A stretch of DNA of 64,000 nt from Acidobacteriota bacterium (GTDB lineage Bacteria; Acidobacteriota; JAAYUB01), in contig JAKQOW010000036.1 in NCBI GenBank assembly GCA_029565065.1, positions 123,846-187,845 on the forward strand. The letters are read 5' to 3'. Shown one piece after another: positions 1-64,000 of this stretch; within the stretch, counting starts at the first letter, position 1; each line of letters starts with the position of its first letter. A model generated the notes under the pieces. That model saw only the letters and a program-made list of their open reading frames with translations. It ran no database searches and had not been told where the DNA came from. Both the position numbers and the translations under genes were made by a program.

Positions 1-1354
1 CGGAGACCTGGTTCATCTGCCGGGTCACCCCGGCTGACAGGGCCCGTGGGGAAACGTCGTAGTAGTTGTCATCCCGGGTGAACAGGACGGAGATCATGTC
101 CGAAGGATCGACCTGGACCCGCATCCGGTAGGTCAACTCGGCGTCGCCGCTGTGGATGCGGTGCCCGCCCAACCGGCCCTCCACGGCCAGATGGGAGTCG
201 AATCGGTGACCGATGCCGATCCAGCCCTGGGAGGTCCAGAGGTCCCCGGCACCGTTCAGATCCTCCAGCCCGCTCCCCGCCGGCGCGGCCAGGTTGGACG
301 CGCCGTAGCCACCGAAAAGCAGGGTGCCCGGGCGGGGGAAGTAGCCGCCTTCGACGGAGAGGCGGAGAATGTCCACATCATCCGAATCCTGCCCCACGGA
401 AAACGACGGCCGGATGAAGGACCGGAGGGGGGTGAGCACGAACTTGCGGATCCCCTTTGTTTCCGGATCTCGCTCCGGCAGCTGGTCCAGCCGCTGCACC
501 TGGGCCACGGCCTCGGCGGGACGGCGGCCGTTGGCCAAGGCCAGGGCCCGGGCGGCGTTGAAGTCGTAATCGGCGGGTTGCTCCGCCAGTCCCCGGTCGG
601 CGATGGCCAGCCCGTCGGTGGGGCGACCGCCGAGGGCGAGCAGCCGGGCGCGCAGGCGCCAGTAGTCATCGGTCAGACCGAAGCGGCGCTGGTACTCGTT
701 GAGAACGCCCAATGCGGCGGGGTGGTTGCCCCGCCAGCCCTCGGTCCGGGCCAGCTCCAGCCAGGCGGCGGCGTCATTGTCGCGTACCGCCAGGAAGGCG
801 TGATAGTCACCCACGGCGAGGTCGTAGTCACCGGCCCAGCTGTGGGCGCGGGCCAGGCCGAGGCGGGCGTCCGCGTCGTTTGGAGCGGCGGCCAGCACCT
901 TCTCGTAGGTGGCGGCCGCGTCGGTGTACCGGCCGTTCCAGATCTGGACCTGGCCGAGGTTCCGACGGAAGTCCACGTTTTTCGGATCAAGCCGGACCGC
1001 CTCCTCGGCCTGTCGCAGGGCGGACGCGGCCTCGCCGGCCGTGGCGTACGCTTGGGACAATTTTGCGCGCAGAACGGCGTCGGCCGGTTGGAGCTGGACG
1101 GCGTACCAGATGGATTCGGCGGCGCGCGCCCGGTCCGGGATCGCGGCGTACACGTCGCTGAGTCGGAGCCAGAGGTCCAACCGCGTCGGCTCCTGCTCCA
1201 GCACCGCTTGATAGATCGAGGCGGCTTCCTGCCAGCGCGCCGCCTGTTCGGCTCGAACCGCCTCGGCCGGCAGCGGGGCTTGCGCCGTGGCGGGCGACGC
1301 CGCCAGAAGCCCGGCGAGGATGATCCACAGGCTGTTCCAGATATGTCGCTTCAT
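1..1354 (-). CDS. TPR protein with C-terminal outer-membrane beta-barrel-like region (partial)
   Basis: The gene runs off the left edge, so the C-terminus is missing. The start at 1354 overlaps the glycosyltransferase stop as ATGA. The visible 451 codons begin with a signal peptide (hydrophobic core about residues 7-20, ending SPATAQA). Tandem TPR-like helical pairs follow (about 30-310), for example AAATYEKVLAAAPNDADARLGLARAHSW. After about residue 325 the protein switches to alternating, Gly/aromatic-rich strands (GYFPRPGTLLFGGYGASNL, GIGHRFDSHLAVEGRLGG), as in outer-membrane barrels. A periplasmic TPR plus barrel beside a GT2 synthase matches the logic of PgaA, BcsC or YaiO-type export proteins. 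I infer a polysaccharide export or modification role. The exact family cannot be fixed without the missing end. Confidence 0.8.
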   Translation of the reverse strand, partial: MKRHIWNSLWIILAGLLAASPATAQAPLPAEAVRAEQAARWQEAASIYQAVLEQEPTRLDLWLRLSDVYAAIPDRARAAESIWYAVQLQPADAVLRAKLSQAYATAGEAASALRQAEEAVRLDPKNVDFRRNLGQVQIWNGRYTDAAATYEKVLAAAPNDADARLGLARAHSWAGDYDLAVGDYHAFLAVRDNDAAAWLELARTEGWRGNHPAALGVLNEYQRRFGLTDDYWRLRARLLALGGRPTDGLAIADRGLAEQPADYDFNAARALALANGRRPAEAVAQVQRLDQLPERDPETKGIRKFVLTPLRSFIRPSFSVGQDSDDVDILRLSVEGGYFPRPGTLLFGGYGASNLAAPAGSGLEDLNGAGDLWTSQGWIGIGHRFDSHLAVEGRLGGHRIHSGDAELTYRMRVQVDPSDMISVLFTRDDNYYDVSPRALSAGVTRQMNQVS

Positions 1355-2730
1355 TTTCTCCAACTCCTGTTCCGGGTGATCCACAAATCGAACGAAAACC
1401 GCAGCATCGTGAAGAAATCGGAAAAGATGCTCAGGTAGCGCACGGGTGTCACCAGCAGGCCCTTGCCCACATAGGCCAGCCGCTGGCCGCGGGTGACGAG
1501 CGCCAGTGTGGCCAGCGCCAGCAACGATTCGGCGACGATGGTGATCAGCAGAGGCTCCCAAAGCTGCAGGGCCGCCATGGCGATGAGCGCCGCCGGGAAG
1601 CCGATCTTCTCGATGGCGGACATGAACAGCACCCAGCCGATGGGCCGACCGTACCGGTCGGTCCAGTCGCGGCCGAACCGCTGGCGGTACGGCTCATGGA
1701 CCCGCCGCTTGTTTTCCACGCCGGACTGCTTCGCCTTCCGCCGCTGGACGGCGCGCCGAAACGCCTTGAACGGGCTGGTCAGCAGGTTGTTGAAATAGTA
1801 GCAGCTCTGGAAGAACGAGGATGACCAGAGGTAGATCTGCTTGGGCAGACGGCTGGCTTGGGGCTCCTGGGTGCGGGCGTAGACGTCGTCGAGCTGGATG
1901 TTCCGGTAGCCTTCGCTCAGCAGGGCGAAGCCGATGAAGATGTCCTCGGAATTGGTCAGGTCGTCGCCGAGAATCGGTTCGTAGTGGTCGAACAAGTTCT
2001 GGATGTACTTACGGCGGTAGGCGACGGCGCAGCCGACGGGGTTCGACATGGTGCCGAAAAAGATCATCTGGCCGCGGTAGACGAACCGCTGCAGGAACGT
2101 GTAGAGCACGTCGCGATACATGTCCGTCAGGCCCTGCTCCAGCCGGTGCCACCAGCTCCGTTGCGGGGACATGGCCGACTGGGGGTGGGCGGCGCGAAAG
2201 CGGCGCACGGGCTCGGTCTGCTCGATGGTTCGGCGGTCCTTCCGCCGCATGGGCAGGATGGTGCCGCAGGCGCTGGCGATGCCCACCGCCTGGTACAGTT
2301 CCTGCACGGTGCGCGCGATGTAGTTGTCGGACTCCAGGATGGTATCGCCGTCCAGGATGAACTCGACGTCGGAGTCGAATTCGCGGGCCTGCCGCTTGAT
2401 GGTGGGTGTCTTGCCGATGGCGGCGGCGCGCTTGACGGCGACGAGCTCGACACCGTTCTCCTCGCAGAATGCCTTGGCGTAATCGAAGGTCCGGTCGGCG
2501 CTGCCGTCATCGATTAGGATGATCCGCTTCGGCTTCATCGTTTGCCGCAGTACCGAAGCCAGGCACGGCACGATGTGCTCTTCCTCGTTGTGGGCGGGGA
2601 TCACCACGTCTACAGTCGCCTCGCGCCAGTCCTCGGCCGGGGTGGGCACGGTCCGGTCGGGGCCGTGCAGGAAGCCGATGAGACTGAGGAGGGCGTTGGG
2701 GCTGATTACCAAATAGGGGAACTGGGCCAT
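1351..2730 (-). CDS. Family 2 glycosyltransferase, membrane-associated
   Basis: 459 aa. The GT-A fold motifs are clear: PAHNEE near residue 45, DDGS near 74, and the DGD metal site (FILDGDTIL) near 127, followed by NSEDIF as the probable acceptor-side acidic motif. Hydrophobic segments at the C-terminus (about 370-440) anchor it in the inner membrane. This architecture is typical of processive polysaccharide synthases or lipid-linked sugar transferases, though a clear QxxRW box is not seen. The start is backed by a strong GGAGGTGA eight bases upstream. It is the middle gene of a three-gene operon: epimerase upstream (16-bp gap) and the TPR/barrel protein downstream (ATGA overlap). Inferred role: polymerising sugar supplied by the epimerase for export by the TPR protein. 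Confidence 0.9.
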   Translation of the reverse strand: MAQFPYLVISPNALLSLIGFLHGPDRTVPTPAEDWREATVDVVIPAHNEEEHIVPCLASVLRQTMKPKRIILIDDGSADRTFDYAKAFCEENGVELVAVKRAAAIGKTPTIKRQAREFDSDVEFILDGDTILESDNYIARTVQELYQAVGIASACGTILPMRRKDRRTIEQTEPVRRFRAAHPQSAMSPQRSWWHRLEQGLTDMYRDVLYTFLQRFVYRGQMIFFGTMSNPVGCAVAYRRKYIQNLFDHYEPILGDDLTNSEDIFIGFALLSEGYRNIQLDDVYARTQEPQASRLPKQIYLWSSSFFQSCYYFNNLLTSPFKAFRRAVQRRKAKQSGVENKRRVHEPYRQRFGRDWTDRYGRPIGWVLFMSAIEKIGFPAALIAMAALQLWEPLLITIVAESLLALATLALVTRGQRLAYVGKGLLVTPVRYLSIFSDFFTMLRFSFDLWITRNRSWRK

Positions 2731-2746
2731 GAGTCACCTCCGGAGA

Positions 2747-3748
2747 TCAGGCCGCTTCCTCTTCCCGCTTGCGGCGGGCGGCGGCGATGAGTTCGTCGAT
2801 GGTGTCCTCCAGCGTCCACTGGAACGACATATGGGTCAGCGATCGCAGCTTGTCCAGCACCGGCCGGCGGCGGCGGCAGTCCTCGAAACCGGCCCCGTAG
2901 GCATCCTCATAGGACACGAACTGGATGGGCGACCGGCTGCCCGCGCGATCCCGGACCAGTTCGGCCAGCTCCAGAATCGAGATTTCGCGGTCATTCCCCA
3001 CGTTCACCACCTCGCCGGCGGTGGCCGGCAGGCCGGCCAGCAGGTCCAGAGCCCGGACGGTGTCGCGGACGTCGATGAAGCTGCGGGTCTGTTTGCCGTC
3101 GCCGTACACGGTGATGGGCGCGCCGTCCACCGCCTGCTCCACGAAGCGCGGCACCACCATCCCGTAGCGGCCGGTCTGCCGGGGGCCGATGGTGTTGAAA
3201 AACCGGGTCAGGGTCACCTGGAAGCCGTGCATGTGGGCATAGGAGAGCGCCAGCGCCTCATCGACGAACTTGGACAGGGCGTAATTCTGCCGGCTGTTGA
3301 AGCCGGAGTGGAAGATCAGGTCGGCGTCCTCCTCGAAGTGCTCGTGCTTGTACACGGCGTGATCCCCGGCGCCGTAGACCTCCGAGGTCGAGGCGATGAT
3401 GATCCGGGGATGCCAGCCGCCGGCGCGCACCGCCCGCAACAGCCGCTCACAGCCGGCGATGTTGATGGCCAGAGTCTTGGTGGGTTCGGCCAGCACGCGG
3501 CGCATGCCCACCACCGCCGCCATGTGGTAGATCCGGTCCGCCCAGGCAGCCGCCCGCTCCAGCTCCGGCCAGACCAGGATGTCGGCCTCGTGAAACCGGA
3601 CGTTCGGCTCGTTCAGGAGCAGGGTGATGTTCTGCAGCGAACCGGTGCTCAAGTCGTCCACGATGTGGACCAGGTCGCCTTTTGCCTGATGGTAAGCGGC
3701 GATGTGGGAACCGATAAAACCGGCGCCGCCGGTTATCAGCACGTGCAT
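2747..3748 (-). CDS. NAD-dependent nucleotide-sugar epimerase/dehydratase (extended SDR)
   Basis: 333 aa. The N-terminal Rossmann motif is GGAGFIGS (residues 7-14) with the acidic residue VDD at the end of beta-2, which fits NAD binding. The active site is visible as the STSEVYG segment and the YALSK catalytic Tyr-Lys pair. This is the extended short-chain dehydrogenase family that includes UDP-glucose 4-epimerase, UDP-glucuronate decarboxylase and dTDP-glucose dehydratase. The substrate cannot be chosen from sequence alone. The start has GAGGAGGA upstream. It is the first gene of the polysaccharide-type operon and is divergent from rubrerythrin across a 293-bp gap that carries an inverted repeat. 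Confidence 0.9.
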   Translation of the reverse strand: MHVLITGGAGFIGSHIAAYHQAKGDLVHIVDDLSTGSLQNITLLLNEPNVRFHEADILVWPELERAAAWADRIYHMAAVVGMRRVLAEPTKTLAINIAGCERLLRAVRAGGWHPRIIIASTSEVYGAGDHAVYKHEHFEEDADLIFHSGFNSRQNYALSKFVDEALALSYAHMHGFQVTLTRFFNTIGPRQTGRYGMVVPRFVEQAVDGAPITVYGDGKQTRSFIDVRDTVRALDLLAGLPATAGEVVNVGNDREISILELAELVRDRAGSRSPIQFVSYEDAYGAGFEDCRRRRPVLDKLRSLTHMSFQWTLEDTIDELIAAARRKREEEAA

Positions 3749-3811
3749 GATATTCCTCCTCGTCAGAGCGGATCGGCCCGATGGGTGTGATGTCTGTGAC
3801 CGATCTCGAAT

Positions 3812-3842
3812 GGGTATAGACCGATCAGAATTATCTATACCC
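3812..3842. promoter_or_regulatory. Inverted repeat in divergent promoter region (possible operator)
   Basis: Arms GGGTATAGA (3812-3820) and TCTATACCC (3834-3842) are perfect 9-bp inverted copies with a 13-bp spacer. They lie in an AT-rich patch about 65-95 bp upstream of the epimerase start and 200 bp upstream of rubrerythrin. The geometry suits a dimeric regulator acting on the polysaccharide operon. No T-run follows, so a terminator is unlikely. Confidence 0.4.
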
Positions 3843-3976
3843 GAATTGGTAGATTTGATTGTCCCTTATCAAATTCGATTCAAGTATTTTGGATGGCCAC
3901 GGCTGGTTGATCAGGTGGAGACAAAACTAAGCCCCGCGTTCTGAGTGGATCACGGCTGCGATCGATCACGTCGGAG

Positions 3977-4005
3977 TTGACCGGTTTCAAACCCATGCGT
4001 ATACT
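3977..4005 (+). promoter_or_regulatory. Sigma-70-type promoter of rubrerythrin
   Basis: The -35 TTGACC (3977-3982) and -10 TATACT (4000-4005) are separated by exactly 17 bp. Transcription would start near 4012, giving a roughly 30-nt leader that includes the TGGAGG ribosome site before the ATG at 4042. Confidence 0.6.
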
Positions 4006-4041
4006 CGGAACCGATTGCTGTAATCATTCCTGGAGGATCTC

Positions 4042-4548
4042 ATGAAGAAGATGACGGAAGAGAATCTCAAGGCCGCGTTTGCCGGCGAGAGCCAGGCCCA
4101 CATGAAGTATCTGGCCTTCTCCCGGAAGGCGGAGGCGGAAGGGAAACCCAATGTGGCCCGGCTGTTCGCGGCGGCCTCGTACGCCGAGCAGGTGCACGCC
4201 ACGGCCCACCTGCGCGTGCTCAAGGGGGTCGGCGGCACCGCCGACAACCTGGGCGCCGCCATGGCCGGCGAGGCGTTTGAAGTCGAGGAGATGTATCCGG
4301 CGTACATCGCCGCCGCCGATGCGCAGGAGGAGAAGGCGGCGAAGACCGCCTTCCACCGCGCCATGGATGCAGAGGTTGTTCACCACCAGCTCTACAGCCG
4401 CGCGAAACAGGCGGTGGAAGCGGGCCGGGATGCCGAGATCGGGCCGGTCTGGGTTTGCGAGGCGTGCGGGCATACCGTCGAGGGAACCGAGCCGCCGGAC
4501 CAGTGCCCGTTGTGCCAGGCCCGGAAGGACAAGTACGTCCGCTTCTGA
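4042..4548 (+). CDS. rbr: Rubrerythrin
   Basis: 168 aa, slightly shorter than classical rubrerythrins (about 190). The N-terminal ferritin-like four-helix domain carries carboxylate and His ligands in GESQAH, YAEQVH, FEVEEMYP and DAEVVHHQ, consistent with a di-iron site. The C-terminal rubredoxin-like domain has CEACGH and CPLC, four Cys for one Fe(SCys)4 centre. The family reduces hydrogen peroxide using electrons from rubredoxin or NADH and is characteristic of anaerobes and microaerophiles. TGGAGG sits about nine bases before the start. It is transcribed alone, divergent from the polysaccharide operon and convergent with the next gene. Confidence 0.95.
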   Translation: MKKMTEENLKAAFAGESQAHMKYLAFSRKAEAEGKPNVARLFAAASYAEQVHATAHLRVLKGVGGTADNLGAAMAGEAFEVEEMYPAYIAAADAQEEKAAKTAFHRAMDAEVVHHQLYSRAKQAVEAGRDAEIGPVWVCEACGHTVEGTEPPDQCPLCQARKDKYVRF

Positions 4549-4557
4549 ACCGGCTGG

Positions 4558-4586
4558 CGCCGCGACGGATCAAATCCGGCGGCGTT
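4558..4586. terminator. Possible bidirectional hairpin between convergent genes
   Basis: A bulged inverted repeat centred on CGGAT-caa-ATCCG (4566-4578) with outer CGCCG/CGGCG pairing lies between the rubrerythrin stop and the convergent dockerin-protein stop. There is no clear T-tract, so this is a weak call. Confidence 0.3.
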
Positions 4587-4598
4587 CGGTGACCGGTC

Positions 4599-5762
4599 TC
4601 AGTGGGCCATCCGGTAACATAGCCACAGCAGGTCCAGACTGTCCCAGTCGCTGTCGCCGTCCGGATCGGCGGCGGATGGTTCGGGGAAGTTGCCGGCGAG
4701 GACGTGGGCCAGCACGGTCAGGTCTGCGGCATCCTGACGCCCGTCGCCGGTGAGGTCGGCGAAGTTGAGCACCGTGAAGGAGCCGTCGCTTGCGTCAACG
4801 GGCAGGCCGTCGGTTTCCTGGATCCGGATACGGCGGTCGTGGCCCGGCCCTTCGGGCACTTGCCAGAGGTACGTCCCCGTATTGGGGACGGACGCGGCCG
4901 CGGGCTCCCAACTCGATCCGCCGTCGCGGGAATAGTCGATCCGCACGTCGCCCACCGCCTGGGTCCAACTCCACTGGATCGCCACGGCGTCGCCCACGGT
5001 GAAGATCTCCCCGCCGTCGGGCCGGAGCACACGCAGGGTGGGTACGGACTCCGGCAGCGCCAACTCCGCGCCCTGAAGGATCTCCCGGTCGGCGGCCTGG
5101 ACGAAGGCGACCAGCCGGCAGTTGCGGCGCACCCAGACGGGATTCAGGACCAATGAACGGTTGGTGATCAATGTCTGGCCGGAGTCGAGAGTCACACTCT
5201 CGCCGGCGGCACCAGGGAGCATGTCGCGGGCGACGAAGTCGAGTTCGGTCATGTTCTGCCACGCATACGGGATGAAACGCTCCACCAGCACCACCTGCAG
5301 GGTTCCGGAGACTGTCGCCGGCGAGTGGTTCGAGATCGTGATGCGGGCGGTGTTCATCGTCTCCATGTCGAGGTGGATCTCGATGGGGGCGGCGACGCCG
5401 GCGCGCTGAGTGTAGAGCGGCAGGTAGTCGGGATACATCGTTCCATCGTACGAACCGCCCGCCTTTCGGAGCACGCCATCGAAGATCGCCGTGGGGTAAC
5501 CGCCGACATTGTAGTAGGTGCGGCGGCTGGTGAACTCGGGGAGCGTGAACGGATCGTCCGAATGGTGGTACGCGATCATCACGACCGTGCTGTCGTGCTC
5601 GTCCTTGAGCTGCTCAAATCCGCGGGCGGCGCCGGGGCAGTACTGGCACCACGTGGCGGTGAACTTCTCCGCCACCACCACCTTTTGACTGGCCCCCCGG
5701 GCGGGACCGCCCACCAGAACGGCCAGTCCCATCAGAAGGACGGTCACAACAGGTTGCCGCAT
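4599..5762 (-). CDS. Secreted Omp28-like thioredoxin-fold protein with dockerin-like C-terminus
   Basis: 387 aa from the ATG at 5762, which has GAGGTGA upstream. The open frame continues further but would run into the radical SAM gene. A signal peptide (residues 1-24, hydrophobic LLMGLAVLVGG) precedes a thioredoxin-like domain with the redox pair in ATWCQYCPG (about 35-43), resembling Omp28-related proteins. A beta-sandwich region follows (about 245-320; SRDGGSSW and IRIQETDG resemble surface-protein modules). The end has two calcium-loop repeats, DLTGDGRQDAADLTVL and DPDGDSDWDSLDLLWL, the pattern of type I dockerins. It is exported and probably redox-active or a scaffolded surface protein. 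It lies 40 bp downstream of the radical SAM gene, so the two are likely co-transcribed. Confidence 0.8.
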   Translation of the reverse strand: MRQPVVTVLLMGLAVLVGGPARGASQKVVVAEKFTATWCQYCPGAARGFEQLKDEHDSTVVMIAYHHSDDPFTLPEFTSRRTYYNVGGYPTAIFDGVLRKAGGSYDGTMYPDYLPLYTQRAGVAAPIEIHLDMETMNTARITISNHSPATVSGTLQVVLVERFIPYAWQNMTELDFVARDMLPGAAGESVTLDSGQTLITNRSLVLNPVWVRRNCRLVAFVQAADREILQGAELALPESVPTLRVLRPDGGEIFTVGDAVAIQWSWTQAVGDVRIDYSRDGGSSWEPAAASVPNTGTYLWQVPEGPGHDRRIRIQETDGLPVDASDGSFTVLNFADLTGDGRQDAADLTVLAHVLAGNFPEPSAADPDGDSDWDSLDLLWLCYRMAH

Positions 5763-5802
5763 GGATCCGATCACCTCGTGGCGGGAGACTTCGGACGCCG
5801 GC

Positions 5803-6909
5803 TCAGAATATCCGCGCGACGGTGCAGTCCTCGGCCACCCGGTCGCGCAACGTGCACGCCCGGCAGAACGGGGACTCGTTGTCACCGTGGTTGAACGCGC
5901 CGCGGAAGCGGGCGGCGGCCGCACCCTTCCAGATCGCCGCGACGGAGCCGTCCGGGGAGAGGGTCCCGAAGGCGGCGTCGTTCCGGTAATCGTACTCGCA
6001 CGCCACGATCTCGCCGCCGGCCTGCAGGGTGACGCGCTTCCAGGGGCGAACGCAGCGGAAGGCGCGGCCACGGCGGCGCCGGGTGCCGGTTTCGTATTCG
6101 TAGCGCTGGTAGCGAGCGTCGCCGGGCGCCCAGCGGGTGTCGACGTCGGCGCCGTGGACCGCGGGCATGTCCACCGTCTTCAGGGTGAGAAATTCGACAC
6201 CCAGTTCCCGAGCCATGACCTCGACCATGGGCAGCTCGTGCTCGTTGTGCTGCATGACCACGAAGCGGAGGTTGATCCGCGGCCGGTCGGCGCCCAAGCG
6301 CCGTCTGGCGTCCAGGATCCGGCGGATGTTGTCCGTGGCCGCCGCCAGCGTGCCGCCCTCGCGGTATTTCTGATAGGTCGCCTCGCTGGCGCCGTCCACG
6401 CCGACGATGAGGGTGTCCAGCCCCGACTCGACCAGTTCCCGGATCCGCGCGTCGTCGAGCCGCATGTTGGCGTTCGTGCTGCAGTGGGTGAGAATGCCCC
6501 GCGCGCGGGCGTAGGCGATCATCCGGCCCAGGTCGGGATTCAGGAACGGTTCGCCCCAGTTCCAGAGAACGATCAGCAGCAGATAGTCGCCCAGCTCATC
6601 GATGAAGGTTCGGAACGTCTCGAAGGGCAGGACCGTGGCCGGCCGGGATGGGGTGACCGACGTGGTGAGGCAGAGCGGGCAGCTCAGGTTGCAGAAGTTG
6701 GCCGGTTCCACCTGGGCGAAAACCGGCCGGCCCAGGGGGCGGCGGGGCAGGGCGTACTGGTTGAGGCCCGCCAGGAACAGGTTGGCGATCTTGCGGCACG
6801 ACAGCCCGCTGGTTTCGTAAGGGATCAGCTCAAACTGGAAGCGGAAGCGCCGCCGGACCAGCAGGTTGAAAATTTGGGGGGCGATGTCCCGATAGTGAAA
6901 GATTTTCAT
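5803..6909 (-). CDS. Radical SAM/SPASM-type protein
   Basis: 368 aa. The [4Fe-4S] radical SAM motif CNLSCPLC sits near residues 73-80 after EPANF, followed by the SAM-binding WNWGEPFLNPDL (the GGEP-like motif here is WGEP) and STNAN. The C-terminal part has Cys in RCVRPWK, VACEYD and FCRACTL, as in SPASM auxiliary-cluster domains. Family members modify peptides and proteins or act in cofactor synthesis. No precursor peptide was found nearby. The only partner is the secreted CxxC/dockerin protein downstream. The start at 6909 lacks a clear Shine-Dalgarno site but fits the MKIFHYRDI N-terminus of related proteins. Confidence 0.85.
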   Translation of the reverse strand: MKIFHYRDIAPQIFNLLVRRRFRFQFELIPYETSGLSCRKIANLFLAGLNQYALPRRPLGRPVFAQVEPANFCNLSCPLCLTTSVTPSRPATVLPFETFRTFIDELGDYLLLIVLWNWGEPFLNPDLGRMIAYARARGILTHCSTNANMRLDDARIRELVESGLDTLIVGVDGASEATYQKYREGGTLAAATDNIRRILDARRRLGADRPRINLRFVVMQHNEHELPMVEVMARELGVEFLTLKTVDMPAVHGADVDTRWAPGDARYQRYEYETGTRRRRGRAFRCVRPWKRVTLQAGGEIVACEYDYRNDAAFGTLSPDGSVAAIWKGAAAARFRGAFNHGDNESPFCRACTLRDRVAEDCTVARIF

Positions 6910-6933
6910 GGGCGTATGGCCGCGTGTCCAACC

Positions 6934-6955
6934 GGCGGATTAGACCACATCCGCC
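6934..6955. promoter_or_regulatory. Inverted repeat between divergent radical SAM and methyltransferase genes
   Basis: GGCGGAT (6934-6940) and ATCCGCC (6949-6955) form a 7-bp inverted repeat with an 8-base spacer in the 142-bp divergent intergenic region. It is a possible operator, but GC-rich repeats of this length can arise by chance. Confidence 0.25.
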
Positions 6956-7051
6956 GCAGCCGATCAAGCTGAAACCGCGCGGGTGCCGGCCGGGATGACG
7001 TTGCGCGAAAAAGCAGTTGCGCCCCGGGACGGATCTGGCACAATCGGAAGC

Positions 7052-7639
7052 ATGCACGAAACCGCGCGCCGAGAAGCGTTCCGCCGCGTATGCCGTAGCT
7101 ATGAGATTCTGTGGACGGGTCCGGACGCCGCGGCCGTGGACCTCGGCGCCCAAGCCCGTTTGGAGGAGCTGTACCGTCGCGTGATCCAGGCCGGCGACAT
7201 GCGGACCGCGCTGGCGGCGCCGGAGCCGCGCTGGATTCTCGATCTCGGCGCGGGGCGGGGATCGCGTCTGGTGCAGCTGCTGGCGGACTCCGGCTGCCGG
7301 ATCGCGGCCGTGGACTGCTTCCCGGCGTTTGCCCGGCTGGATCTGCGGTACGCCGGGAAGAAGGTGTTGGCGGATGCGGCGGCGGCCCCGTTCCGGACGG
7401 GTTGCGCGGCGTTGGCAGTTTCGGCGCATCTGACCTTGAACAGTCCGCTATTTACCGACCAGGAGGACCGGCGGGCGTTCGTGGCCGAGATTGTCCGGCT
7501 CCTGCGGCCGGGCGGGGTATTCTGGGGGGAGGAGCGCATGCTGATGCCCGAGGACTTCGAGATGTTCGCCGAGGTGGAGGACTATTACCACCTGGCGGCC
7601 CTGGATGTCCATTGCTTCCGCAAATCGGAGCGGTCCTGA
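7052..7639 (+). CDS. Class I SAM-dependent methyltransferase
   Basis: 195 aa from the ATG at 7052. In-frame GTG 6983 and ATG 6995 are alternatives, but a promoter-like TTGCGC-16-CACAAT (7017-7044) lies between them and 7052. The SAM-binding motif I is LDLGAGRGSRLVQLL, followed by the acidic AAVDCFP at the end of beta-2 and a motif with PGGVFWGEE at the post-II position, as in UbiE/COQ5-like enzymes. The substrate is unknown. It stands alone between the divergent radical SAM gene and the signalling genes. Confidence 0.75.
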   Translation: MHETARREAFRRVCRSYEILWTGPDAAAVDLGAQARLEELYRRVIQAGDMRTALAAPEPRWILDLGAGRGSRLVQLLADSGCRIAAVDCFPAFARLDLRYAGKKVLADAAAAPFRTGCAALAVSAHLTLNSPLFTDQEDRRAFVAEIVRLLRPGGVFWGEERMLMPEDFEMFAEVEDYYHLAALDVHCFRKSERS

Positions 7640-7720
7640 GAGGCCGGTTCATCGTTGACGCCGTGGGCGGCGTCGGCCCGGCCGGGGCGAGCGGCCGGGT
7701 CCGGAGAATCCGACAGTGGA

Positions 7721-7749
7721 TTGAGCCCGTCTCGCTCCCGTGTTAAGAT
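7721..7749 (+). promoter_or_regulatory. Sigma-70-type promoter of the histidine kinase operon
   Basis: TTGAGC (7721-7726), a 17-bp spacer, and TAAGAT (7744-7749). The predicted start near 7757 leaves a leader of about 105 nt before the ATG at 7862. I see no recognisable riboswitch in that leader. Confidence 0.45.
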
Positions 7750-7861
7750 TCGGCAATAAGCTGCTTCAGCACGACGTCATCCCCGCCCCATCCGGCGCCA
7801 GCGGGCCCGGAGCGTTCGTTCGGCGGGCGAGCGGCCAGAAGACCCCGGCGTGGAGGAACCG

Positions 7862-8140
7862 ATGGACATGATCCGGAGCAGCGAGGTCATCGTGATGCTG
7901 TTGGGCATGGGCCTGATGGCGTTTGTGCTCTACCAACGGCGGCAACTGGCGCAATTGCCGAACCGGTCCATCCTGTTCATGTCCCTGCTGGCCATCTTGG
8001 CCGGCTGGTTTTTCACCAACCTGGAAGCCGTGGTTTGGGGCGAGCTGGTCAATCTGCTGGAGCATCTTTGCTACGCCGCCAATGCGGTCCTCATGGCGGT
8101 TTGGTGCGGCCTGCTGCTGCGCCGGGGACGGTCGGCATGA
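7862..8140 (+). CDS. Small membrane protein upstream of the hybrid histidine kinase
   Basis: 92 aa from the ATG at 7862, with GGAGG five bases upstream. There are three hydrophobic segments: about 8-24 (VIVMLLGMGLMAFVLY), 36-54 (ILFMSLLAILAGWFFTNLE) and 64-84. The stop overlaps the kinase start as ATGA, so translation is coupled. Its membrane segments resemble those at the start of the kinase, suggesting the pair form one membrane sensor split over two chains. I do not recognise a named family. Confidence 0.7.
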   Translation: MDMIRSSEVIVMLLGMGLMAFVLYQRRQLAQLPNRSILFMSLLAILAGWFFTNLEAVVWGELVNLLEHLCYAANAVLMAVWCGLLLRRGRSA

Positions 8141-10707
8141 AACTGATCGTCAATATTGCCGACATCATCTCCCTTCTCGCAGTGCTGGCGGCGATCGTCT
8201 GCCTCCTGCGCGCGTGGTCGCGCGTGTTCCGCCAGGACTCGCGGATCATGCTGCTGGCTTTCCTGCTCACGTCCCTGTTCATGTACACGAGCAATTTTCT
8301 CGAATGGACAGGCATCACCGGCAACCTCGACCCCTTCGAGGATTATCTGGAAGTGCTGGTGCCCCTCTTTCTGGCCGCTTTCGGATACACCTTCATCCAG
8401 CATTCGGCTGAGGAACTCCTGCGGAGCAGCGAGGCGCGTTACCGCACGCTCATCGAGTCGGCCACCGATGGCATCCTGCTGCTACGCGACAGCCGGTTCG
8501 CCGACTGCAACGCCAGCCTGCTCCGGATCTACGGGTGTTCCCGCGAGGCCATCATCGGCCGGACGCCGTGGGACTTTTCCCCCGCGCGGCAGCCGGACGG
8601 GAGCCTGTCCAGCGAGGCGGCGTCGCGCTACATCGCCCGCGCCGCCGCCGGCGAGGCGTTGTTCTTCGATTGGCAGCATCGCCGCCTCGACGGCACGCCG
8701 TTTGACGCCGAGATCAGCCTCAACCGGCTCAACGCCGAGGAGCCCGACACCCAGATCGCCATCGTGCGGGACATCACGACCCGCAAGCAGGCCGAGGCCG
8801 CCCTGCGGGAGAGCGAGGAGCGCTGGCAGTTCGCTCTCGAGGGGAGCGGCGATGCCGTCTGGGACTGGGATCTGCGTGCCGGCCGGATGTTCCGCTCGCG
8901 CCGCTGGGAGGAGATGCTGGGAATCTCACCCGGCGCGAACAGCCAGGCGCCCGAGGAGTGGCAGCGGCGGGTCCATCCGGACGACCTTCCCCGCGCCCAG
9001 CGGGAGCTGGATCTCACCTTGTCCGGCGACAAAGCTCAGTATGTCGCCGAGTACCGCCTGCAGCACGCCGACGGCCGACACCGCTGGATCCTGGACCGCG
9101 GCAAGGTCACCCTGCGGGGGCCCGACGGCGCGCCCTGGCGGATGGTGGGCACCATGTCGGACATCACCGAGCGCCGGGAGGCGGAAGCCGATCTCGCCGA
9201 ATCCCGGCAGCGGTTCAGCCAATTCATGGGCCAGATTCCCGCCGCCGTGTTCATCAAGGACACCGACAACCGCCTGCTGTACGTCAATGACTACTTGCGG
9301 CTCCAGTTCGGGGTGGACGATCAGTCGGATTCAGCCGGAAGCAGCGGTCTGACGCCGCCCTACCTGGTCCGGATGGCCGCCGACGATGATCGGGTGCTGG
9401 CCGAGGGTGTCGTGGTCACGTCCGAGATCATCCCCGACGTGCACGGCCACGCGCACCATCTCGAAACCCGTAAATTCATCATCCAACGGGCGGGCAAGGC
9501 GCCCCTCATCGGCGGCATCTCCCTGGATGTGACCGAATTGCGGCATTCCGAGGAGGAGCGGTCGCGGTTGGAGGACCAATTGCGGCAGGCTCAGAAAATG
9601 GAGATCATCGGCCGGATGGCCGGCGGCGTGGCCCACGACTTCAACAACCTGCTGTCGCCGATCCTCGGCTACACCGAGATGGCGCTGCTCGACATGCACC
9701 CTGAGGACCCGCTCTTCGCCGACGTGAGGAACATCCGGGATGCGGCGGAACGGGCGGCCGGCCTGACCCGCCAGCTGCTGGCGTTCAGCCGGCGACAGGT
9801 CCTGGACATGACCGTGCTGAACCTGAACCGGGCCTTGTCCGATCTGCACAAGATGCTGCGCCGGCTCATCGGCGAGGACGTCGAACTCGTCCTCCGCCTG
9901 AGCGCCGACTTGGGGAACATCCGGGGCGACATTGACCAGCTCCAGCAGGTGGTGATGAACCTCGCGGTCAACGCCCGGGACGCCATGCCCGGCGGCGGCC
10001 GGCTGATCCTGCAGACGGAAAACACGACCCTGGCCGACGGCAACGCCGTGCTGCCCCCCGGCGCCTACGTGGCGATCAGCGTCATCGACAGCGGCTGCGG
10101 CATGGACGCCGATACCCTCAGCCACATGTTCGAGCCGTTCTTCACCACCAAGGAGCGGGGGAAGGGCACCGGGCTGGGATTGTCCACCGTCTATGGCATC
10201 GTCAAGCAGCACGGCGGGCACATCGAGGCCATCTCGCAACCCGGCCAGGGGACGACGTTCCGAATCCTCTTCCCGCTGGTCGAGGCCCCGCCTTCGGGGG
10301 AGGCGGATCTTGCGGAGGAGGAACCGGACGGCCGCGGCAGTGCGCGGCTGCTGGTGGTGGAGGACGAGGGGATGGTTCGGAAGATGGTCTGCGACATCCT
10401 GCGGTCGCACGGCTACCGCGTCCTGGAGGCCGCCGGACCGGACGAGGCCCTGATGTTGATGGCGGCCGAATCCGAACCCGTCGACCTGGTGCTGACCGAC
10501 GTGATCATGCCGCGCATGAATGGCCGCGAGCTGTATGAGCGGCTCCGCCAGATCCAGCCGGGCGTCCGCGTGCTTTACATGTCGGGGTATCCGGCGGAGG
10601 TGATCGCCGAGCAGGGGCTGGTCCGGGAAGCGATTCACTTTCTGCAAAAACCGTTCTCGGTGCGCACGTTCCTCGAAACGCTCCGCAGCGTCCTGGAGGA
10701 CGCGTGA
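8137..10707 (+). CDS. Membrane hybrid histidine kinase (PAS-PAS-PAS-HisKA-HATPase-REC)
   Basis: 856 aa; the start overlaps the preceding stop as ATGA. Two to three transmembrane helices lie at residues 8-88. Three PAS domains follow: about 98-215 (EARYRTLIESATDGILLLRD), 225-340 (WQFALEGSGDAVWDWD, PAS_3-like) and 350-470. The HisKA domain carries the phospho-accepting His500 in GGVAHDFNNLLSPILGY. HATPase_c follows (about 595-710: NLAVNARDAMPGGG, DSGCGMD, GTGLGLSTVYGIVKQHGG). The C-terminal receiver (about 735-850) has Asp788 in LTDVIMPRMNG and the switch Lys in FLQKPFS. There is no output domain, so phosphoryl groups are probably passed to another protein. The ligand is unknown. A hairpin follows the stop. 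Confidence 0.93.
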   Translation: MKLIVNIADIISLLAVLAAIVCLLRAWSRVFRQDSRIMLLAFLLTSLFMYTSNFLEWTGITGNLDPFEDYLEVLVPLFLAAFGYTFIQHSAEELLRSSEARYRTLIESATDGILLLRDSRFADCNASLLRIYGCSREAIIGRTPWDFSPARQPDGSLSSEAASRYIARAAAGEALFFDWQHRRLDGTPFDAEISLNRLNAEEPDTQIAIVRDITTRKQAEAALRESEERWQFALEGSGDAVWDWDLRAGRMFRSRRWEEMLGISPGANSQAPEEWQRRVHPDDLPRAQRELDLTLSGDKAQYVAEYRLQHADGRHRWILDRGKVTLRGPDGAPWRMVGTMSDITERREAEADLAESRQRFSQFMGQIPAAVFIKDTDNRLLYVNDYLRLQFGVDDQSDSAGSSGLTPPYLVRMAADDDRVLAEGVVVTSEIIPDVHGHAHHLETRKFIIQRAGKAPLIGGISLDVTELRHSEEERSRLEDQLRQAQKMEIIGRMAGGVAHDFNNLLSPILGYTEMALLDMHPEDPLFADVRNIRDAAERAAGLTRQLLAFSRRQVLDMTVLNLNRALSDLHKMLRRLIGEDVELVLRLSADLGNIRGDIDQLQQVVMNLAVNARDAMPGGGRLILQTENTTLADGNAVLPPGAYVAISVIDSGCGMDADTLSHMFEPFFTTKERGKGTGLGLSTVYGIVKQHGGHIEAISQPGQGTTFRILFPLVEAPPSGEADLAEEEPDGRGSARLLVVEDEGMVRKMVCDILRSHGYRVLEAAGPDEALMLMAAESEPVDLVLTDVIMPRMNGRELYERLRQIQPGVRVLYMSGYPAEVIAEQGLVREAIHFLQKPFSVRTFLETLRSVLEDA

Positions 10708-10735
10708 GGCGGTTCCGGCGGGTGCCGGAACCGCC
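10708..10735. terminator. Bidirectional hairpin between convergent signalling genes
   Basis: GGCGGTTCCGGC (10708-10719) and GCCGGAACCGCC (10724-10735) form a perfect 12-bp stem with a GGGT loop directly after the kinase stop and before the SpoIIE stop. It lacks a T-tract, so it may block transcription or stabilise RNA 3' ends rather than act as a classical intrinsic terminator. Confidence 0.55.
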
Positions 10736-10737
10736 GG

Positions 10738-12840
10738 TCACTCCTGCTGTCGGGCGATGACGACGGTGATGTCGTCGTGCTGCGGGCTCCCCTCGGACCA
10801 CGTGCGGATCGTTTCGAACAGGCGGTTCACGATCTGCTCGGGCGTGCCGTGGCGCTCCGCGAGGATCAGATCCACCAGGCGCTCCTCGCCGAACTCCTCG
10901 CCCTGCCGGTTGACTGAATCCACCACCCCGTCGGTATAGGTGATCACCTGATCCCCGGGATTGAGGCGGACGTCGCCCACCTCGAAAGACGTCTCGGGGA
11001 ATGCGCCCAGCACCGTGCCGCCCTCCGTGAGGGGGGTGACGGAGCCGTCGGCGCGCACCAGCAGCGGCGACTCGTGGCCGGCGTTGCAGTACTGGACGCG
11101 TGCCTGGTCGCCGAGAAAACTCAGGTAACACATCGTCGCGAACTTCTCGGGCGTCGTCAGCCGGTACAGGTGGCGGTTCAACACCTGCATGAGTGTGGTC
11201 AATCGGCGGACGTTTTCGCCGTCCGCCGCGTGCTCCAGCGGCGGCTGGGCCCGGATGGCGCTCTGCAGGCTGGCCATCAACAGGGCCGCCGAGATGCCCT
11301 TGCCGCTGATGTCGCCGACGACGACGTCGAGCAGCCGGTCCGACAGCGGCAGGTAATCGAAGAAGTCACCGCTGACCTCTCGCGCCGGCAGGCAGCGTCC
11401 GTGGAGCTGGATGCCGCAGACGCTGGGAGTGAATTTCGGGAAGAATTTCTGCTGCACCTCGCGGGCGATCTCCAGTTCCCGCTTGATGCGCTGCTTGTCG
11501 GCCACCTCGTGCAGGAGCGCGACGATGCCGGCCGACATGGTGTTGAAGGAACTCGACAGCTCACCCAGTTCGTCGGAGCGCTTCACGGGAATGCGGTAGT
11601 TCAGGTTCCCCTTCTTGATCTCCTCGGTGCCGAGGGACAGCTGCCGCACCGACAGGGTGACGGACCGGATGATGAACATCCCCACCACGATCGACGCCAC
11701 CTGGAGCACCACGAAGAGGTAGATCAGGAAGAGCAGCAGTTGGACCACCTCCTCGCTGACGGCAGTCCGCGTGGCCAGGTTGCGGACGATGGTCGTCAGC
11801 GGAATCTGGAGGTTGGTCCAGATCCGCCGCTGCGTCGAACTCGTCGTGTCGAACGTGAACCAGTCGGTCACGTCGAAGGTGTTGGCCGAGTTGATGGGGT
11901 AATCCCACCAGTCGTTGGATTTGCTCCGGGCGCGCTGGTGATCCTTCAGCTCCTCGGGCGTGACGATGGCGGGCTTCTGCCCCCGGAAGCCGTTGAACGC
12001 CTGGTACGAGATCATCTGCGCGCGGGTGCCGCTCATCTGGACGGTTTCCGAAATGCTGACGAAGGCGCTCAGGTTGCTGTTGGCCAGCAGGTGGTTGAAC
12101 AGCGGCTCCCGGAAGGGGATGAAGAGGTCGAGGTAGTACTGCTGGTCCTCGATCCGCACGAGATTGTGGCTGTAAATGAACAGGCTGAAATTCTTGATGA
12201 GGGTGCCGGAGTAGGGCAGCTCCTGCAGCCAGTCAGGCAGGAATTCGTTCTGGAAGGAACGATAGTCGAGGGGGCTGTCCAGCAGGATGTGCTGCATGGT
12301 GCCGCGTTCGTCCACGCGGTACAGCATGGTGGAGATGTCCGGCAGATCCGGAGCGCGGGTGACGATCACGGTGCGGAAATTTTCCAACAGGAATTCGGGA
12401 TCGTCCGCCTTGTCGGGATGGTTGTAGAGGATCTCCGCCATGGCGGCGTTGACCGTCTGCAGGCGGAAGCTGATGTTCCGGAGCTCGCTCTGGAACACGA
12501 ACAGCGACAGGTTGCTCGCGAAGATCAGCACGATCAGAAACGCCAGGAGCAGGACCAGCGCCAGCGGCAGGAAGCCGGTGAACAGGTAGAAAAAGATCAC
12601 CCGGTTGCGCACCCGGTAGAAGAGCCGATCCTTGAGCCGGCGGCCCAGCCGGTACAGCGCCCATCCGCCTGCGGCGAGGAAGCAGAGTGTGGCGGCCCCC
12701 CGGCCGATGGCATACAGGTCGGCGGACATGAAGCTGAGGGCGGTGGCGAGGCAGTACAGCGCCATGCCGCCGGCCAGGAGCCAGAACAGGGGGCTGCGTT
12801 TGAGCTGGCGCCAGGACAATGACTCGCTGCCGACAGGCAT
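10738..12840 (-). CDS. Membrane HAMP-SpoIIE (PP2C-type) serine phosphatase
   Basis: 700 aa. N-terminal hydrophobic segments lie at about 18-38, 44-62 and 81-112. A large sensory region of about 260 residues follows, then a transmembrane helix near 375-400 and a HAMP domain (IKKGNLNYRIPVKRSDELGELSSSFNTM spans the conserved end). A short coiled linker (REVQQKFFPKF) leads to a SpoIIE/RsbU-type phosphatase domain with metal-binding Asp in VSGDFFDY, VVGDISGKG and PQHDDITVV. RsbU-like proteins dephosphorylate anti-anti-sigma factors, but no such partner is seen in the window. It is the last gene of the operon with the M16-like protein and the thioesterase (12-bp gap). AAGGGG precedes the start. Confidence 0.93.
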   Translation of the reverse strand: MPVGSESLSWRQLKRSPLFWLLAGGMALYCLATALSFMSADLYAIGRGAATLCFLAAGGWALYRLGRRLKDRLFYRVRNRVIFFYLFTGFLPLALVLLLAFLIVLIFASNLSLFVFQSELRNISFRLQTVNAAMAEILYNHPDKADDPEFLLENFRTVIVTRAPDLPDISTMLYRVDERGTMQHILLDSPLDYRSFQNEFLPDWLQELPYSGTLIKNFSLFIYSHNLVRIEDQQYYLDLFIPFREPLFNHLLANSNLSAFVSISETVQMSGTRAQMISYQAFNGFRGQKPAIVTPEELKDHQRARSKSNDWWDYPINSANTFDVTDWFTFDTTSSTQRRIWTNLQIPLTTIVRNLATRTAVSEEVVQLLLFLIYLFVVLQVASIVVGMFIIRSVTLSVRQLSLGTEEIKKGNLNYRIPVKRSDELGELSSSFNTMSAGIVALLHEVADKQRIKRELEIAREVQQKFFPKFTPSVCGIQLHGRCLPAREVSGDFFDYLPLSDRLLDVVVGDISGKGISAALLMASLQSAIRAQPPLEHAADGENVRRLTTLMQVLNRHLYRLTTPEKFATMCYLSFLGDQARVQYCNAGHESPLLVRADGSVTPLTEGGTVLGAFPETSFEVGDVRLNPGDQVITYTDGVVDSVNRQGEEFGEERLVDLILAERHGTPEQIVNRLFETIRTWSEGSPQHDDITVVIARQQE

Positions 12841-12852
12841 GGCGGTTCCCCT

Positions 12853-13296
12853 TCAGCTGGCGTCGGCCGGCCGGCTCCAGGCGGCCAGCATCGTGGCGTA
12901 CGGCGCCGGAACGGTGGTCCGGCGGCCCGCCCGGTCGACTGGGACGTGGGTGGTTTCCCCTTCGGCGACGAGGCGATCCGGACCGAGGTGAAACACCTCA
13001 TAGCGGAACCGCAGCAGCCGCGCGCTCACCGGGTCGAGGCGGGTGCGGACGCGGATCGGATCGTCGTAGGTCACCGGCGCCTTGTACCGGCAGCGGGCCT
13101 CGGCGACCACGAGGTAGATGTTTTCCAGGCGTTCCAGGTCGGCGTAGGAAAATCCCGCCGCGCGGCAGAACTCGGTCCGGCCCATCTCGAACCAGACGAG
13201 ATGCACGCTGTGGTGGGCCACACCCATGCGGTCCGTCTCGGCGTAGCGCACGCGCAGGTCGATGTCCACGTGGAGGGAGGCGCTGGGGGGCGTCAT
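12853..13296 (-). CDS. YbgC/4HBT-family acyl-CoA thioesterase
   Basis: 147 aa. The hot-dog-fold motif is RVRYAETDRMGVAHHSVHL, with the catalytic Asp (AETD) and downstream WFEMGR, as in YbgC and 4-hydroxybenzoyl-CoA thioesterases. The family hydrolyses acyl-CoA thioesters in the cytosol, often linked to the cell-envelope Tol-Pal system; no tol or pal genes are here. The start overlaps the upstream M16-like stop as ATGA. Its length matches the family (130-150 aa). Confidence 0.9.
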   Translation of the reverse strand: MTPPSASLHVDIDLRVRYAETDRMGVAHHSVHLVWFEMGRTEFCRAAGFSYADLERLENIYLVVAEARCRYKAPVTYDDPIRVRTRLDPVSARLLRFRYEVFHLGPDRLVAEGETTHVPVDRAGRRTTVPAPYATMLAAWSRPADAS

Positions 13297-14675
13297 TTGT
13301 CCTGACCCCATGTCCGGGCGGCGACCGGCTGGAGGGCGGCCGGCCAGGCGGCCGGCGGGACGTCTCCGCCCGTCACGAGGACCGCCTTGAGCCGCTCGTC
13401 GGCGAGGTAGTGCCCGGCGAAGTACCGCAAGTCTTCCTTGATCACCAGCTCCAGCCGCTCGTCGAACGTCGCCAGATGCCGGGTGCCCAGCCGGAACCAC
13501 TCCACCTCGAGCAGCTCGCGCAGCAGGGTGTCGGGATCGGCCAGGCGGCGGCTCCGCTCGGCGGCCAGGCGGCCGCGGGCTTCCTGAAATTCCTCCTCGG
13601 AGAACCGGCCGGCGGCGATCTCCCGGAGCTGACGCAGGACCTCCGCCGCCGTCGGTTCGAGCCCGGCGGGATCGCCGCTGAGGCTGATGCAAAACGCGCC
13701 GCGCAGCATGCGGGCTTCGGCCGCGGCGGCCGCCTCGACGCCCGGGTGCTCCGTGAGCCAGGGTTGCAGGCGCTGCTGCAGAACCAGGGCAAGAAGTTCG
13801 CCGGTCAGTCCGTCCTCGTGCTTGCGGCGGACGCTCTCGGCCCCGATGACGGCACAGGCGGTCGCGGCCCCGGGCAGCCGCACTGCCTGGGTGCGAACCG
13901 CCGGGTCCGGGCGGGGGGGCTGGAACTGGTAGTCCGGCGCCTCGCTCTTGATCCAGGGGCCGAAGTACTGACTGGCCAGGCGCCGCAGCTCGGGCGCCGC
14001 CGCGTGAGACGAGATCAGCAGCAGGGAGCGGCTGGGGGTCACGCAGCGGCGGAAGAACCGGATGGCGTCGTCCAGCTCGATCGACCCCACCGTCTGCGGG
14101 GTCCCGCGCGGCGGGTTGCCGTAGGGGAAGGGAGCGAACACCAGCCGCTGCCACTCGTGGCCGGCCACCTCCCGCGGCTGATCCTCGAGGCGGATGTCCT
14201 CAAGCTGGACCGCGTCGCGTATCGTCCGGAACGTTCCGGGATCGAAGGCGGGCTGGATCACGGTGTCGGCCAGCAACCGCACCGCGGTCTCCAGCATGGC
14301 CGGCGGGCCGGACACGGTGAGCCGGATGCCGTCGGCGTCGACCGCGTCGTCGAAGACCAGGGGGAGTTGGGCCGGATCGCGCGGCGCCCATTCGAGTTCG
14401 GCGCGCTGGCGCAGGATCAACTTCAGGTACTGGCCGGTGAGGTGGGCGGTGCCGCTCTTGCCCGGGGGATCGAAGACAGCGCCGCTGGCCACCAGCAGGT
14501 GCGCCACGAACCGGTCCTGATGCAGCGGCACGGCCGCGACCGTCATGTCATTGAGCAGGGTGCGGCGGCTCACGTTCGGAATGGCCGGCTCGGCGCCGGC
14601 GGCGGCCGGCGCCGCGGCGGGCGAGAAGATGGCCAGCACCGCAAGCGCCAGCAGGAGATGATGCCGAACCGTCAC
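13293..14675 (-). CDS. Exported M16-family peptidase homologue lacking the zinc motif
   Basis: 460 aa from a GTG at 14675 with GGGAGG upstream. An upstream in-frame ATG at 14721 overlaps the promoter -10 and is unlikely. The N-terminus is a signal peptide (HHLLLALAVLAIFSPAAA). The body aligns by eye with M16B peptidases (VASGAVFDPPGKSGTAHLTGQYL; later PYGNPPRGTPQTVGSI and the M16_C region), but the HxxEH zinc site expected at HLTGQ is not kept: only the first His remains. It is therefore probably the non-catalytic partner of an M16 heterodimer. No catalytic subunit is adjacent. It is followed by the thioesterase (ATGA overlap). Confidence 0.82.
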   Translation of the reverse strand: MTVRHHLLLALAVLAIFSPAAAPAAAGAEPAIPNVSRRTLLNDMTVAAVPLHQDRFVAHLLVASGAVFDPPGKSGTAHLTGQYLKLILRQRAELEWAPRDPAQLPLVFDDAVDADGIRLTVSGPPAMLETAVRLLADTVIQPAFDPGTFRTIRDAVQLEDIRLEDQPREVAGHEWQRLVFAPFPYGNPPRGTPQTVGSIELDDAIRFFRRCVTPSRSLLLISSHAAAPELRRLASQYFGPWIKSEAPDYQFQPPRPDPAVRTQAVRLPGAATACAVIGAESVRRKHEDGLTGELLALVLQQRLQPWLTEHPGVEAAAAAEARMLRGAFCISLSGDPAGLEPTAAEVLRQLREIAAGRFSEEEFQEARGRLAAERSRRLADPDTLLRELLEVEWFRLGTRHLATFDERLELVIKEDLRYFAGHYLADERLKAVLVTGGDVPPAAWPAALQPVAARTWGQDK

Positions 14676-14718
14676 CGTAACTTCCTCCCGGAAAGAATCC
14701 CGCGGGCGGGATTCCTCC

Positions 14719-14746
14719 ATTATACTGGAAACACCCCGGAGCGCAA
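14719..14746 (-). promoter_or_regulatory. Sigma-70-type promoter of the M16/thioesterase/SpoIIE operon
   Basis: On the minus strand the -35 is TTGCGC (14746-14741) and the -10 is TATAAT (14724-14719), 16 bp apart. The predicted transcription start near 14712 supports translation from the GTG at 14675. Confidence 0.6.
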
Positions 14747-14771
14747 TCCCGGCGCCGGCGACGGACGGGCA

Positions 14772-14800
14772 TTGGGGCCGCCGGCGTTCTCTGTTAGAAT
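14772..14800 (+). promoter_or_regulatory. Sigma-70-type promoter of the RNA methyltransferase gene
   Basis: TTGGGG (14772-14777) and TAGAAT (14795-14800) are 17 bp apart and about 60 bp before the GTG start at 14859. The element is divergent from the M16 operon promoter. Confidence 0.5.
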
Positions 14801-14858
14801 GATACGCGGGACGGCGCCGACCGGTTCTTGGACGCCGCCGGCGGCAGCGAGGTGAGTC

Positions 14859-16235
14859 GTGATCACGCTTCAGACGCTTAAGGAGATGCAGGCCGCCCTG
14901 CAGGCCGTGCTCGAGGAAGGGGCCTATCTGCGGGACGCGCTCAGCCGCGTGCTGCGGGGCCGGGAACTGTCGGCGGCTGAGCGGGGCTGGATCCGGGAAA
15001 CCCTGTACCGGGCCGTTCAGCTCAAAAACCGGTATTGGACCCAGCTCGAGGCGTTCGCGGCCGAGCATCCCGGCAAGGACGAATCGGTCATGGACATCCG
15101 GTTGGTCATCACCAGCCAGCAGCGGGAGAAGCGGGACCTGTTGGCGGTGGACCGCCACGTGCAGGCGCTGCTGCGGCCCAAGTCGCGCGTCCGCAAGTTC
15201 GTCGAGTTTCTGGATGCCAATCCGCCCGGCCGGCTGTTCCCGTCGCTCAAGCAAGAGCCGCTGGAGCATCTGTGGCGCTTCCACTCCCATCCCCTCTGGC
15301 TGGTGCGGAAATGGCTGGGCAGTCTTTCGCCGGAGGAAGTGCTCAAGCTCTGCCGCTTCAACAACGGGCAACCGGAGGCGGTGCTGCGGGTCAATCCGCT
15401 GAAAAATTCCCGGGAAGAGCTGCTGGCGCGTCTGGCCGAGTCGGGCGCGCGCTGCACCCCCGATCCGGTGGCGCCGCTGGCGATCCGGGCGGACCACCGC
15501 TTCGATCCGCTCACCCAGCCCGGCTACCGCGAGGGCCGCTTCACCCTGCAGAGCGTGTCGTCGCAGTTGGTCTGCCTCTACGTCAACCCGAAGCCCGGCC
15601 AGCGGGTGTTGGACTACTGCGCCGGCGAGGGGGGCAAGACACTGCTGCTGGCCCACCTGATGAAGGGGCGGGGTGAGGTGCACGCCCACGACGCCCAGGG
15701 CTGGCGCCTGCGCAACCTGCAGCTCCGGGCCCGGCGCGAGGGCGTGGGCAACGTCCGCCTGGGCGGCCTACGCGAGATCCGGAACCTCGCCGGCCGGTTC
15801 GACCTGGTGCTGCTGGACGTTCCCTGTTCGGGGAGCGGCAATCTGCGCCACCAGCCGGAGCTGCGGTGGAAGCTGCAGCCCGGCGACCTGAACCGGTTCA
15901 ACCGCCAGCAGCTCGAGATCCTGGAGGAAGCGGCGCCGCTGGCTGCACCCGGCGGGCTGCTCGCCTACGTCACCTGCTCGCTGTTTCGGGAGGAGAACCA
16001 CAAGGTCGTCAGCCGGTTTCTCCGCACCCATCCCGACTGGTCCCTGGTGAAGCCGGCCGACCATCTGGCCCGGCAGCATGCCAAGAACTTCTGGCTCCCG
16101 GCCGACGCGCTCAAGCCTTTCGCCGGACCCGACTACTTCGAGGTTCTGCCCCACCGGGACAACCTGCCGGCCATGTTCTGCGCGATCTTGAAAAGGGAGA
16201 GCGGGCACAACACGGAAGACGTAGCTCGCGACTAG
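14859..16235 (+). CDS. RsmB/NOP2/Sun-family RNA m5C methyltransferase
   Basis: 458 aa, GTG start with AGGTGA upstream. The N-terminal 150 residues form a helical domain in the place of the NusB-like RNA-binding domain of RsmB. The C-terminal Rossmann domain has SAM motif I DYCAGEGGKTLLLA, the catalytic motif IV LDVPCSGSGNLRHQPELRW and motif VI YVTCSLF. Both Cys residues used by this family (PCS and TCS) are present, so it should be active as a 5-methylcytosine methyltransferase on rRNA or tRNA. Its stop codon is immediately followed by the first repeat island. Confidence 0.92.
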   Translation: MITLQTLKEMQAALQAVLEEGAYLRDALSRVLRGRELSAAERGWIRETLYRAVQLKNRYWTQLEAFAAEHPGKDESVMDIRLVITSQQREKRDLLAVDRHVQALLRPKSRVRKFVEFLDANPPGRLFPSLKQEPLEHLWRFHSHPLWLVRKWLGSLSPEEVLKLCRFNNGQPEAVLRVNPLKNSREELLARLAESGARCTPDPVAPLAIRADHRFDPLTQPGYREGRFTLQSVSSQLVCLYVNPKPGQRVLDYCAGEGGKTLLLAHLMKGRGEVHAHDAQGWRLRNLQLRARREGVGNVRLGGLREIRNLAGRFDLVLLDVPCSGSGNLRHQPELRWKLQPGDLNRFNRQQLEILEEAAPLAAPGGLLAYVTCSLFREENHKVVSRFLRTHPDWSLVKPADHLARQHAKNFWLPADALKPFAGPDYFEVLPHRDNLPAMFCAILKRESGHNTEDVARD

Positions 16236-16366
16236 ATGCTCGTTCCGCTTTCGTGCTCGTAATTCGTCATCGTAATTCGTAATCGTAATTTGTGCTCGTA
16301 ATCGAGGCTAGAGGCTCGTCCCCCCGCTTGTTCACCGTTTACTGTTCACCGTTCACTGTTGGCCCG
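16236..16366 (-). repeat. Repeat island A: degenerate short-period repeat words (inverted relative to B and C)
   Basis: It starts right after the RNA methyltransferase stop. Read on the minus strand, it contains a GGTGAAC/AGTAAAC word array (16360-16330), a GAGCCT word (ACGAGCCTCTAGCCTCGA, 16319-16302) and a TTACGA word array (about 16303-16248). The array includes an exact 22-bp core (16286-16265) also found in islands B and C. The end nearest the gene reads ATTACGAGCACGAAAG (16263-16248), identical to the end of island B. From 16367 to 16461 I see no repeats or genes. Confidence 0.75.
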
Positions 16367-16461
16367 TCCATCCCCCTTCCTGTGCCAACGGCTCGCGCGC
16401 TGCCGCCGCCATCGCCTGTGTTATCTATCCTCTCGCCCCGAAAACAATCGCTGAAATCCCG

Positions 16462-16489
16462 TTGCGTCGGCGGTGAAATTCACTACAAT
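16462..16489 (+). promoter_or_regulatory. Sigma-70-type promoter of the Ser/Thr kinase gene
   Basis: TTGCGT (16462-16467) and TACAAT (16484-16489), 16 bp apart, give a leader of about 60 nt before the ATG at 16556. It lies outside repeat island A, which argues that the kinase start is 16556 and not the longer open frame that reads into the repeats. Confidence 0.45.
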
Positions 16490-16555
16490 CTTCTGGATAT
16501 CCCGATCGACGACGAATCCAATCCCACATGCCATTGGGGCGAAAAGGGAGCCGTC

Positions 16556-19261
16556 ATGCCGCAATGTCCTGCCTGCCACGCCGAAGTGCCGGAAGACGCC
16601 GCGAGTTGTCCGTCGTGCGGAGCCGTAATCGCGGTCCGGGTGATGAACGGCGGAGACGAGGTGCTGTCTGTCACTCTGTCCCCGGTCCCCTATCAATCGG
16701 GAAGTAGTCCGTCCCGGTCGGCCGGGGGAACGAAAGCGCCGGTGGATCCTGGATTCGCTCCGGGCACCGTGTTCGCCGACCGGTATCGGATCGTAACCCG
16801 GCTGGGCGCAGGGGGTATGGGAGAGGTTTACCGGGCCGACGATCTGAAGCTGGGCCAGACGGTGGCCCTGAAGTTCCTGGCCCGCGACCTGGAGGCCAAC
16901 CCGCGGCTGCTGGAGCTGTTCCGATCCGAGGTGCGGCTGGCGCGAGAGGTGACCCATCCCAACGTCTGCCGCGTCCACGATATCGGTGAGGCCGAGGGGC
17001 GCCACTTCCTGACCATGGAGCGGGTCGACGGTGAGGATCTCGGATCGCTGCTCAAGCGGATCGGGCGGCTGCCGGGCGAGAAGGCGCTCCAAGTGGCGCG
17101 GCAGCTCTGCGCCGGCCTGGCGGCGGCCCACGACAAGGGGGTTCTGCACCGCGACCTGAAGCCGGCCAACATCATGCTGGACGGCCGGGGCACCGTGCGG
17201 ATCACCGATTTCGGCCTGGCCCTGCTGGCGGGGGAGGGCGGCGACGAAATGGCCGGTACTCCCGCCTACATGGCGCCGGAGTTGTTCGACGGCCAAAAGG
17301 CCACCGTCAGGAGCGACATCTACGCGTTGGGCCTCGTGCTCTACGAGGTGTTCACGGGCCACCGCGCGTTCGACGGGACGACGTACCTGGACATGCAGCG
17401 GCAGCAGGCTGAGAGCACACCTTCGACTCCGTCCACCCTGGTGCCGGATCTGGATCCGGCGGTGGGGCGCGTCATCGCCCGGTGCATGGAGAAAGATCCG
17501 GCCCTCCGCCCGGTGTCGGTGGCCCAGGTGATGGCGGCTCTGCCCGGTGGCGATCCACTGGCCGCGGCTCTGGCCGCCGGCGAAACGCCGTCACCCGAAC
17601 TGGTGGCCGCCGCAGGCGCGGAGGGTACCCTGCGGCCGTGGGTGGCCGTCGTCCTCCTGGCCGCGATCGCGGTGATGCTGGCCGCCGCGGCGCTGCTCTG
17701 GCCGCTGGGCAGCACCCAGGGGCTGGCCCGCCTGGCCATGGGACCCGAGGCGCTGGCCGACCGGTGCCGGCAGATTGCCCAGACGTTCGGTTATCCGGTT
17801 CCGAGCGACCGGGCGTCGTGGGGCGAGACGGAAACGGACTTTATCGAATACCACCTCAAGGCGGGACCGTCGACGGCGCAACGGCGTATGCTGCCGGGAT
17901 CGCGTCCCGGCACCTTGACCCTGCACTATCGGGAGACGCCGCGCTCCTTCAGGTTGTCGGCCTTCCAGACCGGCGTCAGCGACACCCAGCCCCCCCACAC
18001 GGATCCCGGGATGGTGGACGTCCGTATCGACGGGCAAGGCCGGCTGATGCGGTTTCGAGCGGTGCCGCCCGTCCGGGTGGAGCCGGCGGCGGCGGTCCGG
18101 CCGGTTGACTGGAGCGCCCTCTTTCGCGAGGCGGGCCTGGATCCAGCCGCGTGGCAGGAGGTGCCGCCCACGCTGACTCCACCGGTGGCCGCCGACGCGC
18201 GCCGCGAGTGGATCGAGGCCCACCCGGCGGCCGGTGCGAAGCCCCTCCGGGCGGCCGCTGCCGCCTTCGACGGGCGGGTGGTCTGGTTCACGCTGGCCGG
18301 TCCGTGGGAAAAACCCGCCGGGGCGGATCGGTCCGAACAGTCCGCCGGCTGGCTGTACGGTTCCGTGAACATCATGATCTTCGTGGGATTGATGGGATTG
18401 GGCGTGTACCTGGTCCGGCGCAATCTGCGGGCGGGGCGGGGTGACCGGCGCGGTGCACTCCGCGTGGCCGCGATCATTGGCATCTCCCTGCTGGCCAACT
18501 GGGTGCTGATCGCCCGCATGCCCGCCACGCTCGGCGGCGTTACCGGTTGGATTTTCGCCGGCATCGCCATCGCCATGGGGCAGGCCGGATTCGTGTGGGC
18601 CGTGTACCTGGGGATCGAACCGTATGTCCGGCGCCGGTGGCCCAACGTGCTCATCGGCTGGTCGCGGCTGTTGGCGGGCGGCTGGCGCGATCCGCTCGTG
18701 GGCCGGGACGTGCTGACGGGGACTCTGCTGGGCCTGGGGATCTGGCTCTTCAACAGCGTCAGCGCGGCGCTTCCCGGCTGGTTGGACATGACGGACTCGG
18801 CCACGTCGCTGCTCGACTCCAGGGTGTTTCCCGTCTCAGTCGCCGAAGGGCTGGGCTGGTTGGCCGGGTTGCCGGTGCTGGCGATGTCCAACGGCGTGTT
18901 CATTGCGGGCATCCTCTTCGTGCTCCGGCTGGTGCTCCGCCGGGACTGGCTGGCTGCCGTCGCCTTCACCCTGCTGGTCTTCGTGCCCCAGTTGTTCAGC
19001 GGCGGCGAGCTCCTGCTGGCGCCGCTGGGTTTCGCGGTGGTGCTGCTGCTCGCGATGTCGCTGGTGCGGTGGGGGCTCCTGACCTTCGCCGTGTGCCTGC
19101 TGGTGAACAGTCTGGAGCCGGCGGCGCCGGTGTTCGCGGCCGTCGGCTGCTGGGTCCCCTGGCAGGGCTGGCTGGGGACCGTGGTGGTGGCAGCCCTGGC
19201 CGCCTACGGTTTCCGCGTCGCCCTGGGCCGCCAGAAGTTGCTGCCGTCGCTGGATGAGTGA
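16556..19261 (+). CDS. Zinc-ribbon Ser/Thr protein kinase with polytopic membrane C-terminus
   Basis: 901 aa from the ATG at 16556, with AGGGAG upstream. The N-terminus is a zinc ribbon (CPAC and CPSC at residues 4-21). The Hanks-type kinase domain (about 70-335) has the Gly-rich loop GAGGMGEVYRADD, Lys in VALKFLARD, HRDLKPANIML near residue 198, ITDFGLA near 220 and APELFD, so it should be active. A transmembrane helix follows at about 362-384, then a 220-residue extracytoplasmic region, then about eight transmembrane helices (600-890) with a CAAX-protease or transporter-like look but no motif I can name. Kinases of this layout are abundant in Acidobacteriota and Myxococcota. The gene is bracketed by repeat islands A and B in opposite orientation. 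Confidence 0.92.
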   Translation: MPQCPACHAEVPEDAASCPSCGAVIAVRVMNGGDEVLSVTLSPVPYQSGSSPSRSAGGTKAPVDPGFAPGTVFADRYRIVTRLGAGGMGEVYRADDLKLGQTVALKFLARDLEANPRLLELFRSEVRLAREVTHPNVCRVHDIGEAEGRHFLTMERVDGEDLGSLLKRIGRLPGEKALQVARQLCAGLAAAHDKGVLHRDLKPANIMLDGRGTVRITDFGLALLAGEGGDEMAGTPAYMAPELFDGQKATVRSDIYALGLVLYEVFTGHRAFDGTTYLDMQRQQAESTPSTPSTLVPDLDPAVGRVIARCMEKDPALRPVSVAQVMAALPGGDPLAAALAAGETPSPELVAAAGAEGTLRPWVAVVLLAAIAVMLAAAALLWPLGSTQGLARLAMGPEALADRCRQIAQTFGYPVPSDRASWGETETDFIEYHLKAGPSTAQRRMLPGSRPGTLTLHYRETPRSFRLSAFQTGVSDTQPPHTDPGMVDVRIDGQGRLMRFRAVPPVRVEPAAAVRPVDWSALFREAGLDPAAWQEVPPTLTPPVAADARREWIEAHPAAGAKPLRAAAAAFDGRVVWFTLAGPWEKPAGADRSEQSAGWLYGSVNIMIFVGLMGLGVYLVRRNLRAGRGDRRGALRVAAIIGISLLANWVLIARMPATLGGVTGWIFAGIAIAMGQAGFVWAVYLGIEPYVRRRWPNVLIGWSRLLAGGWRDPLVGRDVLTGTLLGLGIWLFNSVSAALPGWLDMTDSATSLLDSRVFPVSVAEGLGWLAGLPVLAMSNGVFIAGILFVLRLVLRRDWLAAVAFTLLVFVPQLFSGGELLLAPLGFAVVLLLAMSLVRWGLLTFAVCLLVNSLEPAAPVFAAVGCWVPWQGWLGTVVVAALAAYGFRVALGRQKLLPSLDE

Positions 19262-19303
19262 TCGCCGGCCGCAGCATCGGAGGAGACCGACCGATGGGTA
19301 ACT

Positions 19304-19531
19304 CGGTGAGTCGGTGAATCGTTACGAGGATCTGGGTTCTGTAATCCAGGACCCAGAACCCAGGTCCTAGGTCCCAGGTCCGATTTCCGAATTCCGATAT
19401 CCGAAGTCCGATGTTCGCGTTACGGGAACGAGCCTCTAGCCTCGAGTCTCGAGCCTCGATTACGATTACGATCACGATTACGAATTACGATGACGGATTA
19501 CGATCACGAATTACGATTACGAGCACGAAAG
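19304..19531 (+). repeat. Repeat island B: five successive short-period repeat word arrays
   Basis: Five blocks with different words follow one another. They are GGTGAATC-type (19304-19321), GGACCCAGAACCCAGG-type (19331-19381), CCGATTTC/CCGAATTC-type (19380-19412), GAGCCTC-type (19428-19458, including ACGAGCCTCTAGCCTCGA as in A) and TTACGA-type (19457-19528, containing the shared 22-bp core at 19474-19495). Block 2 also holds a perfect 10-bp inverted repeat CTGGGTTCTG/CAGAACCCAG (19332-19363). The island lies between the convergent kinase and small membrane protein genes, with the TTACGA end 23 bp from the latter's stop. Confidence 0.8.
19332..19363. terminator. Hairpin inside repeat island B
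   Basis: CTGGGTTCTG (19332-19341) and CAGAACCCAG (19354-19363) pair perfectly around a 12-base loop, 70 bp downstream of the kinase stop. There is no T-tract. It could act as a terminator or an RNA-stabilising structure, or simply reflect words present in both orientations. Confidence 0.3.
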
Positions 19532-19553
19532 GGGACGCGCATCGAGTTTCGTC

Positions 19554-19895
19554 TCACTTCATCCGATGGAAGCCCACGGCGGCCAGGGCCCACGCCACGG
19601 CCATGGCGGAGAAGGCGACAGCGCCGGGGAGCAACGCCTCGGCAAATCCGCCCAGAAGCATCTGCACGTTGCACGCATCCGTGAGCCCGGCGTTGGAGGC
19701 GAAGGCCAGCGTGTTGGCCGAGCCGGCACAAAACATGCCCACGGCGCCGAATGCCAGCCCCAGCGACAGGGGGCGCAGGATAGCCAGTTTTGTCTCAGCG
19801 GGGCGAACGGCGAACGAGATGGCCACGCCGAGCGAGCAGATTGTGAGAACCAGGACGATCGCGAGCTGAAGCAGACCCAGCAAGCCGATGTGCAT
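19554..19895 (-). CDS. Small integral membrane protein of unknown function
   Basis: 113 aa from the ATG at 19895, with a strong GGAGG upstream. Three transmembrane helices are evident: about 3-28 (LLGLLQLAIVLVLTICSLGVAISF), 40-65 (PLSLGLAFGAVGMFCAG) and 88-110 (LLPGAVAFSAMAVAWALAAVGF). The layout loosely resembles MotA/TolQ/ExbB-type components, but no diagnostic residue is visible and I do not assign a family. It is divergent from the ECF sigma factor and shares a 100-bp control region with it, so it may belong to that sigma factor's regulon. Confidence 0.7.
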   Translation of the reverse strand: MHIGLLGLLQLAIVLVLTICSLGVAISFAVRPAETKLAILRPLSLGLAFGAVGMFCAGSANTLAFASNAGLTDACNVQMLLGGFAEALLPGAVAFSAMAVAWALAAVGFHRMK

Positions 19896-19946
19896 GATGA
19901 CCTCCGCGCAGTTGGTTTGATACAAATAACGCCGAGACCGAGGTAT

Positions 19947-19972
19947 CGTGACACCAGAAATTTGTTGTCACG
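19947..19972. promoter_or_regulatory. Inverted repeat in the control region between the membrane protein and ECF sigma genes
   Basis: CGTGACA (19947-19953) and TGTCACG (19966-19972) are perfect 7-bp inverted copies with a 12-bp spacer. The repeat sits in the middle of the divergent region, about 25 bp before the sigma start and 50 bp before the membrane protein start. The geometry suits a dimeric operator controlling both genes. Confidence 0.4.
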
Positions 19973-19996
19973 CGCTGGCGCTTTCCGCGTTATGGT

Positions 19997-20560
19997 ATGG
20001 CGATGGACGTAGACGCGGACCGGGAGCAGCACTGGCTCGCAGAGTTGCGGGGCGGCGACGAGGCGGCCTTCCGGCAGATCTATCGCACCTACCGGCCGTG
20101 CCTCTACACGTTCCTTTGCCGCCTGAGCGGACGATCCGACGTGGCCGAGGACTTGCTCCAGGAAGTCTGGCTCCGTTTGGCGGCGCACCCGCCCGAACCG
20201 CGGGCGGGGCTGACGCTGGCGCCGTGGCTGTTCCGGGTGGCCCGCAACGTGTTCGTCAGCTATCTCCGGAACCGCAACCTCGATTCGAACCGGCTGGGCG
20301 AGCTGGACGTTTTCAAGTTCCACGCCGCGCCGGGACCTGGACCTTTGGAGGCGCTGGCGGAGTCGGAGTCGGTCCGCTCCCTGGAACAGGCTCTCCGGCG
20401 CCTGCCGTCGACGGACCGGCAGACCGTGCTCCTCGTTGCGGCCGGCGGGCTGACGCCGGCCGAGGCCGCCGGGGTGCTGGGGATGCGGCCGGACGCCTTC
20501 CGTCAGCGGCTGTCCCGCGCTCGCGCCCGGCTGGCGGAATTGCTGGGCGCCATGGATTGA
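19997..20560 (+). CDS. ECF-type RNA polymerase sigma factor
   Basis: 187 aa. Region 2 (about 25-95) shows the typical DEAAFRQIYRTYRPCLYTFL, DVAEDLLQEVWLRLA and WLFRVARNVFVSYLRNRN. Region 4 (about 125-180) has LPSTDRQTVLLVAAGGLTPAEAAGVLGM and DAFRQRLSRARARL, the helix-turn-helix that contacts the -35 element. ATGs at 19992, 19997 and 20003 are all near the N-terminus and no good ribosome site distinguishes them. The next gene, 15 bp downstream, is a candidate anti-sigma partner. The regulon is unknown. Confidence 0.9.
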   Translation: MAMDVDADREQHWLAELRGGDEAAFRQIYRTYRPCLYTFLCRLSGRSDVAEDLLQEVWLRLAAHPPEPRAGLTLAPWLFRVARNVFVSYLRNRNLDSNRLGELDVFKFHAAPGPGPLEALAESESVRSLEQALRRLPSTDRQTVLLVAAGGLTPAEAAGVLGMRPDAFRQRLSRARARLAELLGAMD

Positions 20561-20575
20561 TACACGGAGGCCGCC

Positions 20576-20851
20576 ATGGAATCGAAACCATCCCCTCTCA
20601 GCGAAATGGAACTGAACCGGCGGCTCGCCGAACTGCCGCTCCTGGACCTGCCGGAGTTGACGGCAGACCGCCAGGAAGCGGCGGCGCTGGCCGTGCTGGC
20701 CCGCCGGCGGCGCGGGCCGGCGCTGCGACGGGTGTGGGCGTTCACCGTCCGCGAGCTCGAGCCGCTCCTTGTCGCGCTCGTCGGCGCCGGATACATTCTG
20801 GCGGCCGTGCTGCGCGCCATCGCGGCTTATTCCATTGCCGTGCTGCCGTGA
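20576..20851 (+). CDS. Small single-pass membrane protein, candidate anti-sigma factor
   Basis: 91 aa, GGAGG six bases before the ATG. An acidic, Leu-rich cytosolic N-terminus (MELNRRLAELPLLDLPEL) and a basic patch (ARRRRGPALRR) precede one or two hydrophobic stretches at about 62-90. It lacks the HxxxCxxC zinc-binding anti-sigma motif, so it is not a classical ZAS protein. Its position directly after an ECF sigma gene and its topology are the only grounds for suggesting that it tethers the sigma factor. It is followed by repeat island C. Confidence 0.65.
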   Translation: MESKPSPLSEMELNRRLAELPLLDLPELTADRQEAAALAVLARRRRGPALRRVWAFTVRELEPLLVALVGAGYILAAVLRAIAAYSIAVLP

Positions 20852-20874
20852 AGGCGGGCGGGTTGGTGGATTCT

Positions 20875-21200
20875 TTCACCACAGAGGTCACAGCGGACAC
20901 AGAGAAAACCATCTGTCATCGGACATTTGTCATTTTTCATTTGTGATTGGGCAGAAGGGAGACGGTGAATCGGTAAATAGGTGAATGGGTGAATCGGGAG
21001 ACGGGAAACAGACACGGACAGCCATCAACGATCAACCATCAACTGTCCGGGAACCTGAGAACCTGGAACTTGCGAACCTGCGAACATTCCAACATCAAAC
21101 ATTCAAACGGTTCGATCACGATTACGATCACGATTACGAATTACGATTACGAATTACGATGACGAGCACGGGCTCCCAACTCCTATCTCCTAACTATCCC
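20875..21200 (+). repeat. Repeat island C: eight successive short-period repeat word arrays
   Basis: Eight blocks follow each other over 325 bp. They are CACAGAGG-type (20875-20908), TGTCATT-type (20911-20950), GGTGAATC-type (20964-20998), ATCAACC-type (21023-21045), GAACCTGG-type (21050-21086), CAAACATTC-type (21083-21109), TTACGA-type (21111-21170, with the 22-bp core shared with A and B at 21143-21164) and CTCCTAAC-type (21174-21200), which runs into the rtcB stop codon. It lies between convergent genes. No ORF or RNA gene is credible here. Confidence 0.8.
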
Positions 21201-22657
21201 TTGACCACTCCCATCGGGCGCAGGCGGGCCACCATGCGGCTCAGCCCCGCAACATGAACGGTCTGCACCACCTCGGTCACGTCCTTGTAGGCTTCGGGGA
21301 TCTCCTCCACCAGCGTCGCCCGCGAGGCAGCCATGACATGGATGCCGCGCTCGCGGAGCTCGGCGTCGATGGAGCGGCCCTTGGCGGCCTTCATGGCGCC
21401 GTGGCGGCTCAGGAGCCGGCCCGCGCCGTGGCAGGTGCTGCCGAACGTGGCGCTCATGGATTTTTCGGCGCCGACCAGGATGTATGAACAGCGGCCCATG
21501 TCGCCCGGGATGATCACCGGCTGGCCGATATCGCGGTACGCCTCGGGGAGCGCCGGGTGGCCCGGGCCGAACGAGCGCGTCGCCCCCTTGCGGTGGACGC
21601 AGACCGTCTGTTCGCGCCCCTCCACGAGATGCCGCTCGATCTTGGCGATGTTGTGGGCGACGTCGTACACCAGTCGGAGGCCCAGGCGGGCCGGCGGCAG
21701 GCGCAGCGCCTCCTGGAACGACTCGCGCACCCAGTGGGTGATGAGTTGGCGGTTGGCGAAGGCGTAGTTGGCCGCGGCGGCCATCACCGCGAGGTACTCC
21801 CGCCCTTCGGGTGACGCCACCGGCGCGCAGCAGAGCTGCGGGTCGGGCAGCTCGATGCCATACCTGGCCGCGGCCCGCTTCATAGCGACGATGGAGTCAT
21901 CGCAGACCTGGTAGCCCAGTCCGCGCGAACCGGTGTGGATGCTCACCGTCACCTGGTTCATGAACAGGCCCAGCCGGCGGGCCGCCGCCTCGTCATACAC
22001 CTGGTCCACATAGCCGATTTCGAGAAAGTGGTTGCCGGAGCCCAGGGTGCCGAGTTGGGTCCGGCCACGCTCCCGGGCTTTCTCCGAGACCCGGCCGGCG
22101 TCGGCGTCGGGAATCGCGCCGCGGTCCTCGATGCAGTCGAGGTCCTCCGCGTCGCCGTAGCCGTGGCGGATTGCCCACTCGGCCCCCTTCTCCAGCACCT
22201 GCCGCTCGGCCTTGGCGTCCAGACGCAGGTCCTTCCGCCGCGACCCGACGCCCGACGGCACGTTGCGGAACATCGCGGCGACCAGGTCGCGGATCCGGTC
22301 GACGACCTCGGGGCGGGTCAGCCGGGAGGCGAGCACGCGGACGCCGCAGTTGATGTCGTACCCCACGCCGCCCGGGCTGACCACGCCGTCGGCGGTGTCG
22401 AAGGCGGCCACGCCGCCGATGGGAAAGCCGTAGCCCCAGTGGATGTCTGGCATGGCCAGGGAAAACATCCGGATCCCCGGCAGGGTGGCCACGTTGGCCA
22501 GTTGGAGCAGGCTCTGGTCGTGGCGCAGCGACTCCAGCAGGGACGGCGAGGCGTAGAAGACGGCATCGACGCGCATGGGCCCATGGCGCGGGATCTTCCA
22601 GGTGACCGCGTCCACCGGCTCGATGCCGGCGATGATGTCCTCGATCTGAAAGCCCAT
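21194..22657 (-). CDS. rtcB: RtcB-type RNA-splicing ligase
   Basis: 487 aa from the ATG at 22657. The Mn/GTP ligase signature motifs are all present: PDIHWGYGFPIGGVAAFD, GGVGYDINCGVR (metal Cys), GSGNHFLEIGYVD, HTGSRGLGYQV, YDVAHNIAKIE, IPGDMGRCSYIL and STCHGAGR, whose His is the guanylylated residue in characterised RtcB enzymes. It joins 2',3'-cyclic phosphate or 3'-phosphate RNA ends to 5'-OH ends. It is 14 bp downstream of an archease gene, its known activating partner, so the two form an RNA repair or tRNA-splicing unit. No RtcA or RtcR is present. Its 3' end abuts repeat island C. Confidence 0.96.
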   Translation of the reverse strand: MGFQIEDIIAGIEPVDAVTWKIPRHGPMRVDAVFYASPSLLESLRHDQSLLQLANVATLPGIRMFSLAMPDIHWGYGFPIGGVAAFDTADGVVSPGGVGYDINCGVRVLASRLTRPEVVDRIRDLVAAMFRNVPSGVGSRRKDLRLDAKAERQVLEKGAEWAIRHGYGDAEDLDCIEDRGAIPDADAGRVSEKARERGRTQLGTLGSGNHFLEIGYVDQVYDEAAARRLGLFMNQVTVSIHTGSRGLGYQVCDDSIVAMKRAAARYGIELPDPQLCCAPVASPEGREYLAVMAAAANYAFANRQLITHWVRESFQEALRLPPARLGLRLVYDVAHNIAKIERHLVEGREQTVCVHRKGATRSFGPGHPALPEAYRDIGQPVIIPGDMGRCSYILVGAEKSMSATFGSTCHGAGRLLSRHGAMKAAKGRSIDAELRERGIHVMAASRATLVEEIPEAYKDVTEVVQTVHVAGLSRMVARLRPMGVVKG

Positions 22658-22671
22658 GGGGCGCCTCGTCG

Positions 22672-23103
22672 TCACAAGTCGAGCACGATCCGGGCGTGCA
22701 GCCGCCCGGCGCCGCGAGTCACCGCGAGGTCGTGGTACGTCGCCGCCTTGACCACGCCGCGCACCTCGTGCCGCGCCGGGTCGAAGTGCCCGCCCTGCGC
22801 CTCGGCCTCGAGGCGGCGGCCGGTGGCGGCGCGCACCGCCAGCCGCGTGCAGACAAATCCCTGGGTGTCGAACAGGTAGATGAGCTCGTTGAGCAGTCGG
22901 ACCAGCATGTCTTCGGGCGACTGGGCGTCCAGCTCGATGACGCGGCGCTCGCCGCTTTCCATCTGCGTGGGATCGGTGATCACCGCGCCCAGGCCCGCGG
23001 CGGCATGCGCGGCCAGCTCCGCCAGGTCGGCGCCGCACAGCCGCAGGGCCACGTCGCCGCCGTGAGCTTCGATCGTGTACGATGCCTCCGCGTCAGCGCA
23101 CAA
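22672..23103 (-). CDS. Archease, RtcB-activating protein
   Basis: 143 aa. The archease fold is recognised by AHGGDVALRLCGADLAELAAHAA near the start, by SPEDMLVRLLNELIYLFD and by the C-terminal VKAATYHDLAV plus the final Asp (IVLDL) of the metal site. Archease speeds RtcB guanylylation and supports multiple turnover. The apparent start is a TTG at 23103 inside the end of the M48 gene (11-bp overlap); no ATG or GTG is available in this frame before the conserved domain. The overlap suggests that archease synthesis depends on translation of the upstream peptidase gene. Confidence 0.88.
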   Translation of the reverse strand: MCADAEASYTIEAHGGDVALRLCGADLAELAAHAAAGLGAVITDPTQMESGERRVIELDAQSPEDMLVRLLNELIYLFDTQGFVCTRLAVRAATGRRLEAEAQGGHFDPARHEVRGVVKAATYHDLAVTRGAGRLHARIVLDL

Positions 23104-24418
23104 GGATGTAAACCTGGTAGCCGCCCAGGTTGTCCGTGGCGTTGTCGTCGTTGATGCCCAGGATCAGGCGCCCGCCGACGTTGGTCTGGAACACCCACAT
23201 GGAGCCGATGACGAAGGCGCCGGGGTTGTCGCCGATCCGTCCGATCAGGGCGCCCGTGTTGGCCTTGGAGATGGGTTTCCAGAATCCGCTGGCGGTGCCC
23301 GGGGCGCCGTCAGGATCGCAGAAGACCTTGCTGTTCCGTTTGTAGTATACCTGGCCCTTGGCCATGATCTCCACCACCTGGCCGGGGACGAGGTCGATGC
23401 CGGTGTCCAGCCAGGCGGTGTCGCCGGGCAGAGCCAGCGCCTTGCGGCCCGTGTACACGGGCTTGCTGGCCGGCGCGGCGGCCGCCCCGCCGGCGGCCTG
23501 GCCGCGGCCATCCTGGTCCAGGGATGCCAGCGCGGCCGAGAGGGTCTTCTCCTGCTGCGGCGGCGGCATCGGCATGGCGGCCATGCGCTCCTTGACCAGA
23601 TCGAACGACCGCGTGGTCTTGGTCAGGGAGGCGGCGGATGCGTACTGGCTGCGGACCTCCGCCTCCATGTTCTTGACGCGCTCCGCCGGCAGGGGATGGG
23701 TGCTCATGAAGGCCATGGCGGTGGAGCCCTTCTTCATGCTCTCCGCGTTGAGCCGCTGGAACATGCTGATCATGCCGCCGGGATCGTAACCGGACTGGAC
23801 CATCGTGGCCATGCCCAGCTTGTCCGCCTGGCGCTCGTGGTCGCGGCTGAACTTCATGCTGGTCAGGGCGACGCCCACCCCGCCCAGGGCGCTGATGATC
23901 TCGCCCCAGCGTTCGCTCTTGGCACCCACGCCAATGCCGGCGCCCATCACGAGGCCCGTGAGCAGCAGCTGCTTGGACATCTGGTTCGTGGAGTGGCGGC
24001 CCACCACGTGGGCGATCTCATGGCCGATGACGCCGGCGACCTCGCTCTCGCTGCCAGCGGTGTTGATGAGACCCCGGTTGATGTAGATATAGCCTCCCGG
24101 CAATGCGAACGCGTTGATCTCGCCGGTGTTGACCACCTGAAACTCGTAGCCGATATCCGGACGGAGCGAATTCTGGGCCAGTTTCTGGCCGATCTGGTTG
24201 ATGTAGGACTGGACGAACGAATCCTGCACCAGGTCCAGCTTGGTCTTCAGCTCATCGGAATACTGCTTCCCCATGGACTTCTCCTGCTCTTCGGAGAAGA
24301 AATTCAATCCGCCGCCCACCTTCTCCTGCTTCTTCTCGGCAGCGACAGCGCCCGTCATCGGTAAAAACGCCAACAATCCGATGACGAAAACGCTCAGCCA
24401 TACATGCCGTCGGCTCAT
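23093..24418 (-). CDS. Exported M48 metallopeptidase with C-terminal LecA-like lectin domain
   Basis: 441 aa; GGAGGATACC precedes the ATG at 24418. A signal peptide (residues 5-27) is followed by the M48 domain with zinc site GHEIAHVVGRH (about 131-141), the third ligand region KFSRDHERQADKLG and NAFALPGG, as in BepA/LoiP-type periplasmic proteases. An Ala/Pro-rich linker (about 315-330) leads to a domain of about 110 residues resembling the PA-IL galactophilic lectin: LVPGQVVEIMAKGQVYY, CDPDG, TGALIGRIGDN, FVIGSMWVF, GRLILGINDDN, GGYQVYI. Such tails may bind glycans or the cell surface. Envelope protein quality control is the likely role. Confidence 0.9.
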   Translation of the reverse strand: MSRRHVWLSVFVIGLLAFLPMTGAVAAEKKQEKVGGGLNFFSEEQEKSMGKQYSDELKTKLDLVQDSFVQSYINQIGQKLAQNSLRPDIGYEFQVVNTGEINAFALPGGYIYINRGLINTAGSESEVAGVIGHEIAHVVGRHSTNQMSKQLLLTGLVMGAGIGVGAKSERWGEIISALGGVGVALTSMKFSRDHERQADKLGMATMVQSGYDPGGMISMFQRLNAESMKKGSTAMAFMSTHPLPAERVKNMEAEVRSQYASAASLTKTTRSFDLVKERMAAMPMPPPQQEKTLSAALASLDQDGRGQAAGGAAAAPASKPVYTGRKALALPGDTAWLDTGIDLVPGQVVEIMAKGQVYYKRNSKVFCDPDGAPGTASGFWKPISKANTGALIGRIGDNPGAFVIGSMWVFQTNVGGRLILGINDDNATDNLGGYQVYILVR

Positions 24419-24460
24419 GGTATCCTCCAACTTACCGGGTGGAATGTTCATTTCACTGAC

Positions 24461-24470
24461 AGTATAATAA
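24461..24470. promoter_or_regulatory. Shared AT-rich promoter core between divergent M48 and PHP genes
   Basis: AGTATAATAA holds TATAAT on the plus strand (24463-24468) and TATTAT/TATACT on the minus strand, in a 76-bp divergent gap. The matching -35 boxes are weak on both sides, so only the -10 core is proposed. Confidence 0.35.
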
Positions 24471-24494
24471 CACACTCCTCGGATGGAAGAATGT

Positions 24495-25316
24495 ATGCGT
24501 AAAGATTACCATCTGCACACCGAAGTTTCAGACGGCCGCTGGCTGCCGACGGACATTTTCCGCACCGCCGCCCGGCTGGGCATCGACGAAATCTCCATCA
24601 CGGACCATGACGCGGTGGGCGCGTACATTCACTTCGGCGACGTGCGCCGCGACGCCGCCGCGGCCGGCATCCGGCTGGTGCCGGGCGTTGAGTTGGACAG
24701 CGCCCATGGCGGGGTGGAAATCCACATGCTCGGTTACGAGCTGGACCCGGTTCACCCCGGCCTCACCGCCTATCTCGGTGAGGTGCAGCGACTGCGTCGC
24801 GACCGGCTCCAGGCGCTGGTGGGGCGGATCAACGACGCCCTGGGCGCACCGGCCCTGGATGCCGCGGCCGTCTTCCGGCCGTGGCGCGACACCTGCATGA
24901 TGCCCCACCTGATCCAGCCTCTCCTGGTTGACGGCCGTTTCCCGGACTACCGCACCGCCAAGCGCTGGATCAAGGAAACCGTGGGCCTGCCCGTGGAAGT
25001 GCCCAAGCCCGCCGTGGCGGACGCCATCGCCCTGATCCGCGCCGCGGGCGGCTGGGCGGCGCTGGCGCATCCGGGTTTCTGCAGCGGCAATGGCGACCTC
25101 GACCTGGAGGCGTTCGTGGCGGCGTGCCGCGATTGGGGGATGACGGGGCTGGAGGTGGAGTACCGTTATCGCGGATCCGTCGAGTTCCCCAGTCGGGTGG
25201 AGGAAGACCAGTTTGTGGCTCGGATGCGCGAACTGGCACGCCGCTTCGGCCTGCGGGCCACCCGCGGGAGCGATGCGCACCAGGCCGTCGAGATGGAGAC
25301 TTTCGCCGCGGATTAA
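24495..25316 (+). CDS. PHP-domain metal-dependent phosphoesterase
   Basis: 273 aa from the ATG at 24495 with GGAAGA upstream (ATG 24483 is an alternative with no ribosome site). The four PHP metal motifs are visible: DYHLHTEVSDG, SITDHDAVGAY, LVPGVELDS with EIHMLGY, and the C-terminal TRGSDAHQ. Related enzymes hydrolyse nucleoside 3',5'-bisphosphates or the 5' ends of short RNAs (the YciV/RNase AM group). An RNA-linked role would suit the RtcB/archease neighbours, but this is inference. It is divergent from the M48 gene. Confidence 0.9.
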   Translation: MRKDYHLHTEVSDGRWLPTDIFRTAARLGIDEISITDHDAVGAYIHFGDVRRDAAAAGIRLVPGVELDSAHGGVEIHMLGYELDPVHPGLTAYLGEVQRLRRDRLQALVGRINDALGAPALDAAAVFRPWRDTCMMPHLIQPLLVDGRFPDYRTAKRWIKETVGLPVEVPKPAVADAIALIRAAGGWAALAHPGFCSGNGDLDLEAFVAACRDWGMTGLEVEYRYRGSVEFPSRVEEDQFVARMRELARRFGLRATRGSDAHQAVEMETFAAD

Positions 25317-25339
25317 TAATTTCGATATTTATTAAGCTC

Positions 25340-25368
25340 TAGACAAATGTTGAAATACAGCCTATAAT
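25340..25368 (+). promoter_or_regulatory. Strong sigma-70-type promoter of the first glutamate dehydrogenase
   Basis: TAGACA (25340-25345), a 17-bp spacer and a consensus TATAAT (25363-25368). It lies 95 bp before the ATG at 25464, whose ribosome site is GAGGAG. No riboswitch is recognised in the leader. Confidence 0.65.
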
Positions 25369-25463
25369 GCCATTTTTGCCGCCGTCCGCTGTGAATACGC
25401 CCGGTGATCTGAAGCGGCCGCAACGGTTTCAAATGAAATATCTCTGTTCGAGGAGTAATAGTC

Positions 25464-26750
<1,287 letters not shown>

Positions 26751-26780
26751 GCGTTTCTCTCTGACACAGTGTCTCCGAAC

Positions 26781-26810
26781 AGCCGGCTGGCCTCAGCCGG
26801 CTTTTTTTTT
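26781..26810 (+). terminator. Intrinsic terminator of glutamate dehydrogenase 1
   Basis: The AGCCGGCT stem (26781-26788 with 26795-26802) and a six-base loop are followed by an unbroken run of nine T. This is a textbook Rho-independent terminator 30 bp after the stop. Confidence 0.9.
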
Positions 26811-26829
26811 ATTACCGCCGCCGAATTCG

Positions 26830-28258
<1,429 letters not shown>

Positions 28259-28283
28259 CTCACCTTCTCCTTCCCAAAACGCA

Positions 28284-28317
28284 AACAGGCGGCCTTCGGG
28301 CCGCCTGTTCTGTTTTT
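28284..28317. terminator. Strong, probably bidirectional intrinsic terminator
   Basis: The 11-bp stem AACAGGCGGCC/GGCCGCCTGTT (28284-28294, 28299-28309) has a stable TTCG tetraloop. T-rich sequence follows on the plus strand (TGTTTTT to 28317), and on the minus strand TTTGCGTTTT follows. It ends gdhA (plus) and also faces the end of the minus-strand operon. Confidence 0.9.
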
Positions 28318-28343
28318 GCCTTCAAATCCGGGGGGCGGAACCG

Positions 28344-30713
28344 CTATTTGCCGTTCCGGGTCAGGAACGCCACCGCCTTCTCATTGTCGCCGTCCATGAG
28401 AATGGACACCGTGGCGCCTTCGGTGGCTTTGGGCACGTGCACCACCTGGATGATGTGCTCCAGCGGATCGGTGCCGGGCATGACCCGCCGCAGGACGTTG
28501 GGGGACTCCTTCAGGAACGCCTCGTTGAAGACGAGCCCCGGCTCGTCGGGGTACAGGGGCAGGTACCGGATGTTGGCCTCCACCAGGTCCTGGAAGAAAT
28601 GGGTGCCGAACGACAGCTCGGGCACGTAGCCCTTCTTGCTGCGGGCGATCTCGATGAGCATGGCCGTGTTGTTGATGTCGCTGTAGGTGACCCGGACCCC
28701 CAGTTTGATGTCGCCGCGGCTCCCCCAGCGCCCCGGCCCCATCAGGATGAACTTGCGGGTGGGCAGCCGGTGGTTCAGCTCGCCCACCACCTTGCCCACC
28801 TGGATCAGGTCGTCCATGTTGCTGATAGCGTCGTAGGCGATGGGATCGACGTAGACGATGTACTCCACTCCGTCAATCTGACCGGTGGTGATGTAGCGAT
28901 TCGCCGTGAACAGAACGGAGTCGCCCGGAATGTCCGTCGGGATCGACACGTTCGTGATGGCGCCGGCGCCGTAACTCTGGGGCCGGCACTGCAGCAGGTA
29001 GGGCCGGTGGACGTCGCCGTCGCAGGCAAACTCGATGTCCACCGGGAAACCGAGCTCCTTCTCCAGGATGGTGAGGATGGCCATAAGCTCGGGGATGAAC
29101 GGGCTGCGCTCGATGAGGTTGGTGAAGGTGATCAGGGGGATGCCCGACTTCAGGTCCATCAGGGCGCCGACCGGCGGCACGATCTGACCTTCCCGGTACA
29201 TGGCCACTATCTGGGAGAGGGCGGGGAAGTCGTGGCCCAGCTCCTTGAGCAGCCGGTCGAAAGTCAGGGTTTCGAACCGGCGGCTCTCGAGGTTGATCAC
29301 GTCGATGTACTTCTGCGAGTAACGGAGCACGTCCTCGGGGGTGACGTTCACGCGGAGGTTGGGCTGGCCGGGCGAGATCAGGACCGGATAGTCCTCGCCC
29401 ACCCGGTCGACGGCCCGAGTGCCCAGCCCCGCCACCAGGCGGATGATCCCGTCGGTGCGGCGGATCCGCGGCGACCAGCGGAATTCGTTCCGGCTGAAAG
29501 CGACCCCGGCGAAGGCGGGAAAGAAGTACTTGCCCACGCGGCGGCCCACCACCTCCTGGATCAGGACCGCCATCTCCTCGTGGAAATCGATCAGGCCGCG
29601 CTCGCGGCGGTACTCCAGCGGATCGGGGGAAAACACGCTGGCGTACACCTCGAGGATGGCGTTCACGAGCCCCTCAAGGCGCTCCTTCTTGCTGCCCTGA
29701 TTGGCGACGAACAGGCTCTTGTACTTGCCGGCGAACGAGGAGCCGGCGCTGTCCTCCAGCAGACTGGATGAGCGCACCACGAGGGGCCGCTCCCCAAAGT
29801 CGTCGAGCGCCAGACTGAGTCCGGCGATGATTTCGGGCGACAGGGCGGAGTTCTTGAAGATCTGCTCCAGGTAGAAATGCTCCTGTCGGATCTCGGAGGG
29901 GTCGCGGTACTTGATGTTGGGCATCTCCTCCAGGGCATTGTAGTTGAGAAAATCCATGATGCCGTCGGAGGTCACGTACCAGGTTTTGGGCGTGCAGACG
30001 TTGCGCAGGAGAACGTTCTGCTGCTTGACCGACTCCAGGATGGACTCGGCCCGGAACAGGCCGGCGGCCTTGCCGCCCAGCTTGCCCACGCCGGAGGCCG
30101 GGCCGATGGTCCGGGACAGGATGTCGGCGAAGTCGGCCACGTCGACGTGCTTCTTGGTGGTGTTGATGTAGTCCAGGTTTTCGCTGTAGAAACGCCGGAT
30201 CAGGGCAACGCGCAGACCCTGGTTCTCCTCGGGCGACAGGCTGCGCTGGGCGTCGGGCATGAGACTGAACCGGTGCACCGCGTCGGTCACCTCGCCGAGC
30301 TGGACGTCCCGCTTGCCAGCGGCCAGGGTGAGGAAGCGCGCCTGCTCGTGCCGCAGCCACAGCCGCAGCATCCGGCCGATCTCCTCGTCGAGTAGCTCGT
30401 TGTTGGCGATGCGGAAGATTTCATCGGCGAACTGCTCGAAGACGTTGCGGTCGTAGCGCGGCGCGGGCTCGTTGGGGTTGAAGCCCATCGCGGCGTAGAC
30501 CTTCTCGCCTTCGGCGCGCAGCCGCTCGATGAAACCGGCAACATCCTTGATGTTGCGCTTGAAGAGGTAGTTCATCATCTTGCGGCTGATGCGGTTGAGC
30601 AGAATGGGGTTGGTCTCCCGCAGCAGGTCGACGATGACCCGCCACTCCGGCTTGGCTTCCGGCCGGGGCTCCGGCCGGAAGTCCGGCTTGGGGTCCGGTT
30701 TGGAATCGGTCAT
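28344..30713 (-). CDS. PEP/pyruvate-binding-domain protein A (PPDK N-domain-like)
   Basis: 789 aa from the ATG at 30713 with GGAGG upstream. A charged Pro-rich N-terminus and a helical region (about 25-200) precede a PPDK/PEP-synthase-type ATP-grasp domain. Its markers are IGPASGVGKLGGKAAGLF, LVVRSSSLLEDSAGSSFAGKYKSLF, VLIQEVVGRRVGKYFFPAFAGVAFSRN and the acidic IEFACDGD near PYLLQCRPQS. The C-terminal part carries GPGRWGSRGD and SFGTHFFQDLVEA, which also occur in protein B. The central phosphohistidine domain and the C-terminal PEP-binding barrel of true PPDK or PpsA are absent, so it should not run the full dikinase reaction. Function unknown; probably an ATP-dependent phosphotransfer or sensing protein. 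Last gene of the operon with B and glutamate dehydrogenase 3. Confidence 0.85.
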   Translation of the reverse strand: MTDSKPDPKPDFRPEPRPEAKPEWRVIVDLLRETNPILLNRISRKMMNYLFKRNIKDVAGFIERLRAEGEKVYAAMGFNPNEPAPRYDRNVFEQFADEIFRIANNELLDEEIGRMLRLWLRHEQARFLTLAAGKRDVQLGEVTDAVHRFSLMPDAQRSLSPEENQGLRVALIRRFYSENLDYINTTKKHVDVADFADILSRTIGPASGVGKLGGKAAGLFRAESILESVKQQNVLLRNVCTPKTWYVTSDGIMDFLNYNALEEMPNIKYRDPSEIRQEHFYLEQIFKNSALSPEIIAGLSLALDDFGERPLVVRSSSLLEDSAGSSFAGKYKSLFVANQGSKKERLEGLVNAILEVYASVFSPDPLEYRRERGLIDFHEEMAVLIQEVVGRRVGKYFFPAFAGVAFSRNEFRWSPRIRRTDGIIRLVAGLGTRAVDRVGEDYPVLISPGQPNLRVNVTPEDVLRYSQKYIDVINLESRRFETLTFDRLLKELGHDFPALSQIVAMYREGQIVPPVGALMDLKSGIPLITFTNLIERSPFIPELMAILTILEKELGFPVDIEFACDGDVHRPYLLQCRPQSYGAGAITNVSIPTDIPGDSVLFTANRYITTGQIDGVEYIVYVDPIAYDAISNMDDLIQVGKVVGELNHRLPTRKFILMGPGRWGSRGDIKLGVRVTYSDINNTAMLIEIARSKKGYVPELSFGTHFFQDLVEANIRYLPLYPDEPGLVFNEAFLKESPNVLRRVMPGTDPLEHIIQVVHVPKATEGATVSILMDGDNEKAVAFLTRNGK

Positions 30714-30736
30714 GCGCGTTCCTCCCTGGCGTGCGG

Positions 30737-33700
30737 TCACTCCGCGGGCCGCGCCGTCTTGAAAATCACTCCGTGCCCGATCCGGCCGTCAATGCGCACC
30801 TCGAGCGACGGGGCCACCCGGACGTGCCGCAGGTGCTCGGTTTCCTGCTCCGCCGGCAGGGCGTTGAGCCAGTCCCAGTCGATGCGGCCGTCCTCCGGAT
30901 TCATGGGCACCGAGAAGTACCCGATGCGCAGCGAGGTGATGTTCTGGAAGAAATGGGAACCCTGCGACGGATCGACGTTGAGCTGGGGCAGGCTGACCTC
31001 GACGATGACCTTGGCCCCGTTGATCTGGCCCCAGTGCACGGGAATCCCCAGCCACGGGTCCGATGAGCCCCAGCGGCCGGGGCCGGCCAGGATGTACGGC
31101 CGCTTCGCCTCGCGCAACCCCTGGTTGAGCCGGTCCACTTCCATGGCGATGCGCGGCGTGTCGGCGGCGGTGAAGTTCTCGGTCTTGACGTACACGACGT
31201 CGGCGATCTCGCGGAAGATCCCGTTGCCCAGCACCCGGGTGCTGAAGCCGAACGTGGCCGCGGGATCCAGCCCGCCGAGATCCACGGCCACCAGCTCGTC
31301 GCTGACCACCATGGGCCGGACCTGCAGGAGACCGAACCGGGCGGGCAGGCCCCGGGCGGGATCCAGCGTGCCGGCGAACTCCATCTCGATGGGGCAGCCC
31401 ATGGCGTCCGCAGCGAGCCGGAGGAGCTGGATCAGAATCTTCGACAGCGGCATGACCTCGTTCTTGAGGATGTGGGCGAAGGTGATGATCCGGGGACCCG
31501 CGGCGTTGGTGCCGTCGTACACCCGGTCTTCGCGCGCCGCGAAGGTGGAGGCCAGATACTTGAGCGCGCCGTCCTGCTCGGCCGCCTGCAGGGGCAGGTG
31601 CACCAGGTACTGGTCCTCGTCGTCGTAGGCCCGGGAGTAGAAGTCCTTCATGTTGATGGCATAGAAGTCCTTCTGCGAGTGGTTCAGCATGTCCTTGATG
31701 GTGCCGAACTGGGGGATCACCCGCGGGTAGGCCGGACAGTACCGGAGCACGGCCCCGCCGTCGACGACGGTCTTGCCCAAACCCAGCGCGAGACTGACCA
31801 CGCCGTTTTCCGGACGGGCATAGCCGGCCGGGTAATAGTTGTAGGAACAGCCGACGCCGGAAAAATCCGGGTAGAACCGGTCCCGGTACAGGCGGCCCAC
31901 CACCTCCTGGATGATCACCGCCATCTTCTCTTCCTCGATCCGGTGGTTGGTGGACTCGATGTAGGCCTTGGCTTTGCGGAAGAATGTCGAGGCGTATACC
32001 AGCTTGATGGCGTTGGCCAGATCCTTGAACCGGGCGTCGGTCTCGGTGTGGTTGTTCGGGAGCATCTTGGTGGCGTAGATTCCGGCGAACGGCTGGTAGA
32101 GGGCGTCCTCCAACAGGCTGGAGGATCGCACCGCCAGCGGCACCTTGACGTAGCGGACCAAGTCCCGCAGGTCGCCGACGATCGTGGGCGGCAGGTCGGC
32201 GTTGAGAAAACGGCTGACGATGAGACGGTCCGACGTTTCCCGCGCCGCGAACTCCCACAGCTCGTTCCGGGCCATGAACGCGTCGAAGACGTCGGTGCCG
32301 ATGACCAGCGTCTTGGGGATGGCGATCTGGACGCCCGGATATGCGTCTTCAGCCAAATGCTCGCTGAGCAGCTTGTCGGAGAAGGCCAGCCCGCGGGCCT
32401 TGCCGCCGAGCGAGCCGGGCCCGAGCCGCATGAAGCGGCAGTAACTGTCGTACATGCTCCGGGAGAACCGCACGATGCCGCCGCGCTGGATGCGGCGGTG
32501 ATGATCGTCCCATTCCTGCCGCAGGCGCTGGCGCATGGCGCCGGGGTCGTCACCGCCGGCGGCTGCCGGAAGGTCAAAGCGCTCCGCCAGCCGGAACTCC
32601 GTGCGGGCGACCAGCCAGCGGCGCAACTCGCCCTGCCGGACAAGCCGGAGCAGCACGGCGTCGGGCACCGTTTCGAGGACGCCCATGAGCGCGGACAGCC
32701 GGTTGACCCGCGCGACGGGGCGCCCGGTGTCGTCCCGGATGATCAGCTCGCCGAATCCGAACCGATCGTGCAGGAACTTGCGGAAATCGGCGGTCAGCGT
32801 GGGGCTCGTCTTGAGCAGGAACCCCGCGCCCAGGCGCTGCGCCGCCTCGGCCAGTTCCGGTTCGCTGGACTGGAGCAACACCGGCAGGTGGGGCGACCGG
32901 CGCTGCACCATCCGGACGAAGTCCAGCCCCGCCTCTGGATCGACGTGACCGCCCCGTGGGAACTGAACGTCGGAGATCACCCCCAGCAGATTGTCCCGGA
33001 AAGAGTCGAAGACCGCCTCGGCCTGTTCATAGGTGTTGGCCAGGTGGACCTTGGGGCGCGCCTTCTGGCGGAGGACGCGCTGTTCGAAGGTCAGCTCCTC
33101 CTGCAACAGCTCGTTTGTCTGGTCCCAGAGCTCCTCGAAGAGCGTCGGCAGGTAGACCGAGTAGAAGCGGGGCGAGTCCTCGATGAGCAGCAGATTGTGG
33201 ACGCCGACGTTCTCCGTGTCCGACCGGGCGTTCTTGAGATCCTCGATGTACTGGATGATTCCCAACAGGATTTTCCCGTCGCCCTGCCACACGAAGATCT
33301 GGTCGACGCTCTGGCGGTCGTTGAGCTCCATCAGCCGCTGGAGCTCCGGCGTGTTGAACGCCAGCAGCACCACCGGCACGTCCGGCTGCGCCTCCTTGAC
33401 CTTGCGGCCGAAGGTGAAGGGGTCCATGTCCCCCATCCGCATGATGCTGACCACCAGGTCGTAGTGTGCCTCACCGAGCGCTTCGAGGGCGGCCTGGCTG
33501 CCGGACACGCGGTGCAGGATGGGTACATACCCCAGGTCGCGCTGCTTGTATGCCAGTCCCAGCAGGTCGGAGAGTCGGCCGTCCTCCTCGAGAATGAAGT
33601 AATCGTACAGGCTGGCCACCAGCAGGACCTGGCGGATCTTGTACGGCATCAGCTTCTGCAGAGGCGCGGTGAACAGCTGCTCGTAGGAGAGCGGGCGCGA

Positions 33701-33748
33701 CGGGTCCGCGGCGGGAGCCTGACCCAGATTGTCGGTGGACCGGTTCAT
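30737..33748 (-). CDS. PEP/pyruvate-binding-domain protein B with response-regulator-like N-terminus
   Basis: 1003 aa. The first 330 residues look like two receiver-type Rossmann domains: IRQVLLVASLYDYFILEEDG ... DLVVSIMRMGDMDPFTF and VHNLLLIEDSPRFYSVYLPTLF ... GVISDVQFPRGGHVDPEAGLDFV ... FLLKTSPTL. The second keeps the acidic pair (LIEDS), an Asp in SDVQFPRGG and a Lys, so it may be phosphorylated. The rest (about 425-990) is a PPDK-N-like ATP-grasp unit: LGPGSLGGKARGLAF, LAVRSSSLLEDALYQPFAG, VIIQEVVGRLYRDRFYPDFSGVG, GPGRWGSSDP, SQGSHFFQN. It lacks the PPDK His and PEP domains, like its paralogue A 23 bp downstream. It follows glutamate dehydrogenase 3 by 28 bp. Confidence 0.85.
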   Translation of the reverse strand: MNRSTDNLGQAPAADPSRPLSYEQLFTAPLQKLMPYKIRQVLLVASLYDYFILEEDGRLSDLLGLAYKQRDLGYVPILHRVSGSQAALEALGEAHYDLVVSIMRMGDMDPFTFGRKVKEAQPDVPVVLLAFNTPELQRLMELNDRQSVDQIFVWQGDGKILLGIIQYIEDLKNARSDTENVGVHNLLLIEDSPRFYSVYLPTLFEELWDQTNELLQEELTFEQRVLRQKARPKVHLANTYEQAEAVFDSFRDNLLGVISDVQFPRGGHVDPEAGLDFVRMVQRRSPHLPVLLQSSEPELAEAAQRLGAGFLLKTSPTLTADFRKFLHDRFGFGELIIRDDTGRPVARVNRLSALMGVLETVPDAVLLRLVRQGELRRWLVARTEFRLAERFDLPAAAGGDDPGAMRQRLRQEWDDHHRRIQRGGIVRFSRSMYDSYCRFMRLGPGSLGGKARGLAFSDKLLSEHLAEDAYPGVQIAIPKTLVIGTDVFDAFMARNELWEFAARETSDRLIVSRFLNADLPPTIVGDLRDLVRYVKVPLAVRSSSLLEDALYQPFAGIYATKMLPNNHTETDARFKDLANAIKLVYASTFFRKAKAYIESTNHRIEEEKMAVIIQEVVGRLYRDRFYPDFSGVGCSYNYYPAGYARPENGVVSLALGLGKTVVDGGAVLRYCPAYPRVIPQFGTIKDMLNHSQKDFYAINMKDFYSRAYDDEDQYLVHLPLQAAEQDGALKYLASTFAAREDRVYDGTNAAGPRIITFAHILKNEVMPLSKILIQLLRLAADAMGCPIEMEFAGTLDPARGLPARFGLLQVRPMVVSDELVAVDLGGLDPAATFGFSTRVLGNGIFREIADVVYVKTENFTAADTPRIAMEVDRLNQGLREAKRPYILAGPGRWGSSDPWLGIPVHWGQINGAKVIVEVSLPQLNVDPSQGSHFFQNITSLRIGYFSVPMNPEDGRIDWDWLNALPAEQETEHLRHVRVAPSLEVRIDGRIGHGVIFKTARPAE

Positions 33749-33776
33749 GCTCGTCTCCCCGGGCGGGGCGGCCGCC

Positions 33777-35063
33777 TCAGACCCAGCCTCTCAGTTTGCA
33801 GGCCTCGGCCACCCGCTGGATGGCGATCATGTACGCCGCATCCCGCATGTACAGGCTCTGGCCGCGGGCCAGCGCCGACACTTTCAGGTAGGCGTCGGTC
33901 ATCTTGGTGTCCAGCTTGGCCAGCACCTCGTCGCGGGTCCAGTAATTGTTCGTGTTGCTCTGCACCTGCTCGTAGTAGCTGCAGGTGACGCCGCCGGCGT
34001 TGGCCAGGAAATCGGGGATCATGAAAATGCCGCGTTCCCGGATGACCGCGTCGGCCTCCGGCGTGGTGGGCCCGTTGGCGCCCTCGGCGATGACCTTGAC
34101 CTGTTTGGAGACGCGCGGCACGTTCTCCTTGGTGATCTGGTGTTCCATCGCCGCCGGCACCAGCACGTCCACGTCCTGTTCCAGCCAGGCGTCGCCGGGC
34201 AGGACCTCGTAGCCCAGTTCGCCGGCGCGACCCTTGTCAATGCCGCCGAAGCGGTCGGTGATGTCCTGCAGCTCCGCGAGGCGGAATCCGTCCCGCTTGC
34301 GGAAGGCATACGCGCGGTTGTCGTTCTGGTCCCAGCACGACACGCAGACGGCCCGGCCGCCGTACTCCTCGAAGAGCCGGATGGCGTGTTGCGCCACGTT
34401 GCCGAAACCCTGGAACGAGGCGGTGGTGTTGGCGATCGCCAGACCCATCTCGGTGAGCGCCTCGCGGAGCACGTAGATCAGGGCGTAGCCCGTGGCTTCG
34501 GTGCGGCCCAGCGAACCGCCCATGTCCACCGGCTTGCCGGTGATGAAGCCCGGCAGCTTGCGGTTGTGGATGCGCTCGTACTCGTCGAGCATCCAGATCA
34601 TGTGCTGGGGGTTGGTCATGACGTCGGGCGCCGGCACGTCCTGCAGCGGCCCCACGTTGTATGCCACCTGCCGGACCCAGCCGCGGCAGATCTGCTCCTG
34701 CTCCCGCTGGGACAGGTTGTGCGGATCGCAGATCACGCCGCCCTTGCCGCCGCCCAGGGGGATGTCCACCACCGCGCATTTCCAGGTCATCCACATGGCC
34801 AGCGCGCGCACGGTGTCGATGGTCTCCTGCGGGTGGAAACGGATGCCGCCCTTGCACGGCCCGCGGGCGTCGTTGTGCTGCACCCGGAAGCCCTGGAACA
34901 CCTCGACGGTGCCGTCGTCCATGCGGATGGGGATGGTGAAATGGTACTCGCGGAGCGGGCGGCGGAGCAATTCGCGCGCGGCGCGGTCCAACCCGAGCTG
35001 TTCGGCCACGCCGTCGAATTGCCGCTGAGCCATTTCGTATGCGTTGAACGATGGTTCGGCCAT
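33777..35063 (-). CDS. Glu/Leu/Phe/Val-type dehydrogenase (glutamate dehydrogenase 3)
   Basis: 428 aa, a collinear paralogue of the enzyme at 25464-26750 with the same catalytic motifs ([60 protein letters not shown]). GAGGTG precedes the ATG. It differs from paralogue 1 mainly in the dinucleotide-binding half (for example DITDRFGGIDKGRAGELG), so cofactor preference or regulation may differ. It is first in an operon with the two PEP/pyruvate-domain proteins, which suggests that its activity is tied to whatever those proteins sense or phosphorylate. A TATAAT-like -10 lies at 35120-35115. Confidence 0.95.
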   Translation of the reverse strand: MAEPSFNAYEMAQRQFDGVAEQLGLDRAARELLRRPLREYHFTIPIRMDDGTVEVFQGFRVQHNDARGPCKGGIRFHPQETIDTVRALAMWMTWKCAVVDIPLGGGKGGVICDPHNLSQREQEQICRGWVRQVAYNVGPLQDVPAPDVMTNPQHMIWMLDEYERIHNRKLPGFITGKPVDMGGSLGRTEATGYALIYVLREALTEMGLAIANTTASFQGFGNVAQHAIRLFEEYGGRAVCVSCWDQNDNRAYAFRKRDGFRLAELQDITDRFGGIDKGRAGELGYEVLPGDAWLEQDVDVLVPAAMEHQITKENVPRVSKQVKVIAEGANGPTTPEADAVIRERGIFMIPDFLANAGGVTCSYYEQVQSNTNNYWTRDEVLAKLDTKMTDAYLKVSALARGQSLYMRDAAYMIAIQRVAEACKLRGWV

Positions 35064-35114
35064 GGTGACACCTCGCCTGGGGCAGGATGTGGGTCAAGGG
35101 ATCGTACGGATTCT

Positions 35115-35120
35115 ATTATA
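35115..35120 (-). promoter_or_regulatory. Candidate -10 element of the glutamate dehydrogenase 3 operon
   Basis: TATAAT on the minus strand, 52 bp before the ATG at 35063, in an AT-rich patch. The -35 region is poor (TTAATT at 17 bp), so an activator may be needed. Confidence 0.4.
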
Positions 35121-35202
35121 AGGTGAAACGATCGCCAAATTAAATCGATCCGGCGGGTCAAGAACCGGACGGCGGGTGAAGCGGCGGGCGGGGTCGGGGG
35201 AA

Positions 35203-35991
35203 TCAGGCCGCCGGGTCCGCCGGACGGCGGGCCTGCCGCCAGTAGGCCGCGGCGGCGCCCAAAAATAGCAGGATGGCGATGAACTGGGACGTTGACACGA
35301 AGCCCGGCAGGATCCAGCCGCGCAGATCGCCCCGCAGAAACTCCACGCTGAAGCGGAAGATCGAATAGAGGCCCAGGTAGATCAGAATGATCTGCCCGTC
35401 GAATCGCTTGCGGCGGTACAGCCAGAGGAGAAATCCGAAGATGAGCAGATTGCCCAGTGACTCGATGAGTTGGGTGGGGTACAGAGGCACGTTCAGATAG
35501 TCGGGTTCCACCATGCAGCCCGGGTCCGTGAAGGTCACGGCGATGGCGCCGCCGGCCGGCCGGCCGTGACAACAGCCGGCGGTGAAACAGCCCAGGCGCC
35601 CGAAGAAATGGCCCACGGCGATGCCCGGCGCGAACGCGTCGGCCACGCGCCAGCCGGGCAGGCGATGGCGGTGGAAGTACCAGGCCGACCATGCCAGGGC
35701 GGCGATCAGCCCGCCGTAGAAGACGCCCGCCGACCGCAGGAAATCCAGACTGAAAATGTTGGCGGGATTCTCGTAATAAAACGGGTCGGTGAAGACCATC
35801 AGCACTTTGGCCCCCACCAGGGCGACGAGCACCACCGCGAGGCCGAAGTCCCAGAAGATACGGCTGTCCATCTCCTCATACCGGGCGCCGAGGCGGGCAG
35901 CCACCCAGATCCCGGCCACGAAGGCGGCGGCGACCAGAAAGCCATACGGCGAGATGACAAAGGAGCCGATCCTGAAAAGCTCGGGCCACAT
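35203..35991 (-). CDS. lgt: Prolipoprotein diacylglyceryl transferase
   Basis: 262 aa, seven predicted transmembrane helices. The Lgt signature is GHFFGRLGCFTAGCCHGRPAGG, with the invariant Arg and Gly. The N-terminal SPYGFLVAAAF matches the motif carrying the essential His in E. coli (here Tyr-Gly context), and the C-terminal FRFSVEFLRGD is conserved. It transfers diacylglycerol from phosphatidylglycerol to the lipobox Cys of prolipoproteins in the inner membrane. It lies 60 bp downstream of the EF-G-like gene on the same strand and could be co-transcribed with it. Confidence 0.95.
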   Translation of the reverse strand: MWPELFRIGSFVISPYGFLVAAAFVAGIWVAARLGARYEEMDSRIFWDFGLAVVLVALVGAKVLMVFTDPFYYENPANIFSLDFLRSAGVFYGGLIAALAWSAWYFHRHRLPGWRVADAFAPGIAVGHFFGRLGCFTAGCCHGRPAGGAIAVTFTDPGCMVEPDYLNVPLYPTQLIESLGNLLIFGFLLWLYRRKRFDGQIILIYLGLYSIFRFSVEFLRGDLRGWILPGFVSTSQFIAILLFLGAAAAYWRQARRPADPAA

Positions 35992-36051
35992 GATGAGTCA
36001 CCCGTCACGGCGTGCCGGGTGGCTGCGGAGCCCCTCGGCGAACCGGCGGCG

Positions 36052-38145
<2,094 letters not shown>

Positions 38146-38202
38146 AGCCCGCCTCTCCTTTCGACATATTTCGGGGGAAAAACGCCCGCTGAGAAAGTCG
38201 AA

Positions 38203-38231
38203 ATTCTAGCACAGCGACCGGAAGGCGGCAA
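38203..38231 (-). promoter_or_regulatory. Sigma-70-type promoter of the EF-G2-like gene
   Basis: On the minus strand, TTGCCG (38231-38226) and TAGAAT (38208-38203) are 17 bp apart, about 60 bp before the ATG at 38145. Confidence 0.55.
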
Positions 38232-38273
38232 CAGGAAAGTGTGTGGCGTCGGCGCGGCTGTTGCCATTTTTTG

Positions 38274-38294
38274 TCAGCTCTGCTGACTTTTCTT
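38274..38294 (+). terminator. Short hairpin with T-rich tail upstream of the pilin gene
   Basis: GTCAGC (38274-38279), TCT loop, GCTGAC (38283-38288), then TTTTCTTGT. No plus-strand gene lies upstream in this interval. It may insulate the pilin gene from read-through or be part of its regulation. Confidence 0.35.
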
Positions 38295-38347
38295 GTCGCC
38301 GGTCACCCCGCTTCCACTCTGCAGAGCGTCGGGCGGGGTTTGGACAG

Positions 38348-38363
38348 TGGTACCTGATTTGCT
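38348..38363 (+). promoter_or_regulatory. Sigma-54 (-24/-12) promoter of the pilin gene
   Basis: TGGTACCTGATTTGCT matches the consensus TGGCACG-N4-TTGCW with correct spacing: GG at 38349-38350 and GC at 38361-38362. Transcription would start near 38374, leaving a very short leader that contains the AGGAG ribosome site. Pilin genes in many Proteobacteria are sigma-54 dependent. An activator of this class is encoded at 43736-45463. Confidence 0.75.
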
Positions 38364-38386
38364 AGAAATAAAGCAGGAGTCGCCAT

Positions 38387-38788
38387 ATGAACAAACGGGG
38401 TTTCTCCTTGTTGGAGTTGTTGATCGTCGTGGTGATCATCGGAATCCTGGTATTCATCGCCGTACCCTACCTGATCGAATCGAAACGAGCGGCCGAGTCC
38501 GTGGCCGCCCAGTCCACACTGCGCAACATCGCGGCTGCGGAGGTGGCGTACACCGCCAAGACCAGCCCACGCAGCTTCGCTCCACTGGCCACCCTCACCC
38601 AGATGAACCTGATCGACGGCCGATTCAGCAGCGGCAGCGCGACCTTCGACGGTTACGTCTTCAGCGGCGAAAGCACCACCACCTTCTTCACCGTGTATGC
38701 GCGGCCCCTGGTGACGGGCAGCCAGCCGACGTTCTATATCAACCACTCCTACGTCATCCATTACGAAAACCACGCACCGGTGAGATGA
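38387..38788 (+). CDS. pilA: Type IV pilin-like protein (major prepilin)
   Basis: 133 aa. The prepilin leader MNKRG is cut before FSLLELLIVVVIIGILVFIAVP, with Glu5 of the mature chain present, as required for pilus assembly. The short basic leader and the class III hydrophobic helix fit type IVa pilins. The globular part (about 95 residues) has no C-terminal Cys pair, so a disulfide D-region is absent, which is seen in acidobacterial and deltaproteobacterial PilA. AGGAG lies before the ATG. No pil assembly genes are in the window. The next gene is a GT-C glycosyltransferase that could glycosylate the pilin. Confidence 0.9.
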   Translation: MNKRGFSLLELLIVVVIIGILVFIAVPYLIESKRAAESVAAQSTLRNIAAAEVAYTAKTSPRSFAPLATLTQMNLIDGRFSSGSATFDGYVFSGESTTTFFTVYARPLVTGSQPTFYINHSYVIHYENHAPVR

Positions 38789-38863
38789 TCCGCCGCCAGT
38801 AAGGACTGGAAACGGCGCGGCAGTTGGGCTATCATCGCCTCACTCCTGCAAGGGGATAGCCGC

Positions 38864-40621
38864 ATGCGCCGTTCTCCGCCCGTCCGGCACCAGCTTGCGC
38901 TCCTGCTGGCCGCAGTGGCGCTGATCCAGGTACCGTTCGCGCTGTTGATGCCCTTCCACATCGATGACCGAGTGTACCTGGACGTCGCCCGAAACGTGGC
39001 CCGGGAGCCCTTCCTGCCGTTGCTGCAGCCCGCCATCTGGGAGGGGCAGCTCTGGTCGGACATGATGTCCCACTCCCATCCGCCGCTGGTTTGCTACTAC
39101 ATCTTCCTGCTGGACCGGCTGGGGGGGGCGGAGCCGGAGGCGGCCATCCACCTCGGTTTCATCGCCTTCGCCGTGCTGTTCGTCGCGGCCATGTACCGGT
39201 TTCTCGAGCTGCTGCGGCTGCCCCCGCTCGTGGGCAGCCTGATGGCGTTCTTCGCCCCGGTCGTGTTCATCTCCAGTCACACCATCATGATGGATGTGCC
39301 GACGCTGGCGCTGGGCCTGTGGGGGGTGGTCCTGGCCTGGGAAGGATTCGAGACGGGCCGTCCCGGCCGGCTGCTCGCCGCCGGCCTGTGCCTGGCCGCG
39401 GGGGTCTGGACGTCCTTCAGCGCCATGTTCTACCTGCTTCCGGCGGCCGGCTGCGGCCTGTTCGGCCGCCGCCCGCTCCGCCAGGTGCTCCTGGTGGCGC
39501 TGCCGCCGGTTCTGGCCATGGCCGGTTGGCTGACGCTGGTCCAGGTGATGACCCACCGGTTCGTGGTGCAGGACATGATCCGTTTTCTCGGCGAGTTCAG
39601 TGCGCGGCCGAGCTCCGACATGACGCGGCGCGTCCTGTACAACCTGCTGGTGGTGGGCGGCACCCTGGTGGTGCCGGCGGGCATCCTCGTCTGGCGGTTG
39701 CACCGCATCCGTGGCAAGCTGTACCTGTTGGCGGTCTGTCTGGTTGGACTGGTTGCCGCGGTCGCGCTGCCGGAGGCCGGATACTACCACCAGGCCGCCA
39801 TCGCCGTTCTGGCGGTCGCCGGCGCGGTCTTTCTGATCGAGGGAGGAGTTGAAGCCGCAGCGGCCGCCCGAGCGGCGGATCCACCGACCGCCGCACGGTG
39901 GTGGACAGTGGGCGCCTGGATCCTGTTTCTGGCCCTGGTCGCGGTGGTCGCCTTTCCGCACGGGGCGGCCCGCTATCAGCTCTGGCTCGTGCCGCCGCTC
40001 GTTGCCGCCTTCACCCTCGCCCTGAACGGGCGAGTCGACGCCGCCGGGGCCGGCGGCTCCCCCTGGCTGCGCCGGCCGAGTGTTGTCAACGCCATCATCG
40101 TCCTGCACGTCGCGGTGGCGTGCGCCGGCGCCCTGGCCGACCTGGAGCTGGCCCGGGGCTACCGGCAGGCCGTGCGTGACATCTTCGGCAAGTACCGCTC
40201 CGCGGACCACCGCATCTGGGTGGCCGGGGAGTGGCAACTGCGATACTACGCGCTGGCCGCCGGCGGACGAACCATTCTCCGCTACGACGGCCGGCCGGTC
40301 CCCGGCGACCTGCTCGTGAAACCGGTGCTCACCGCGCCCACGTGGGATACTCCGTACGAGTCGCCGGCGTACGGCTTTGAGCTGGAAACGCTGGAGGTGC
40401 GCAGCCGGTTTCCCGTGCGCATCCTGAACCGCGCCGCCCAGGCAGGTTTTTACAGCGACTACTGGGGGCTGCTGCCGCTCTGGGTGAGCGCCGCTGACAC
40501 GCCGCTCGAGGCCATCCGGCTGATCATGGTGCGGCAGACCGTGCCGTCCGATCCGGCCCGCGCGGCCCGGGAGAACCAGGGCATGCTGCGGCCGGATTGG
40601 TCCGGCGAACTGCCCCCCTGA
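38864..40621 (+). CDS. Polytopic GT-C (GT39-like) glycosyltransferase
   Basis: 585 aa with about ten transmembrane helices. The first luminal loop carries the acidic motif FHIDDRVYLDVA (residues 31-42), typical of the catalytic Asp of PMT/ArnT-type GT-C enzymes that use polyprenyl-phosphate sugars, followed by SHSHPPLVCYY in the conserved loop position. The C-terminal 170 residues form a soluble periplasmic domain. AAGGGG precedes the ATG. Its place 75 bp after the pilin gene suggests protein or envelope glycosylation, but the acceptor is unknown. Confidence 0.8.
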   Translation: MRRSPPVRHQLALLLAAVALIQVPFALLMPFHIDDRVYLDVARNVAREPFLPLLQPAIWEGQLWSDMMSHSHPPLVCYYIFLLDRLGGAEPEAAIHLGFIAFAVLFVAAMYRFLELLRLPPLVGSLMAFFAPVVFISSHTIMMDVPTLALGLWGVVLAWEGFETGRPGRLLAAGLCLAAGVWTSFSAMFYLLPAAGCGLFGRRPLRQVLLVALPPVLAMAGWLTLVQVMTHRFVVQDMIRFLGEFSARPSSDMTRRVLYNLLVVGGTLVVPAGILVWRLHRIRGKLYLLAVCLVGLVAAVALPEAGYYHQAAIAVLAVAGAVFLIEGGVEAAAAARAADPPTAARWWTVGAWILFLALVAVVAFPHGAARYQLWLVPPLVAAFTLALNGRVDAAGAGGSPWLRRPSVVNAIIVLHVAVACAGALADLELARGYRQAVRDIFGKYRSADHRIWVAGEWQLRYYALAAGGRTILRYDGRPVPGDLLVKPVLTAPTWDTPYESPAYGFELETLEVRSRFPVRILNRAAQAGFYSDYWGLLPLWVSAADTPLEAIRLIMVRQTVPSDPARAARENQGMLRPDWSGELPP

Positions 40622-40681
40622 GCCGCTCCGCGGCCGGACGCCCTCTCTGCCACATCACCCGGGTTGACGGATGGAGTTGCC

Positions 40682-40709
40682 GAAAAACGCGCGGCGCTGA
40701 AGCCGCGCC
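40682..40709 (-). terminator. Intrinsic terminator of the alr/HEAT/small-protein operon
   Basis: On the minus strand, GGCGCGGC-TTCAGC-GCCGCGCG is followed by TTTTTCG. It lies 5-33 bp after the stop of the 90-residue membrane protein and faces the convergent GT-C gene. Confidence 0.75.
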
Positions 40710-40714
40710 GTGAA

Positions 40715-40987
40715 TCAGTCGGTGAGGTTGAGGCGGACTTCCTCCTCCGGGTGCAGCCGGTTGTAACCCGCGATGCCCACCCAGGTCGCCACGAGCGTGG
40801 CGAAGGTGAGCACGTCTCGCCAGGTCAAATCATGCCAGACGGGGGTCAGCAGCGCCGGAATCAGGAGCGTGATGATCAGGTACACGGCCACCGCGGCGAT
40901 GAAGGCGAACGCCATCTGGGAGCGGGTCACCCCGAGGATCAGCGGCCGGCGGATGGGCGCGGGCACCGGAGGCTGTGGCGGGATCAT
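40715..40987 (-). CDS. Small two-helix membrane protein
   Basis: 90 aa. A Pro-rich N-terminus (MIPPQPPVPAPIRRP) is followed by hydrophobic segments at about 25-46 (MAFAFIAAVAVYLIITLLIPAL) and 57-75 (VLTFATLVATWVGIAGY). The start codon shares one base with the upstream HEAT-protein stop (TAATG), so translation is coupled. No family is recognised. It is probably a partner of the HEAT-repeat membrane protein. Confidence 0.65.
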   Translation of the reverse strand: MIPPQPPVPAPIRRPLILGVTRSQMAFAFIAAVAVYLIITLLIPALLTPVWHDLTWRDVLTFATLVATWVGIAGYNRLHPEEEVRLNLTD

Positions 40988-41787
40988 TATTTCGTCTCCG
41001 CCGGCCGGATCTGGAAGTCCTCCGATTCCGCAGGCTTGACCAGCCGGTCGCCGATCTTGACGTCCGCGTACACTTTGCGCGGCACGTTGACGGGGATGTC
41101 GGCGTCGCCCTGCCGGATCTTCACGAAAAAGTAGGTGTAGCCCGCCTCGATGTTCACTTCTTCAGCGGGGATCTGCTGCATGCTCTTGTTGTAACGGATT
41201 TTTTCCACGACCGGTCCGTCCACCGGCATCAGGTAGCGGAGCGAGAGCCAGGCCCGGAACCAGACGTAGCTGTCACGCTCCCGGCCCGCCAGCTCGTAGA
41301 GTGCCCGGAGGCTCTCCGGACTGTTGGCGCGCCCCAGGGTGGCGGCGGCGTCGTAGCGGACCTCGCGCACCGGGTCGCCGAGCAGGGGCTTCACCGCCGA
41401 CACATACTCGGGCTTCATCATGTACTTCAGGCCGCGCACCGCCCCCCAGCGCACCGAGGGTGATTCGTGCCGCAGCGCCTCGAGGATCACCGGCGCTCCC
41501 TTCCCGCCGCCGATGCGGCCCAGGAGGTAGAGTGCGTAATACTTGTCCTGGAGCTTGGTGGAATTCTGGTAGCGGCGGATGAGCGGCTCCTCGGCCTCCG
41601 CGCCCATCTGAATGATCTGGTCCGCGTAATCCGTGGCCACGGCCTCGCCTCGGTGCGCGACGAGCTTGTCGAAGATGCGGTCGAACGAGAAGTAGCGGAT
41701 GATGGGCTGGTTGAAGATCAGGAAAATCACCGCCGCGATGACAACCAGCGGCAGCAGGACGAATTTCAGAAAATACTTGAACGTCAT
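40987..41787 (-). CDS. Membrane-anchored HEAT-repeat protein
   Basis: 266 aa. An N-terminal transmembrane anchor (VLLPLVVIAAVIFLIF, residues 10-25) is followed by four to five HEAT-like helical repeats (about 50-190), such as APVILEALRHESPSVRWGAVRGLKYM and KPLLGDPVREVRYDAAATLG. A C-terminal beta-rich segment (about 210-260) looks like a small sandwich domain. HEAT arrays usually bind partner proteins. It sits between alr (51-bp gap upstream) and a small membrane protein that it overlaps by one base. Function unknown. Confidence 0.75.
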   Translation of the reverse strand: MTFKYFLKFVLLPLVVIAAVIFLIFNQPIIRYFSFDRIFDKLVAHRGEAVATDYADQIIQMGAEAEEPLIRRYQNSTKLQDKYYALYLLGRIGGGKGAPVILEALRHESPSVRWGAVRGLKYMMKPEYVSAVKPLLGDPVREVRYDAAATLGRANSPESLRALYELAGRERDSYVWFRAWLSLRYLMPVDGPVVEKIRYNKSMQQIPAEEVNIEAGYTYFFVKIRQGDADIPVNVPRKVYADVKIGDRLVKPAESEDFQIRPAETK

Positions 41788-41838
41788 GGCGCCCCTTGTC
41801 CGGGTCGGTTTGCCGCCGATTATAGCACGGCCGGGCCG

Positions 41839-42987
41839 CTACACAACCAGCCGGGGGATTTGCGCGCCGATGCGGCTGACGATCTCGTAGTTGATCGTGT
41901 GGCACAGGGCGGCCAGTTCGTCGGCGGTGATGCGGTTGTCACCCTGACTGCCCAGCAGGACGGTCTCGGATTCCACCGCTGCGTCGGGGATGTGGGTGAC
42001 ATCCACCATGGTCATGTTCATGCAGACGCGCCCCAGCACGGGCGCCCACCGGCCGCCGATCAGGACGTGCGCCTGATTCGACAAACCGCGGTCGTAGCCG
42101 TCGGCGTAACCCACCGGCAGCACCGCCAGCCGGATCGGCTGGGTGGTCCGGTGTGAGCAGCCGTATCCGACGTAGGCGTTGGCGGGGACGTCCTTGATCT
42201 GCGCCACCCGCGTCTTCCAGGTCAGCACCGGCCGGAGCACCGGCGGTTGCTGGTTCTGGAGGATGGCGGCGAGGTAGGTCTCCTTCGACGGCCACAACCC
42301 GTAACTGCTGATGCCCACGCGGACGAGATCGAAATGGGTGGCGGCGAACAGGATCGTCGCCGCTGAGCAGGCGGTGTGCCGCAGCCGGGGCGACACGCCG
42401 GCGGCTTCCAGGGCGGCAGCCATCCGCCGGAAGGCCGCGAGCTGAAGCAGGGCGAAGGAGTGGTCGGTGGTGTCCTCGATGTTGGCAAAATGCATCCCGA
42501 CGCCCTGGAGCTGCAGGTGGTCCGACCGGCGGACGGCCTCGATGAACGCAGGCAAGGCGTCTTCCATCACGCCCTGGCGGTGGACCCCGGTCTCCAGTTT
42601 GAGATGGAACGGGGACCGTCGGCCGCGGCGGGCGGACTCCGCCTGCAGCCGGTCGACGGATTCAAGGTTGTAGAGGACGGGCTCCGCGCCGAGCTCCACG
42701 ACGTCACCCAGCTGGTGCAGCGGCACGTACCCCAGGATGACGGTGGGGGTGCCGACGCCGCCGGCGCGCAGCGCGGCGACTTCCTCGACGCAGTTCACCC
42801 CAAGATAGTCGACGCCAGCTTCGGCGGCCAGCCGGGCGATGGGCAGCAGACCGTGGCCGTAGGCGTTCGCCTTGACCACGGCCATCAGCCGGCAACCGGG
42901 GGCCAACAGGCGCCGGAAGGTGTCCAGGTTGTGCCGGTAGGCGTCCCGGCTGATCTCGATGTGCTGGATGTAAGCTGTTGGCGTCAT
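41839..42987 (-). CDS. alr: Alanine racemase
   Basis: 382 aa from the ATG at 42987 (a TTG 15 bp further up is an alternative). The PLP-binding motif is MAVVKANAYGHG, with the Schiff-base Lys near residue 41. The second catalytic base Tyr lies in VGYGCSHRT, and the C-terminal domain has RVCMNMTMVDVTHI. It interconverts L- and D-alanine for peptidoglycan. The length is normal for the family (360-390). It is followed by the HEAT-repeat membrane protein and is divergent from a TPR gene. Confidence 0.96.
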   Translation of the reverse strand: MTPTAYIQHIEISRDAYRHNLDTFRRLLAPGCRLMAVVKANAYGHGLLPIARLAAEAGVDYLGVNCVEEVAALRAGGVGTPTVILGYVPLHQLGDVVELGAEPVLYNLESVDRLQAESARRGRRSPFHLKLETGVHRQGVMEDALPAFIEAVRRSDHLQLQGVGMHFANIEDTTDHSFALLQLAAFRRMAAALEAAGVSPRLRHTACSAATILFAATHFDLVRVGISSYGLWPSKETYLAAILQNQQPPVLRPVLTWKTRVAQIKDVPANAYVGYGCSHRTTQPIRLAVLPVGYADGYDRGLSNQAHVLIGGRWAPVLGRVCMNMTMVDVTHIPDAAVESETVLLGSQGDNRITADELAALCHTINYEIVSRIGAQIPRLVV

Positions 42988-43012
42988 GATGCGCGAACCC
43001 AAACCAGCGAAA

Positions 43013-43042
43013 TTGTAATCAATTCATCCTGATTTGTATATT
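43013..43042 (+). promoter_or_regulatory. Sigma-70-type promoter of the TPR/activator operon
   Basis: TTGTAA (43013-43018) and TATATT (43037-43042), 18 bp apart, 33 bp before the start at 43075. A second -10 reading, TAGAAT, lies at 43042-43047. Confidence 0.4.
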
Positions 43043-43074
43043 AGAATAAGCAGCCGATTCTTAAGCAGGAGCAT

Positions 43075-43722
43075 ATGATGGACAAAAAGGTGGTCATTTT
43101 CCTGGTGGTGGGACTGGTGGTGGGATTTGTGGCGGGCTATTTCACCCACCAACTGGCGAACCCGAATCCGGCAACGCCCGAGCCGGCGGCCGCCGGGGCG
43201 CAGCCGGCTGCGGGGACGGGGGCTTCCTCGCCGGAGGCTGACGCCCAGATGGCGGAGTTTCAGCAGCAGGTGCAGCAGCTCGAAGCGACCATCAAGAAAC
43301 AGCCGGACAACCTCGAGGCGCTCATCCAGTTGGGAAATATCTATTACGACACCAAGCAGTTCGACCAGGCGATCACCTGCTACGAGCGGGCGGTGAAGCT
43401 CGACGGGCGCAACCTGTCGGCGCGGGTGGACCTGGCCACCTCCCGGTACTACGTGGGGCAGCTGGAGCCCGCCGTCGCCGGCCTTCAGTCGGTCCTGAAG
43501 GAGGACCCCAATCATCCGCAGGCCCTCTACAACCTGGGGATCATCATGCTGCACGGCGCCAACGACCTCCAAGCGGCCCGGGACTACTGGTCGCGCCTCG
43601 TGGCGACGAACACCACCACCATCGATCTGGAGACGGTGAAACAGCGGCTGGCGGTCATCGACAACATGATCCGCCAGGGCGGCCCGGGCAATGCGGCACC
43701 GGGCACCGCGCCCAAGCAATGA
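43075..43722 (+). CDS. Membrane-anchored TPR protein
   Basis: 215 aa; AGGAG lies before tandem ATGs at 43075 and 43078. An N-terminal transmembrane anchor (VVIFLVVGLVVGFVAGYF, about 5-22) and a Pro/Ala linker lead to a Gln-rich helix and at least three TPR repeats (about 65-185): PDNLEALIQLGNIYYDTKQFDQAITCYERAVKLD, and so on. The layout recalls the C-terminal TPR region of CcmH/NrfG-type or YbgF-like periplasmic proteins. It is followed after 13 bp by the sigma-54 activator gene and is probably co-transcribed with it. Confidence 0.8.
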   Translation: MMDKKVVIFLVVGLVVGFVAGYFTHQLANPNPATPEPAAAGAQPAAGTGASSPEADAQMAEFQQQVQQLEATIKKQPDNLEALIQLGNIYYDTKQFDQAITCYERAVKLDGRNLSARVDLATSRYYVGQLEPAVAGLQSVLKEDPNHPQALYNLGIIMLHGANDLQAARDYWSRLVATNTTTIDLETVKQRLAVIDNMIRQGGPGNAAPGTAPKQ

Positions 43723-43735
43723 CCGACGGGCCGCC

Positions 43736-45463
43736 ATGCCGACCACCATCGGCTCCGACGCCGTCATCGACGCCATCCAGGAAGCCATCGTCGTGGTGGA
43801 CCGGGAGCGGCGCGTGGTGCGCGCCAACGCCTCGGCTCTGGCCATGCTGGGGTTGCGGCCCGAGGAGCTGCTGGGGCGCCCATGCGCGGAGGTGGTCAAC
43901 TGCGAGGCGTGCCGCGACAACTGCCCGTTCCAGCGAATCCTGAACGGGGGGGCGGCCGAGCGCCAGTTCAACATCCGGCTGGACGGCCCGTGGGGCGACG
44001 CCGGCCGGCGCATCTGCCTCACCTCCAACCCCGTCGTGGACGCGCGCGGCACCGTGGCCGGCCTGGTGGAGAATATCCGCGACGTGGGGCATCTCAATGA
44101 GCTGCTCCGCGACAAGGAGGAACTGGGCCGCCGCGCCCGCGACGAGCGCAACCGGTTTCAGGCCATCCTGGACTCCGTCCCCGACGGCATCTACACCATC
44201 GACACCGACTGGCGCATCACCAGCTTCAACCGCGAAGCCGAGCGGATCACCGGCTACACGGCGGCGGAGGCGGCGGGGCAGTATTGCTACAAGATCCTCA
44301 ACAGCTCTCTCTGCCAGGAGGCATGCCCCCTGAAGCGGACTCTGGAGAGCGGCGTGCCGCTGCACGACATCGAGGGCGCCGTGACCAACCGGAACGGCGA
44401 GACCGTCCGGCTGCTGTTTTCAACGGCGGTTTTCGAGGAACCCGGCCAGGCCATAGCTGGCGGCGTGGAGAGCGTCCGCGACCTGGGCGTGCTGCGCCAG
44501 CTGCTGGCACAGGCGCCGGACGAGAACCCGGAGAGCAGCCTGGTGGCGTTCGATCCGCGCATGGCCCAGATCATGGCGCTGGTCCAGCGGATCCAGGACA
44601 CCGATTCCACCATCCTGATCACCGGCGAGAGCGGGACCGGTAAAAGTATGCTGGCCAAGGAAATCCACCGCCTCAGCCCGCGGCGGAACCGGCCGTTCAT
44701 CAAAATCAGTTGCGCGGCCCTGGCGGAAACCCTGCTCGAATCGGAGCTCTTCGGCCACGTCCGGGGCGCCTTCACCGGCGCGGTGCAGGACAAACCGGGG
44801 AAATTCGAGGCGGCCGATGGCGGCGTCGTGTTTCTGGACGAGATCGGCGATGTGCCCCCGGCCACGCAGGTCAAGCTGCTCCGCTTCCTGCAGGAGCAGG
44901 AATTCGAGCGGGTGGGGTCCAACCGGACCATCCGGGTGAACGTGCGCATCATCACCGCCACCCACCGGGACCTGCCGCGGATGGTCCGCGAGGGGAAGTT
45001 CCGCGAGGACCTCTACTACCGCCTGGCCGTGATCCCCATCCACCTGCCGGCGTTGCGGGAGCGGCCGGGGGACCTGCTGGGCATCGTGGGGAAGGTGTCG
45101 CGGGAGCTGGCCGAACGACTCGGACAGGAACTCAAGACCATCTCCCCGGACGTATTGGAGGTGTTTTCCCGCTATCCCTGGCCCGGGAACATCCGCGAAC
45201 TCGAGAACGTGCTGGAGCATGGCTACGCCTGCACCGCGGGCAAGGTCATCACCACCGACAGCCTGCCCCCTTCACTGAGGACAGAGGCGGCTGAGGCGTC
45301 TCCGCCGCGTTCCTGGCTGCCACCGCCTGCCGGGGAGAGAGCGCGCGTCCTGGAGGCTCTCCATCGCAACAACTGGAAGATCACCGCCGCAGCGGCCGCC
45401 CTGGGTTGCGACCGCACCACGCTGTGGCGCAAGATGAAGAAATTCGGCCTGCAGCGCACCTGA
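43736..45463 (+). CDS. Sigma-54-dependent activator with two Cys-containing PAS domains
   Basis: 575 aa from the ATG at 43736. Two PAS domains (about 8-125 and 140-260) each carry a Cys cluster at the same place: CAEVVNCEACRDNCPF and CYKILNSSLCQEACPL. The AAA+ domain (about 275-510) has Walker A GESGTGKS, the sigma-54 contact loop GAFTGA, Walker B VVFLDEIGD and the arginine finger region FREDLYYRLAV. The C-terminus is a Fis-type helix-turn-helix (ALHRNNWKITAAAAALGCDRTTLWRKMKKF). It lacks a receiver domain, so activity is set by the PAS domains, possibly through redox or metal binding by the Cys. Targets are unknown; the pilin gene has a sigma-54 promoter. Confidence 0.93.
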   Translation: MPTTIGSDAVIDAIQEAIVVVDRERRVVRANASALAMLGLRPEELLGRPCAEVVNCEACRDNCPFQRILNGGAAERQFNIRLDGPWGDAGRRICLTSNPVVDARGTVAGLVENIRDVGHLNELLRDKEELGRRARDERNRFQAILDSVPDGIYTIDTDWRITSFNREAERITGYTAAEAAGQYCYKILNSSLCQEACPLKRTLESGVPLHDIEGAVTNRNGETVRLLFSTAVFEEPGQAIAGGVESVRDLGVLRQLLAQAPDENPESSLVAFDPRMAQIMALVQRIQDTDSTILITGESGTGKSMLAKEIHRLSPRRNRPFIKISCAALAETLLESELFGHVRGAFTGAVQDKPGKFEAADGGVVFLDEIGDVPPATQVKLLRFLQEQEFERVGSNRTIRVNVRIITATHRDLPRMVREGKFREDLYYRLAVIPIHLPALRERPGDLLGIVGKVSRELAERLGQELKTISPDVLEVFSRYPWPGNIRELENVLEHGYACTAGKVITTDSLPPSLRTEAAEASPPRSWLPPPAGERARVLEALHRNNWKITAAAAALGCDRTTLWRKMKKFGLQRT

Positions 45464-45528
45464 ACCCGCCGAAGCCAAACGCCGCGGGAGCCGCTGCATA
45501 TTTATCTAAATCATTGAAAATAAGCGCC

Positions 45529-45562
45529 TAAAAAAGAAACCCTAGCCAGGGGGGAGCTAGGG
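45529..45562 (-). terminator. Intrinsic terminator after the ackA operon
   Basis: On the minus strand, CCCTAGC (45562-45556), a nine-base loop and GCTAGGG (45546-45540) are followed by TTTCTTTTTT. A second hairpin, AATAAGC/GCTTATT (45575-45602), lies between it and the ackA stop. The convergent activator gene ends at 45463, so the element may serve both directions. Confidence 0.75.
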
Positions 45563-45633
45563 CTTAGGCTGTTGAATAAGCAAGATAGGCATCTCGCTTA
45601 TTTGTCATAATTATATGTGATGTTTCTGGAAAA

Positions 45634-46845
45634 TCAAGTAGATTTTTTCCCGGACACGATCTCGGCCGTATCCATGGCGATGACCAATTCCTCGTTGGTG
45701 GGCACCACGAGCACCTTGACCGGAGAGTCGTCGGTTGAGATGACGGCTTCCTTCGAGCGCAGGCCGTCATTGCGCTTCTTTTCCAGCTTGATACCCAGGC
45801 GATCCAGCCCTTCGATGGATTTTTCCCGGATCAGAGGGCTGTTTTCCCCGATGCCGGCGGTGAACACGATGCAGTCCAACTGTCCCAGAGCGGCCGCGTA
45901 GGCGCCGATGTACTTTTTGATCCGGTACGCGTAGATGTCGATGGCAAGCCGGGCCTGCTTGTCGCCCTTCTGATACAGGTCCTCGAGGTCGCGCATGTCG
46001 CTGGACTGCCCGGAGATGCCGATCAGGCCGCTGAACTTGTTGAGCAGGTTGTTCGCTTCGCGGACGGAGATCTTTTCCTGGTCCATGATGTGGATGATGA
46101 TGGCCGGATCGATGTCGCCGCAGCGGGTGCCCATCACCAGCCCTTCCAGCGGGGTGAAACCCATCGTGGTATCCACCGATTTCCCCCCCTGGACGGCGGT
46201 GGCGCTGGCGCCGTTCCCCAGGTGCAGCGTGATCAGGTTGGTTTCACTCGCCTTGGTCTTGAGGATCTCGCAGGCGCGGCGGGCGACGTAGAAGTGGGAG
46301 GTCCCGTGGAAGCCGTAACGTCGGATGGCGTACTTCTTGTAGAGCGCGTACGGGATGGGGTAGATGTAGGCGTGCTCCGGCATGGTGGTGTGGAAGGCGG
46401 TGTCGAACACCCCCACCATGGGGACGTTGGGCAGGATGGCCATCGCCGCCTCGATGCCCACGATGTTGGGCGGGTTGTGCAGCGGCGCCAGCTGGATATT
46501 GTCCTTGAGAGTTTGGACCACGGCGTCGGTGATCCGCACCGAGCCGGTGAACGTCTCGCCGCCGTGGACCACCCGGTGGCCGATCGCCTGGATCTCGTCC
46601 AGACTCTTGAGGATGCCCAACTCCGGCTCCACCAGCAGGCGGATGATCGCCGAGATGGCCATGGCGTGGTCCAGCAGTTCGGTTTCGCGGACGATCTTCT
46701 CGCCGCCGGGACGCTCCACGTCGATGATGGCGCCCATCATGCCTACCCGGTCCGCCTTGCCCACGGCCAGGTTTTTCTGGGTGGCGGTGTTGATGAGCTT
46801 GTACTTGACCGTCGAGCTGCCGCAGTTCAGAGTGAGAACGATCAT
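45634..46845 (-). CDS. ackA: Acetate kinase
   Basis: 403 aa. The ASKHA-fold N-terminus is LTLNCGSSTVKYKL, followed by GHRVVHGGETF, VFDTAFH and YGFHGTSH, with LHLGNGAS and GFTPLEGLVMGTRCGDIDP later, and GIGENSP near the end; all are acetate kinase signatures. It interconverts acetyl phosphate plus ADP with acetate plus ATP, giving substrate-level ATP in fermentation. No phosphotransacetylase is nearby. It lies 12 bp after a 3-hydroxyacyl-CoA dehydrogenase gene; AAAGGGG precedes the ATG. A terminator follows. Confidence 0.96.
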   Translation of the reverse strand: MIVLTLNCGSSTVKYKLINTATQKNLAVGKADRVGMMGAIIDVERPGGEKIVRETELLDHAMAISAIIRLLVEPELGILKSLDEIQAIGHRVVHGGETFTGSVRITDAVVQTLKDNIQLAPLHNPPNIVGIEAAMAILPNVPMVGVFDTAFHTTMPEHAYIYPIPYALYKKYAIRRYGFHGTSHFYVARRACEILKTKASETNLITLHLGNGASATAVQGGKSVDTTMGFTPLEGLVMGTRCGDIDPAIIIHIMDQEKISVREANNLLNKFSGLIGISGQSSDMRDLEDLYQKGDKQARLAIDIYAYRIKKYIGAYAAALGQLDCIVFTAGIGENSPLIREKSIEGLDRLGIKLEKKRNDGLRSKEAVISTDDSPVKVLVVPTNEELVIAMDTAEIVSGKKST

Positions 46846-46857
46846 GACTGCACCCCT

Positions 46858-47736
46858 TTACGCCTTGGCGATCCGCCGCCTGCGTTCGTCGTACTTGAAG
46901 AAGCCCTCGCCGGACTTCAGGCCGAGCTTGCCTTCGCGGACCATCTTGCGCAACAGCGGGCTGGGCCGGTACGTGGGATCGCCGAGGTTGCGGTAGATGG
47001 AGTCGAGGGAATCCAGCACCACGTCGATCCCGATCTGGTCGGCCAGCGCCAGCGGGCCCAGCGACAGGTTGTAGCCGAGGTGGATGGCGTCGTCGATATC
47101 GTCGGCCGTGGCGAGGCCTTCCATGAGGACCTGGACCGCCGTGTTGATCATGGGCAGGATGATGCGGGACGTGACGAAGCCCGGATACTCGTAGATTTCG
47201 ATGGCGCGCTTGCCCAGGGTATCCATCAGGCGCTTGGTCTCTTGAACCACCGCGTCGGAGGTTCGGATCCCCTTCACGACCTCCACGATGACGCTGGCGG
47301 GGATGGGGAGGATGAAGTGCAGGCCGATGAGGCGCTCGGGCAGGTGGAGGTGGCGCTGGATGTCGGAGATCGAGATGGTGGTGGTGTTGGTCATGAACAG
47401 GGTGGTATCGGGGCAGATGGACTCCATCTCGAGGAAAAGATCCCGCTTCTCCTCGAAGGTCTGTCCCTTGGCCTCGATGAGGATCTGGGCCGCCTTCAGA
47501 TCCTGGCGGTTCGTCGTGGTTTTGATGCGCTTCAGGATGGCCTTCTTGTCGCCGGTGGTCAGTCCCCAGCGACTGATCTCGCTATCGATGGCGAGCTCGA
47601 TGCCGGCGACGCCGCCGCGGAGCCAGCTCTCCTGTTCGTCGCACAGGATCACGTCGATCTTGGCGTGGGCGACGTTCTGCGCGATCCCTTGCGCCACCTG
47701 GCCGCACCCCAACACGCCGATGGTAGTGATTCTCAT
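46858..47736 (-). CDS. 3-hydroxyacyl-CoA dehydrogenase (3-hydroxybutyryl-CoA dehydrogenase-like)
   Basis: 292 aa, the size of Hbd/PaaH enzymes. The NAD fold has GVLGCGQVAQGIAQ near the N-terminus. The catalytic His lies in GLHFILPIP, where most enzymes have HFFNPxP; the Asn next to the His is replaced by Leu. The C-terminal domain keeps PGFVTSRIILPMINTAV and LGYNLSLGPLALADQIGIDV. It oxidises (S)-3-hydroxyacyl-CoA or makes it in the reverse direction. The altered motif may shift the substrate. It is between the barrel protein gene (61-bp gap) and ackA (12-bp gap). Confidence 0.88.
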   Translation of the reverse strand: MRITTIGVLGCGQVAQGIAQNVAHAKIDVILCDEQESWLRGGVAGIELAIDSEISRWGLTTGDKKAILKRIKTTTNRQDLKAAQILIEAKGQTFEEKRDLFLEMESICPDTTLFMTNTTTISISDIQRHLHLPERLIGLHFILPIPASVIVEVVKGIRTSDAVVQETKRLMDTLGKRAIEIYEYPGFVTSRIILPMINTAVQVLMEGLATADDIDDAIHLGYNLSLGPLALADQIGIDVVLDSLDSIYRNLGDPTYRPSPLLRKMVREGKLGLKSGEGFFKYDERRRRIAKA

Positions 47737-47797
47737 GAATGCCTCACTGGAAATGAATCAAGTAAAGGATGCGGCAGGCCGGGCGCCCGGCCCGCGC

Positions 47798-48490
47798 TCA
47801 GCGGATCTTGACTCCGAACGTCCACTGGATTTCGCCGTTGCTGCGCTCGTAGAACGAGGTCTCGGCGTCGAAGTTGTCACGGCTCCAGCGGATGTAACGG
47901 AACTCGAAGACGTACAAATAATTGGTGGAGGGGATCTCAAAGCCCGCGTTGAAATAAACCCCCGTGTTGAAGCGCGTCCGGTAGTCGGGGATCGTCTCGA
48001 AATCCGGCAGCGTCTCGTCAGCCGTCCCATGGGTGCCGCCGGAACTCACGGTCTCTCCGACGATGGCGTCCATCTGCAGACCAGCGCCCACGAAGGGCCG
48101 CCCGTTGAGTTGCTTGAAGACCATCTTCACGCCCACCGGGAAATCCAGGGTGTGAAAATAGTTGTGAAAGTCTCCGGTCACCGGGGTGTCGCCGGCGGTC
48201 ATGAACTGGCCGCGCATGATCAGGAGCTTGTAGCCCAACCCGAAGGTCATGTGCAGGGGCGGCATCTTGTCGGGCAGGAGCTGGTAGTCGTAGAACGCCT
48301 CGGCCATGAAACCGGTGCGGCCGTCGATCTCAAGCGATTCAAACGGATTCAGGGGTGAATCGGGGATGGCCTCGAACTGGTTCTGGACGACGCCGAACTT
48401 CAGTCCGTACTGGAAGCGCTCCTCGACCTGGGCGGGAACGAAGATTGCGGAGACGATTAAAATCAACACGATATAAGGTATACGGTTCAT
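47798..48490 (-). CDS. Outer-membrane beta-barrel-type protein of unknown function
   Basis: 230 aa with a signal peptide (IPYIVLILIVSAIFVPAQ). The mature protein is made of short amphipathic strands ending in aromatic residues (FQYGLKFGVVQ, MTFGLGYKLLI, FHTLDFPVGVKMVF, PFVGAGLQMDAI, GVYFNAGFEI, LYVFEFRYIRW, IQWTFGVKIR). This fits an eight- to ten-stranded outer-membrane barrel. The final residues are not the usual Phe/Trp, so the assembly signal is atypical. No named family is recognised. It could be co-transcribed with the dehydrogenase and ackA, but a functional link is not evident. Confidence 0.75.
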   Translation of the reverse strand: MNRIPYIVLILIVSAIFVPAQVEERFQYGLKFGVVQNQFEAIPDSPLNPFESLEIDGRTGFMAEAFYDYQLLPDKMPPLHMTFGLGYKLLIMRGQFMTAGDTPVTGDFHNYFHTLDFPVGVKMVFKQLNGRPFVGAGLQMDAIVGETVSSGGTHGTADETLPDFETIPDYRTRFNTGVYFNAGFEIPSTNYLYVFEFRYIRWSRDNFDAETSFYERSNGEIQWTFGVKIR

Positions 48491-48608
48491 GAATACAACC
48501 TCGCGGACAGTGTCGCCAATAACGGATTATCTTGCCACGAAGCGCTGTAAGATTCAATTGTTTTTAAAGACGGGTTTTGAAATAATCGGTCGGGAAAGTC
48601 ACTGATCC

Positions 48609-49382
48609 ATGGTCTATTCCGTCTATCAGCAGCGCGAAGAGATTCTGGCCGCGATGCCGGTTTGGTTCGGGCTGGCGGAATTCCGCGCCGCGGCGCGACT
48701 CTCCCGGGACGCTGCCTGGCAGACTTGCCGGCACTGGGCGGCCGCGGGTCTGGTCCGGATCGAGGCGCGCGGCGTGTTGCGTCGGCAGGGGATTGCCTGC
48801 GCGCTGCCCGCCGTGCTGCATCATGCGCTGGCCGCCGGAGCCACCGGATATTTCACGGGTCGAGCGGCGCTGCAACTGGCCGGTCTGTTGCCGGGGCCGT
48901 TGAACCGGCTGGACCTGGTGGTCGCCGCCGACCGCACCCGCAGACTGGAGGTGCCGGGCGCCGAGGTGCGCCGGCACGCCGTGGGTCTCGCCTGCCGGGC
49001 CCTGGAGATTCGGGAACTCTGCGACGGCGGCCGACGGTTTCGCGTGGCTTCACCGGAGCGCGCTCTGGTGGACGCGGTGGCCGCCCCGGGCCGGTTCATG
49101 GAACAGGCGGACGTGGCGGCCATCCTGGCCCGGCAGCGCCGGCGACTCGACGCGGAACGGATCCTGGAGCTGGCGTCACGATTCGAATCCGAGGCGCTCC
49201 GCCGCCGGTTGCGGGTGGTGGCCGCCGCCGCCGGTTTGCGCCGGCTGGCCCGCTGGCTGGAAGAGTTGGGCGCGTTCTGTCCCAACATGGGGCATGTCCG
49301 GCTGGATCCCTCCCGACCGGCGCCGTCCGGCTTGCCGGTGGCACACGGGGTGATCCTCAACGTCCCCCTCCTGGGGGGATGA
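48609..49382 (+). CDS. Orphan AbiEi-like protein (type IV toxin-antitoxin antitoxin family)
   Basis: 257 aa. A winged-helix-like N-terminus (FRAAARLSRDAAWQTCRHWAAAGLVRIE) is followed by the segment TGYFTGRAALQLAGLLPGPLNRLDLVVA and VRRHAVGLACRALEIRELCDGGRRFRVASPERALVDAV. These resemble the AbiEi C-terminal domain found in type IV antitoxins and transcriptional regulators. The usual partner toxin AbiEii (a nucleotidyltransferase) is not next to it on either strand. It may be a stand-alone regulator or a remnant. The ribosome site is weak, and the C-terminus (SGLPVAHGVILNVPLLGG) does not suggest a domain. Confidence 0.65.
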   Translation: MVYSVYQQREEILAAMPVWFGLAEFRAAARLSRDAAWQTCRHWAAAGLVRIEARGVLRRQGIACALPAVLHHALAAGATGYFTGRAALQLAGLLPGPLNRLDLVVAADRTRRLEVPGAEVRRHAVGLACRALEIRELCDGGRRFRVASPERALVDAVAAPGRFMEQADVAAILARQRRRLDAERILELASRFESEALRRRLRVVAAAAGLRRLARWLEELGAFCPNMGHVRLDPSRPAPSGLPVAHGVILNVPLLGG

Positions 49383-49417
49383 GCGGTGTCGGGCAGGGGG
49401 AATGGGGACGGCCGGCG

Positions 49418-51097
49418 TCAGTAAACCACGTCGCTGAGTTCCGCCCGCCGAGTCTGCAGCCGCGGCGCCTCCATCAGCCGGTACAGCGGCAGCGGGGGCA
49501 GATCCCGGTACCACTGCCGGGTGATCCAGTTGTTCCAGAAATTCCAGACGGCCAGGCTGTCGGGATGCTCCGGCTCCATCAGGCAGGCGATGAGCCGGGC
49601 CAGCGGCTGGTCCATGGGGACCAGGAACCAGCCGGCCTCCGCCTCGAACTCCTGCGGCCGCCACTCGCCCGTCACCGTCAGGTCGGCGTGACCCTCGACC
49701 ACCCATGGATTCACCTTGAGGGTGGCGGTCTTGAACTGGTCGGCGGTCAGCCGGGCCGGAGCCGTGAGCCGCTCCACGCGGATGCCGTGGCGCAGCAACT
49801 GGGCCACCACCGTCTCGCAGCCGGTGCTCAGCAGGTAGGCGGCCGGCAGCGGCCGAGTGGTCTGGGGGGTGAAGCGGGCGTGATACGCCACGGTGTACGT
49901 GCGGGGTTGGTCGAGAATCGGCTTGGGCCGCTTCCGGCCGCGGGAGTCGATGATCTCGGAGCAGGCGAAACCCTGGATGGTCAGCGTTCCGTCCTGGGGA
50001 CCGGAATCCACCGACAGGCTGAGCGGCGGCCGCTCCGTGGCCGGCAGGGCCGCCCAGCCGGCGGACCGCCGGTCGGCCTCCTGCGTCAGGGCCTTCATCT
50101 CGGCCGCGTGAGCGCCCACGTACTCGATGAGCTCGGCGACGAACTCATAGCAGTGCTTCACCCGCGTGGCGTACGGCGCATAGGCGTAGTTTTCCACCAG
50201 GACCGCGAATCGGTTGCGCAGACCCACATAGTCCACGCCCATCCGCGGCGAGGGCGGATGCGTGCTCCAGCCCAGCTCCGGCTTGAAGTCGTCGACGAAG
50301 TCGCCGTAGGGCAACAGGGAGATGCCCCGGGCGGCGAGGCGCTCGGTCAGCGCGGGGTAGAGGCGGTTCCACAGAAAGCCGCTGATGCCCTCGTCCCAGT
50401 TGGGGGCGCGCGGCGACAGGTACGTGATCGTCTCCTGATGGTAGGAGCCGTCGGTGGTGTGCAGGTCCACGAACACCAGCGGGTCCCACGGCAGGATGAT
50501 CCGCGCGATCGCCGCCCGGACCTCCCGGCTGTCGGTCTTGATGTAATCGCGGTTGAGGTCGTAGTTCTGGCTGTTGTGCCGCAGGCCCACGCCCTCCTCC
50601 GGATTGGGCATGTAGCTGCGGTTCTGCGGTGAGATCCGTTCGTTGCCGTCCGCGTTGAAGATGGGGAGCACGAGGTAGATGTTTCGGCGGAGCAGCTCGC
50701 GCTTGTCGCCGAGCAGCAGGTCGCGCATGAGCATCAGCAGGCTGTCTTTCCCTTCCACTTCGCCGGCGTGGATGTTGCCCTGCAGGAAGACGACGGGCCG
50801 GGCGTCGGCCTGGGCGGCCGCCGGCGAGTCGGGCAGGGGGTCGCCCATCACCACCAACGGGACCTCCCGGCCCTCGGCCGTGTGGAACAGGATTTCGACC
50901 CGGAGCTTGTCCGAACGGGCCTGCAGTTCGCGAATGTATGCCGTGACGTCGTCGAAATGGTTGCTCTTGCGGAAGCCGGTGGCCTCCGGTTGCGTGGGCA
51001 GCAGGATGTCGGTTGACGCCGGGGTGGCGGTCACCGCCGCGGCCAGCCCCAGAGCCAGACAAGCGGCGAAAACCAGTCGGTCGGAAAAACGGCGCAT
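49418..51097 (-). CDS. Secreted M14-family zinc carboxypeptidase
   Basis: 559 aa with a signal peptide (residues 9-25). Zinc ligands are in GNIHAGEVEGKDS (HxxE, about 108-120) and FVDLHTTDGSYH (about 217). The substrate-binding segment NYDLNRDYIK and the catalytic Glu in VLVENYAYAPY are present, so the enzyme should be active. The C-terminal 200 residues form an additional domain. It removes C-terminal amino acids from peptides outside the cytoplasm. It is divergent from the POT peptide transporter, which points to a shared peptide-use role. A TATAAT -10 lies at 51135-51130. Confidence 0.92.
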   Translation of the reverse strand: MRRFSDRLVFAACLALGLAAAVTATPASTDILLPTQPEATGFRKSNHFDDVTAYIRELQARSDKLRVEILFHTAEGREVPLVVMGDPLPDSPAAAQADARPVVFLQGNIHAGEVEGKDSLLMLMRDLLLGDKRELLRRNIYLVLPIFNADGNERISPQNRSYMPNPEEGVGLRHNSQNYDLNRDYIKTDSREVRAAIARIILPWDPLVFVDLHTTDGSYHQETITYLSPRAPNWDEGISGFLWNRLYPALTERLAARGISLLPYGDFVDDFKPELGWSTHPPSPRMGVDYVGLRNRFAVLVENYAYAPYATRVKHCYEFVAELIEYVGAHAAEMKALTQEADRRSAGWAALPATERPPLSLSVDSGPQDGTLTIQGFACSEIIDSRGRKRPKPILDQPRTYTVAYHARFTPQTTRPLPAAYLLSTGCETVVAQLLRHGIRVERLTAPARLTADQFKTATLKVNPWVVEGHADLTVTGEWRPQEFEAEAGWFLVPMDQPLARLIACLMEPEHPDSLAVWNFWNNWITRQWYRDLPPLPLYRLMEAPRLQTRRAELSDVVY

Positions 51098-51129
51098 GTG
51101 TTCCCTCTCCGGAGTGTGCTGAGAAACCG

Positions 51130-51135
51130 ATTATA
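51130..51135 (-). promoter_or_regulatory. Candidate -10 element of the M14 carboxypeptidase gene
   Basis: TATAAT on the minus strand, 33 bp before the ATG at 51097. The nearest -35-like TTGCAA is 20 bp away, longer than optimal. Confidence 0.4.
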
Positions 51136-51192
51136 CGCAAAGTGCCGGGCAGGGTTTGCAATAAATGCACAGGAGCCGTGGCGATATAATTT

Positions 51193-51221
51193 TTGCTTTG
51201 CATCTTGAAAATCGGTATATT
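51193..51221 (+). promoter_or_regulatory. Sigma-70-type promoter of the POT transporter gene
   Basis: TTGCTT (51193-51198) and TATATT (51216-51221) are 17 bp apart. An additional TATAAT sits at 51185-51190. The leader to the ATG at 51254 is about 26 nt and contains GGGAGGG. Confidence 0.5.
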
Positions 51222-51253
51222 CGGCCAAATGTCGCCCTTTGGGAGGGCCGTCG

Positions 51254-53455
51254 ATGATGGAACAGATGGAACCAGCCGGGCCGGCCCGGCGCCGCAGATT
51301 CCCCGGACTGTTCTGGCTGGTGATCCTGTTCGAGTTCTTCGAGCGCGGGTCGTACTACGGGATGATGAGCGTCCTGTCGGTGTACTTCACCGACGTGCTG
51401 TTCTTTCCCAAGGAGAGCGTGGGCGTCATCAAGAGCGTCATCCAGCCGATCCTGTACTTTTTGCCCATCGTGAGCGGCGCGCTGGCCGACCGGTTCGGCT
51501 ACCGAAAGGCGCTGACCGTCGCCTTCGCCCTGCTGGGGACCGGCTACTTCCTGACCAGCCAGTTCACCACCTATACCTACGTGTTCCTGGCGCTGGTCGT
51601 GATGGCGCTCGGCGCGGGCACCTTCAAGCCCATCATCTCGGGCACCATCGCCCGGGTGACGGACAAGGAGACGTCCACCCTCGGCTTCGGGATCTACTAC
51701 TGGTCCATCAATCTGGGGGCGTTCCTGTTCCCGCTGGTCCTGGTGCCGTGGCTCAAGAACAGCTACGGCTGGCACTGGGTGATCATCGCCGCCGCCATCG
51801 GCACCGGGACCATGCTCATCCCCATGGCCCTCTTTTTCCGCGAACCGGCCCGGTCCACGGAGGGCTCGGCGGCGCGGGCCAGCCTGGTGCAAACGCTGGC
51901 CAACGCGTTCGAAATCGTTTTTTCGCCCGTCGTGATGGTTCATCGACTGGCCCGCCGCTCCCTGCCGGCGGCGATGGGAGTCGCCGTCGGCCTGCTGGCG
52001 TTTGGCGCGTGGGCGGTGTACGAGTACGCCACGCCGCCCGAAGCCGAGATCTATGTCGAAGCGGTGCCCCACACCCGCTGGGGCAAGACACTGCTGGTGG
52101 CGGTGCGGCGCGACCAGTCCAATCCGGTGGATTTCCGGCTGCAGGCGGCGGGCGCCAACCCCGCCCAAGCCGGCCGGCCGCTGTACCGCCTCGATGTGTT
52201 CAAGCCGTCAGACCAGCCGGCCTTCCTCGATGCCCTGGTGACGGAACTGCGGGTGCGGCTGGACTGGCAACGGCTGGACCGGGCGGCGCTGCTGCAAATC
52301 CTTCAGGAATCGGAGCAGCGGCCGGTGTTGCGGGTGAGCCGCCAGCCAGACGGCCCGTCGGGCGAGGCGGCCGCGGAGGCCGATCTGCGTCGCACCGGCC
52401 CCGGACGCTACCACCTGCAAGTGCGCGCCGGGCAACCGGACGATGCGGTATTGACGGCGGCGCTGAACCGCGTCGCAGCCGAGCCGCTGCTGGTGGGAGT
52501 GGAGCGGGGCGCCCTGCGCGAGGCGCTGGACGCGACCGCGCGCCGGCCGTTCTTCCTCCTGTTTCTGTTCCTGTTCTTCGCCACCGCATTGCTGGCGGTG
52601 ATTCTGCGGGAGCGGTTGCAGACCGGCGCGGCGACCACCGGCCGGTACATCCCGTGGCTGGTGGTGGCGGCGATGCTGGGCAGCATCTGGCTGCTGCCCG
52701 GCCTGACCCTGTTCGCCCGGATCCTGTGCTCCTGCGTCTACCTGACCATCCTGAGCGTGTTCCGGATGGATCTGGCCGACACGGCGCGCTTCCGCGACCA
52801 CTTCCGCTTCCTGCTGATGATCTTCATCTACTCCGGTTTCTGGGTCCTCTACTTCCAGATGTTCGATTCCGTGCTCTGGTACGTCAAGGCGTATGTGGAC
52901 GCTGCGCCGCTGGACAATCTCGTCAACTCGGCGCTGGCCGCGCTGGGTGTGGCGTGGCGCTGGCGCTTCGACGTGGAGCACGTCACCGTGATCAACGCCG
53001 GCACCATCATCGCGCTGCAGCTGGTGATCTCCAAACTGTTCGAGAAGCGGTCCGCCCTGCCCACCATGATCACCGGCATCGTGCTGGGCACCGCCGGATT
53101 CGCCATCCTGGCCATCTCGCCCCACATCTGGGTGTTCGTGCTGGGGAACATCGTTTTCTCGCTGGGCGAGATGACCGCCCACCCGAAGTTCTTCAGCTAT
53201 GTGGGCCAGATCGCCCCGCGGGCGCATGTGGCCATGTACATGGGCTACCTGTCGCTGTACGGCGTGATCGGGTCCAGCATCGCCGGGGTGCTCGGCGCCA
53301 ACCTCTATGTCCGGTTTGTCGACCGCCTGAACCAGCCGCGGCTGCTGTGGCTCATTTTCGCCGGGATCGGCGCCGCCACGGTCGCCGGGTTGCTGCTGTA
53401 TCACAAATTTCTGAATCCCCACCGGCAGGCGGCGGCCGATGACACGACCGCCTGA
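51254..53455 (+). CDS. POT/PTR2-family proton-dependent peptide transporter with large insertion
   Basis: 733 aa from the ATG at 51254 with GGGAGG upstream. The ExxER motif of POT transporters is present as LFEFFERGSYYGM near residue 30, with GALADRFGYRKAL after helix 2 and GTFKPIISGTIA in helix 4. Twelve or more transmembrane helices are predicted. Between the helix ending YEYATPP (about 260) and PFFLLFLFLFFATALLAV (about 431) lies a soluble insertion of about 170 residues that typical bacterial POT proteins (about 500 aa) lack. It imports di- and tripeptides with protons. It precedes the methionine-synthesis pair by 41 bp. Confidence 0.88.
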   Translation: MMEQMEPAGPARRRRFPGLFWLVILFEFFERGSYYGMMSVLSVYFTDVLFFPKESVGVIKSVIQPILYFLPIVSGALADRFGYRKALTVAFALLGTGYFLTSQFTTYTYVFLALVVMALGAGTFKPIISGTIARVTDKETSTLGFGIYYWSINLGAFLFPLVLVPWLKNSYGWHWVIIAAAIGTGTMLIPMALFFREPARSTEGSAARASLVQTLANAFEIVFSPVVMVHRLARRSLPAAMGVAVGLLAFGAWAVYEYATPPEAEIYVEAVPHTRWGKTLLVAVRRDQSNPVDFRLQAAGANPAQAGRPLYRLDVFKPSDQPAFLDALVTELRVRLDWQRLDRAALLQILQESEQRPVLRVSRQPDGPSGEAAAEADLRRTGPGRYHLQVRAGQPDDAVLTAALNRVAAEPLLVGVERGALREALDATARRPFFLLFLFLFFATALLAVILRERLQTGAATTGRYIPWLVVAAMLGSIWLLPGLTLFARILCSCVYLTILSVFRMDLADTARFRDHFRFLLMIFIYSGFWVLYFQMFDSVLWYVKAYVDAAPLDNLVNSALAALGVAWRWRFDVEHVTVINAGTIIALQLVISKLFEKRSALPTMITGIVLGTAGFAILAISPHIWVFVLGNIVFSLGEMTAHPKFFSYVGQIAPRAHVAMYMGYLSLYGVIGSSIAGVLGANLYVRFVDRLNQPRLLWLIFAGIGAATVAGLLLYHKFLNPHRQAAADDTTA

Positions 53456-53496
53456 GCCGCGCCCCGGCGCCGGAGCCGTTTGCAAGGAGTCCGCCG

Positions 53497-55374
53497 ATGC
53501 CCGCTGACAATATCCTCCGCTTCCTCCAGAAGGAGCACCTCGCCTTCTTGGACGGCGCGATGGGCACGTACCTTTTTCAGCAGGGCACACCCATGGATAC
53601 CTGCATCGAGTTGCTCAACTTGAGCCAGCCGGCTCAGGTGCTGGGCGTGCACCGCGCCTACGTCGCCGCCGGGGCCGAGGTGCTCATGACCAACACGTTC
53701 GGCGCCGGCGCCGTTCGGCTGCAGCGCTTCGGCCTGGCGGACCGTCTCGAGGAGATCAACGCCGCGGGAGTCCGCCTGGCCCGGGAAGCCGCCGGGCGCC
53801 AGGGGTATGTCGCCGGCTCCGTGGGGCCGCTGGGCGCGCTCATCGAGCCCCTGGGCAAACTGGGTGTCGACGAAGTGGAAGCGTTCTATCAGCGACAAGT
53901 CCGCTGCCTGGTCGAGGCGGGCGTCGATCTGCTGATCCTGGAAACCATGAGCCAGCCGGCGGAGGCGGCGGCGGCGGTGCGGACGGTTCGGCTGCTCACC
54001 GACCTGCCCTTGCTGGTGTCGTTCGCCGTGGGTGACAATGGCCTGACCCGGTACCAGGCGCCGCTGGAGCGCTGTCTCGCCGAGCTGCCGCTGGACCAGG
54101 TGGACGGCGTGGGCCTGAACTGCATCGCCGGGCCGTACGCCATGCTCAGCCTGGTGGAGCGCGCCCGCACCCTGGTGGACCGTCCCTTCCTGGTGATGCC
54201 CAACGCAGGGCGGCCCCGGCAGCTCGACGGCCGGACCTTCTATGTCTCGACGCCCGACGACTTCCGACGCGCGGCGCCCCGCTTTCTCGACCTGGGGGTG
54301 ACCCTCCTGGGCGGCTGCTGCGGCACCACGCCCGATCACATCCGGGCGATGTGCGAGAGCGTGCGGGCCGAGCGTGCCCGACGCAAGTGGACGCAGGTGG
54401 TGCGGAGCCGCAGCGATGCCGGTCCCGCCGGGACCGCGGCCGAACCGCCCCTGGCGCCGCAGAAGGCGGAGGGCCGGGCGCCGTCGCGCTTGTCCCAGCG
54501 TCTGGCCGCCGGCCGGCGGATCAGCCTGGCTGAACTGGTGCCGGGGAAGGGCGCCGGCAGCGAAAAGGCGCAGGCGCGGGCCCATGCGCTGCAGGAGATG
54601 GGCGTCGACGCCATCAACATACCCGACGGCCCCCGGGCGACGGCCCGCATGTCGCCGCTGGCCCTGTCGGTGTTGATCCAGCAGCAGGTGGGCGTCGAAG
54701 CGATCCTGCATTACGCCTGCCGCGACCGGAACATCCTGGGCATCCAGGCTGACCTGCTGGGCGCCTGGGCGCTGGGCATCCGCAACCTGCTGCTGATCAC
54801 CGGCGACCCGCCGGTGGTGGGCGACCTGCCGCGCGCCACCGGCGTCTTCGACCTGGACGCGATCGGCCTGGTCAATCTGGTGCACAGCCTCAACGGGGGC
54901 CGGGACGTGGGCGGCAACGCCCTGGACGAGGCCACCGATTTTTTCATCGGCGTGGGGGCCAATCCGTTCGCCGACCCGCTGGACCGGGAGCTGGCGCGCC
55001 TGCGCTGGAAGGTCCTGGCCGGTGCCGATTTCATCATCACCCAGCCGGTGTTCGACGTGGAGCCATTCCTGACATTCGTGGAGCGCGCGGCCGAATTCGG
55101 GCTGCCGGTGCTGGCCGGCGTCTGGCCGCTGGTCTCGCTGCGCAACGCGGAGTTCATCAGCTCGGAAATCCCGGGGATACACGTGCCGCGGCGGATCCTG
55201 GAGGAACTGGGCCGGTATTCGGATCCAGCCGACCAGCAGAAGGCCGGCCTGGCCATGACCGCGGACATCGTGCGCCGGTTGATGGCCGTCGCGGAGGTGC
55301 GCGGCGTCCAGTTCTCCATCCCGCTCGGCCGGTACCAGGTCCTCGGCGACCTGGTCGCGGAGGTCCGGCGATGA
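53497..55374 (+). CDS. Bifunctional homocysteine S-methyltransferase / methylenetetrahydrofolate reductase
   Basis: 625 aa. The N-terminal homocysteine-binding domain (about 1-300) starts LAFLDGAMGTYLFQQG and has the three zinc Cys in VGLNC and GGCCGTTPDHI. A linker of about 50 residues leads to a MetF-type TIM barrel (about 340-620) with NIPDGPRATARMSPLALSV, LLITGDPPVVGD and FIITQPVFDVEPF, where FAD and folate bind. Such fusions (YitJ-like) make 5-methyl-THF and can methylate homocysteine. AAGGAG precedes the ATG. The stop overlaps the metH start as ATGA, coupling the methyl supply to MetH. Confidence 0.94.
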   Translation: MPADNILRFLQKEHLAFLDGAMGTYLFQQGTPMDTCIELLNLSQPAQVLGVHRAYVAAGAEVLMTNTFGAGAVRLQRFGLADRLEEINAAGVRLAREAAGRQGYVAGSVGPLGALIEPLGKLGVDEVEAFYQRQVRCLVEAGVDLLILETMSQPAEAAAAVRTVRLLTDLPLLVSFAVGDNGLTRYQAPLERCLAELPLDQVDGVGLNCIAGPYAMLSLVERARTLVDRPFLVMPNAGRPRQLDGRTFYVSTPDDFRRAAPRFLDLGVTLLGGCCGTTPDHIRAMCESVRAERARRKWTQVVRSRSDAGPAGTAAEPPLAPQKAEGRAPSRLSQRLAAGRRISLAELVPGKGAGSEKAQARAHALQEMGVDAINIPDGPRATARMSPLALSVLIQQQVGVEAILHYACRDRNILGIQADLLGAWALGIRNLLLITGDPPVVGDLPRATGVFDLDAIGLVNLVHSLNGGRDVGGNALDEATDFFIGVGANPFADPLDRELARLRWKVLAGADFIITQPVFDVEPFLTFVERAAEFGLPVLAGVWPLVSLRNAEFISSEIPGIHVPRRILEELGRYSDPADQQKAGLAMTADIVRRLMAVAEVRGVQFSIPLGRYQVLGDLVAEVRR

Positions 55375-58300
55375 GACGCCCGTGCACCGAGCTGCTCACC
55401 ACCCTGCGGGCCGAGGGGCTCCTCTTCGACGGGGCCATGGGCACCCTGTTGGACGCCCGCCGCGGGCAGCTGCCCGCCTTCGACTGTCCGGAGCGGCTGG
55501 TGCTGGAGGCGCCTGAAGCGATCCGAAAGATCCACAGCGACTATCTGGCGGCGGGCGCCGACGTCGTCACCACATGCACCTTCGGCGGCACCGCCCACAA
55601 GCTCGGGCTGCACGGCCTGGAGCCGCAGGTCCGGGCCGTCAACCTGGCGGCGGCCAAGCTGGCGGGCGAGGCCGCGGCGGCCTTCCCGGGCGCGCTGGTG
55701 GCGGGATCCATGGGGCCGACGGGGCTGCTCTCCATCGAGCGGCGCACCGACTTCCAGGATTTCTACCGGAATTTCCACGTCCAGGCGGAGGCGCTGCTGG
55801 CGGGCGGCGTGGATCTCCTGCTGCTGGAGACCTGCAACGACATGATGGAGACACGGGCCGGGATCCTGGCCTGCCGGGACGCCATGGTCCAGACCGGGTG
55901 CGACGCCCTGCTCGTGGTCAGCTTTTCCACCGACGCGCTGGGAAACCTCCTCCTGGGGACGCAGCTGGCGGCCGCGGCCTTGGTGGCCGACCATCTCGGC
56001 GTGGACGTGATCGGCCTGAACTGCTCCATGGGACCGGACGAGATGTACCGTCTGGCCGGCGAGCTGCGCCGGCTGGTGGCGGCGCCGCTGTTGGCGATGC
56101 CCAACCGGGGGCTGCCGCGCAACGTCGGCGGACGGCCGGTGTTCGATCTGCCGGCGGCGGATTTTGCCCGCAAAACCGCCGCATTCCGGGGGCTGGGATT
56201 CCGCTCGCTGGGCGGCTGCTGCGGCACGGACCCCGACTGCATCCGCGCCCTCCGCGCGGAGATGGCCGCCACGCCGCTGGTGCCGGAAGCGCCGCGGGAG
56301 CGGGTGCCGGCGCTCACCGGCCTGTTCGAGGCGATGGTGCTGGCCACCACGCCGCGCCCCATCCTGGTGGGCGAGCGGCTCAACTACCACGGCAGCCGGA
56401 AGTTCCGGAACGCCGTGGACGCCAACGACATGGAAACGGTCGTGCAACTGGCCCGCATGCAGGTGGAGCGCGGTGCGCGGGTGCTGGACCTGAACCTGGC
56501 CACTCGCGACGTCCAGCGGCAGATGGAGCTGGTCCGGCAGGTCATCCCGCAGGTGAGCCTCAACGCCCCGCGGCCGCTGATGGTGGACAGCACCGACCTC
56601 GACGCCATGCGCGAGGCGTGCCGGCGGCTGCAGGGGCGGGGCGTACTCAATTCGTGCAATCTCGAAGACATCGACAAGTGCCGCGAGATCCTGGCCCTGG
56701 CCCGCCGTCACGGCATGATGGTGGTCTGCCTGCCCCTGGCGGGCGAGGGCTTGCCCCGCCAGCCGGAGGAACGACTGCGGAACGCCCGGCGGTTGTGCGA
56801 ACTGGCGGCGGCGGCGGGGCTGGACCGCCAGGAACTGATCCTCGATCCGCTGATCCTGACGCTGGGGACCGGACAGCCCGAGGACCGCGACAACGGGCGA
56901 CAGGCCCTGGAGACCCTGCGGCTGTTCAAGGCGGAGCTGCCCGGCTGCTTCACCGTGATGGGCGTCAGCAACGTGTCGTACGGCTTGCCGGCGGCGTTTC
57001 GGCCGGTGCTGAACAACGTCCTGCTGCACCATGCGGGCGCGCTCGGACTGGACTTCGCCATCTTCAATCCCATGGAGCTGCTGCACCGCACCGAGATCCC
57101 CGCCGACCGGTGGGACCTGGCCGAGGACCTGCTGTTGAACCGGCGGCCGGACGCCCTGCACCGGGTCCTGGAGATCGGCCACGAGCCGCTGCTCACCGAG
57201 AGTGTGCCGGAAGCCGGCGGGGACGCGCTGACCCTGCCGGAACAGCTGCGCCGTCAGATCGTCCGGCGGGACCGGCACGACTTCTTGCCGCGGCTGGAAG
57301 AAGCCGCGCGCCAGACGGCGCCCCAGAGGCTCATCGAAACAGTCTTCCTGCCGGCCATGGCGGAAGTGGGCCGGTTGATGGAATCGCGGGGCCTGCCGCT
57401 GCCGTACGTACTGGAGTCGGCGGCCATCACGCAGGAAGGGCTGCAACACCTGAAGCGGCATTTCCCCTTCCAGAACGCGGCGGGACGTGGGCGGGTCGTT
57501 CTGGCCACGGTGAAGGGCGACGTGCACGATATCGGCAAGAACCTCGTGCGCATGCTCATGGCGCATAACGGATTCGACGTGACCGACCTGGGCGCCGACG
57601 TGGCCGCTGAGCGCATCCTTGCCGCCGTCCGGGAGGGGGCGGCCGACATGGTGGGGTTGTCCGCCCTGCTGGTCTCCACGTCGCGGGAGATGCGGCGGGT
57701 GGTGGAGCTGCTGCACCGGGACGGCCTGGAGGTGCCGGTGCTCGTGGGGGGCGCCGCCGTGAGCGATGCGTACGCCCGGGAGCTGGGCCGGCTGGACGGG
57801 GAAGCGTATCCTGGCGGTGTGTTCTACGGCCGGGACGCGTTTCACGGACTGCGTCTGGCCGAGGAGCTGGCCGATCCGGCGCGGCGCCGCGATCGCCAGC
57901 GACGGTTCACGGAAGAGTGCCGGTCAGCCGCAGCCGTTGAAGCGCCCGCCGCGACGGCGCCCGTCGAGGCCGCGCCGGTTCCGGCCACGCCGCGTCTCGA
58001 TCCCGCCGTGCGCGTGTTCTGCGTGGACGTCGCGCGGATGATCCGCGACTTCAACTTTGAAAAGCAATGCGGCCGCAAGCTCATGGCCGGAGCCCGAATG
58101 GAGAAGGGATTCTACGAGAGCCTCCTGCGGACGGGTGAAAAGCTGCTGCGGGAACTCGGCCACTCCGCGCTGGTTGCGCCCATGGCCGCTCTCGGCCTTT
58201 TCGAGCTGGCGCAGGCCGGCGACGGCGAGTTGGCGATCGTCCACAGTGGCCGCCGGTTGCCGCTGAGCCTGGCGCCGGCCTGCTGGGCCCGCCTGATCCG

Positions 58301-58700
58301 GTGCGGTGGCAAACCGATGCTGCCGCTGCTCGTGGTGACACTCGGCGGGACGGTCAGCGAAACCGTGCGCCAGCACTTCGACGGCGGCGATTATCTGCAG
58401 GGCTACATCCTGTCCACGATCGCCGCCGAGCTGGCCGACGAGCTGGCGGAAGTGGCCACGGTCGCCGTGCTGGCCGAACTCGGCCTGCCGCGGGCGGGCG
58501 TGGTGCGGTACAGCCCCGGCTATCCGATCTGGCCGGCTCTGCAGGACCAGCGCACCCTGTTCGACCTGCTGGGTGCGGAGACCCACCTCGGGGTGACTCT
58601 CAGCGAGGCGTTCCAGATGATCCCCGAATATTCGGTGTCGGCCGGGTTGTTCCGCCGCGACCGGGAGTCGGACGGGATGTCCACCGGCAAGACCGGGTAA
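55371..58700 (+). CDS. metH: Cobalamin-dependent methionine synthase
   Basis: 1109 aa, four modules. The homocysteine domain (about 1-305: LLFDGAMGTLLDARRG, IGLNC, GGCCGTDPDCI) is followed by the methyl-THF domain (about 320-600: ILVGERLNYHGSRKFRNAV). The B12 cap and binding domain (about 630-850) has TVKGDVHDIGKN, whose His is the lower cobalt ligand, and LSALLVSTSREM. The AdoMet reactivation domain ends with VVRYSPGYPIWPALQDQ and MIPEYSVSAGLF. An Ala/Pro linker at about 860-885 separates the last module. It makes methionine and tetrahydrofolate. Translation is coupled to the upstream fusion gene. No cobalamin riboswitch is visible upstream. Confidence 0.96.
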   Translation: MRRPCTELLTTLRAEGLLFDGAMGTLLDARRGQLPAFDCPERLVLEAPEAIRKIHSDYLAAGADVVTTCTFGGTAHKLGLHGLEPQVRAVNLAAAKLAGEAAAAFPGALVAGSMGPTGLLSIERRTDFQDFYRNFHVQAEALLAGGVDLLLLETCNDMMETRAGILACRDAMVQTGCDALLVVSFSTDALGNLLLGTQLAAAALVADHLGVDVIGLNCSMGPDEMYRLAGELRRLVAAPLLAMPNRGLPRNVGGRPVFDLPAADFARKTAAFRGLGFRSLGGCCGTDPDCIRALRAEMAATPLVPEAPRERVPALTGLFEAMVLATTPRPILVGERLNYHGSRKFRNAVDANDMETVVQLARMQVERGARVLDLNLATRDVQRQMELVRQVIPQVSLNAPRPLMVDSTDLDAMREACRRLQGRGVLNSCNLEDIDKCREILALARRHGMMVVCLPLAGEGLPRQPEERLRNARRLCELAAAAGLDRQELILDPLILTLGTGQPEDRDNGRQALETLRLFKAELPGCFTVMGVSNVSYGLPAAFRPVLNNVLLHHAGALGLDFAIFNPMELLHRTEIPADRWDLAEDLLLNRRPDALHRVLEIGHEPLLTESVPEAGGDALTLPEQLRRQIVRRDRHDFLPRLEEAARQTAPQRLIETVFLPAMAEVGRLMESRGLPLPYVLESAAITQEGLQHLKRHFPFQNAAGRGRVVLATVKGDVHDIGKNLVRMLMAHNGFDVTDLGADVAAERILAAVREGAADMVGLSALLVSTSREMRRVVELLHRDGLEVPVLVGGAAVSDAYARELGRLDGEAYPGGVFYGRDAFHGLRLAEELADPARRRDRQRRFTEECRSAAAVEAPAATAPVEAAPVPATPRLDPAVRVFCVDVARMIRDFNFEKQCGRKLMAGARMEKGFYESLLRTGEKLLRELGHSALVAPMAALGLFELAQAGDGELAIVHSGRRLPLSLAPACWARLIRCGGKPMLPLLVVTLGGTVSETVRQHFDGGDYLQGYILSTIAAELADELAEVATVAVLAELGLPRAGVVRYSPGYPIWPALQDQRTLFDLLGAETHLGVTLSEAFQMIPEYSVSAGLFRRDRESDGMSTGKTG

Positions 58701-58722
58701 TGATCCGCGTATTGGAGGCATT

Positions 58723-59376
58723 ATGTGCCTGCGTCACCTGATCGGCTGGGCGCTTGCCGCCGCTTTGACGATCGCCGTGCCGGCCGAAGATAAGCAGCCA
58801 TTTCCAGCGCCGGCTCCGCAGGCATGCCCCGCGTGGCTGGAGTCGCAGGGAGTGACGATCGGCGCCATCCCCTATGCGGGCGAAAACCGGATCCGCGAGC
58901 TGTTCGATTCCAAAGAGCTTTTTCAGCTCGGCATCGTCCCGGTGCTGGTGGCGGCCCACAACGGCGCCGACCACCCGGTGGTCATCGCGGCGTCCGGCTT
59001 CGCGGTGTTGGACCGGCAGGGCCAGATGATCCGGGCGCTGCCGTGGGAGAGCGTCGCCATGGCCCTGCTTCAGCCGGACGGACAGGTGGGATCGGCACCC
59101 AGCACCGGCATTCCCCCCGTGGACATCATCCGGATGGCCGGCAAGGGCAAGAAGGCGAAACTGATTCAGGCCATGAAGAACAAGGCGTTCGGCGCGCCGA
59201 CCATCGCACCCGGCGAGACGGTCCACGGGCTGGTATTCTTCAAGCTGGGAACCGGTCTGGGCATCTTCGACGGGGCCAACCTGTACATCGCCGAGATCTA
59301 CAACGCCGATACCCGCGAGGAGATGATCTATTTTGAGTTTCCGTTGAAACTGCCGCCGGAGCCGCCCCAAAAGTGA
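58723..59376 (+). CDS. Exported protein of unknown function
   Basis: 217 aa; TTGGAGG precedes the ATG. The N-terminus is a signal peptide (LIGWALAAALTIAVPAED). The mature part is mixed alpha/beta with a likely Ig-like core (VVIAASGFAVLDRQGQMIRALP, PTIAPGETVHGLVFFKLG, REEMIYFEFPLKLP), a pattern seen in periplasmic beta-sandwich proteins. It has no Cys beyond the first 35 residues and no lipobox. I recognise no family. It lies 22 bp after metH and 16 bp before the ATP-grasp gene, so it belongs to the same operon. Confidence 0.7.
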   Translation: MCLRHLIGWALAAALTIAVPAEDKQPFPAPAPQACPAWLESQGVTIGAIPYAGENRIRELFDSKELFQLGIVPVLVAAHNGADHPVVIAASGFAVLDRQGQMIRALPWESVAMALLQPDGQVGSAPSTGIPPVDIIRMAGKGKKAKLIQAMKNKAFGAPTIAPGETVHGLVFFKLGTGLGIFDGANLYIAEIYNADTREEMIYFEFPLKLPPEPPQK

Positions 59377-59392
59377 CCGTAGAGGAGGCATC

Positions 59393-60310
59393 ATGCGACT
59401 GGCCATTCTGAGCACGACCTTGAGCGAGGAGGCATTCCTCCCGTGCATGGTGGCATTCAGCCGACGGGCCGATGCGCGGGGACACGCGTGCACCCTGGTG
59501 CGGCACGGGGAACTGGGACTCGGAGTGGGCGGCCGCCTCGGCCGGTTGCTCTGGGGACCGGGCGCACGGGAGCTGTTGGAGGCCGAGTTGGTCATCCCGC
59601 GTCTCAACCTGCGCACCCTGACCCGGGGCGATTGCTATATCCTGGAGCTGCTCGAAGCGGAGGGGGTGGATTTTCTGAATCCCACCGCCGCCATCCAGGC
59701 GGCCCGAAGCAAGATCACCGCGCTGCAGCTTCTGGAAACCGCCGGCTTGCCGGTCCCGGCCACCCTGGTGGCGCGCACGTGGGACGGCCTGGCCGAGGCT
59801 TTCCGGCTGCTCGGCGGCGGGCCGTGTATCGTCAAGCCCAACATGGGTTCCCAGGGGCGCGACGTGGCGCTGGTGCGGGGGGCGGATGAGCTGGAGGCGG
59901 TGTTCCGGTCGCGCTGGGCGACGGACCGGCACGAAATCCTTCTGGTTCAGGAATACATCACCCCCGCGGCGGGCCCGGCCTGGGATACGCGGGTGGTGGT
60001 CCTGCTTGGGCAGGTGGTCGGCGCCATGCGGCGCGATGCCGTGGGGGGGGATTTCCGGACCAATTACTCTCTGGGCGCGACTGTTACAGCGGTGGAGCCC
60101 TCCGCCGGTGTCGTGGAACTGGCCCGGGGCGCCGCCGCTGCCCTGGAGCTGGATCTGGCCGGTGTGGATATCATCATTGGGCCCGACGGCCCGCGGGTGC
60201 TGGAAGTCAACGCCAATCCCGGTTGGGAAGGGATCTCCGCGGCCATGGCTGCCGCCGGCGGGGACTTTCACACGCGATTTCTAGAAATCCTCGAGATGCT
60301 CCGGCCGTGA
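59393..60310 (+). CDS. RimK-like ATP-grasp ligase
   Basis: 305 aa; GAGGAGG precedes the ATG. The RimK layout is visible: a pre-ATP-grasp segment (VIPRLNLRTLTRGDCYILELLEAEGVDFLNP), the ATP-binding CIVKPNMGSQGRDVALV, VQEYITPA, the RVVVLLGQVVGAMRR metal/ATP region, FRTNYSLGATV and the terminal VLEVNANPGWEGI. The family adds amino acids to protein or peptide C-termini (glutamate for RimK, LysX in lysine synthesis). No LysW-type carrier is seen next to it, so the acceptor is unknown. It is last in the metH operon and converges on the metzincin gene. Confidence 0.9.
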   Translation: MRLAILSTTLSEEAFLPCMVAFSRRADARGHACTLVRHGELGLGVGGRLGRLLWGPGARELLEAELVIPRLNLRTLTRGDCYILELLEAEGVDFLNPTAAIQAARSKITALQLLETAGLPVPATLVARTWDGLAEAFRLLGGGPCIVKPNMGSQGRDVALVRGADELEAVFRSRWATDRHEILLVQEYITPAAGPAWDTRVVVLLGQVVGAMRRDAVGGDFRTNYSLGATVTAVEPSAGVVELARGAAAALELDLAGVDIIIGPDGPRVLEVNANPGWEGISAAMAAAGGDFHTRFLEILEMLRP

Positions 60311-60376
60311 TCCGTCGCACGGCGGATCAACCCATCGAGCGCCGCCATCGGCTGCGAAAGCGGCCGGCGCCGGCTG

Positions 60377-63300
60377 TCAGGGGATCGCGTCCGGCTCCAC
60401 GACCAGGTGATACCCGCCCGAAGTGAACCAGCCCAGGTCGAACAGACTGACGCCCACCGCGTAGGTTCCGGCCTGGAGCTCGATCTCCACGTATTCCACC
60501 CCGGGTACGCCGTAAGCGGAATCGCCCACGATCACCCACTCCGAATCGAACACGTAGAGATCCACGTCGCAGTACCGGTGGTCCGGGTACAACGCGAACA
60601 GATACCAGCCGTCGCGGGGGGCGGTGAACACGAACAGGTCTTCGATCTCGTCGACAAATCCATCGCCGAGGTCGACGAGGAAGTAGCCGGCATCGGCGGG
60701 GCTCAGCTGGCCGCGGACCTCGATGGGATAACCGTCGATCGGCTCGGCATAATCGGGCCAGCCGTTGTCGGCGTCGTCGGCCTCTTCCTGGACCGGGAAG
60801 TATTTCTGGGCGGGGACGGCGGCGAAGAACTCCTCGTTGACCGTATTGAAGATCTCGTACGCGAACATGCCGCGGTCCGCGGTGCCGGCCAGATAGCCGC
60901 TGGTGCGCGGCCACGGCCCCTGGGGCATCCACTCGCTGAGCAATCCGAGCCCGCGTTCACCGGCATCCAGGGTCGTTTCGATGCCGTAGTCCAGACTGCC
61001 CGCCGGGCTGTAAACGTCCACCGTGACGTCATTCGCGCCGTCCAGGCTGAGGATCGCCAGCCCGGTCAGATAATTGACGCCGCCGGCCATGCCCTGGGCC
61101 AGGTGGGAATGGATGGTGTAATGGGTGGGCTGGCCGAGGAGGGGGAGGCTGGCTTGAGAAAACTGGAAGTCAGGATCACCGAACGTCATGGTCCCGAGCA
61201 GGGGGCGGTCGGCGGTCACACGGACCCAGCCGTCGGCGCTGGCGGCCTTGCTGAAACCGAAGACGTCGGGCGTGATGTCCAGCCGCGCGTTGAACCACCC
61301 GCCCAACTGGACCTGGACGGCGTCGCCCACCGGTTGTCCGGCGGAGTCGAACAGCGCCACGGTGGCCGTGGCGGCACCGTCGTTCGGGTTGACCAGGTCC
61401 AGCCGGGAGGCATAGTCGTTCTGCGACCAGACGAAGAACGGGGAAACCTGCTCGCCCCGCGATTCCCACAGGAAGCGCGCCGGCTGTCCCGCCAGCGACC
61501 CGGCGGTGTTGAAATTCATGGCGAATCCAGTGACAGGCTCCGTGGCGTCCACGAGGACGTAGGCGCTGCCGGATCCCGTCAGGTTGCACACCGCCGCGCC
61601 GTTGGGGCCGATGAGCGCATCCGCCGTCTCCTCGGTGCCGTCCTCATAATAGACGTACAGGGCGATGCCGGCATCCGCAGGATTCGGATTGACGATGGTC
61701 ACCTCGGTGAACTCGTTCGTCTCACCGGTAAACCTGGGGAACAGGAGCGTGGTCCCGGTCTCTGGCGAGGCCACGGCGCCGTCCATGGAATCGAGGATGC
61801 CCCCGAAGAAGCTCTGGGCGAGGAAGAACCCCTGGATTCCGTACGGATCGGGATTGTCCGTCTCCACCAGCACCCAGCCGTCGGCGGTGCCGCCGTCGAA
61901 GGCGAACATCGGGCCGATCAGGGAAACAAACTGGGTGTAGGGCTCCAGCGTGACGTAGCGGGGATTCTCGGAAGGCGGCACCACCGGCAGCGGCCGGCCG
62001 TCCATGCCGACGGCCGTGATCCGCAGGCGGCAGGCGTCGGGCGAATTGCTCACCACTGCCATCCCCAGCGTGAAATACTCGTTGTGGGCGAGCCACGGGT
62101 AGATGAGCCGGTTTCGGACCGGAAACGGATCCGCGGCGGGTCGGGCGAAGGTGAGGGCGGTATCACCCAGGGCGTCGGCCGAGACCAGTTGATACATGGC
62201 CAGCGAGCGACCGCTGGGCACCGTGCCGCCGGCGGAGGCGGTGAAATCGGTTGCCGCTTCCTGCCCGCCGGTGGCGAACACGCCGGCCGTGTAACCCACC
62301 AGGGCGGTCGTCTCGGGCGTTGCCCCGTACTCGATGCGGAAGTCGCCGGAGGTGTACAGCCGGGTGGTGAACGTGGCGGATCCGCCGGTGGCCTTGACGC
62401 GGACCTGATCGAAGCTGAAGTCCAGCTGTCCGGCTGCCGCGGAGAGGGACACGCGGCGGTCCGCGTTTCCTTGCGGATCCAGATCCAGATTCAGCGGCGC
62501 GATCCGGGCCGCCGGCCGTGACAGGAAGGTGTGCAGATCGGGACCGGCCGGTGTCCAGGCGGGATCAGGATCCTCGAACCGGTGGAATCCGATGATCCCG
62601 TTGGAATATAGGAATATCCGCCGGCAGGACACACCGGCGAAGTCGAAGGTGAAGCCGTCCGGGAGACCGAATTCGACGGCGTCATCGTCGGCGAGGGGCA
62701 GTTCGTTGATGCTGAACAGAAATCCGGTCACAACCTCGCCGGCGGACACATGGGTGGACATGCCGGAAGGAATCTCGCTGAAGCCGTCGATGGCGCATGC
62801 GCCGATGCCGTCGTCCTCGATGGTGGCCGCGGTGATGTCGTCCCGGCCGTCGATCCCCTCGACCACCAGCCGGTAGTCGCCGGGCGGCAGGCCGGCGATG
62901 CGAAACTCGCCGCTGCCGTCGCCGGCATATCCGGACAGCCCGGCGACCTGGATGTTCGGGTTCGAGTTCATGATGGCACGCACATGGGCGGCGGTCACCG
63001 GGACCATGTGCCGGTAGTGCACCAGGCCCTTGAGCGCGCCCGTCTCCAGCACGAAGGGCAGGTGGTAGGGCGGCGCATAGGTCGTTTCGGGATAGAGGGC
63101 CGAGATGCCGGCCGTGTCGTCGAATTCCAGGGAGCGGCCGAACCGGTCGTCCTCGGGATTGGTATACGGGTACATGGTGGGAATATAGAGAGGCTGAATC
63201 GGATCGGCGCCCGGCTCGCCGTTGACCGTGTTGATGGCGCCCACAAACGTGTGTCCCAGGCCCCAGATATGGCCCAGCTCATGCGTGGCGGTGGCTTCCA

Positions 63301-63799
63301 GATCCAGATCGGGCGAGGAGGAAAAGGTGCCGTTGAGGATCAGCAGCGCGTCCACGATCTCCTGGGAGGCGGCATCCTCAACGGTGATCCCGACGCCGGC
63401 GACCGTTTCCGGATCCAGCCCCAGGGCTTCGAGGACCCCGCCGGTTTCGTCAAACACGATCTCGTTGATCTCGTCGCCGATGATCCCATAGTCTATGCCC
63501 AGATTGTCCTCGTTGAAATCGGGGACGTCGGTGTAGATGAACAGTTCGCCACCGAGGCGCAGGGCGGTGGGGACGTTGTCCCAGGTGTCGAGCGAGCCGG
63601 CGATGAGCGGCAGTCCGTCGCCGCCGGCCAGAGTGCCGGCGTCAAGGACGAAATCGACGGGCGGGTGCGCCCACCGGACGATCCGGGTGCGGTGATCGGC
63701 GCTGGACACGCCGCTCTGGTGCACGTACGCATCGATGGAGCCGGTCCACAGCGCGGCCAACAAAAAGACGAACCAGCGGGTGACGGCGCGTGCGTTCAT
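60377..63799 (-). CDS. Large secreted metzincin-type metalloprotease-like protein
   Basis: 1140 aa with a signal peptide (WFVFLLAALWTGSIDA). The N-terminal matrixin-like domain has the zinc site HELGHIWGLGH (about residues 194-204) and a Met-turn candidate IPTMYPY about 35 residues later, both hallmarks of active metzincins. A carboxypeptidase-regulatory-like beta domain follows (GEFRIAGLPPGDYRLVVEGID). The middle is a series of beta-sandwich regions (about 400-1000). The end (about 1020-1130) resembles a pre-peptidase C-terminal domain: DLFVFTAPRDGWYLFALYP, CDVDLYVFDSEW. It probably degrades extracellular protein. GGAGGTGG lies before the ATG, which overlaps the upstream stop as ATGA. Confidence 0.9.
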   Translation of the reverse strand: MNARAVTRWFVFLLAALWTGSIDAYVHQSGVSSADHRTRIVRWAHPPVDFVLDAGTLAGGDGLPLIAGSLDTWDNVPTALRLGGELFIYTDVPDFNEDNLGIDYGIIGDEINEIVFDETGGVLEALGLDPETVAGVGITVEDAASQEIVDALLILNGTFSSSPDLDLEATATHELGHIWGLGHTFVGAINTVNGEPGADPIQPLYIPTMYPYTNPEDDRFGRSLEFDDTAGISALYPETTYAPPYHLPFVLETGALKGLVHYRHMVPVTAAHVRAIMNSNPNIQVAGLSGYAGDGSGEFRIAGLPPGDYRLVVEGIDGRDDITAATIEDDGIGACAIDGFSEIPSGMSTHVSAGEVVTGFLFSINELPLADDDAVEFGLPDGFTFDFAGVSCRRIFLYSNGIIGFHRFEDPDPAWTPAGPDLHTFLSRPAARIAPLNLDLDPQGNADRRVSLSAAAGQLDFSFDQVRVKATGGSATFTTRLYTSGDFRIEYGATPETTALVGYTAGVFATGGQEAATDFTASAGGTVPSGRSLAMYQLVSADALGDTALTFARPAADPFPVRNRLIYPWLAHNEYFTLGMAVVSNSPDACRLRITAVGMDGRPLPVVPPSENPRYVTLEPYTQFVSLIGPMFAFDGGTADGWVLVETDNPDPYGIQGFFLAQSFFGGILDSMDGAVASPETGTTLLFPRFTGETNEFTEVTIVNPNPADAGIALYVYYEDGTEETADALIGPNGAAVCNLTGSGSAYVLVDATEPVTGFAMNFNTAGSLAGQPARFLWESRGEQVSPFFVWSQNDYASRLDLVNPNDGAATATVALFDSAGQPVGDAVQVQLGGWFNARLDITPDVFGFSKAASADGWVRVTADRPLLGTMTFGDPDFQFSQASLPLLGQPTHYTIHSHLAQGMAGGVNYLTGLAILSLDGANDVTVDVYSPAGSLDYGIETTLDAGERGLGLLSEWMPQGPWPRTSGYLAGTADRGMFAYEIFNTVNEEFFAAVPAQKYFPVQEEADDADNGWPDYAEPIDGYPIEVRGQLSPADAGYFLVDLGDGFVDEIEDLFVFTAPRDGWYLFALYPDHRYCDVDLYVFDSEWVIVGDSAYGVPGVEYVEIELQAGTYAVGVSLFDLGWFTSGGYHLVVEPDAIP

Positions 63800-64000
63800 T
63801 GGGCCACCTCCCCGATGGCGTGTTGAAGCAGCGGCCGGATATCATCCAGGCGGCGCCATGAGGGTGAACCGGAGGCGGCGGCTGTCTGGTCCGGGCTCGC
63901 AGCCTTGGCGTCGGTGGACGCGACCTGCCGGCGGCTCAGGGCAATTTCCCATTTTCCGGATTCGCCGGCGGCGCGTACCGGTGCGATCCCGTTCATGGCG
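63796..64000 (-). CDS. C-terminal part of an unidentified protein (cut by the window edge)
   Basis: The last 66 codons or so are visible, ending SWRRLDDIRPLLQHAIGEVAQ. The stop overlaps the metzincin start as ATGA, so the two are an operon. An in-frame ATG lies at 63996, but the frame stays open to the edge, so the true start may be outside. The segment is rich in Ala and charged residues and shows no recognisable domain. Confidence 0.5.
   Translation of the reverse strand, partial: AMNGIAPVRAAGESGKWEIALSRRQVASTDAKAASPDQTAAASGSPSWRRLDDIRPLLQHAIGEVAQ

Follow-up and report, generated by a model that had tools for sequence, protein, structure and literature searches.

A protein kinase gene of an Acidobacteriota bacterium lies between what are probably ordinary members of a dispersed family of inward-pointing repeat islands

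A Ser/Thr protein kinase gene is bracketed by the repeat islands A and B. These two and a third island, C, probably belong, as unremarkable members, to a genus-level family of non-coding islands, most of which are located behind genes. The data do not support a kinase unit that can invert or move. The three islands were found in a window of 64,000 nucleotides, to which all positions refer, from an Acidobacteriota MAG (G000), which was compared with two close relatives (G001 and G002, both MAGs).

Table 1. Islands and neighbouring genes in the window
Feature	Position	Strand	Basis and remarks
RsmB/F-type rRNA methyltransferase gene	14859..16235	+	Pfam PF01189, E 3.6e-42
Island A	16236..16360	-	Sequence and word analysis
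Ser/Thr protein kinase gene	16556..19261	+	PF00069, E 7.8e-51
Island B, composite	19294..19535	+	Sequence and word analysis
Small ORF, convergent with kinase	19554..19925	-	Gene call
Sigma-70-type sigma factor gene	19997..20560	+	PF04542, PF08281
Island C	20880..21190	.	Word analysis; 1.3 kb beyond island B
RtcB RNA ligase gene	21194..22657	-	PF01139, E 2.8e-171

As the preliminary description had it, the kinase gene is the only gene called between islands A and B (Table 1). The encoded protein has an N-terminal zinc ribbon (PF13240, E 2.2e-5, below the Pfam cut-off) and, judged by eye on the translation, probably carries membrane segments in its C-terminal part. Homologues were found at 10 loci in other families of the phylum, with ~37-44% identity over most of the length. 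The stop codon of the upstream methyltransferase gene falls within a GGCTAG-type word. Downstream, the small ORF had no match in the Pfam scan, the sigma factor is probably of the ECF type, and the 3' end of the RtcB gene adjoins island C.

The words of the islands are degenerate and ~7 nt long. Each occurs in a left form and in the reverse complement of it, the right form, and the arms of an island point inwards from both sides. The left arm of island A consists of TCGTAAT words (16250-16302) followed by GAGGCTC words (16302-16318), and its right arm of GTTCACC words (16329-16360). Island B has GGTGAAT and CTGGGTT in the left arm, and CCCAGGT, TCCGA, the linker CGTTACGGGAACGAGCC, GAGCCTC and ATTACGA words in the right arm. 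In island C, the left arm words CACAGAG, CATTTGT and GGTGAAT face the right arm words CATCAAC, GAACCTG, ATTCAAAC, ATTACGA and CTCCTAT, with a single word match in the opposite form at position 21108. The preliminary description mentioned neither island C nor the wide dispersal of the repeats.

The claim that islands A and B face each other in inverted orientation is borne out by three pairs of matching arms, 16251-16304 with 19469-19522 (54 nt, 83%), 16250-16289 with 19471-19510 (40 nt, 93%) and 16302-16323 with 19424-19445 (22 nt, 95%). The identical stretches it had reported are also present, as the longest exact inverted match is 22 nt; when 70 non-island control gaps, cut at 600 nt, were paired at random 1000 times, the longest was 15 nt. 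This likeness is nevertheless ordinary for the island family, because 165 of the 1035 pairs formed by 46 sampled islands share an exact match of at least 22 nt in either orientation, and 82 of the 1035 share one in inverted orientation.

We estimate the total number of islands in the genome at a few hundred. The 495,269 nt sampled from G000 contained 46, of which 24 lie on the rich contig C34, chosen after a first search had shown several matches on it. A query with island A gave at least 60 matches in G000, itself included, among the matches listed, with scoring applied to 40 of 295 first-look candidates. Sequence with a periodic pattern makes up 8402 of 50,659 intergenic nt, but only 1890 of 444,610 genic nt. 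The 62 tracts in G000 have period 6 (12), 7 (21), 8 (9) or 9-15 (20), and the shuffled control gave 0 tracts. Among gaps of at least 120 nt, islands occupy 17/22 convergent, 21/71 tandem and 5/40 divergent ones (convergent vs. divergent, Fisher p 5e-7); without C34 the corresponding fractions are 12/17, 8/50 and 1/32. In the 23 tandem gaps with an island, the median distance of the island is 5 nt to the stop codon upstream and 88 nt to the start codon downstream. The kinase bracket as such is ordinary: 12 of 30 consecutive island pairs enclose a single gene, the kinase included. Ten of these 12 brackets are on C34, and the other two, that of the kinase and one in L045, come from the 11 consecutive pairs elsewhere. 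In 79 kb of G003, which belongs to the same family, there were no tracts and no hits for any word pattern or control.

The order of the two forms is close to invariant. Of the 83 islands that could be scored, those with at least four word pairs and no tie, 81 have the left forms ahead of the right forms. Labels learnt on the contig-chosen set (33/33) gave the correct order in 48 of 50 held-out islands, for which the null had a mean of 0.49 and a maximum of 0.70. A label-free measure agrees with this, as the left half has the higher G-C skew in 82/102 islands compared to 45/90 control gaps. The polarity holds in the tested gaps of G000 and both close relatives. The words are many and few contain runs of three G; the islands are thus not built from a single G-rich quadruplex-type word. 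In G064, which belongs to an unrelated family and has other words, all 18 same-word inverted pairs (18/18) have identical polarity. The sequence between the arms there is unrelated between copies except for two 12-nt matches, and the longest word-free piece is 35-93 nt. It looks as if both arms of these pairs were formed together, rather than by recombination of old arms. A universal rule that the G-rich arm comes first was rejected, as it fails outside some genomes. With tracts of 6 or 7 G+C per word left out, the first tract is more/less G-rich than the last in 21/2 clusters of G000, 23/0 of G064, 4/1 of G171, 2/0 of G082, 1/0 of G029 and 1/0 of G137, but in 0/5 of G217 and 0/1 of G065. The one same-word pair of G217 has the C-rich form first.

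Comparison with the two close relatives shows that sites are retained while their content changes. The site of island A is shared with G001 and G002, with gains and losses of units; island B lies inside a stretch that is 99% identical in G002, and the site of island C is present in G001 with different middle words. Orthologues were found for 11 island gaps, nine of which differ in length by over 3 nt; among 11 non-island gaps, ten show no such change. At least 70 nt at 85% identity or more is shared with another island in 79/102 islands, but in 0/70 control gaps. The composite of island B recurs in copies of ~190-235 nt, with a recognisable linker in nine aligned copies; the outer words and ends of these nine vary, leaving no constant terminal inverted ends.

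These dispersed, 3'-end-favouring islands are, in our judgement, rather likely to be upheld by slippage and copying between islands, with no dedicated mobile or switching unit that includes the kinase. Replication slippage would alter the number of words, while new words and arm segments may be copied from other islands via homology-directed repair or template switching; such copying is suggested by segments shared between distant islands, and was in no case seen as a dated event. Polarity would be kept, because a broken arm could anneal only to arms of equal polarity. Islands might avoid promoters since insertions there would be harmful, and the position of the kinase between two islands may be due to chance. 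Slippage and copying account for the upkeep of polarity and not for its origin.

A different explanation is that islands are scars of break healing, in which a repeat-adding polymerase extends both 3' ends of a double-strand break with the same words before they are joined. Read on one strand, this gives a word in the left arm and its reverse complement in the right, as in head-to-head interstitial telomere repeats. In its favour, such healing should yield arms of inward polarity, words in one arm that are independent of those in the other, no dependence on gene direction, and unrelated sequence between the arms. Still, the composite with its linker in nine aligned copies points to copying from islands, and the G-richness order of the forms is reversed in G217. 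A telomerase-like reverse transcriptase was also sought, and RVT_1 was not found in G000, G001 or G002 (90-95% complete). We consider break healing unlikely. Slightly less likely still is bacterial end healing in which a polymerase draws telomere-like heptamers from a lineage-specific vocabulary and adds them to both 3' ends before joining. If this were true, each island would be the trace of a single break or of several, preserved as two arms that point inwards. Eukaryotic fold-back elements and interstitial telomere fusions likewise have head-to-head arms of short tandem repeats; unlike them, the islands showed no constant end, no transposase domain in the nearby ORFs scanned and no RVT_1 protein in G000-G002.

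A fold-back or MITE-like non-autonomous element, with short-repeat terminal arms and a transposase from elsewhere, would agree with the inward-pointing arms and the size of the composite copies. It is improbable given that the nine copies differ at their outer ends and the inner sequence in G064 is unrelated. No empty site was found among the 11 orthologous island gaps. We give similarly little credence to a functional 3'-end RNA or DNA element, i.e., a bidirectional terminator, a REP-like stabiliser of transcript ends or a protein-binding boundary. The location at gene 3' ends fits, as does a fold z below -3 in 8/40 islands compared to 4/106 other gaps (gaps of 100-700 nt). However, most islands fold little beyond shuffles (median z -1.2), and island-free convergent gaps have a median z of -1.7, so the islands there are not better folders. 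Furthermore, island content is not conserved, one island lies directly behind a GC hairpin with a T-run in all three genomes, and an Rfam search of 15500-21500 gave no match. Islands as hairpins were rejected, as only those eight of 40 fold well.

The proposal that the kinase unit could invert or be excised is not supported, since every junction seen in G001 and G002 has the same orientation and both are collinear there. G001, where the kinase is 80% identical, is collinear with window 12000-19321, and the kinase and the upstream gene therefore keep their orientation across island A. In G002, the kinase, island B and the downstream genes are on a single contig collinear with 16784-20580; the A side is on a separate contig, and the orientation comparison there concerns the B junction only. 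Among the junctions visible in the three assemblies, only one orientation of the segment was found. The statement that no transposase or recombinase is present agrees with the Pfam scan, in which none of 15 ORFs, a subset of those in window 8.1-28.3 kb, had such a domain. The kinase gene is probably not a mobile unit. At the place of island B, G001 has an additional 1958-aa LRR/FG-GAP ORF flanked by two islands, an ORF that G000 and G002 lack at this place; islands may thus mark gene gain or loss, and the wider idea that islands recombine is weakly supported by this neighbouring ORF. Island B as a hybrid of the two G001 islands is conceivable at most, because the left end shows 81% identity at the corresponding place, but the right part only 74%, no better than many unrelated islands against B (70-94%). 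An invertible or excisable unit, which the 22-nt exact inverted match and the different gene between islands in G001 would favour, is very improbable with one orientation at each visible junction in two relatives and such matches commonplace between islands.

Heptamer arrays recur among the Acidobacteriota genomes searched, often with different words, as seen from reversed-word controls that matched. AACCTGG x3 exact was found in 5/247 genomes, and is too strict as it gave 0 in G000 itself; its reversed control was found in 3/247, with 326 copies in G171. With one mismatch, GGAGATA was found in 4/149 genomes, three of them from the genus of G000 (reversed control 2/149), and ACAGTGA in 10/149 (reversed control 8/149, strong in G064, G137 and G103). 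The patterns tried, all of them within Acidobacteriota, gave no support to a universal vocabulary in which the same words recur across many phyla. In viral contigs, ATCAAC gave 86 stretches and its reversed control 58, an uninformative pair as reversal turns this word almost into a rotation of itself. A distant search of plasmids with island C gave no match.

The STRR heptanucleotides of heterocystous cyanobacteria are degenerate tandem heptamers across the genome, as are the islands here; to our knowledge they have no inward two-arm grammar. The closest precedent is the GGGAATC heptamer repeats of Xanthomonas, likewise with convergent pairs. These, and the GGGGA(C/T)T repeats of Nostoc, are dispersed intergenic 7-nt units with few between divergent genes, mostly retained sites and variable length; the Xanthomonas repeats sit nearer the upstream gene, with 70 convergent inverted pairs in Xcc and 75 in Xac, and only few in Nostoc (PMC4692102). 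The islands share with the Xanthomonas type the tandem units of ~7 nt, the intergenic location near the upstream stop, the rarity between divergent genes and the convergent inverted pairs, which G064 also has. They differ in that Xanthomonas and Nostoc have one G-rich word type (PMC4692102). Here, by contrast, each genome has 13 or more words, joined into composite chains that share a single inward polarity, and the two arms often carry different words. In Beggiatoaceae and some cyanobacteria, the TAACTGA repeats are dispersed and mostly intergenic heptamer direct repeats with indels mostly in 7-nt steps (PMC4679880). In the Beggiatoaceae genome described there, they lie mostly before start codons, while the islands here lie behind stop codons, with paired arms and many words.

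What makes the islands notable is that a strict polarity rule spans many unrelated words and reappears with other words in the different family of G064. Such order calls for a mechanism acting in the same way on the two sides of a site. The old puzzle of why so many bacterial simple repeats are heptamers, and why these form convergent pairs, can now be tested by word-polarity statistics in any genome.

Islands A and B, two intergenic chains of short words, lie face to face around the Ser/Thr kinase gene, as the preliminary description had placed them. They share an exact inverted match of up to 22 nt, where 1000 random pairs drawn from 70 control gaps gave none above 15 nt, and the kinase is the only gene called between them; this observation therefore stands. 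The methyltransferase gene has its stop codon within a GGCTAG-type word (window 16216-16250), showing that island A extends into the end of that gene. Two neighboring Glu/Leu/Phe/Val dehydrogenase genes are found in tandem further along (window 25464-28255).

Features at the kinase locus of the window
Feature	Position	Domain
Island A	16236-16360	
Kinase gene	16556-19261	PF00069
Island B	19294-19535	

The proposed inversion of the kinase unit is not seen in two close relatives, G001 and G002. G001 is collinear with window 12000-19321 and contig C228 of G002 with 16784-20580, so that together they cover both junctions, and neither has the opposite orientation. Island A occupies the same site in the genome of the window (G000) and in both relatives, where the differences are largely repeat units. 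Relatives of the kinase over most of its length are found in other families (10 loci, L012-L021), and the methyltransferase was not found in their flanks (up to 1.5 kb).

The A/B arrangement is not special to the kinase. Searches of G000 (4.4 Mb, 184 contigs), each scoring 40 of 295-316 first-look candidates, listed at least 60, 68 and 77 matches to A, B and a third island, C, queries included. Gene calling in 495,269 nt picked by contig (window, L041-L060, L065, L087) gave 382 genes and 46 island-bearing gaps. This sample is not random, as contig C34 (95 kb) was taken after several matches to the A query were already known there; C34 holds 24 of the 46 islands and the remaining 400 kb 22. Island density on C34 (L058, L059, L060, L065, L087) is about five times that of the other 400 kb. 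Scaled to the whole genome, the density of 5.5 per 100 kb outside C34 gives about 240 islands, and the 9.3 per 100 kb of the full sample about 410. The sample has 30 pairs of consecutive islands; 12 of them enclose exactly one gene, and 10 of the 12 lie on C34. Core words orient both islands in four of the 12, of which three are parallel and one, the kinase pair, is opposed; with any number of genes between the islands, 15 pairs are oriented and 5 of them opposed.

The words chained together in an island are degenerate and about 7 nt long: TCGTAAT, GAGGCTC, TCGGACA, ACCTGGG, TTGATGG, GGAGATA, GGTGAAT, AACAGTG, CAGGTTC, GGGTTCG, CATTTGT, CACAGAG, TTGAAGG and their reverse complements. Periodic sequence makes up 8402 of 50,659 intergenic nt and 1890 of 444,610 genic nt. 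Among gaps of at least 120 nt, islands occupy 17/22 convergent, 21/71 tandem and 5/40 divergent gaps (12/17, 8/50 and 1/32 without C34). In tandem gaps (n = 23) the island starts a median of 5 nt downstream of the upstream gene's stop. A GC hairpin with a T-run precedes one island in all three genomes, and this island is therefore not itself the terminator.

The words follow an inward polarity, with one form commoner in the left part of the island and its reverse complement in the right, on either strand; the exception is CAGGTTC, whose two forms do not differ in mean position. A is chiefly a left arm and B chiefly a right arm, with both arms present in each, and this grammar accounts for their "opposite orientation". 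In islands that carry each form of a word at least twice, the left form leads in 42 of 47 word-by-island cases; between different words, 81 islands are for the polarity and 2 against. The first word labels were chosen after inspecting islands, and were therefore relearnt on the 46 contig-chosen islands, giving identical labels (33 for, 0 against). Applied to the other 56 islands, which are not a random sample but had been selected for resembling A, B and C, they gave 48 for and 2 against (run-flipping null: mean 0.49, maximum 0.70). Without labels, left-half G-C skew exceeds right-half skew in 82/102 islands compared with 45/90 control gaps, in all four gene-orientation classes; for the contig-chosen islands outside C34 the figure is 18 of 22. 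Only 9 of the 90 control gaps were scorable for polarity (2 for, 5 against, 2 ties). Orthologous gaps, which are not independent of G000, agree in 7/7 cases in G001 and 6/6 in G002.

An orthologue was found for 11 of 13 island gaps tested, and length changed by more than 3 nt in 9 of the 11, compared with a change of at most 3 nt in 10 of 11 non-island gaps. In the orthologous islands inspected by eye, words can still be seen at the same positions, and three G001 copies have a periodicity score of zero. At site C the middle words are unlike between G000 and G001, and are right-form words in both. The right arm of one G002 island (L117, orthologue of L042:6588-6824) holds an unrelated insert of about 550 nt. 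Segments of at least 70 nt at 85% identity or more are common with another island in 79/102 islands compared with 0/70 control gaps. In an alignment of nine copies of the B composite the inner core is shared, with a recognizable linker near CGTTACGGGAACGAGCC; the outer ends are not. Additionally, window points 19321 and 19553 lie about 7.0 kb apart in G001, where the interval carries a 1958-aa LRR/FG-GAP ORF with an island on either side (L364:506-6382, G001:C134). This ORF is missing at B in G000 and G002 (window 19262-19553). At its left end B aligns in place with the left G001 island; window 19346-19528 matches the right one at 74%, no better than unrelated islands. Island-island recombination is a possible cause of this difference in gene content.

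Changes in word number might arise by slippage, and islands might spread by homology-directed copying between them. We favor this combination because it explains the shared linkers, the mosaics and the kept polarity, while it leaves the first origin of the paired arms unexplained. End addition at breaks would account for that first appearance, but a search of G000, G001 and G002 found no RVT_1 protein. Copying and end addition alike are inferences. Rehm et al. (PMC4692102) describe Xanthomonas heptamer repeats with 70 and 75 convergent pairs, near the upstream gene and rare between divergent genes, and could assign them no role. A Beggiatoaceae genome carries TAACTGA repeats, and the paper describing them cites the idea that 7 nt mirrors polymerase contact (PMC4679880). 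A short tandem repeat survey reports on average no enrichment in bacteria, and "heptamer", "heptanucleotide" and "Acidobacter" are absent from its main text (PMC12699852). Such islands in Acidobacteriota, or a multi-word inward rule, were not found in the open-licence PMC literature, covered largely by search listing.

Elsewhere in the phylum, 79 kb of G003, which belongs to the same family, contain no tract. G064 belongs to another family and uses other words; 189 kb of it contain 77 tracts (76 after filtering for the G-richness comparison). Polarity is the same in all 18 of its same-word inverted pairs, and what lies between the arms is unrelated from copy to copy save two 12-nt matches. In G171 the skew follows the rule in 6 of 7 clusters, and the first tract is more G-rich in four clusters and less in one. 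A heptamer array of GTCCAAG, met when another word was reversed to serve as a control, has 326 matches in G171. The sign is reversed in 5/5 scorable clusters of G217, and seven genomes (G029, G065, G082, G103, G129, G137, G140) had too few clusters for a judgement of polarity. Polarity thus looks fixed within a genome, but which form leads is not universal. The G064 arms (L304-L308, L324-L329) are clean and paired, mostly with one heptamer each, and their longest word-free piece is 35-93 nt. They are the simplest form of this island type, and a better object of study than the window.
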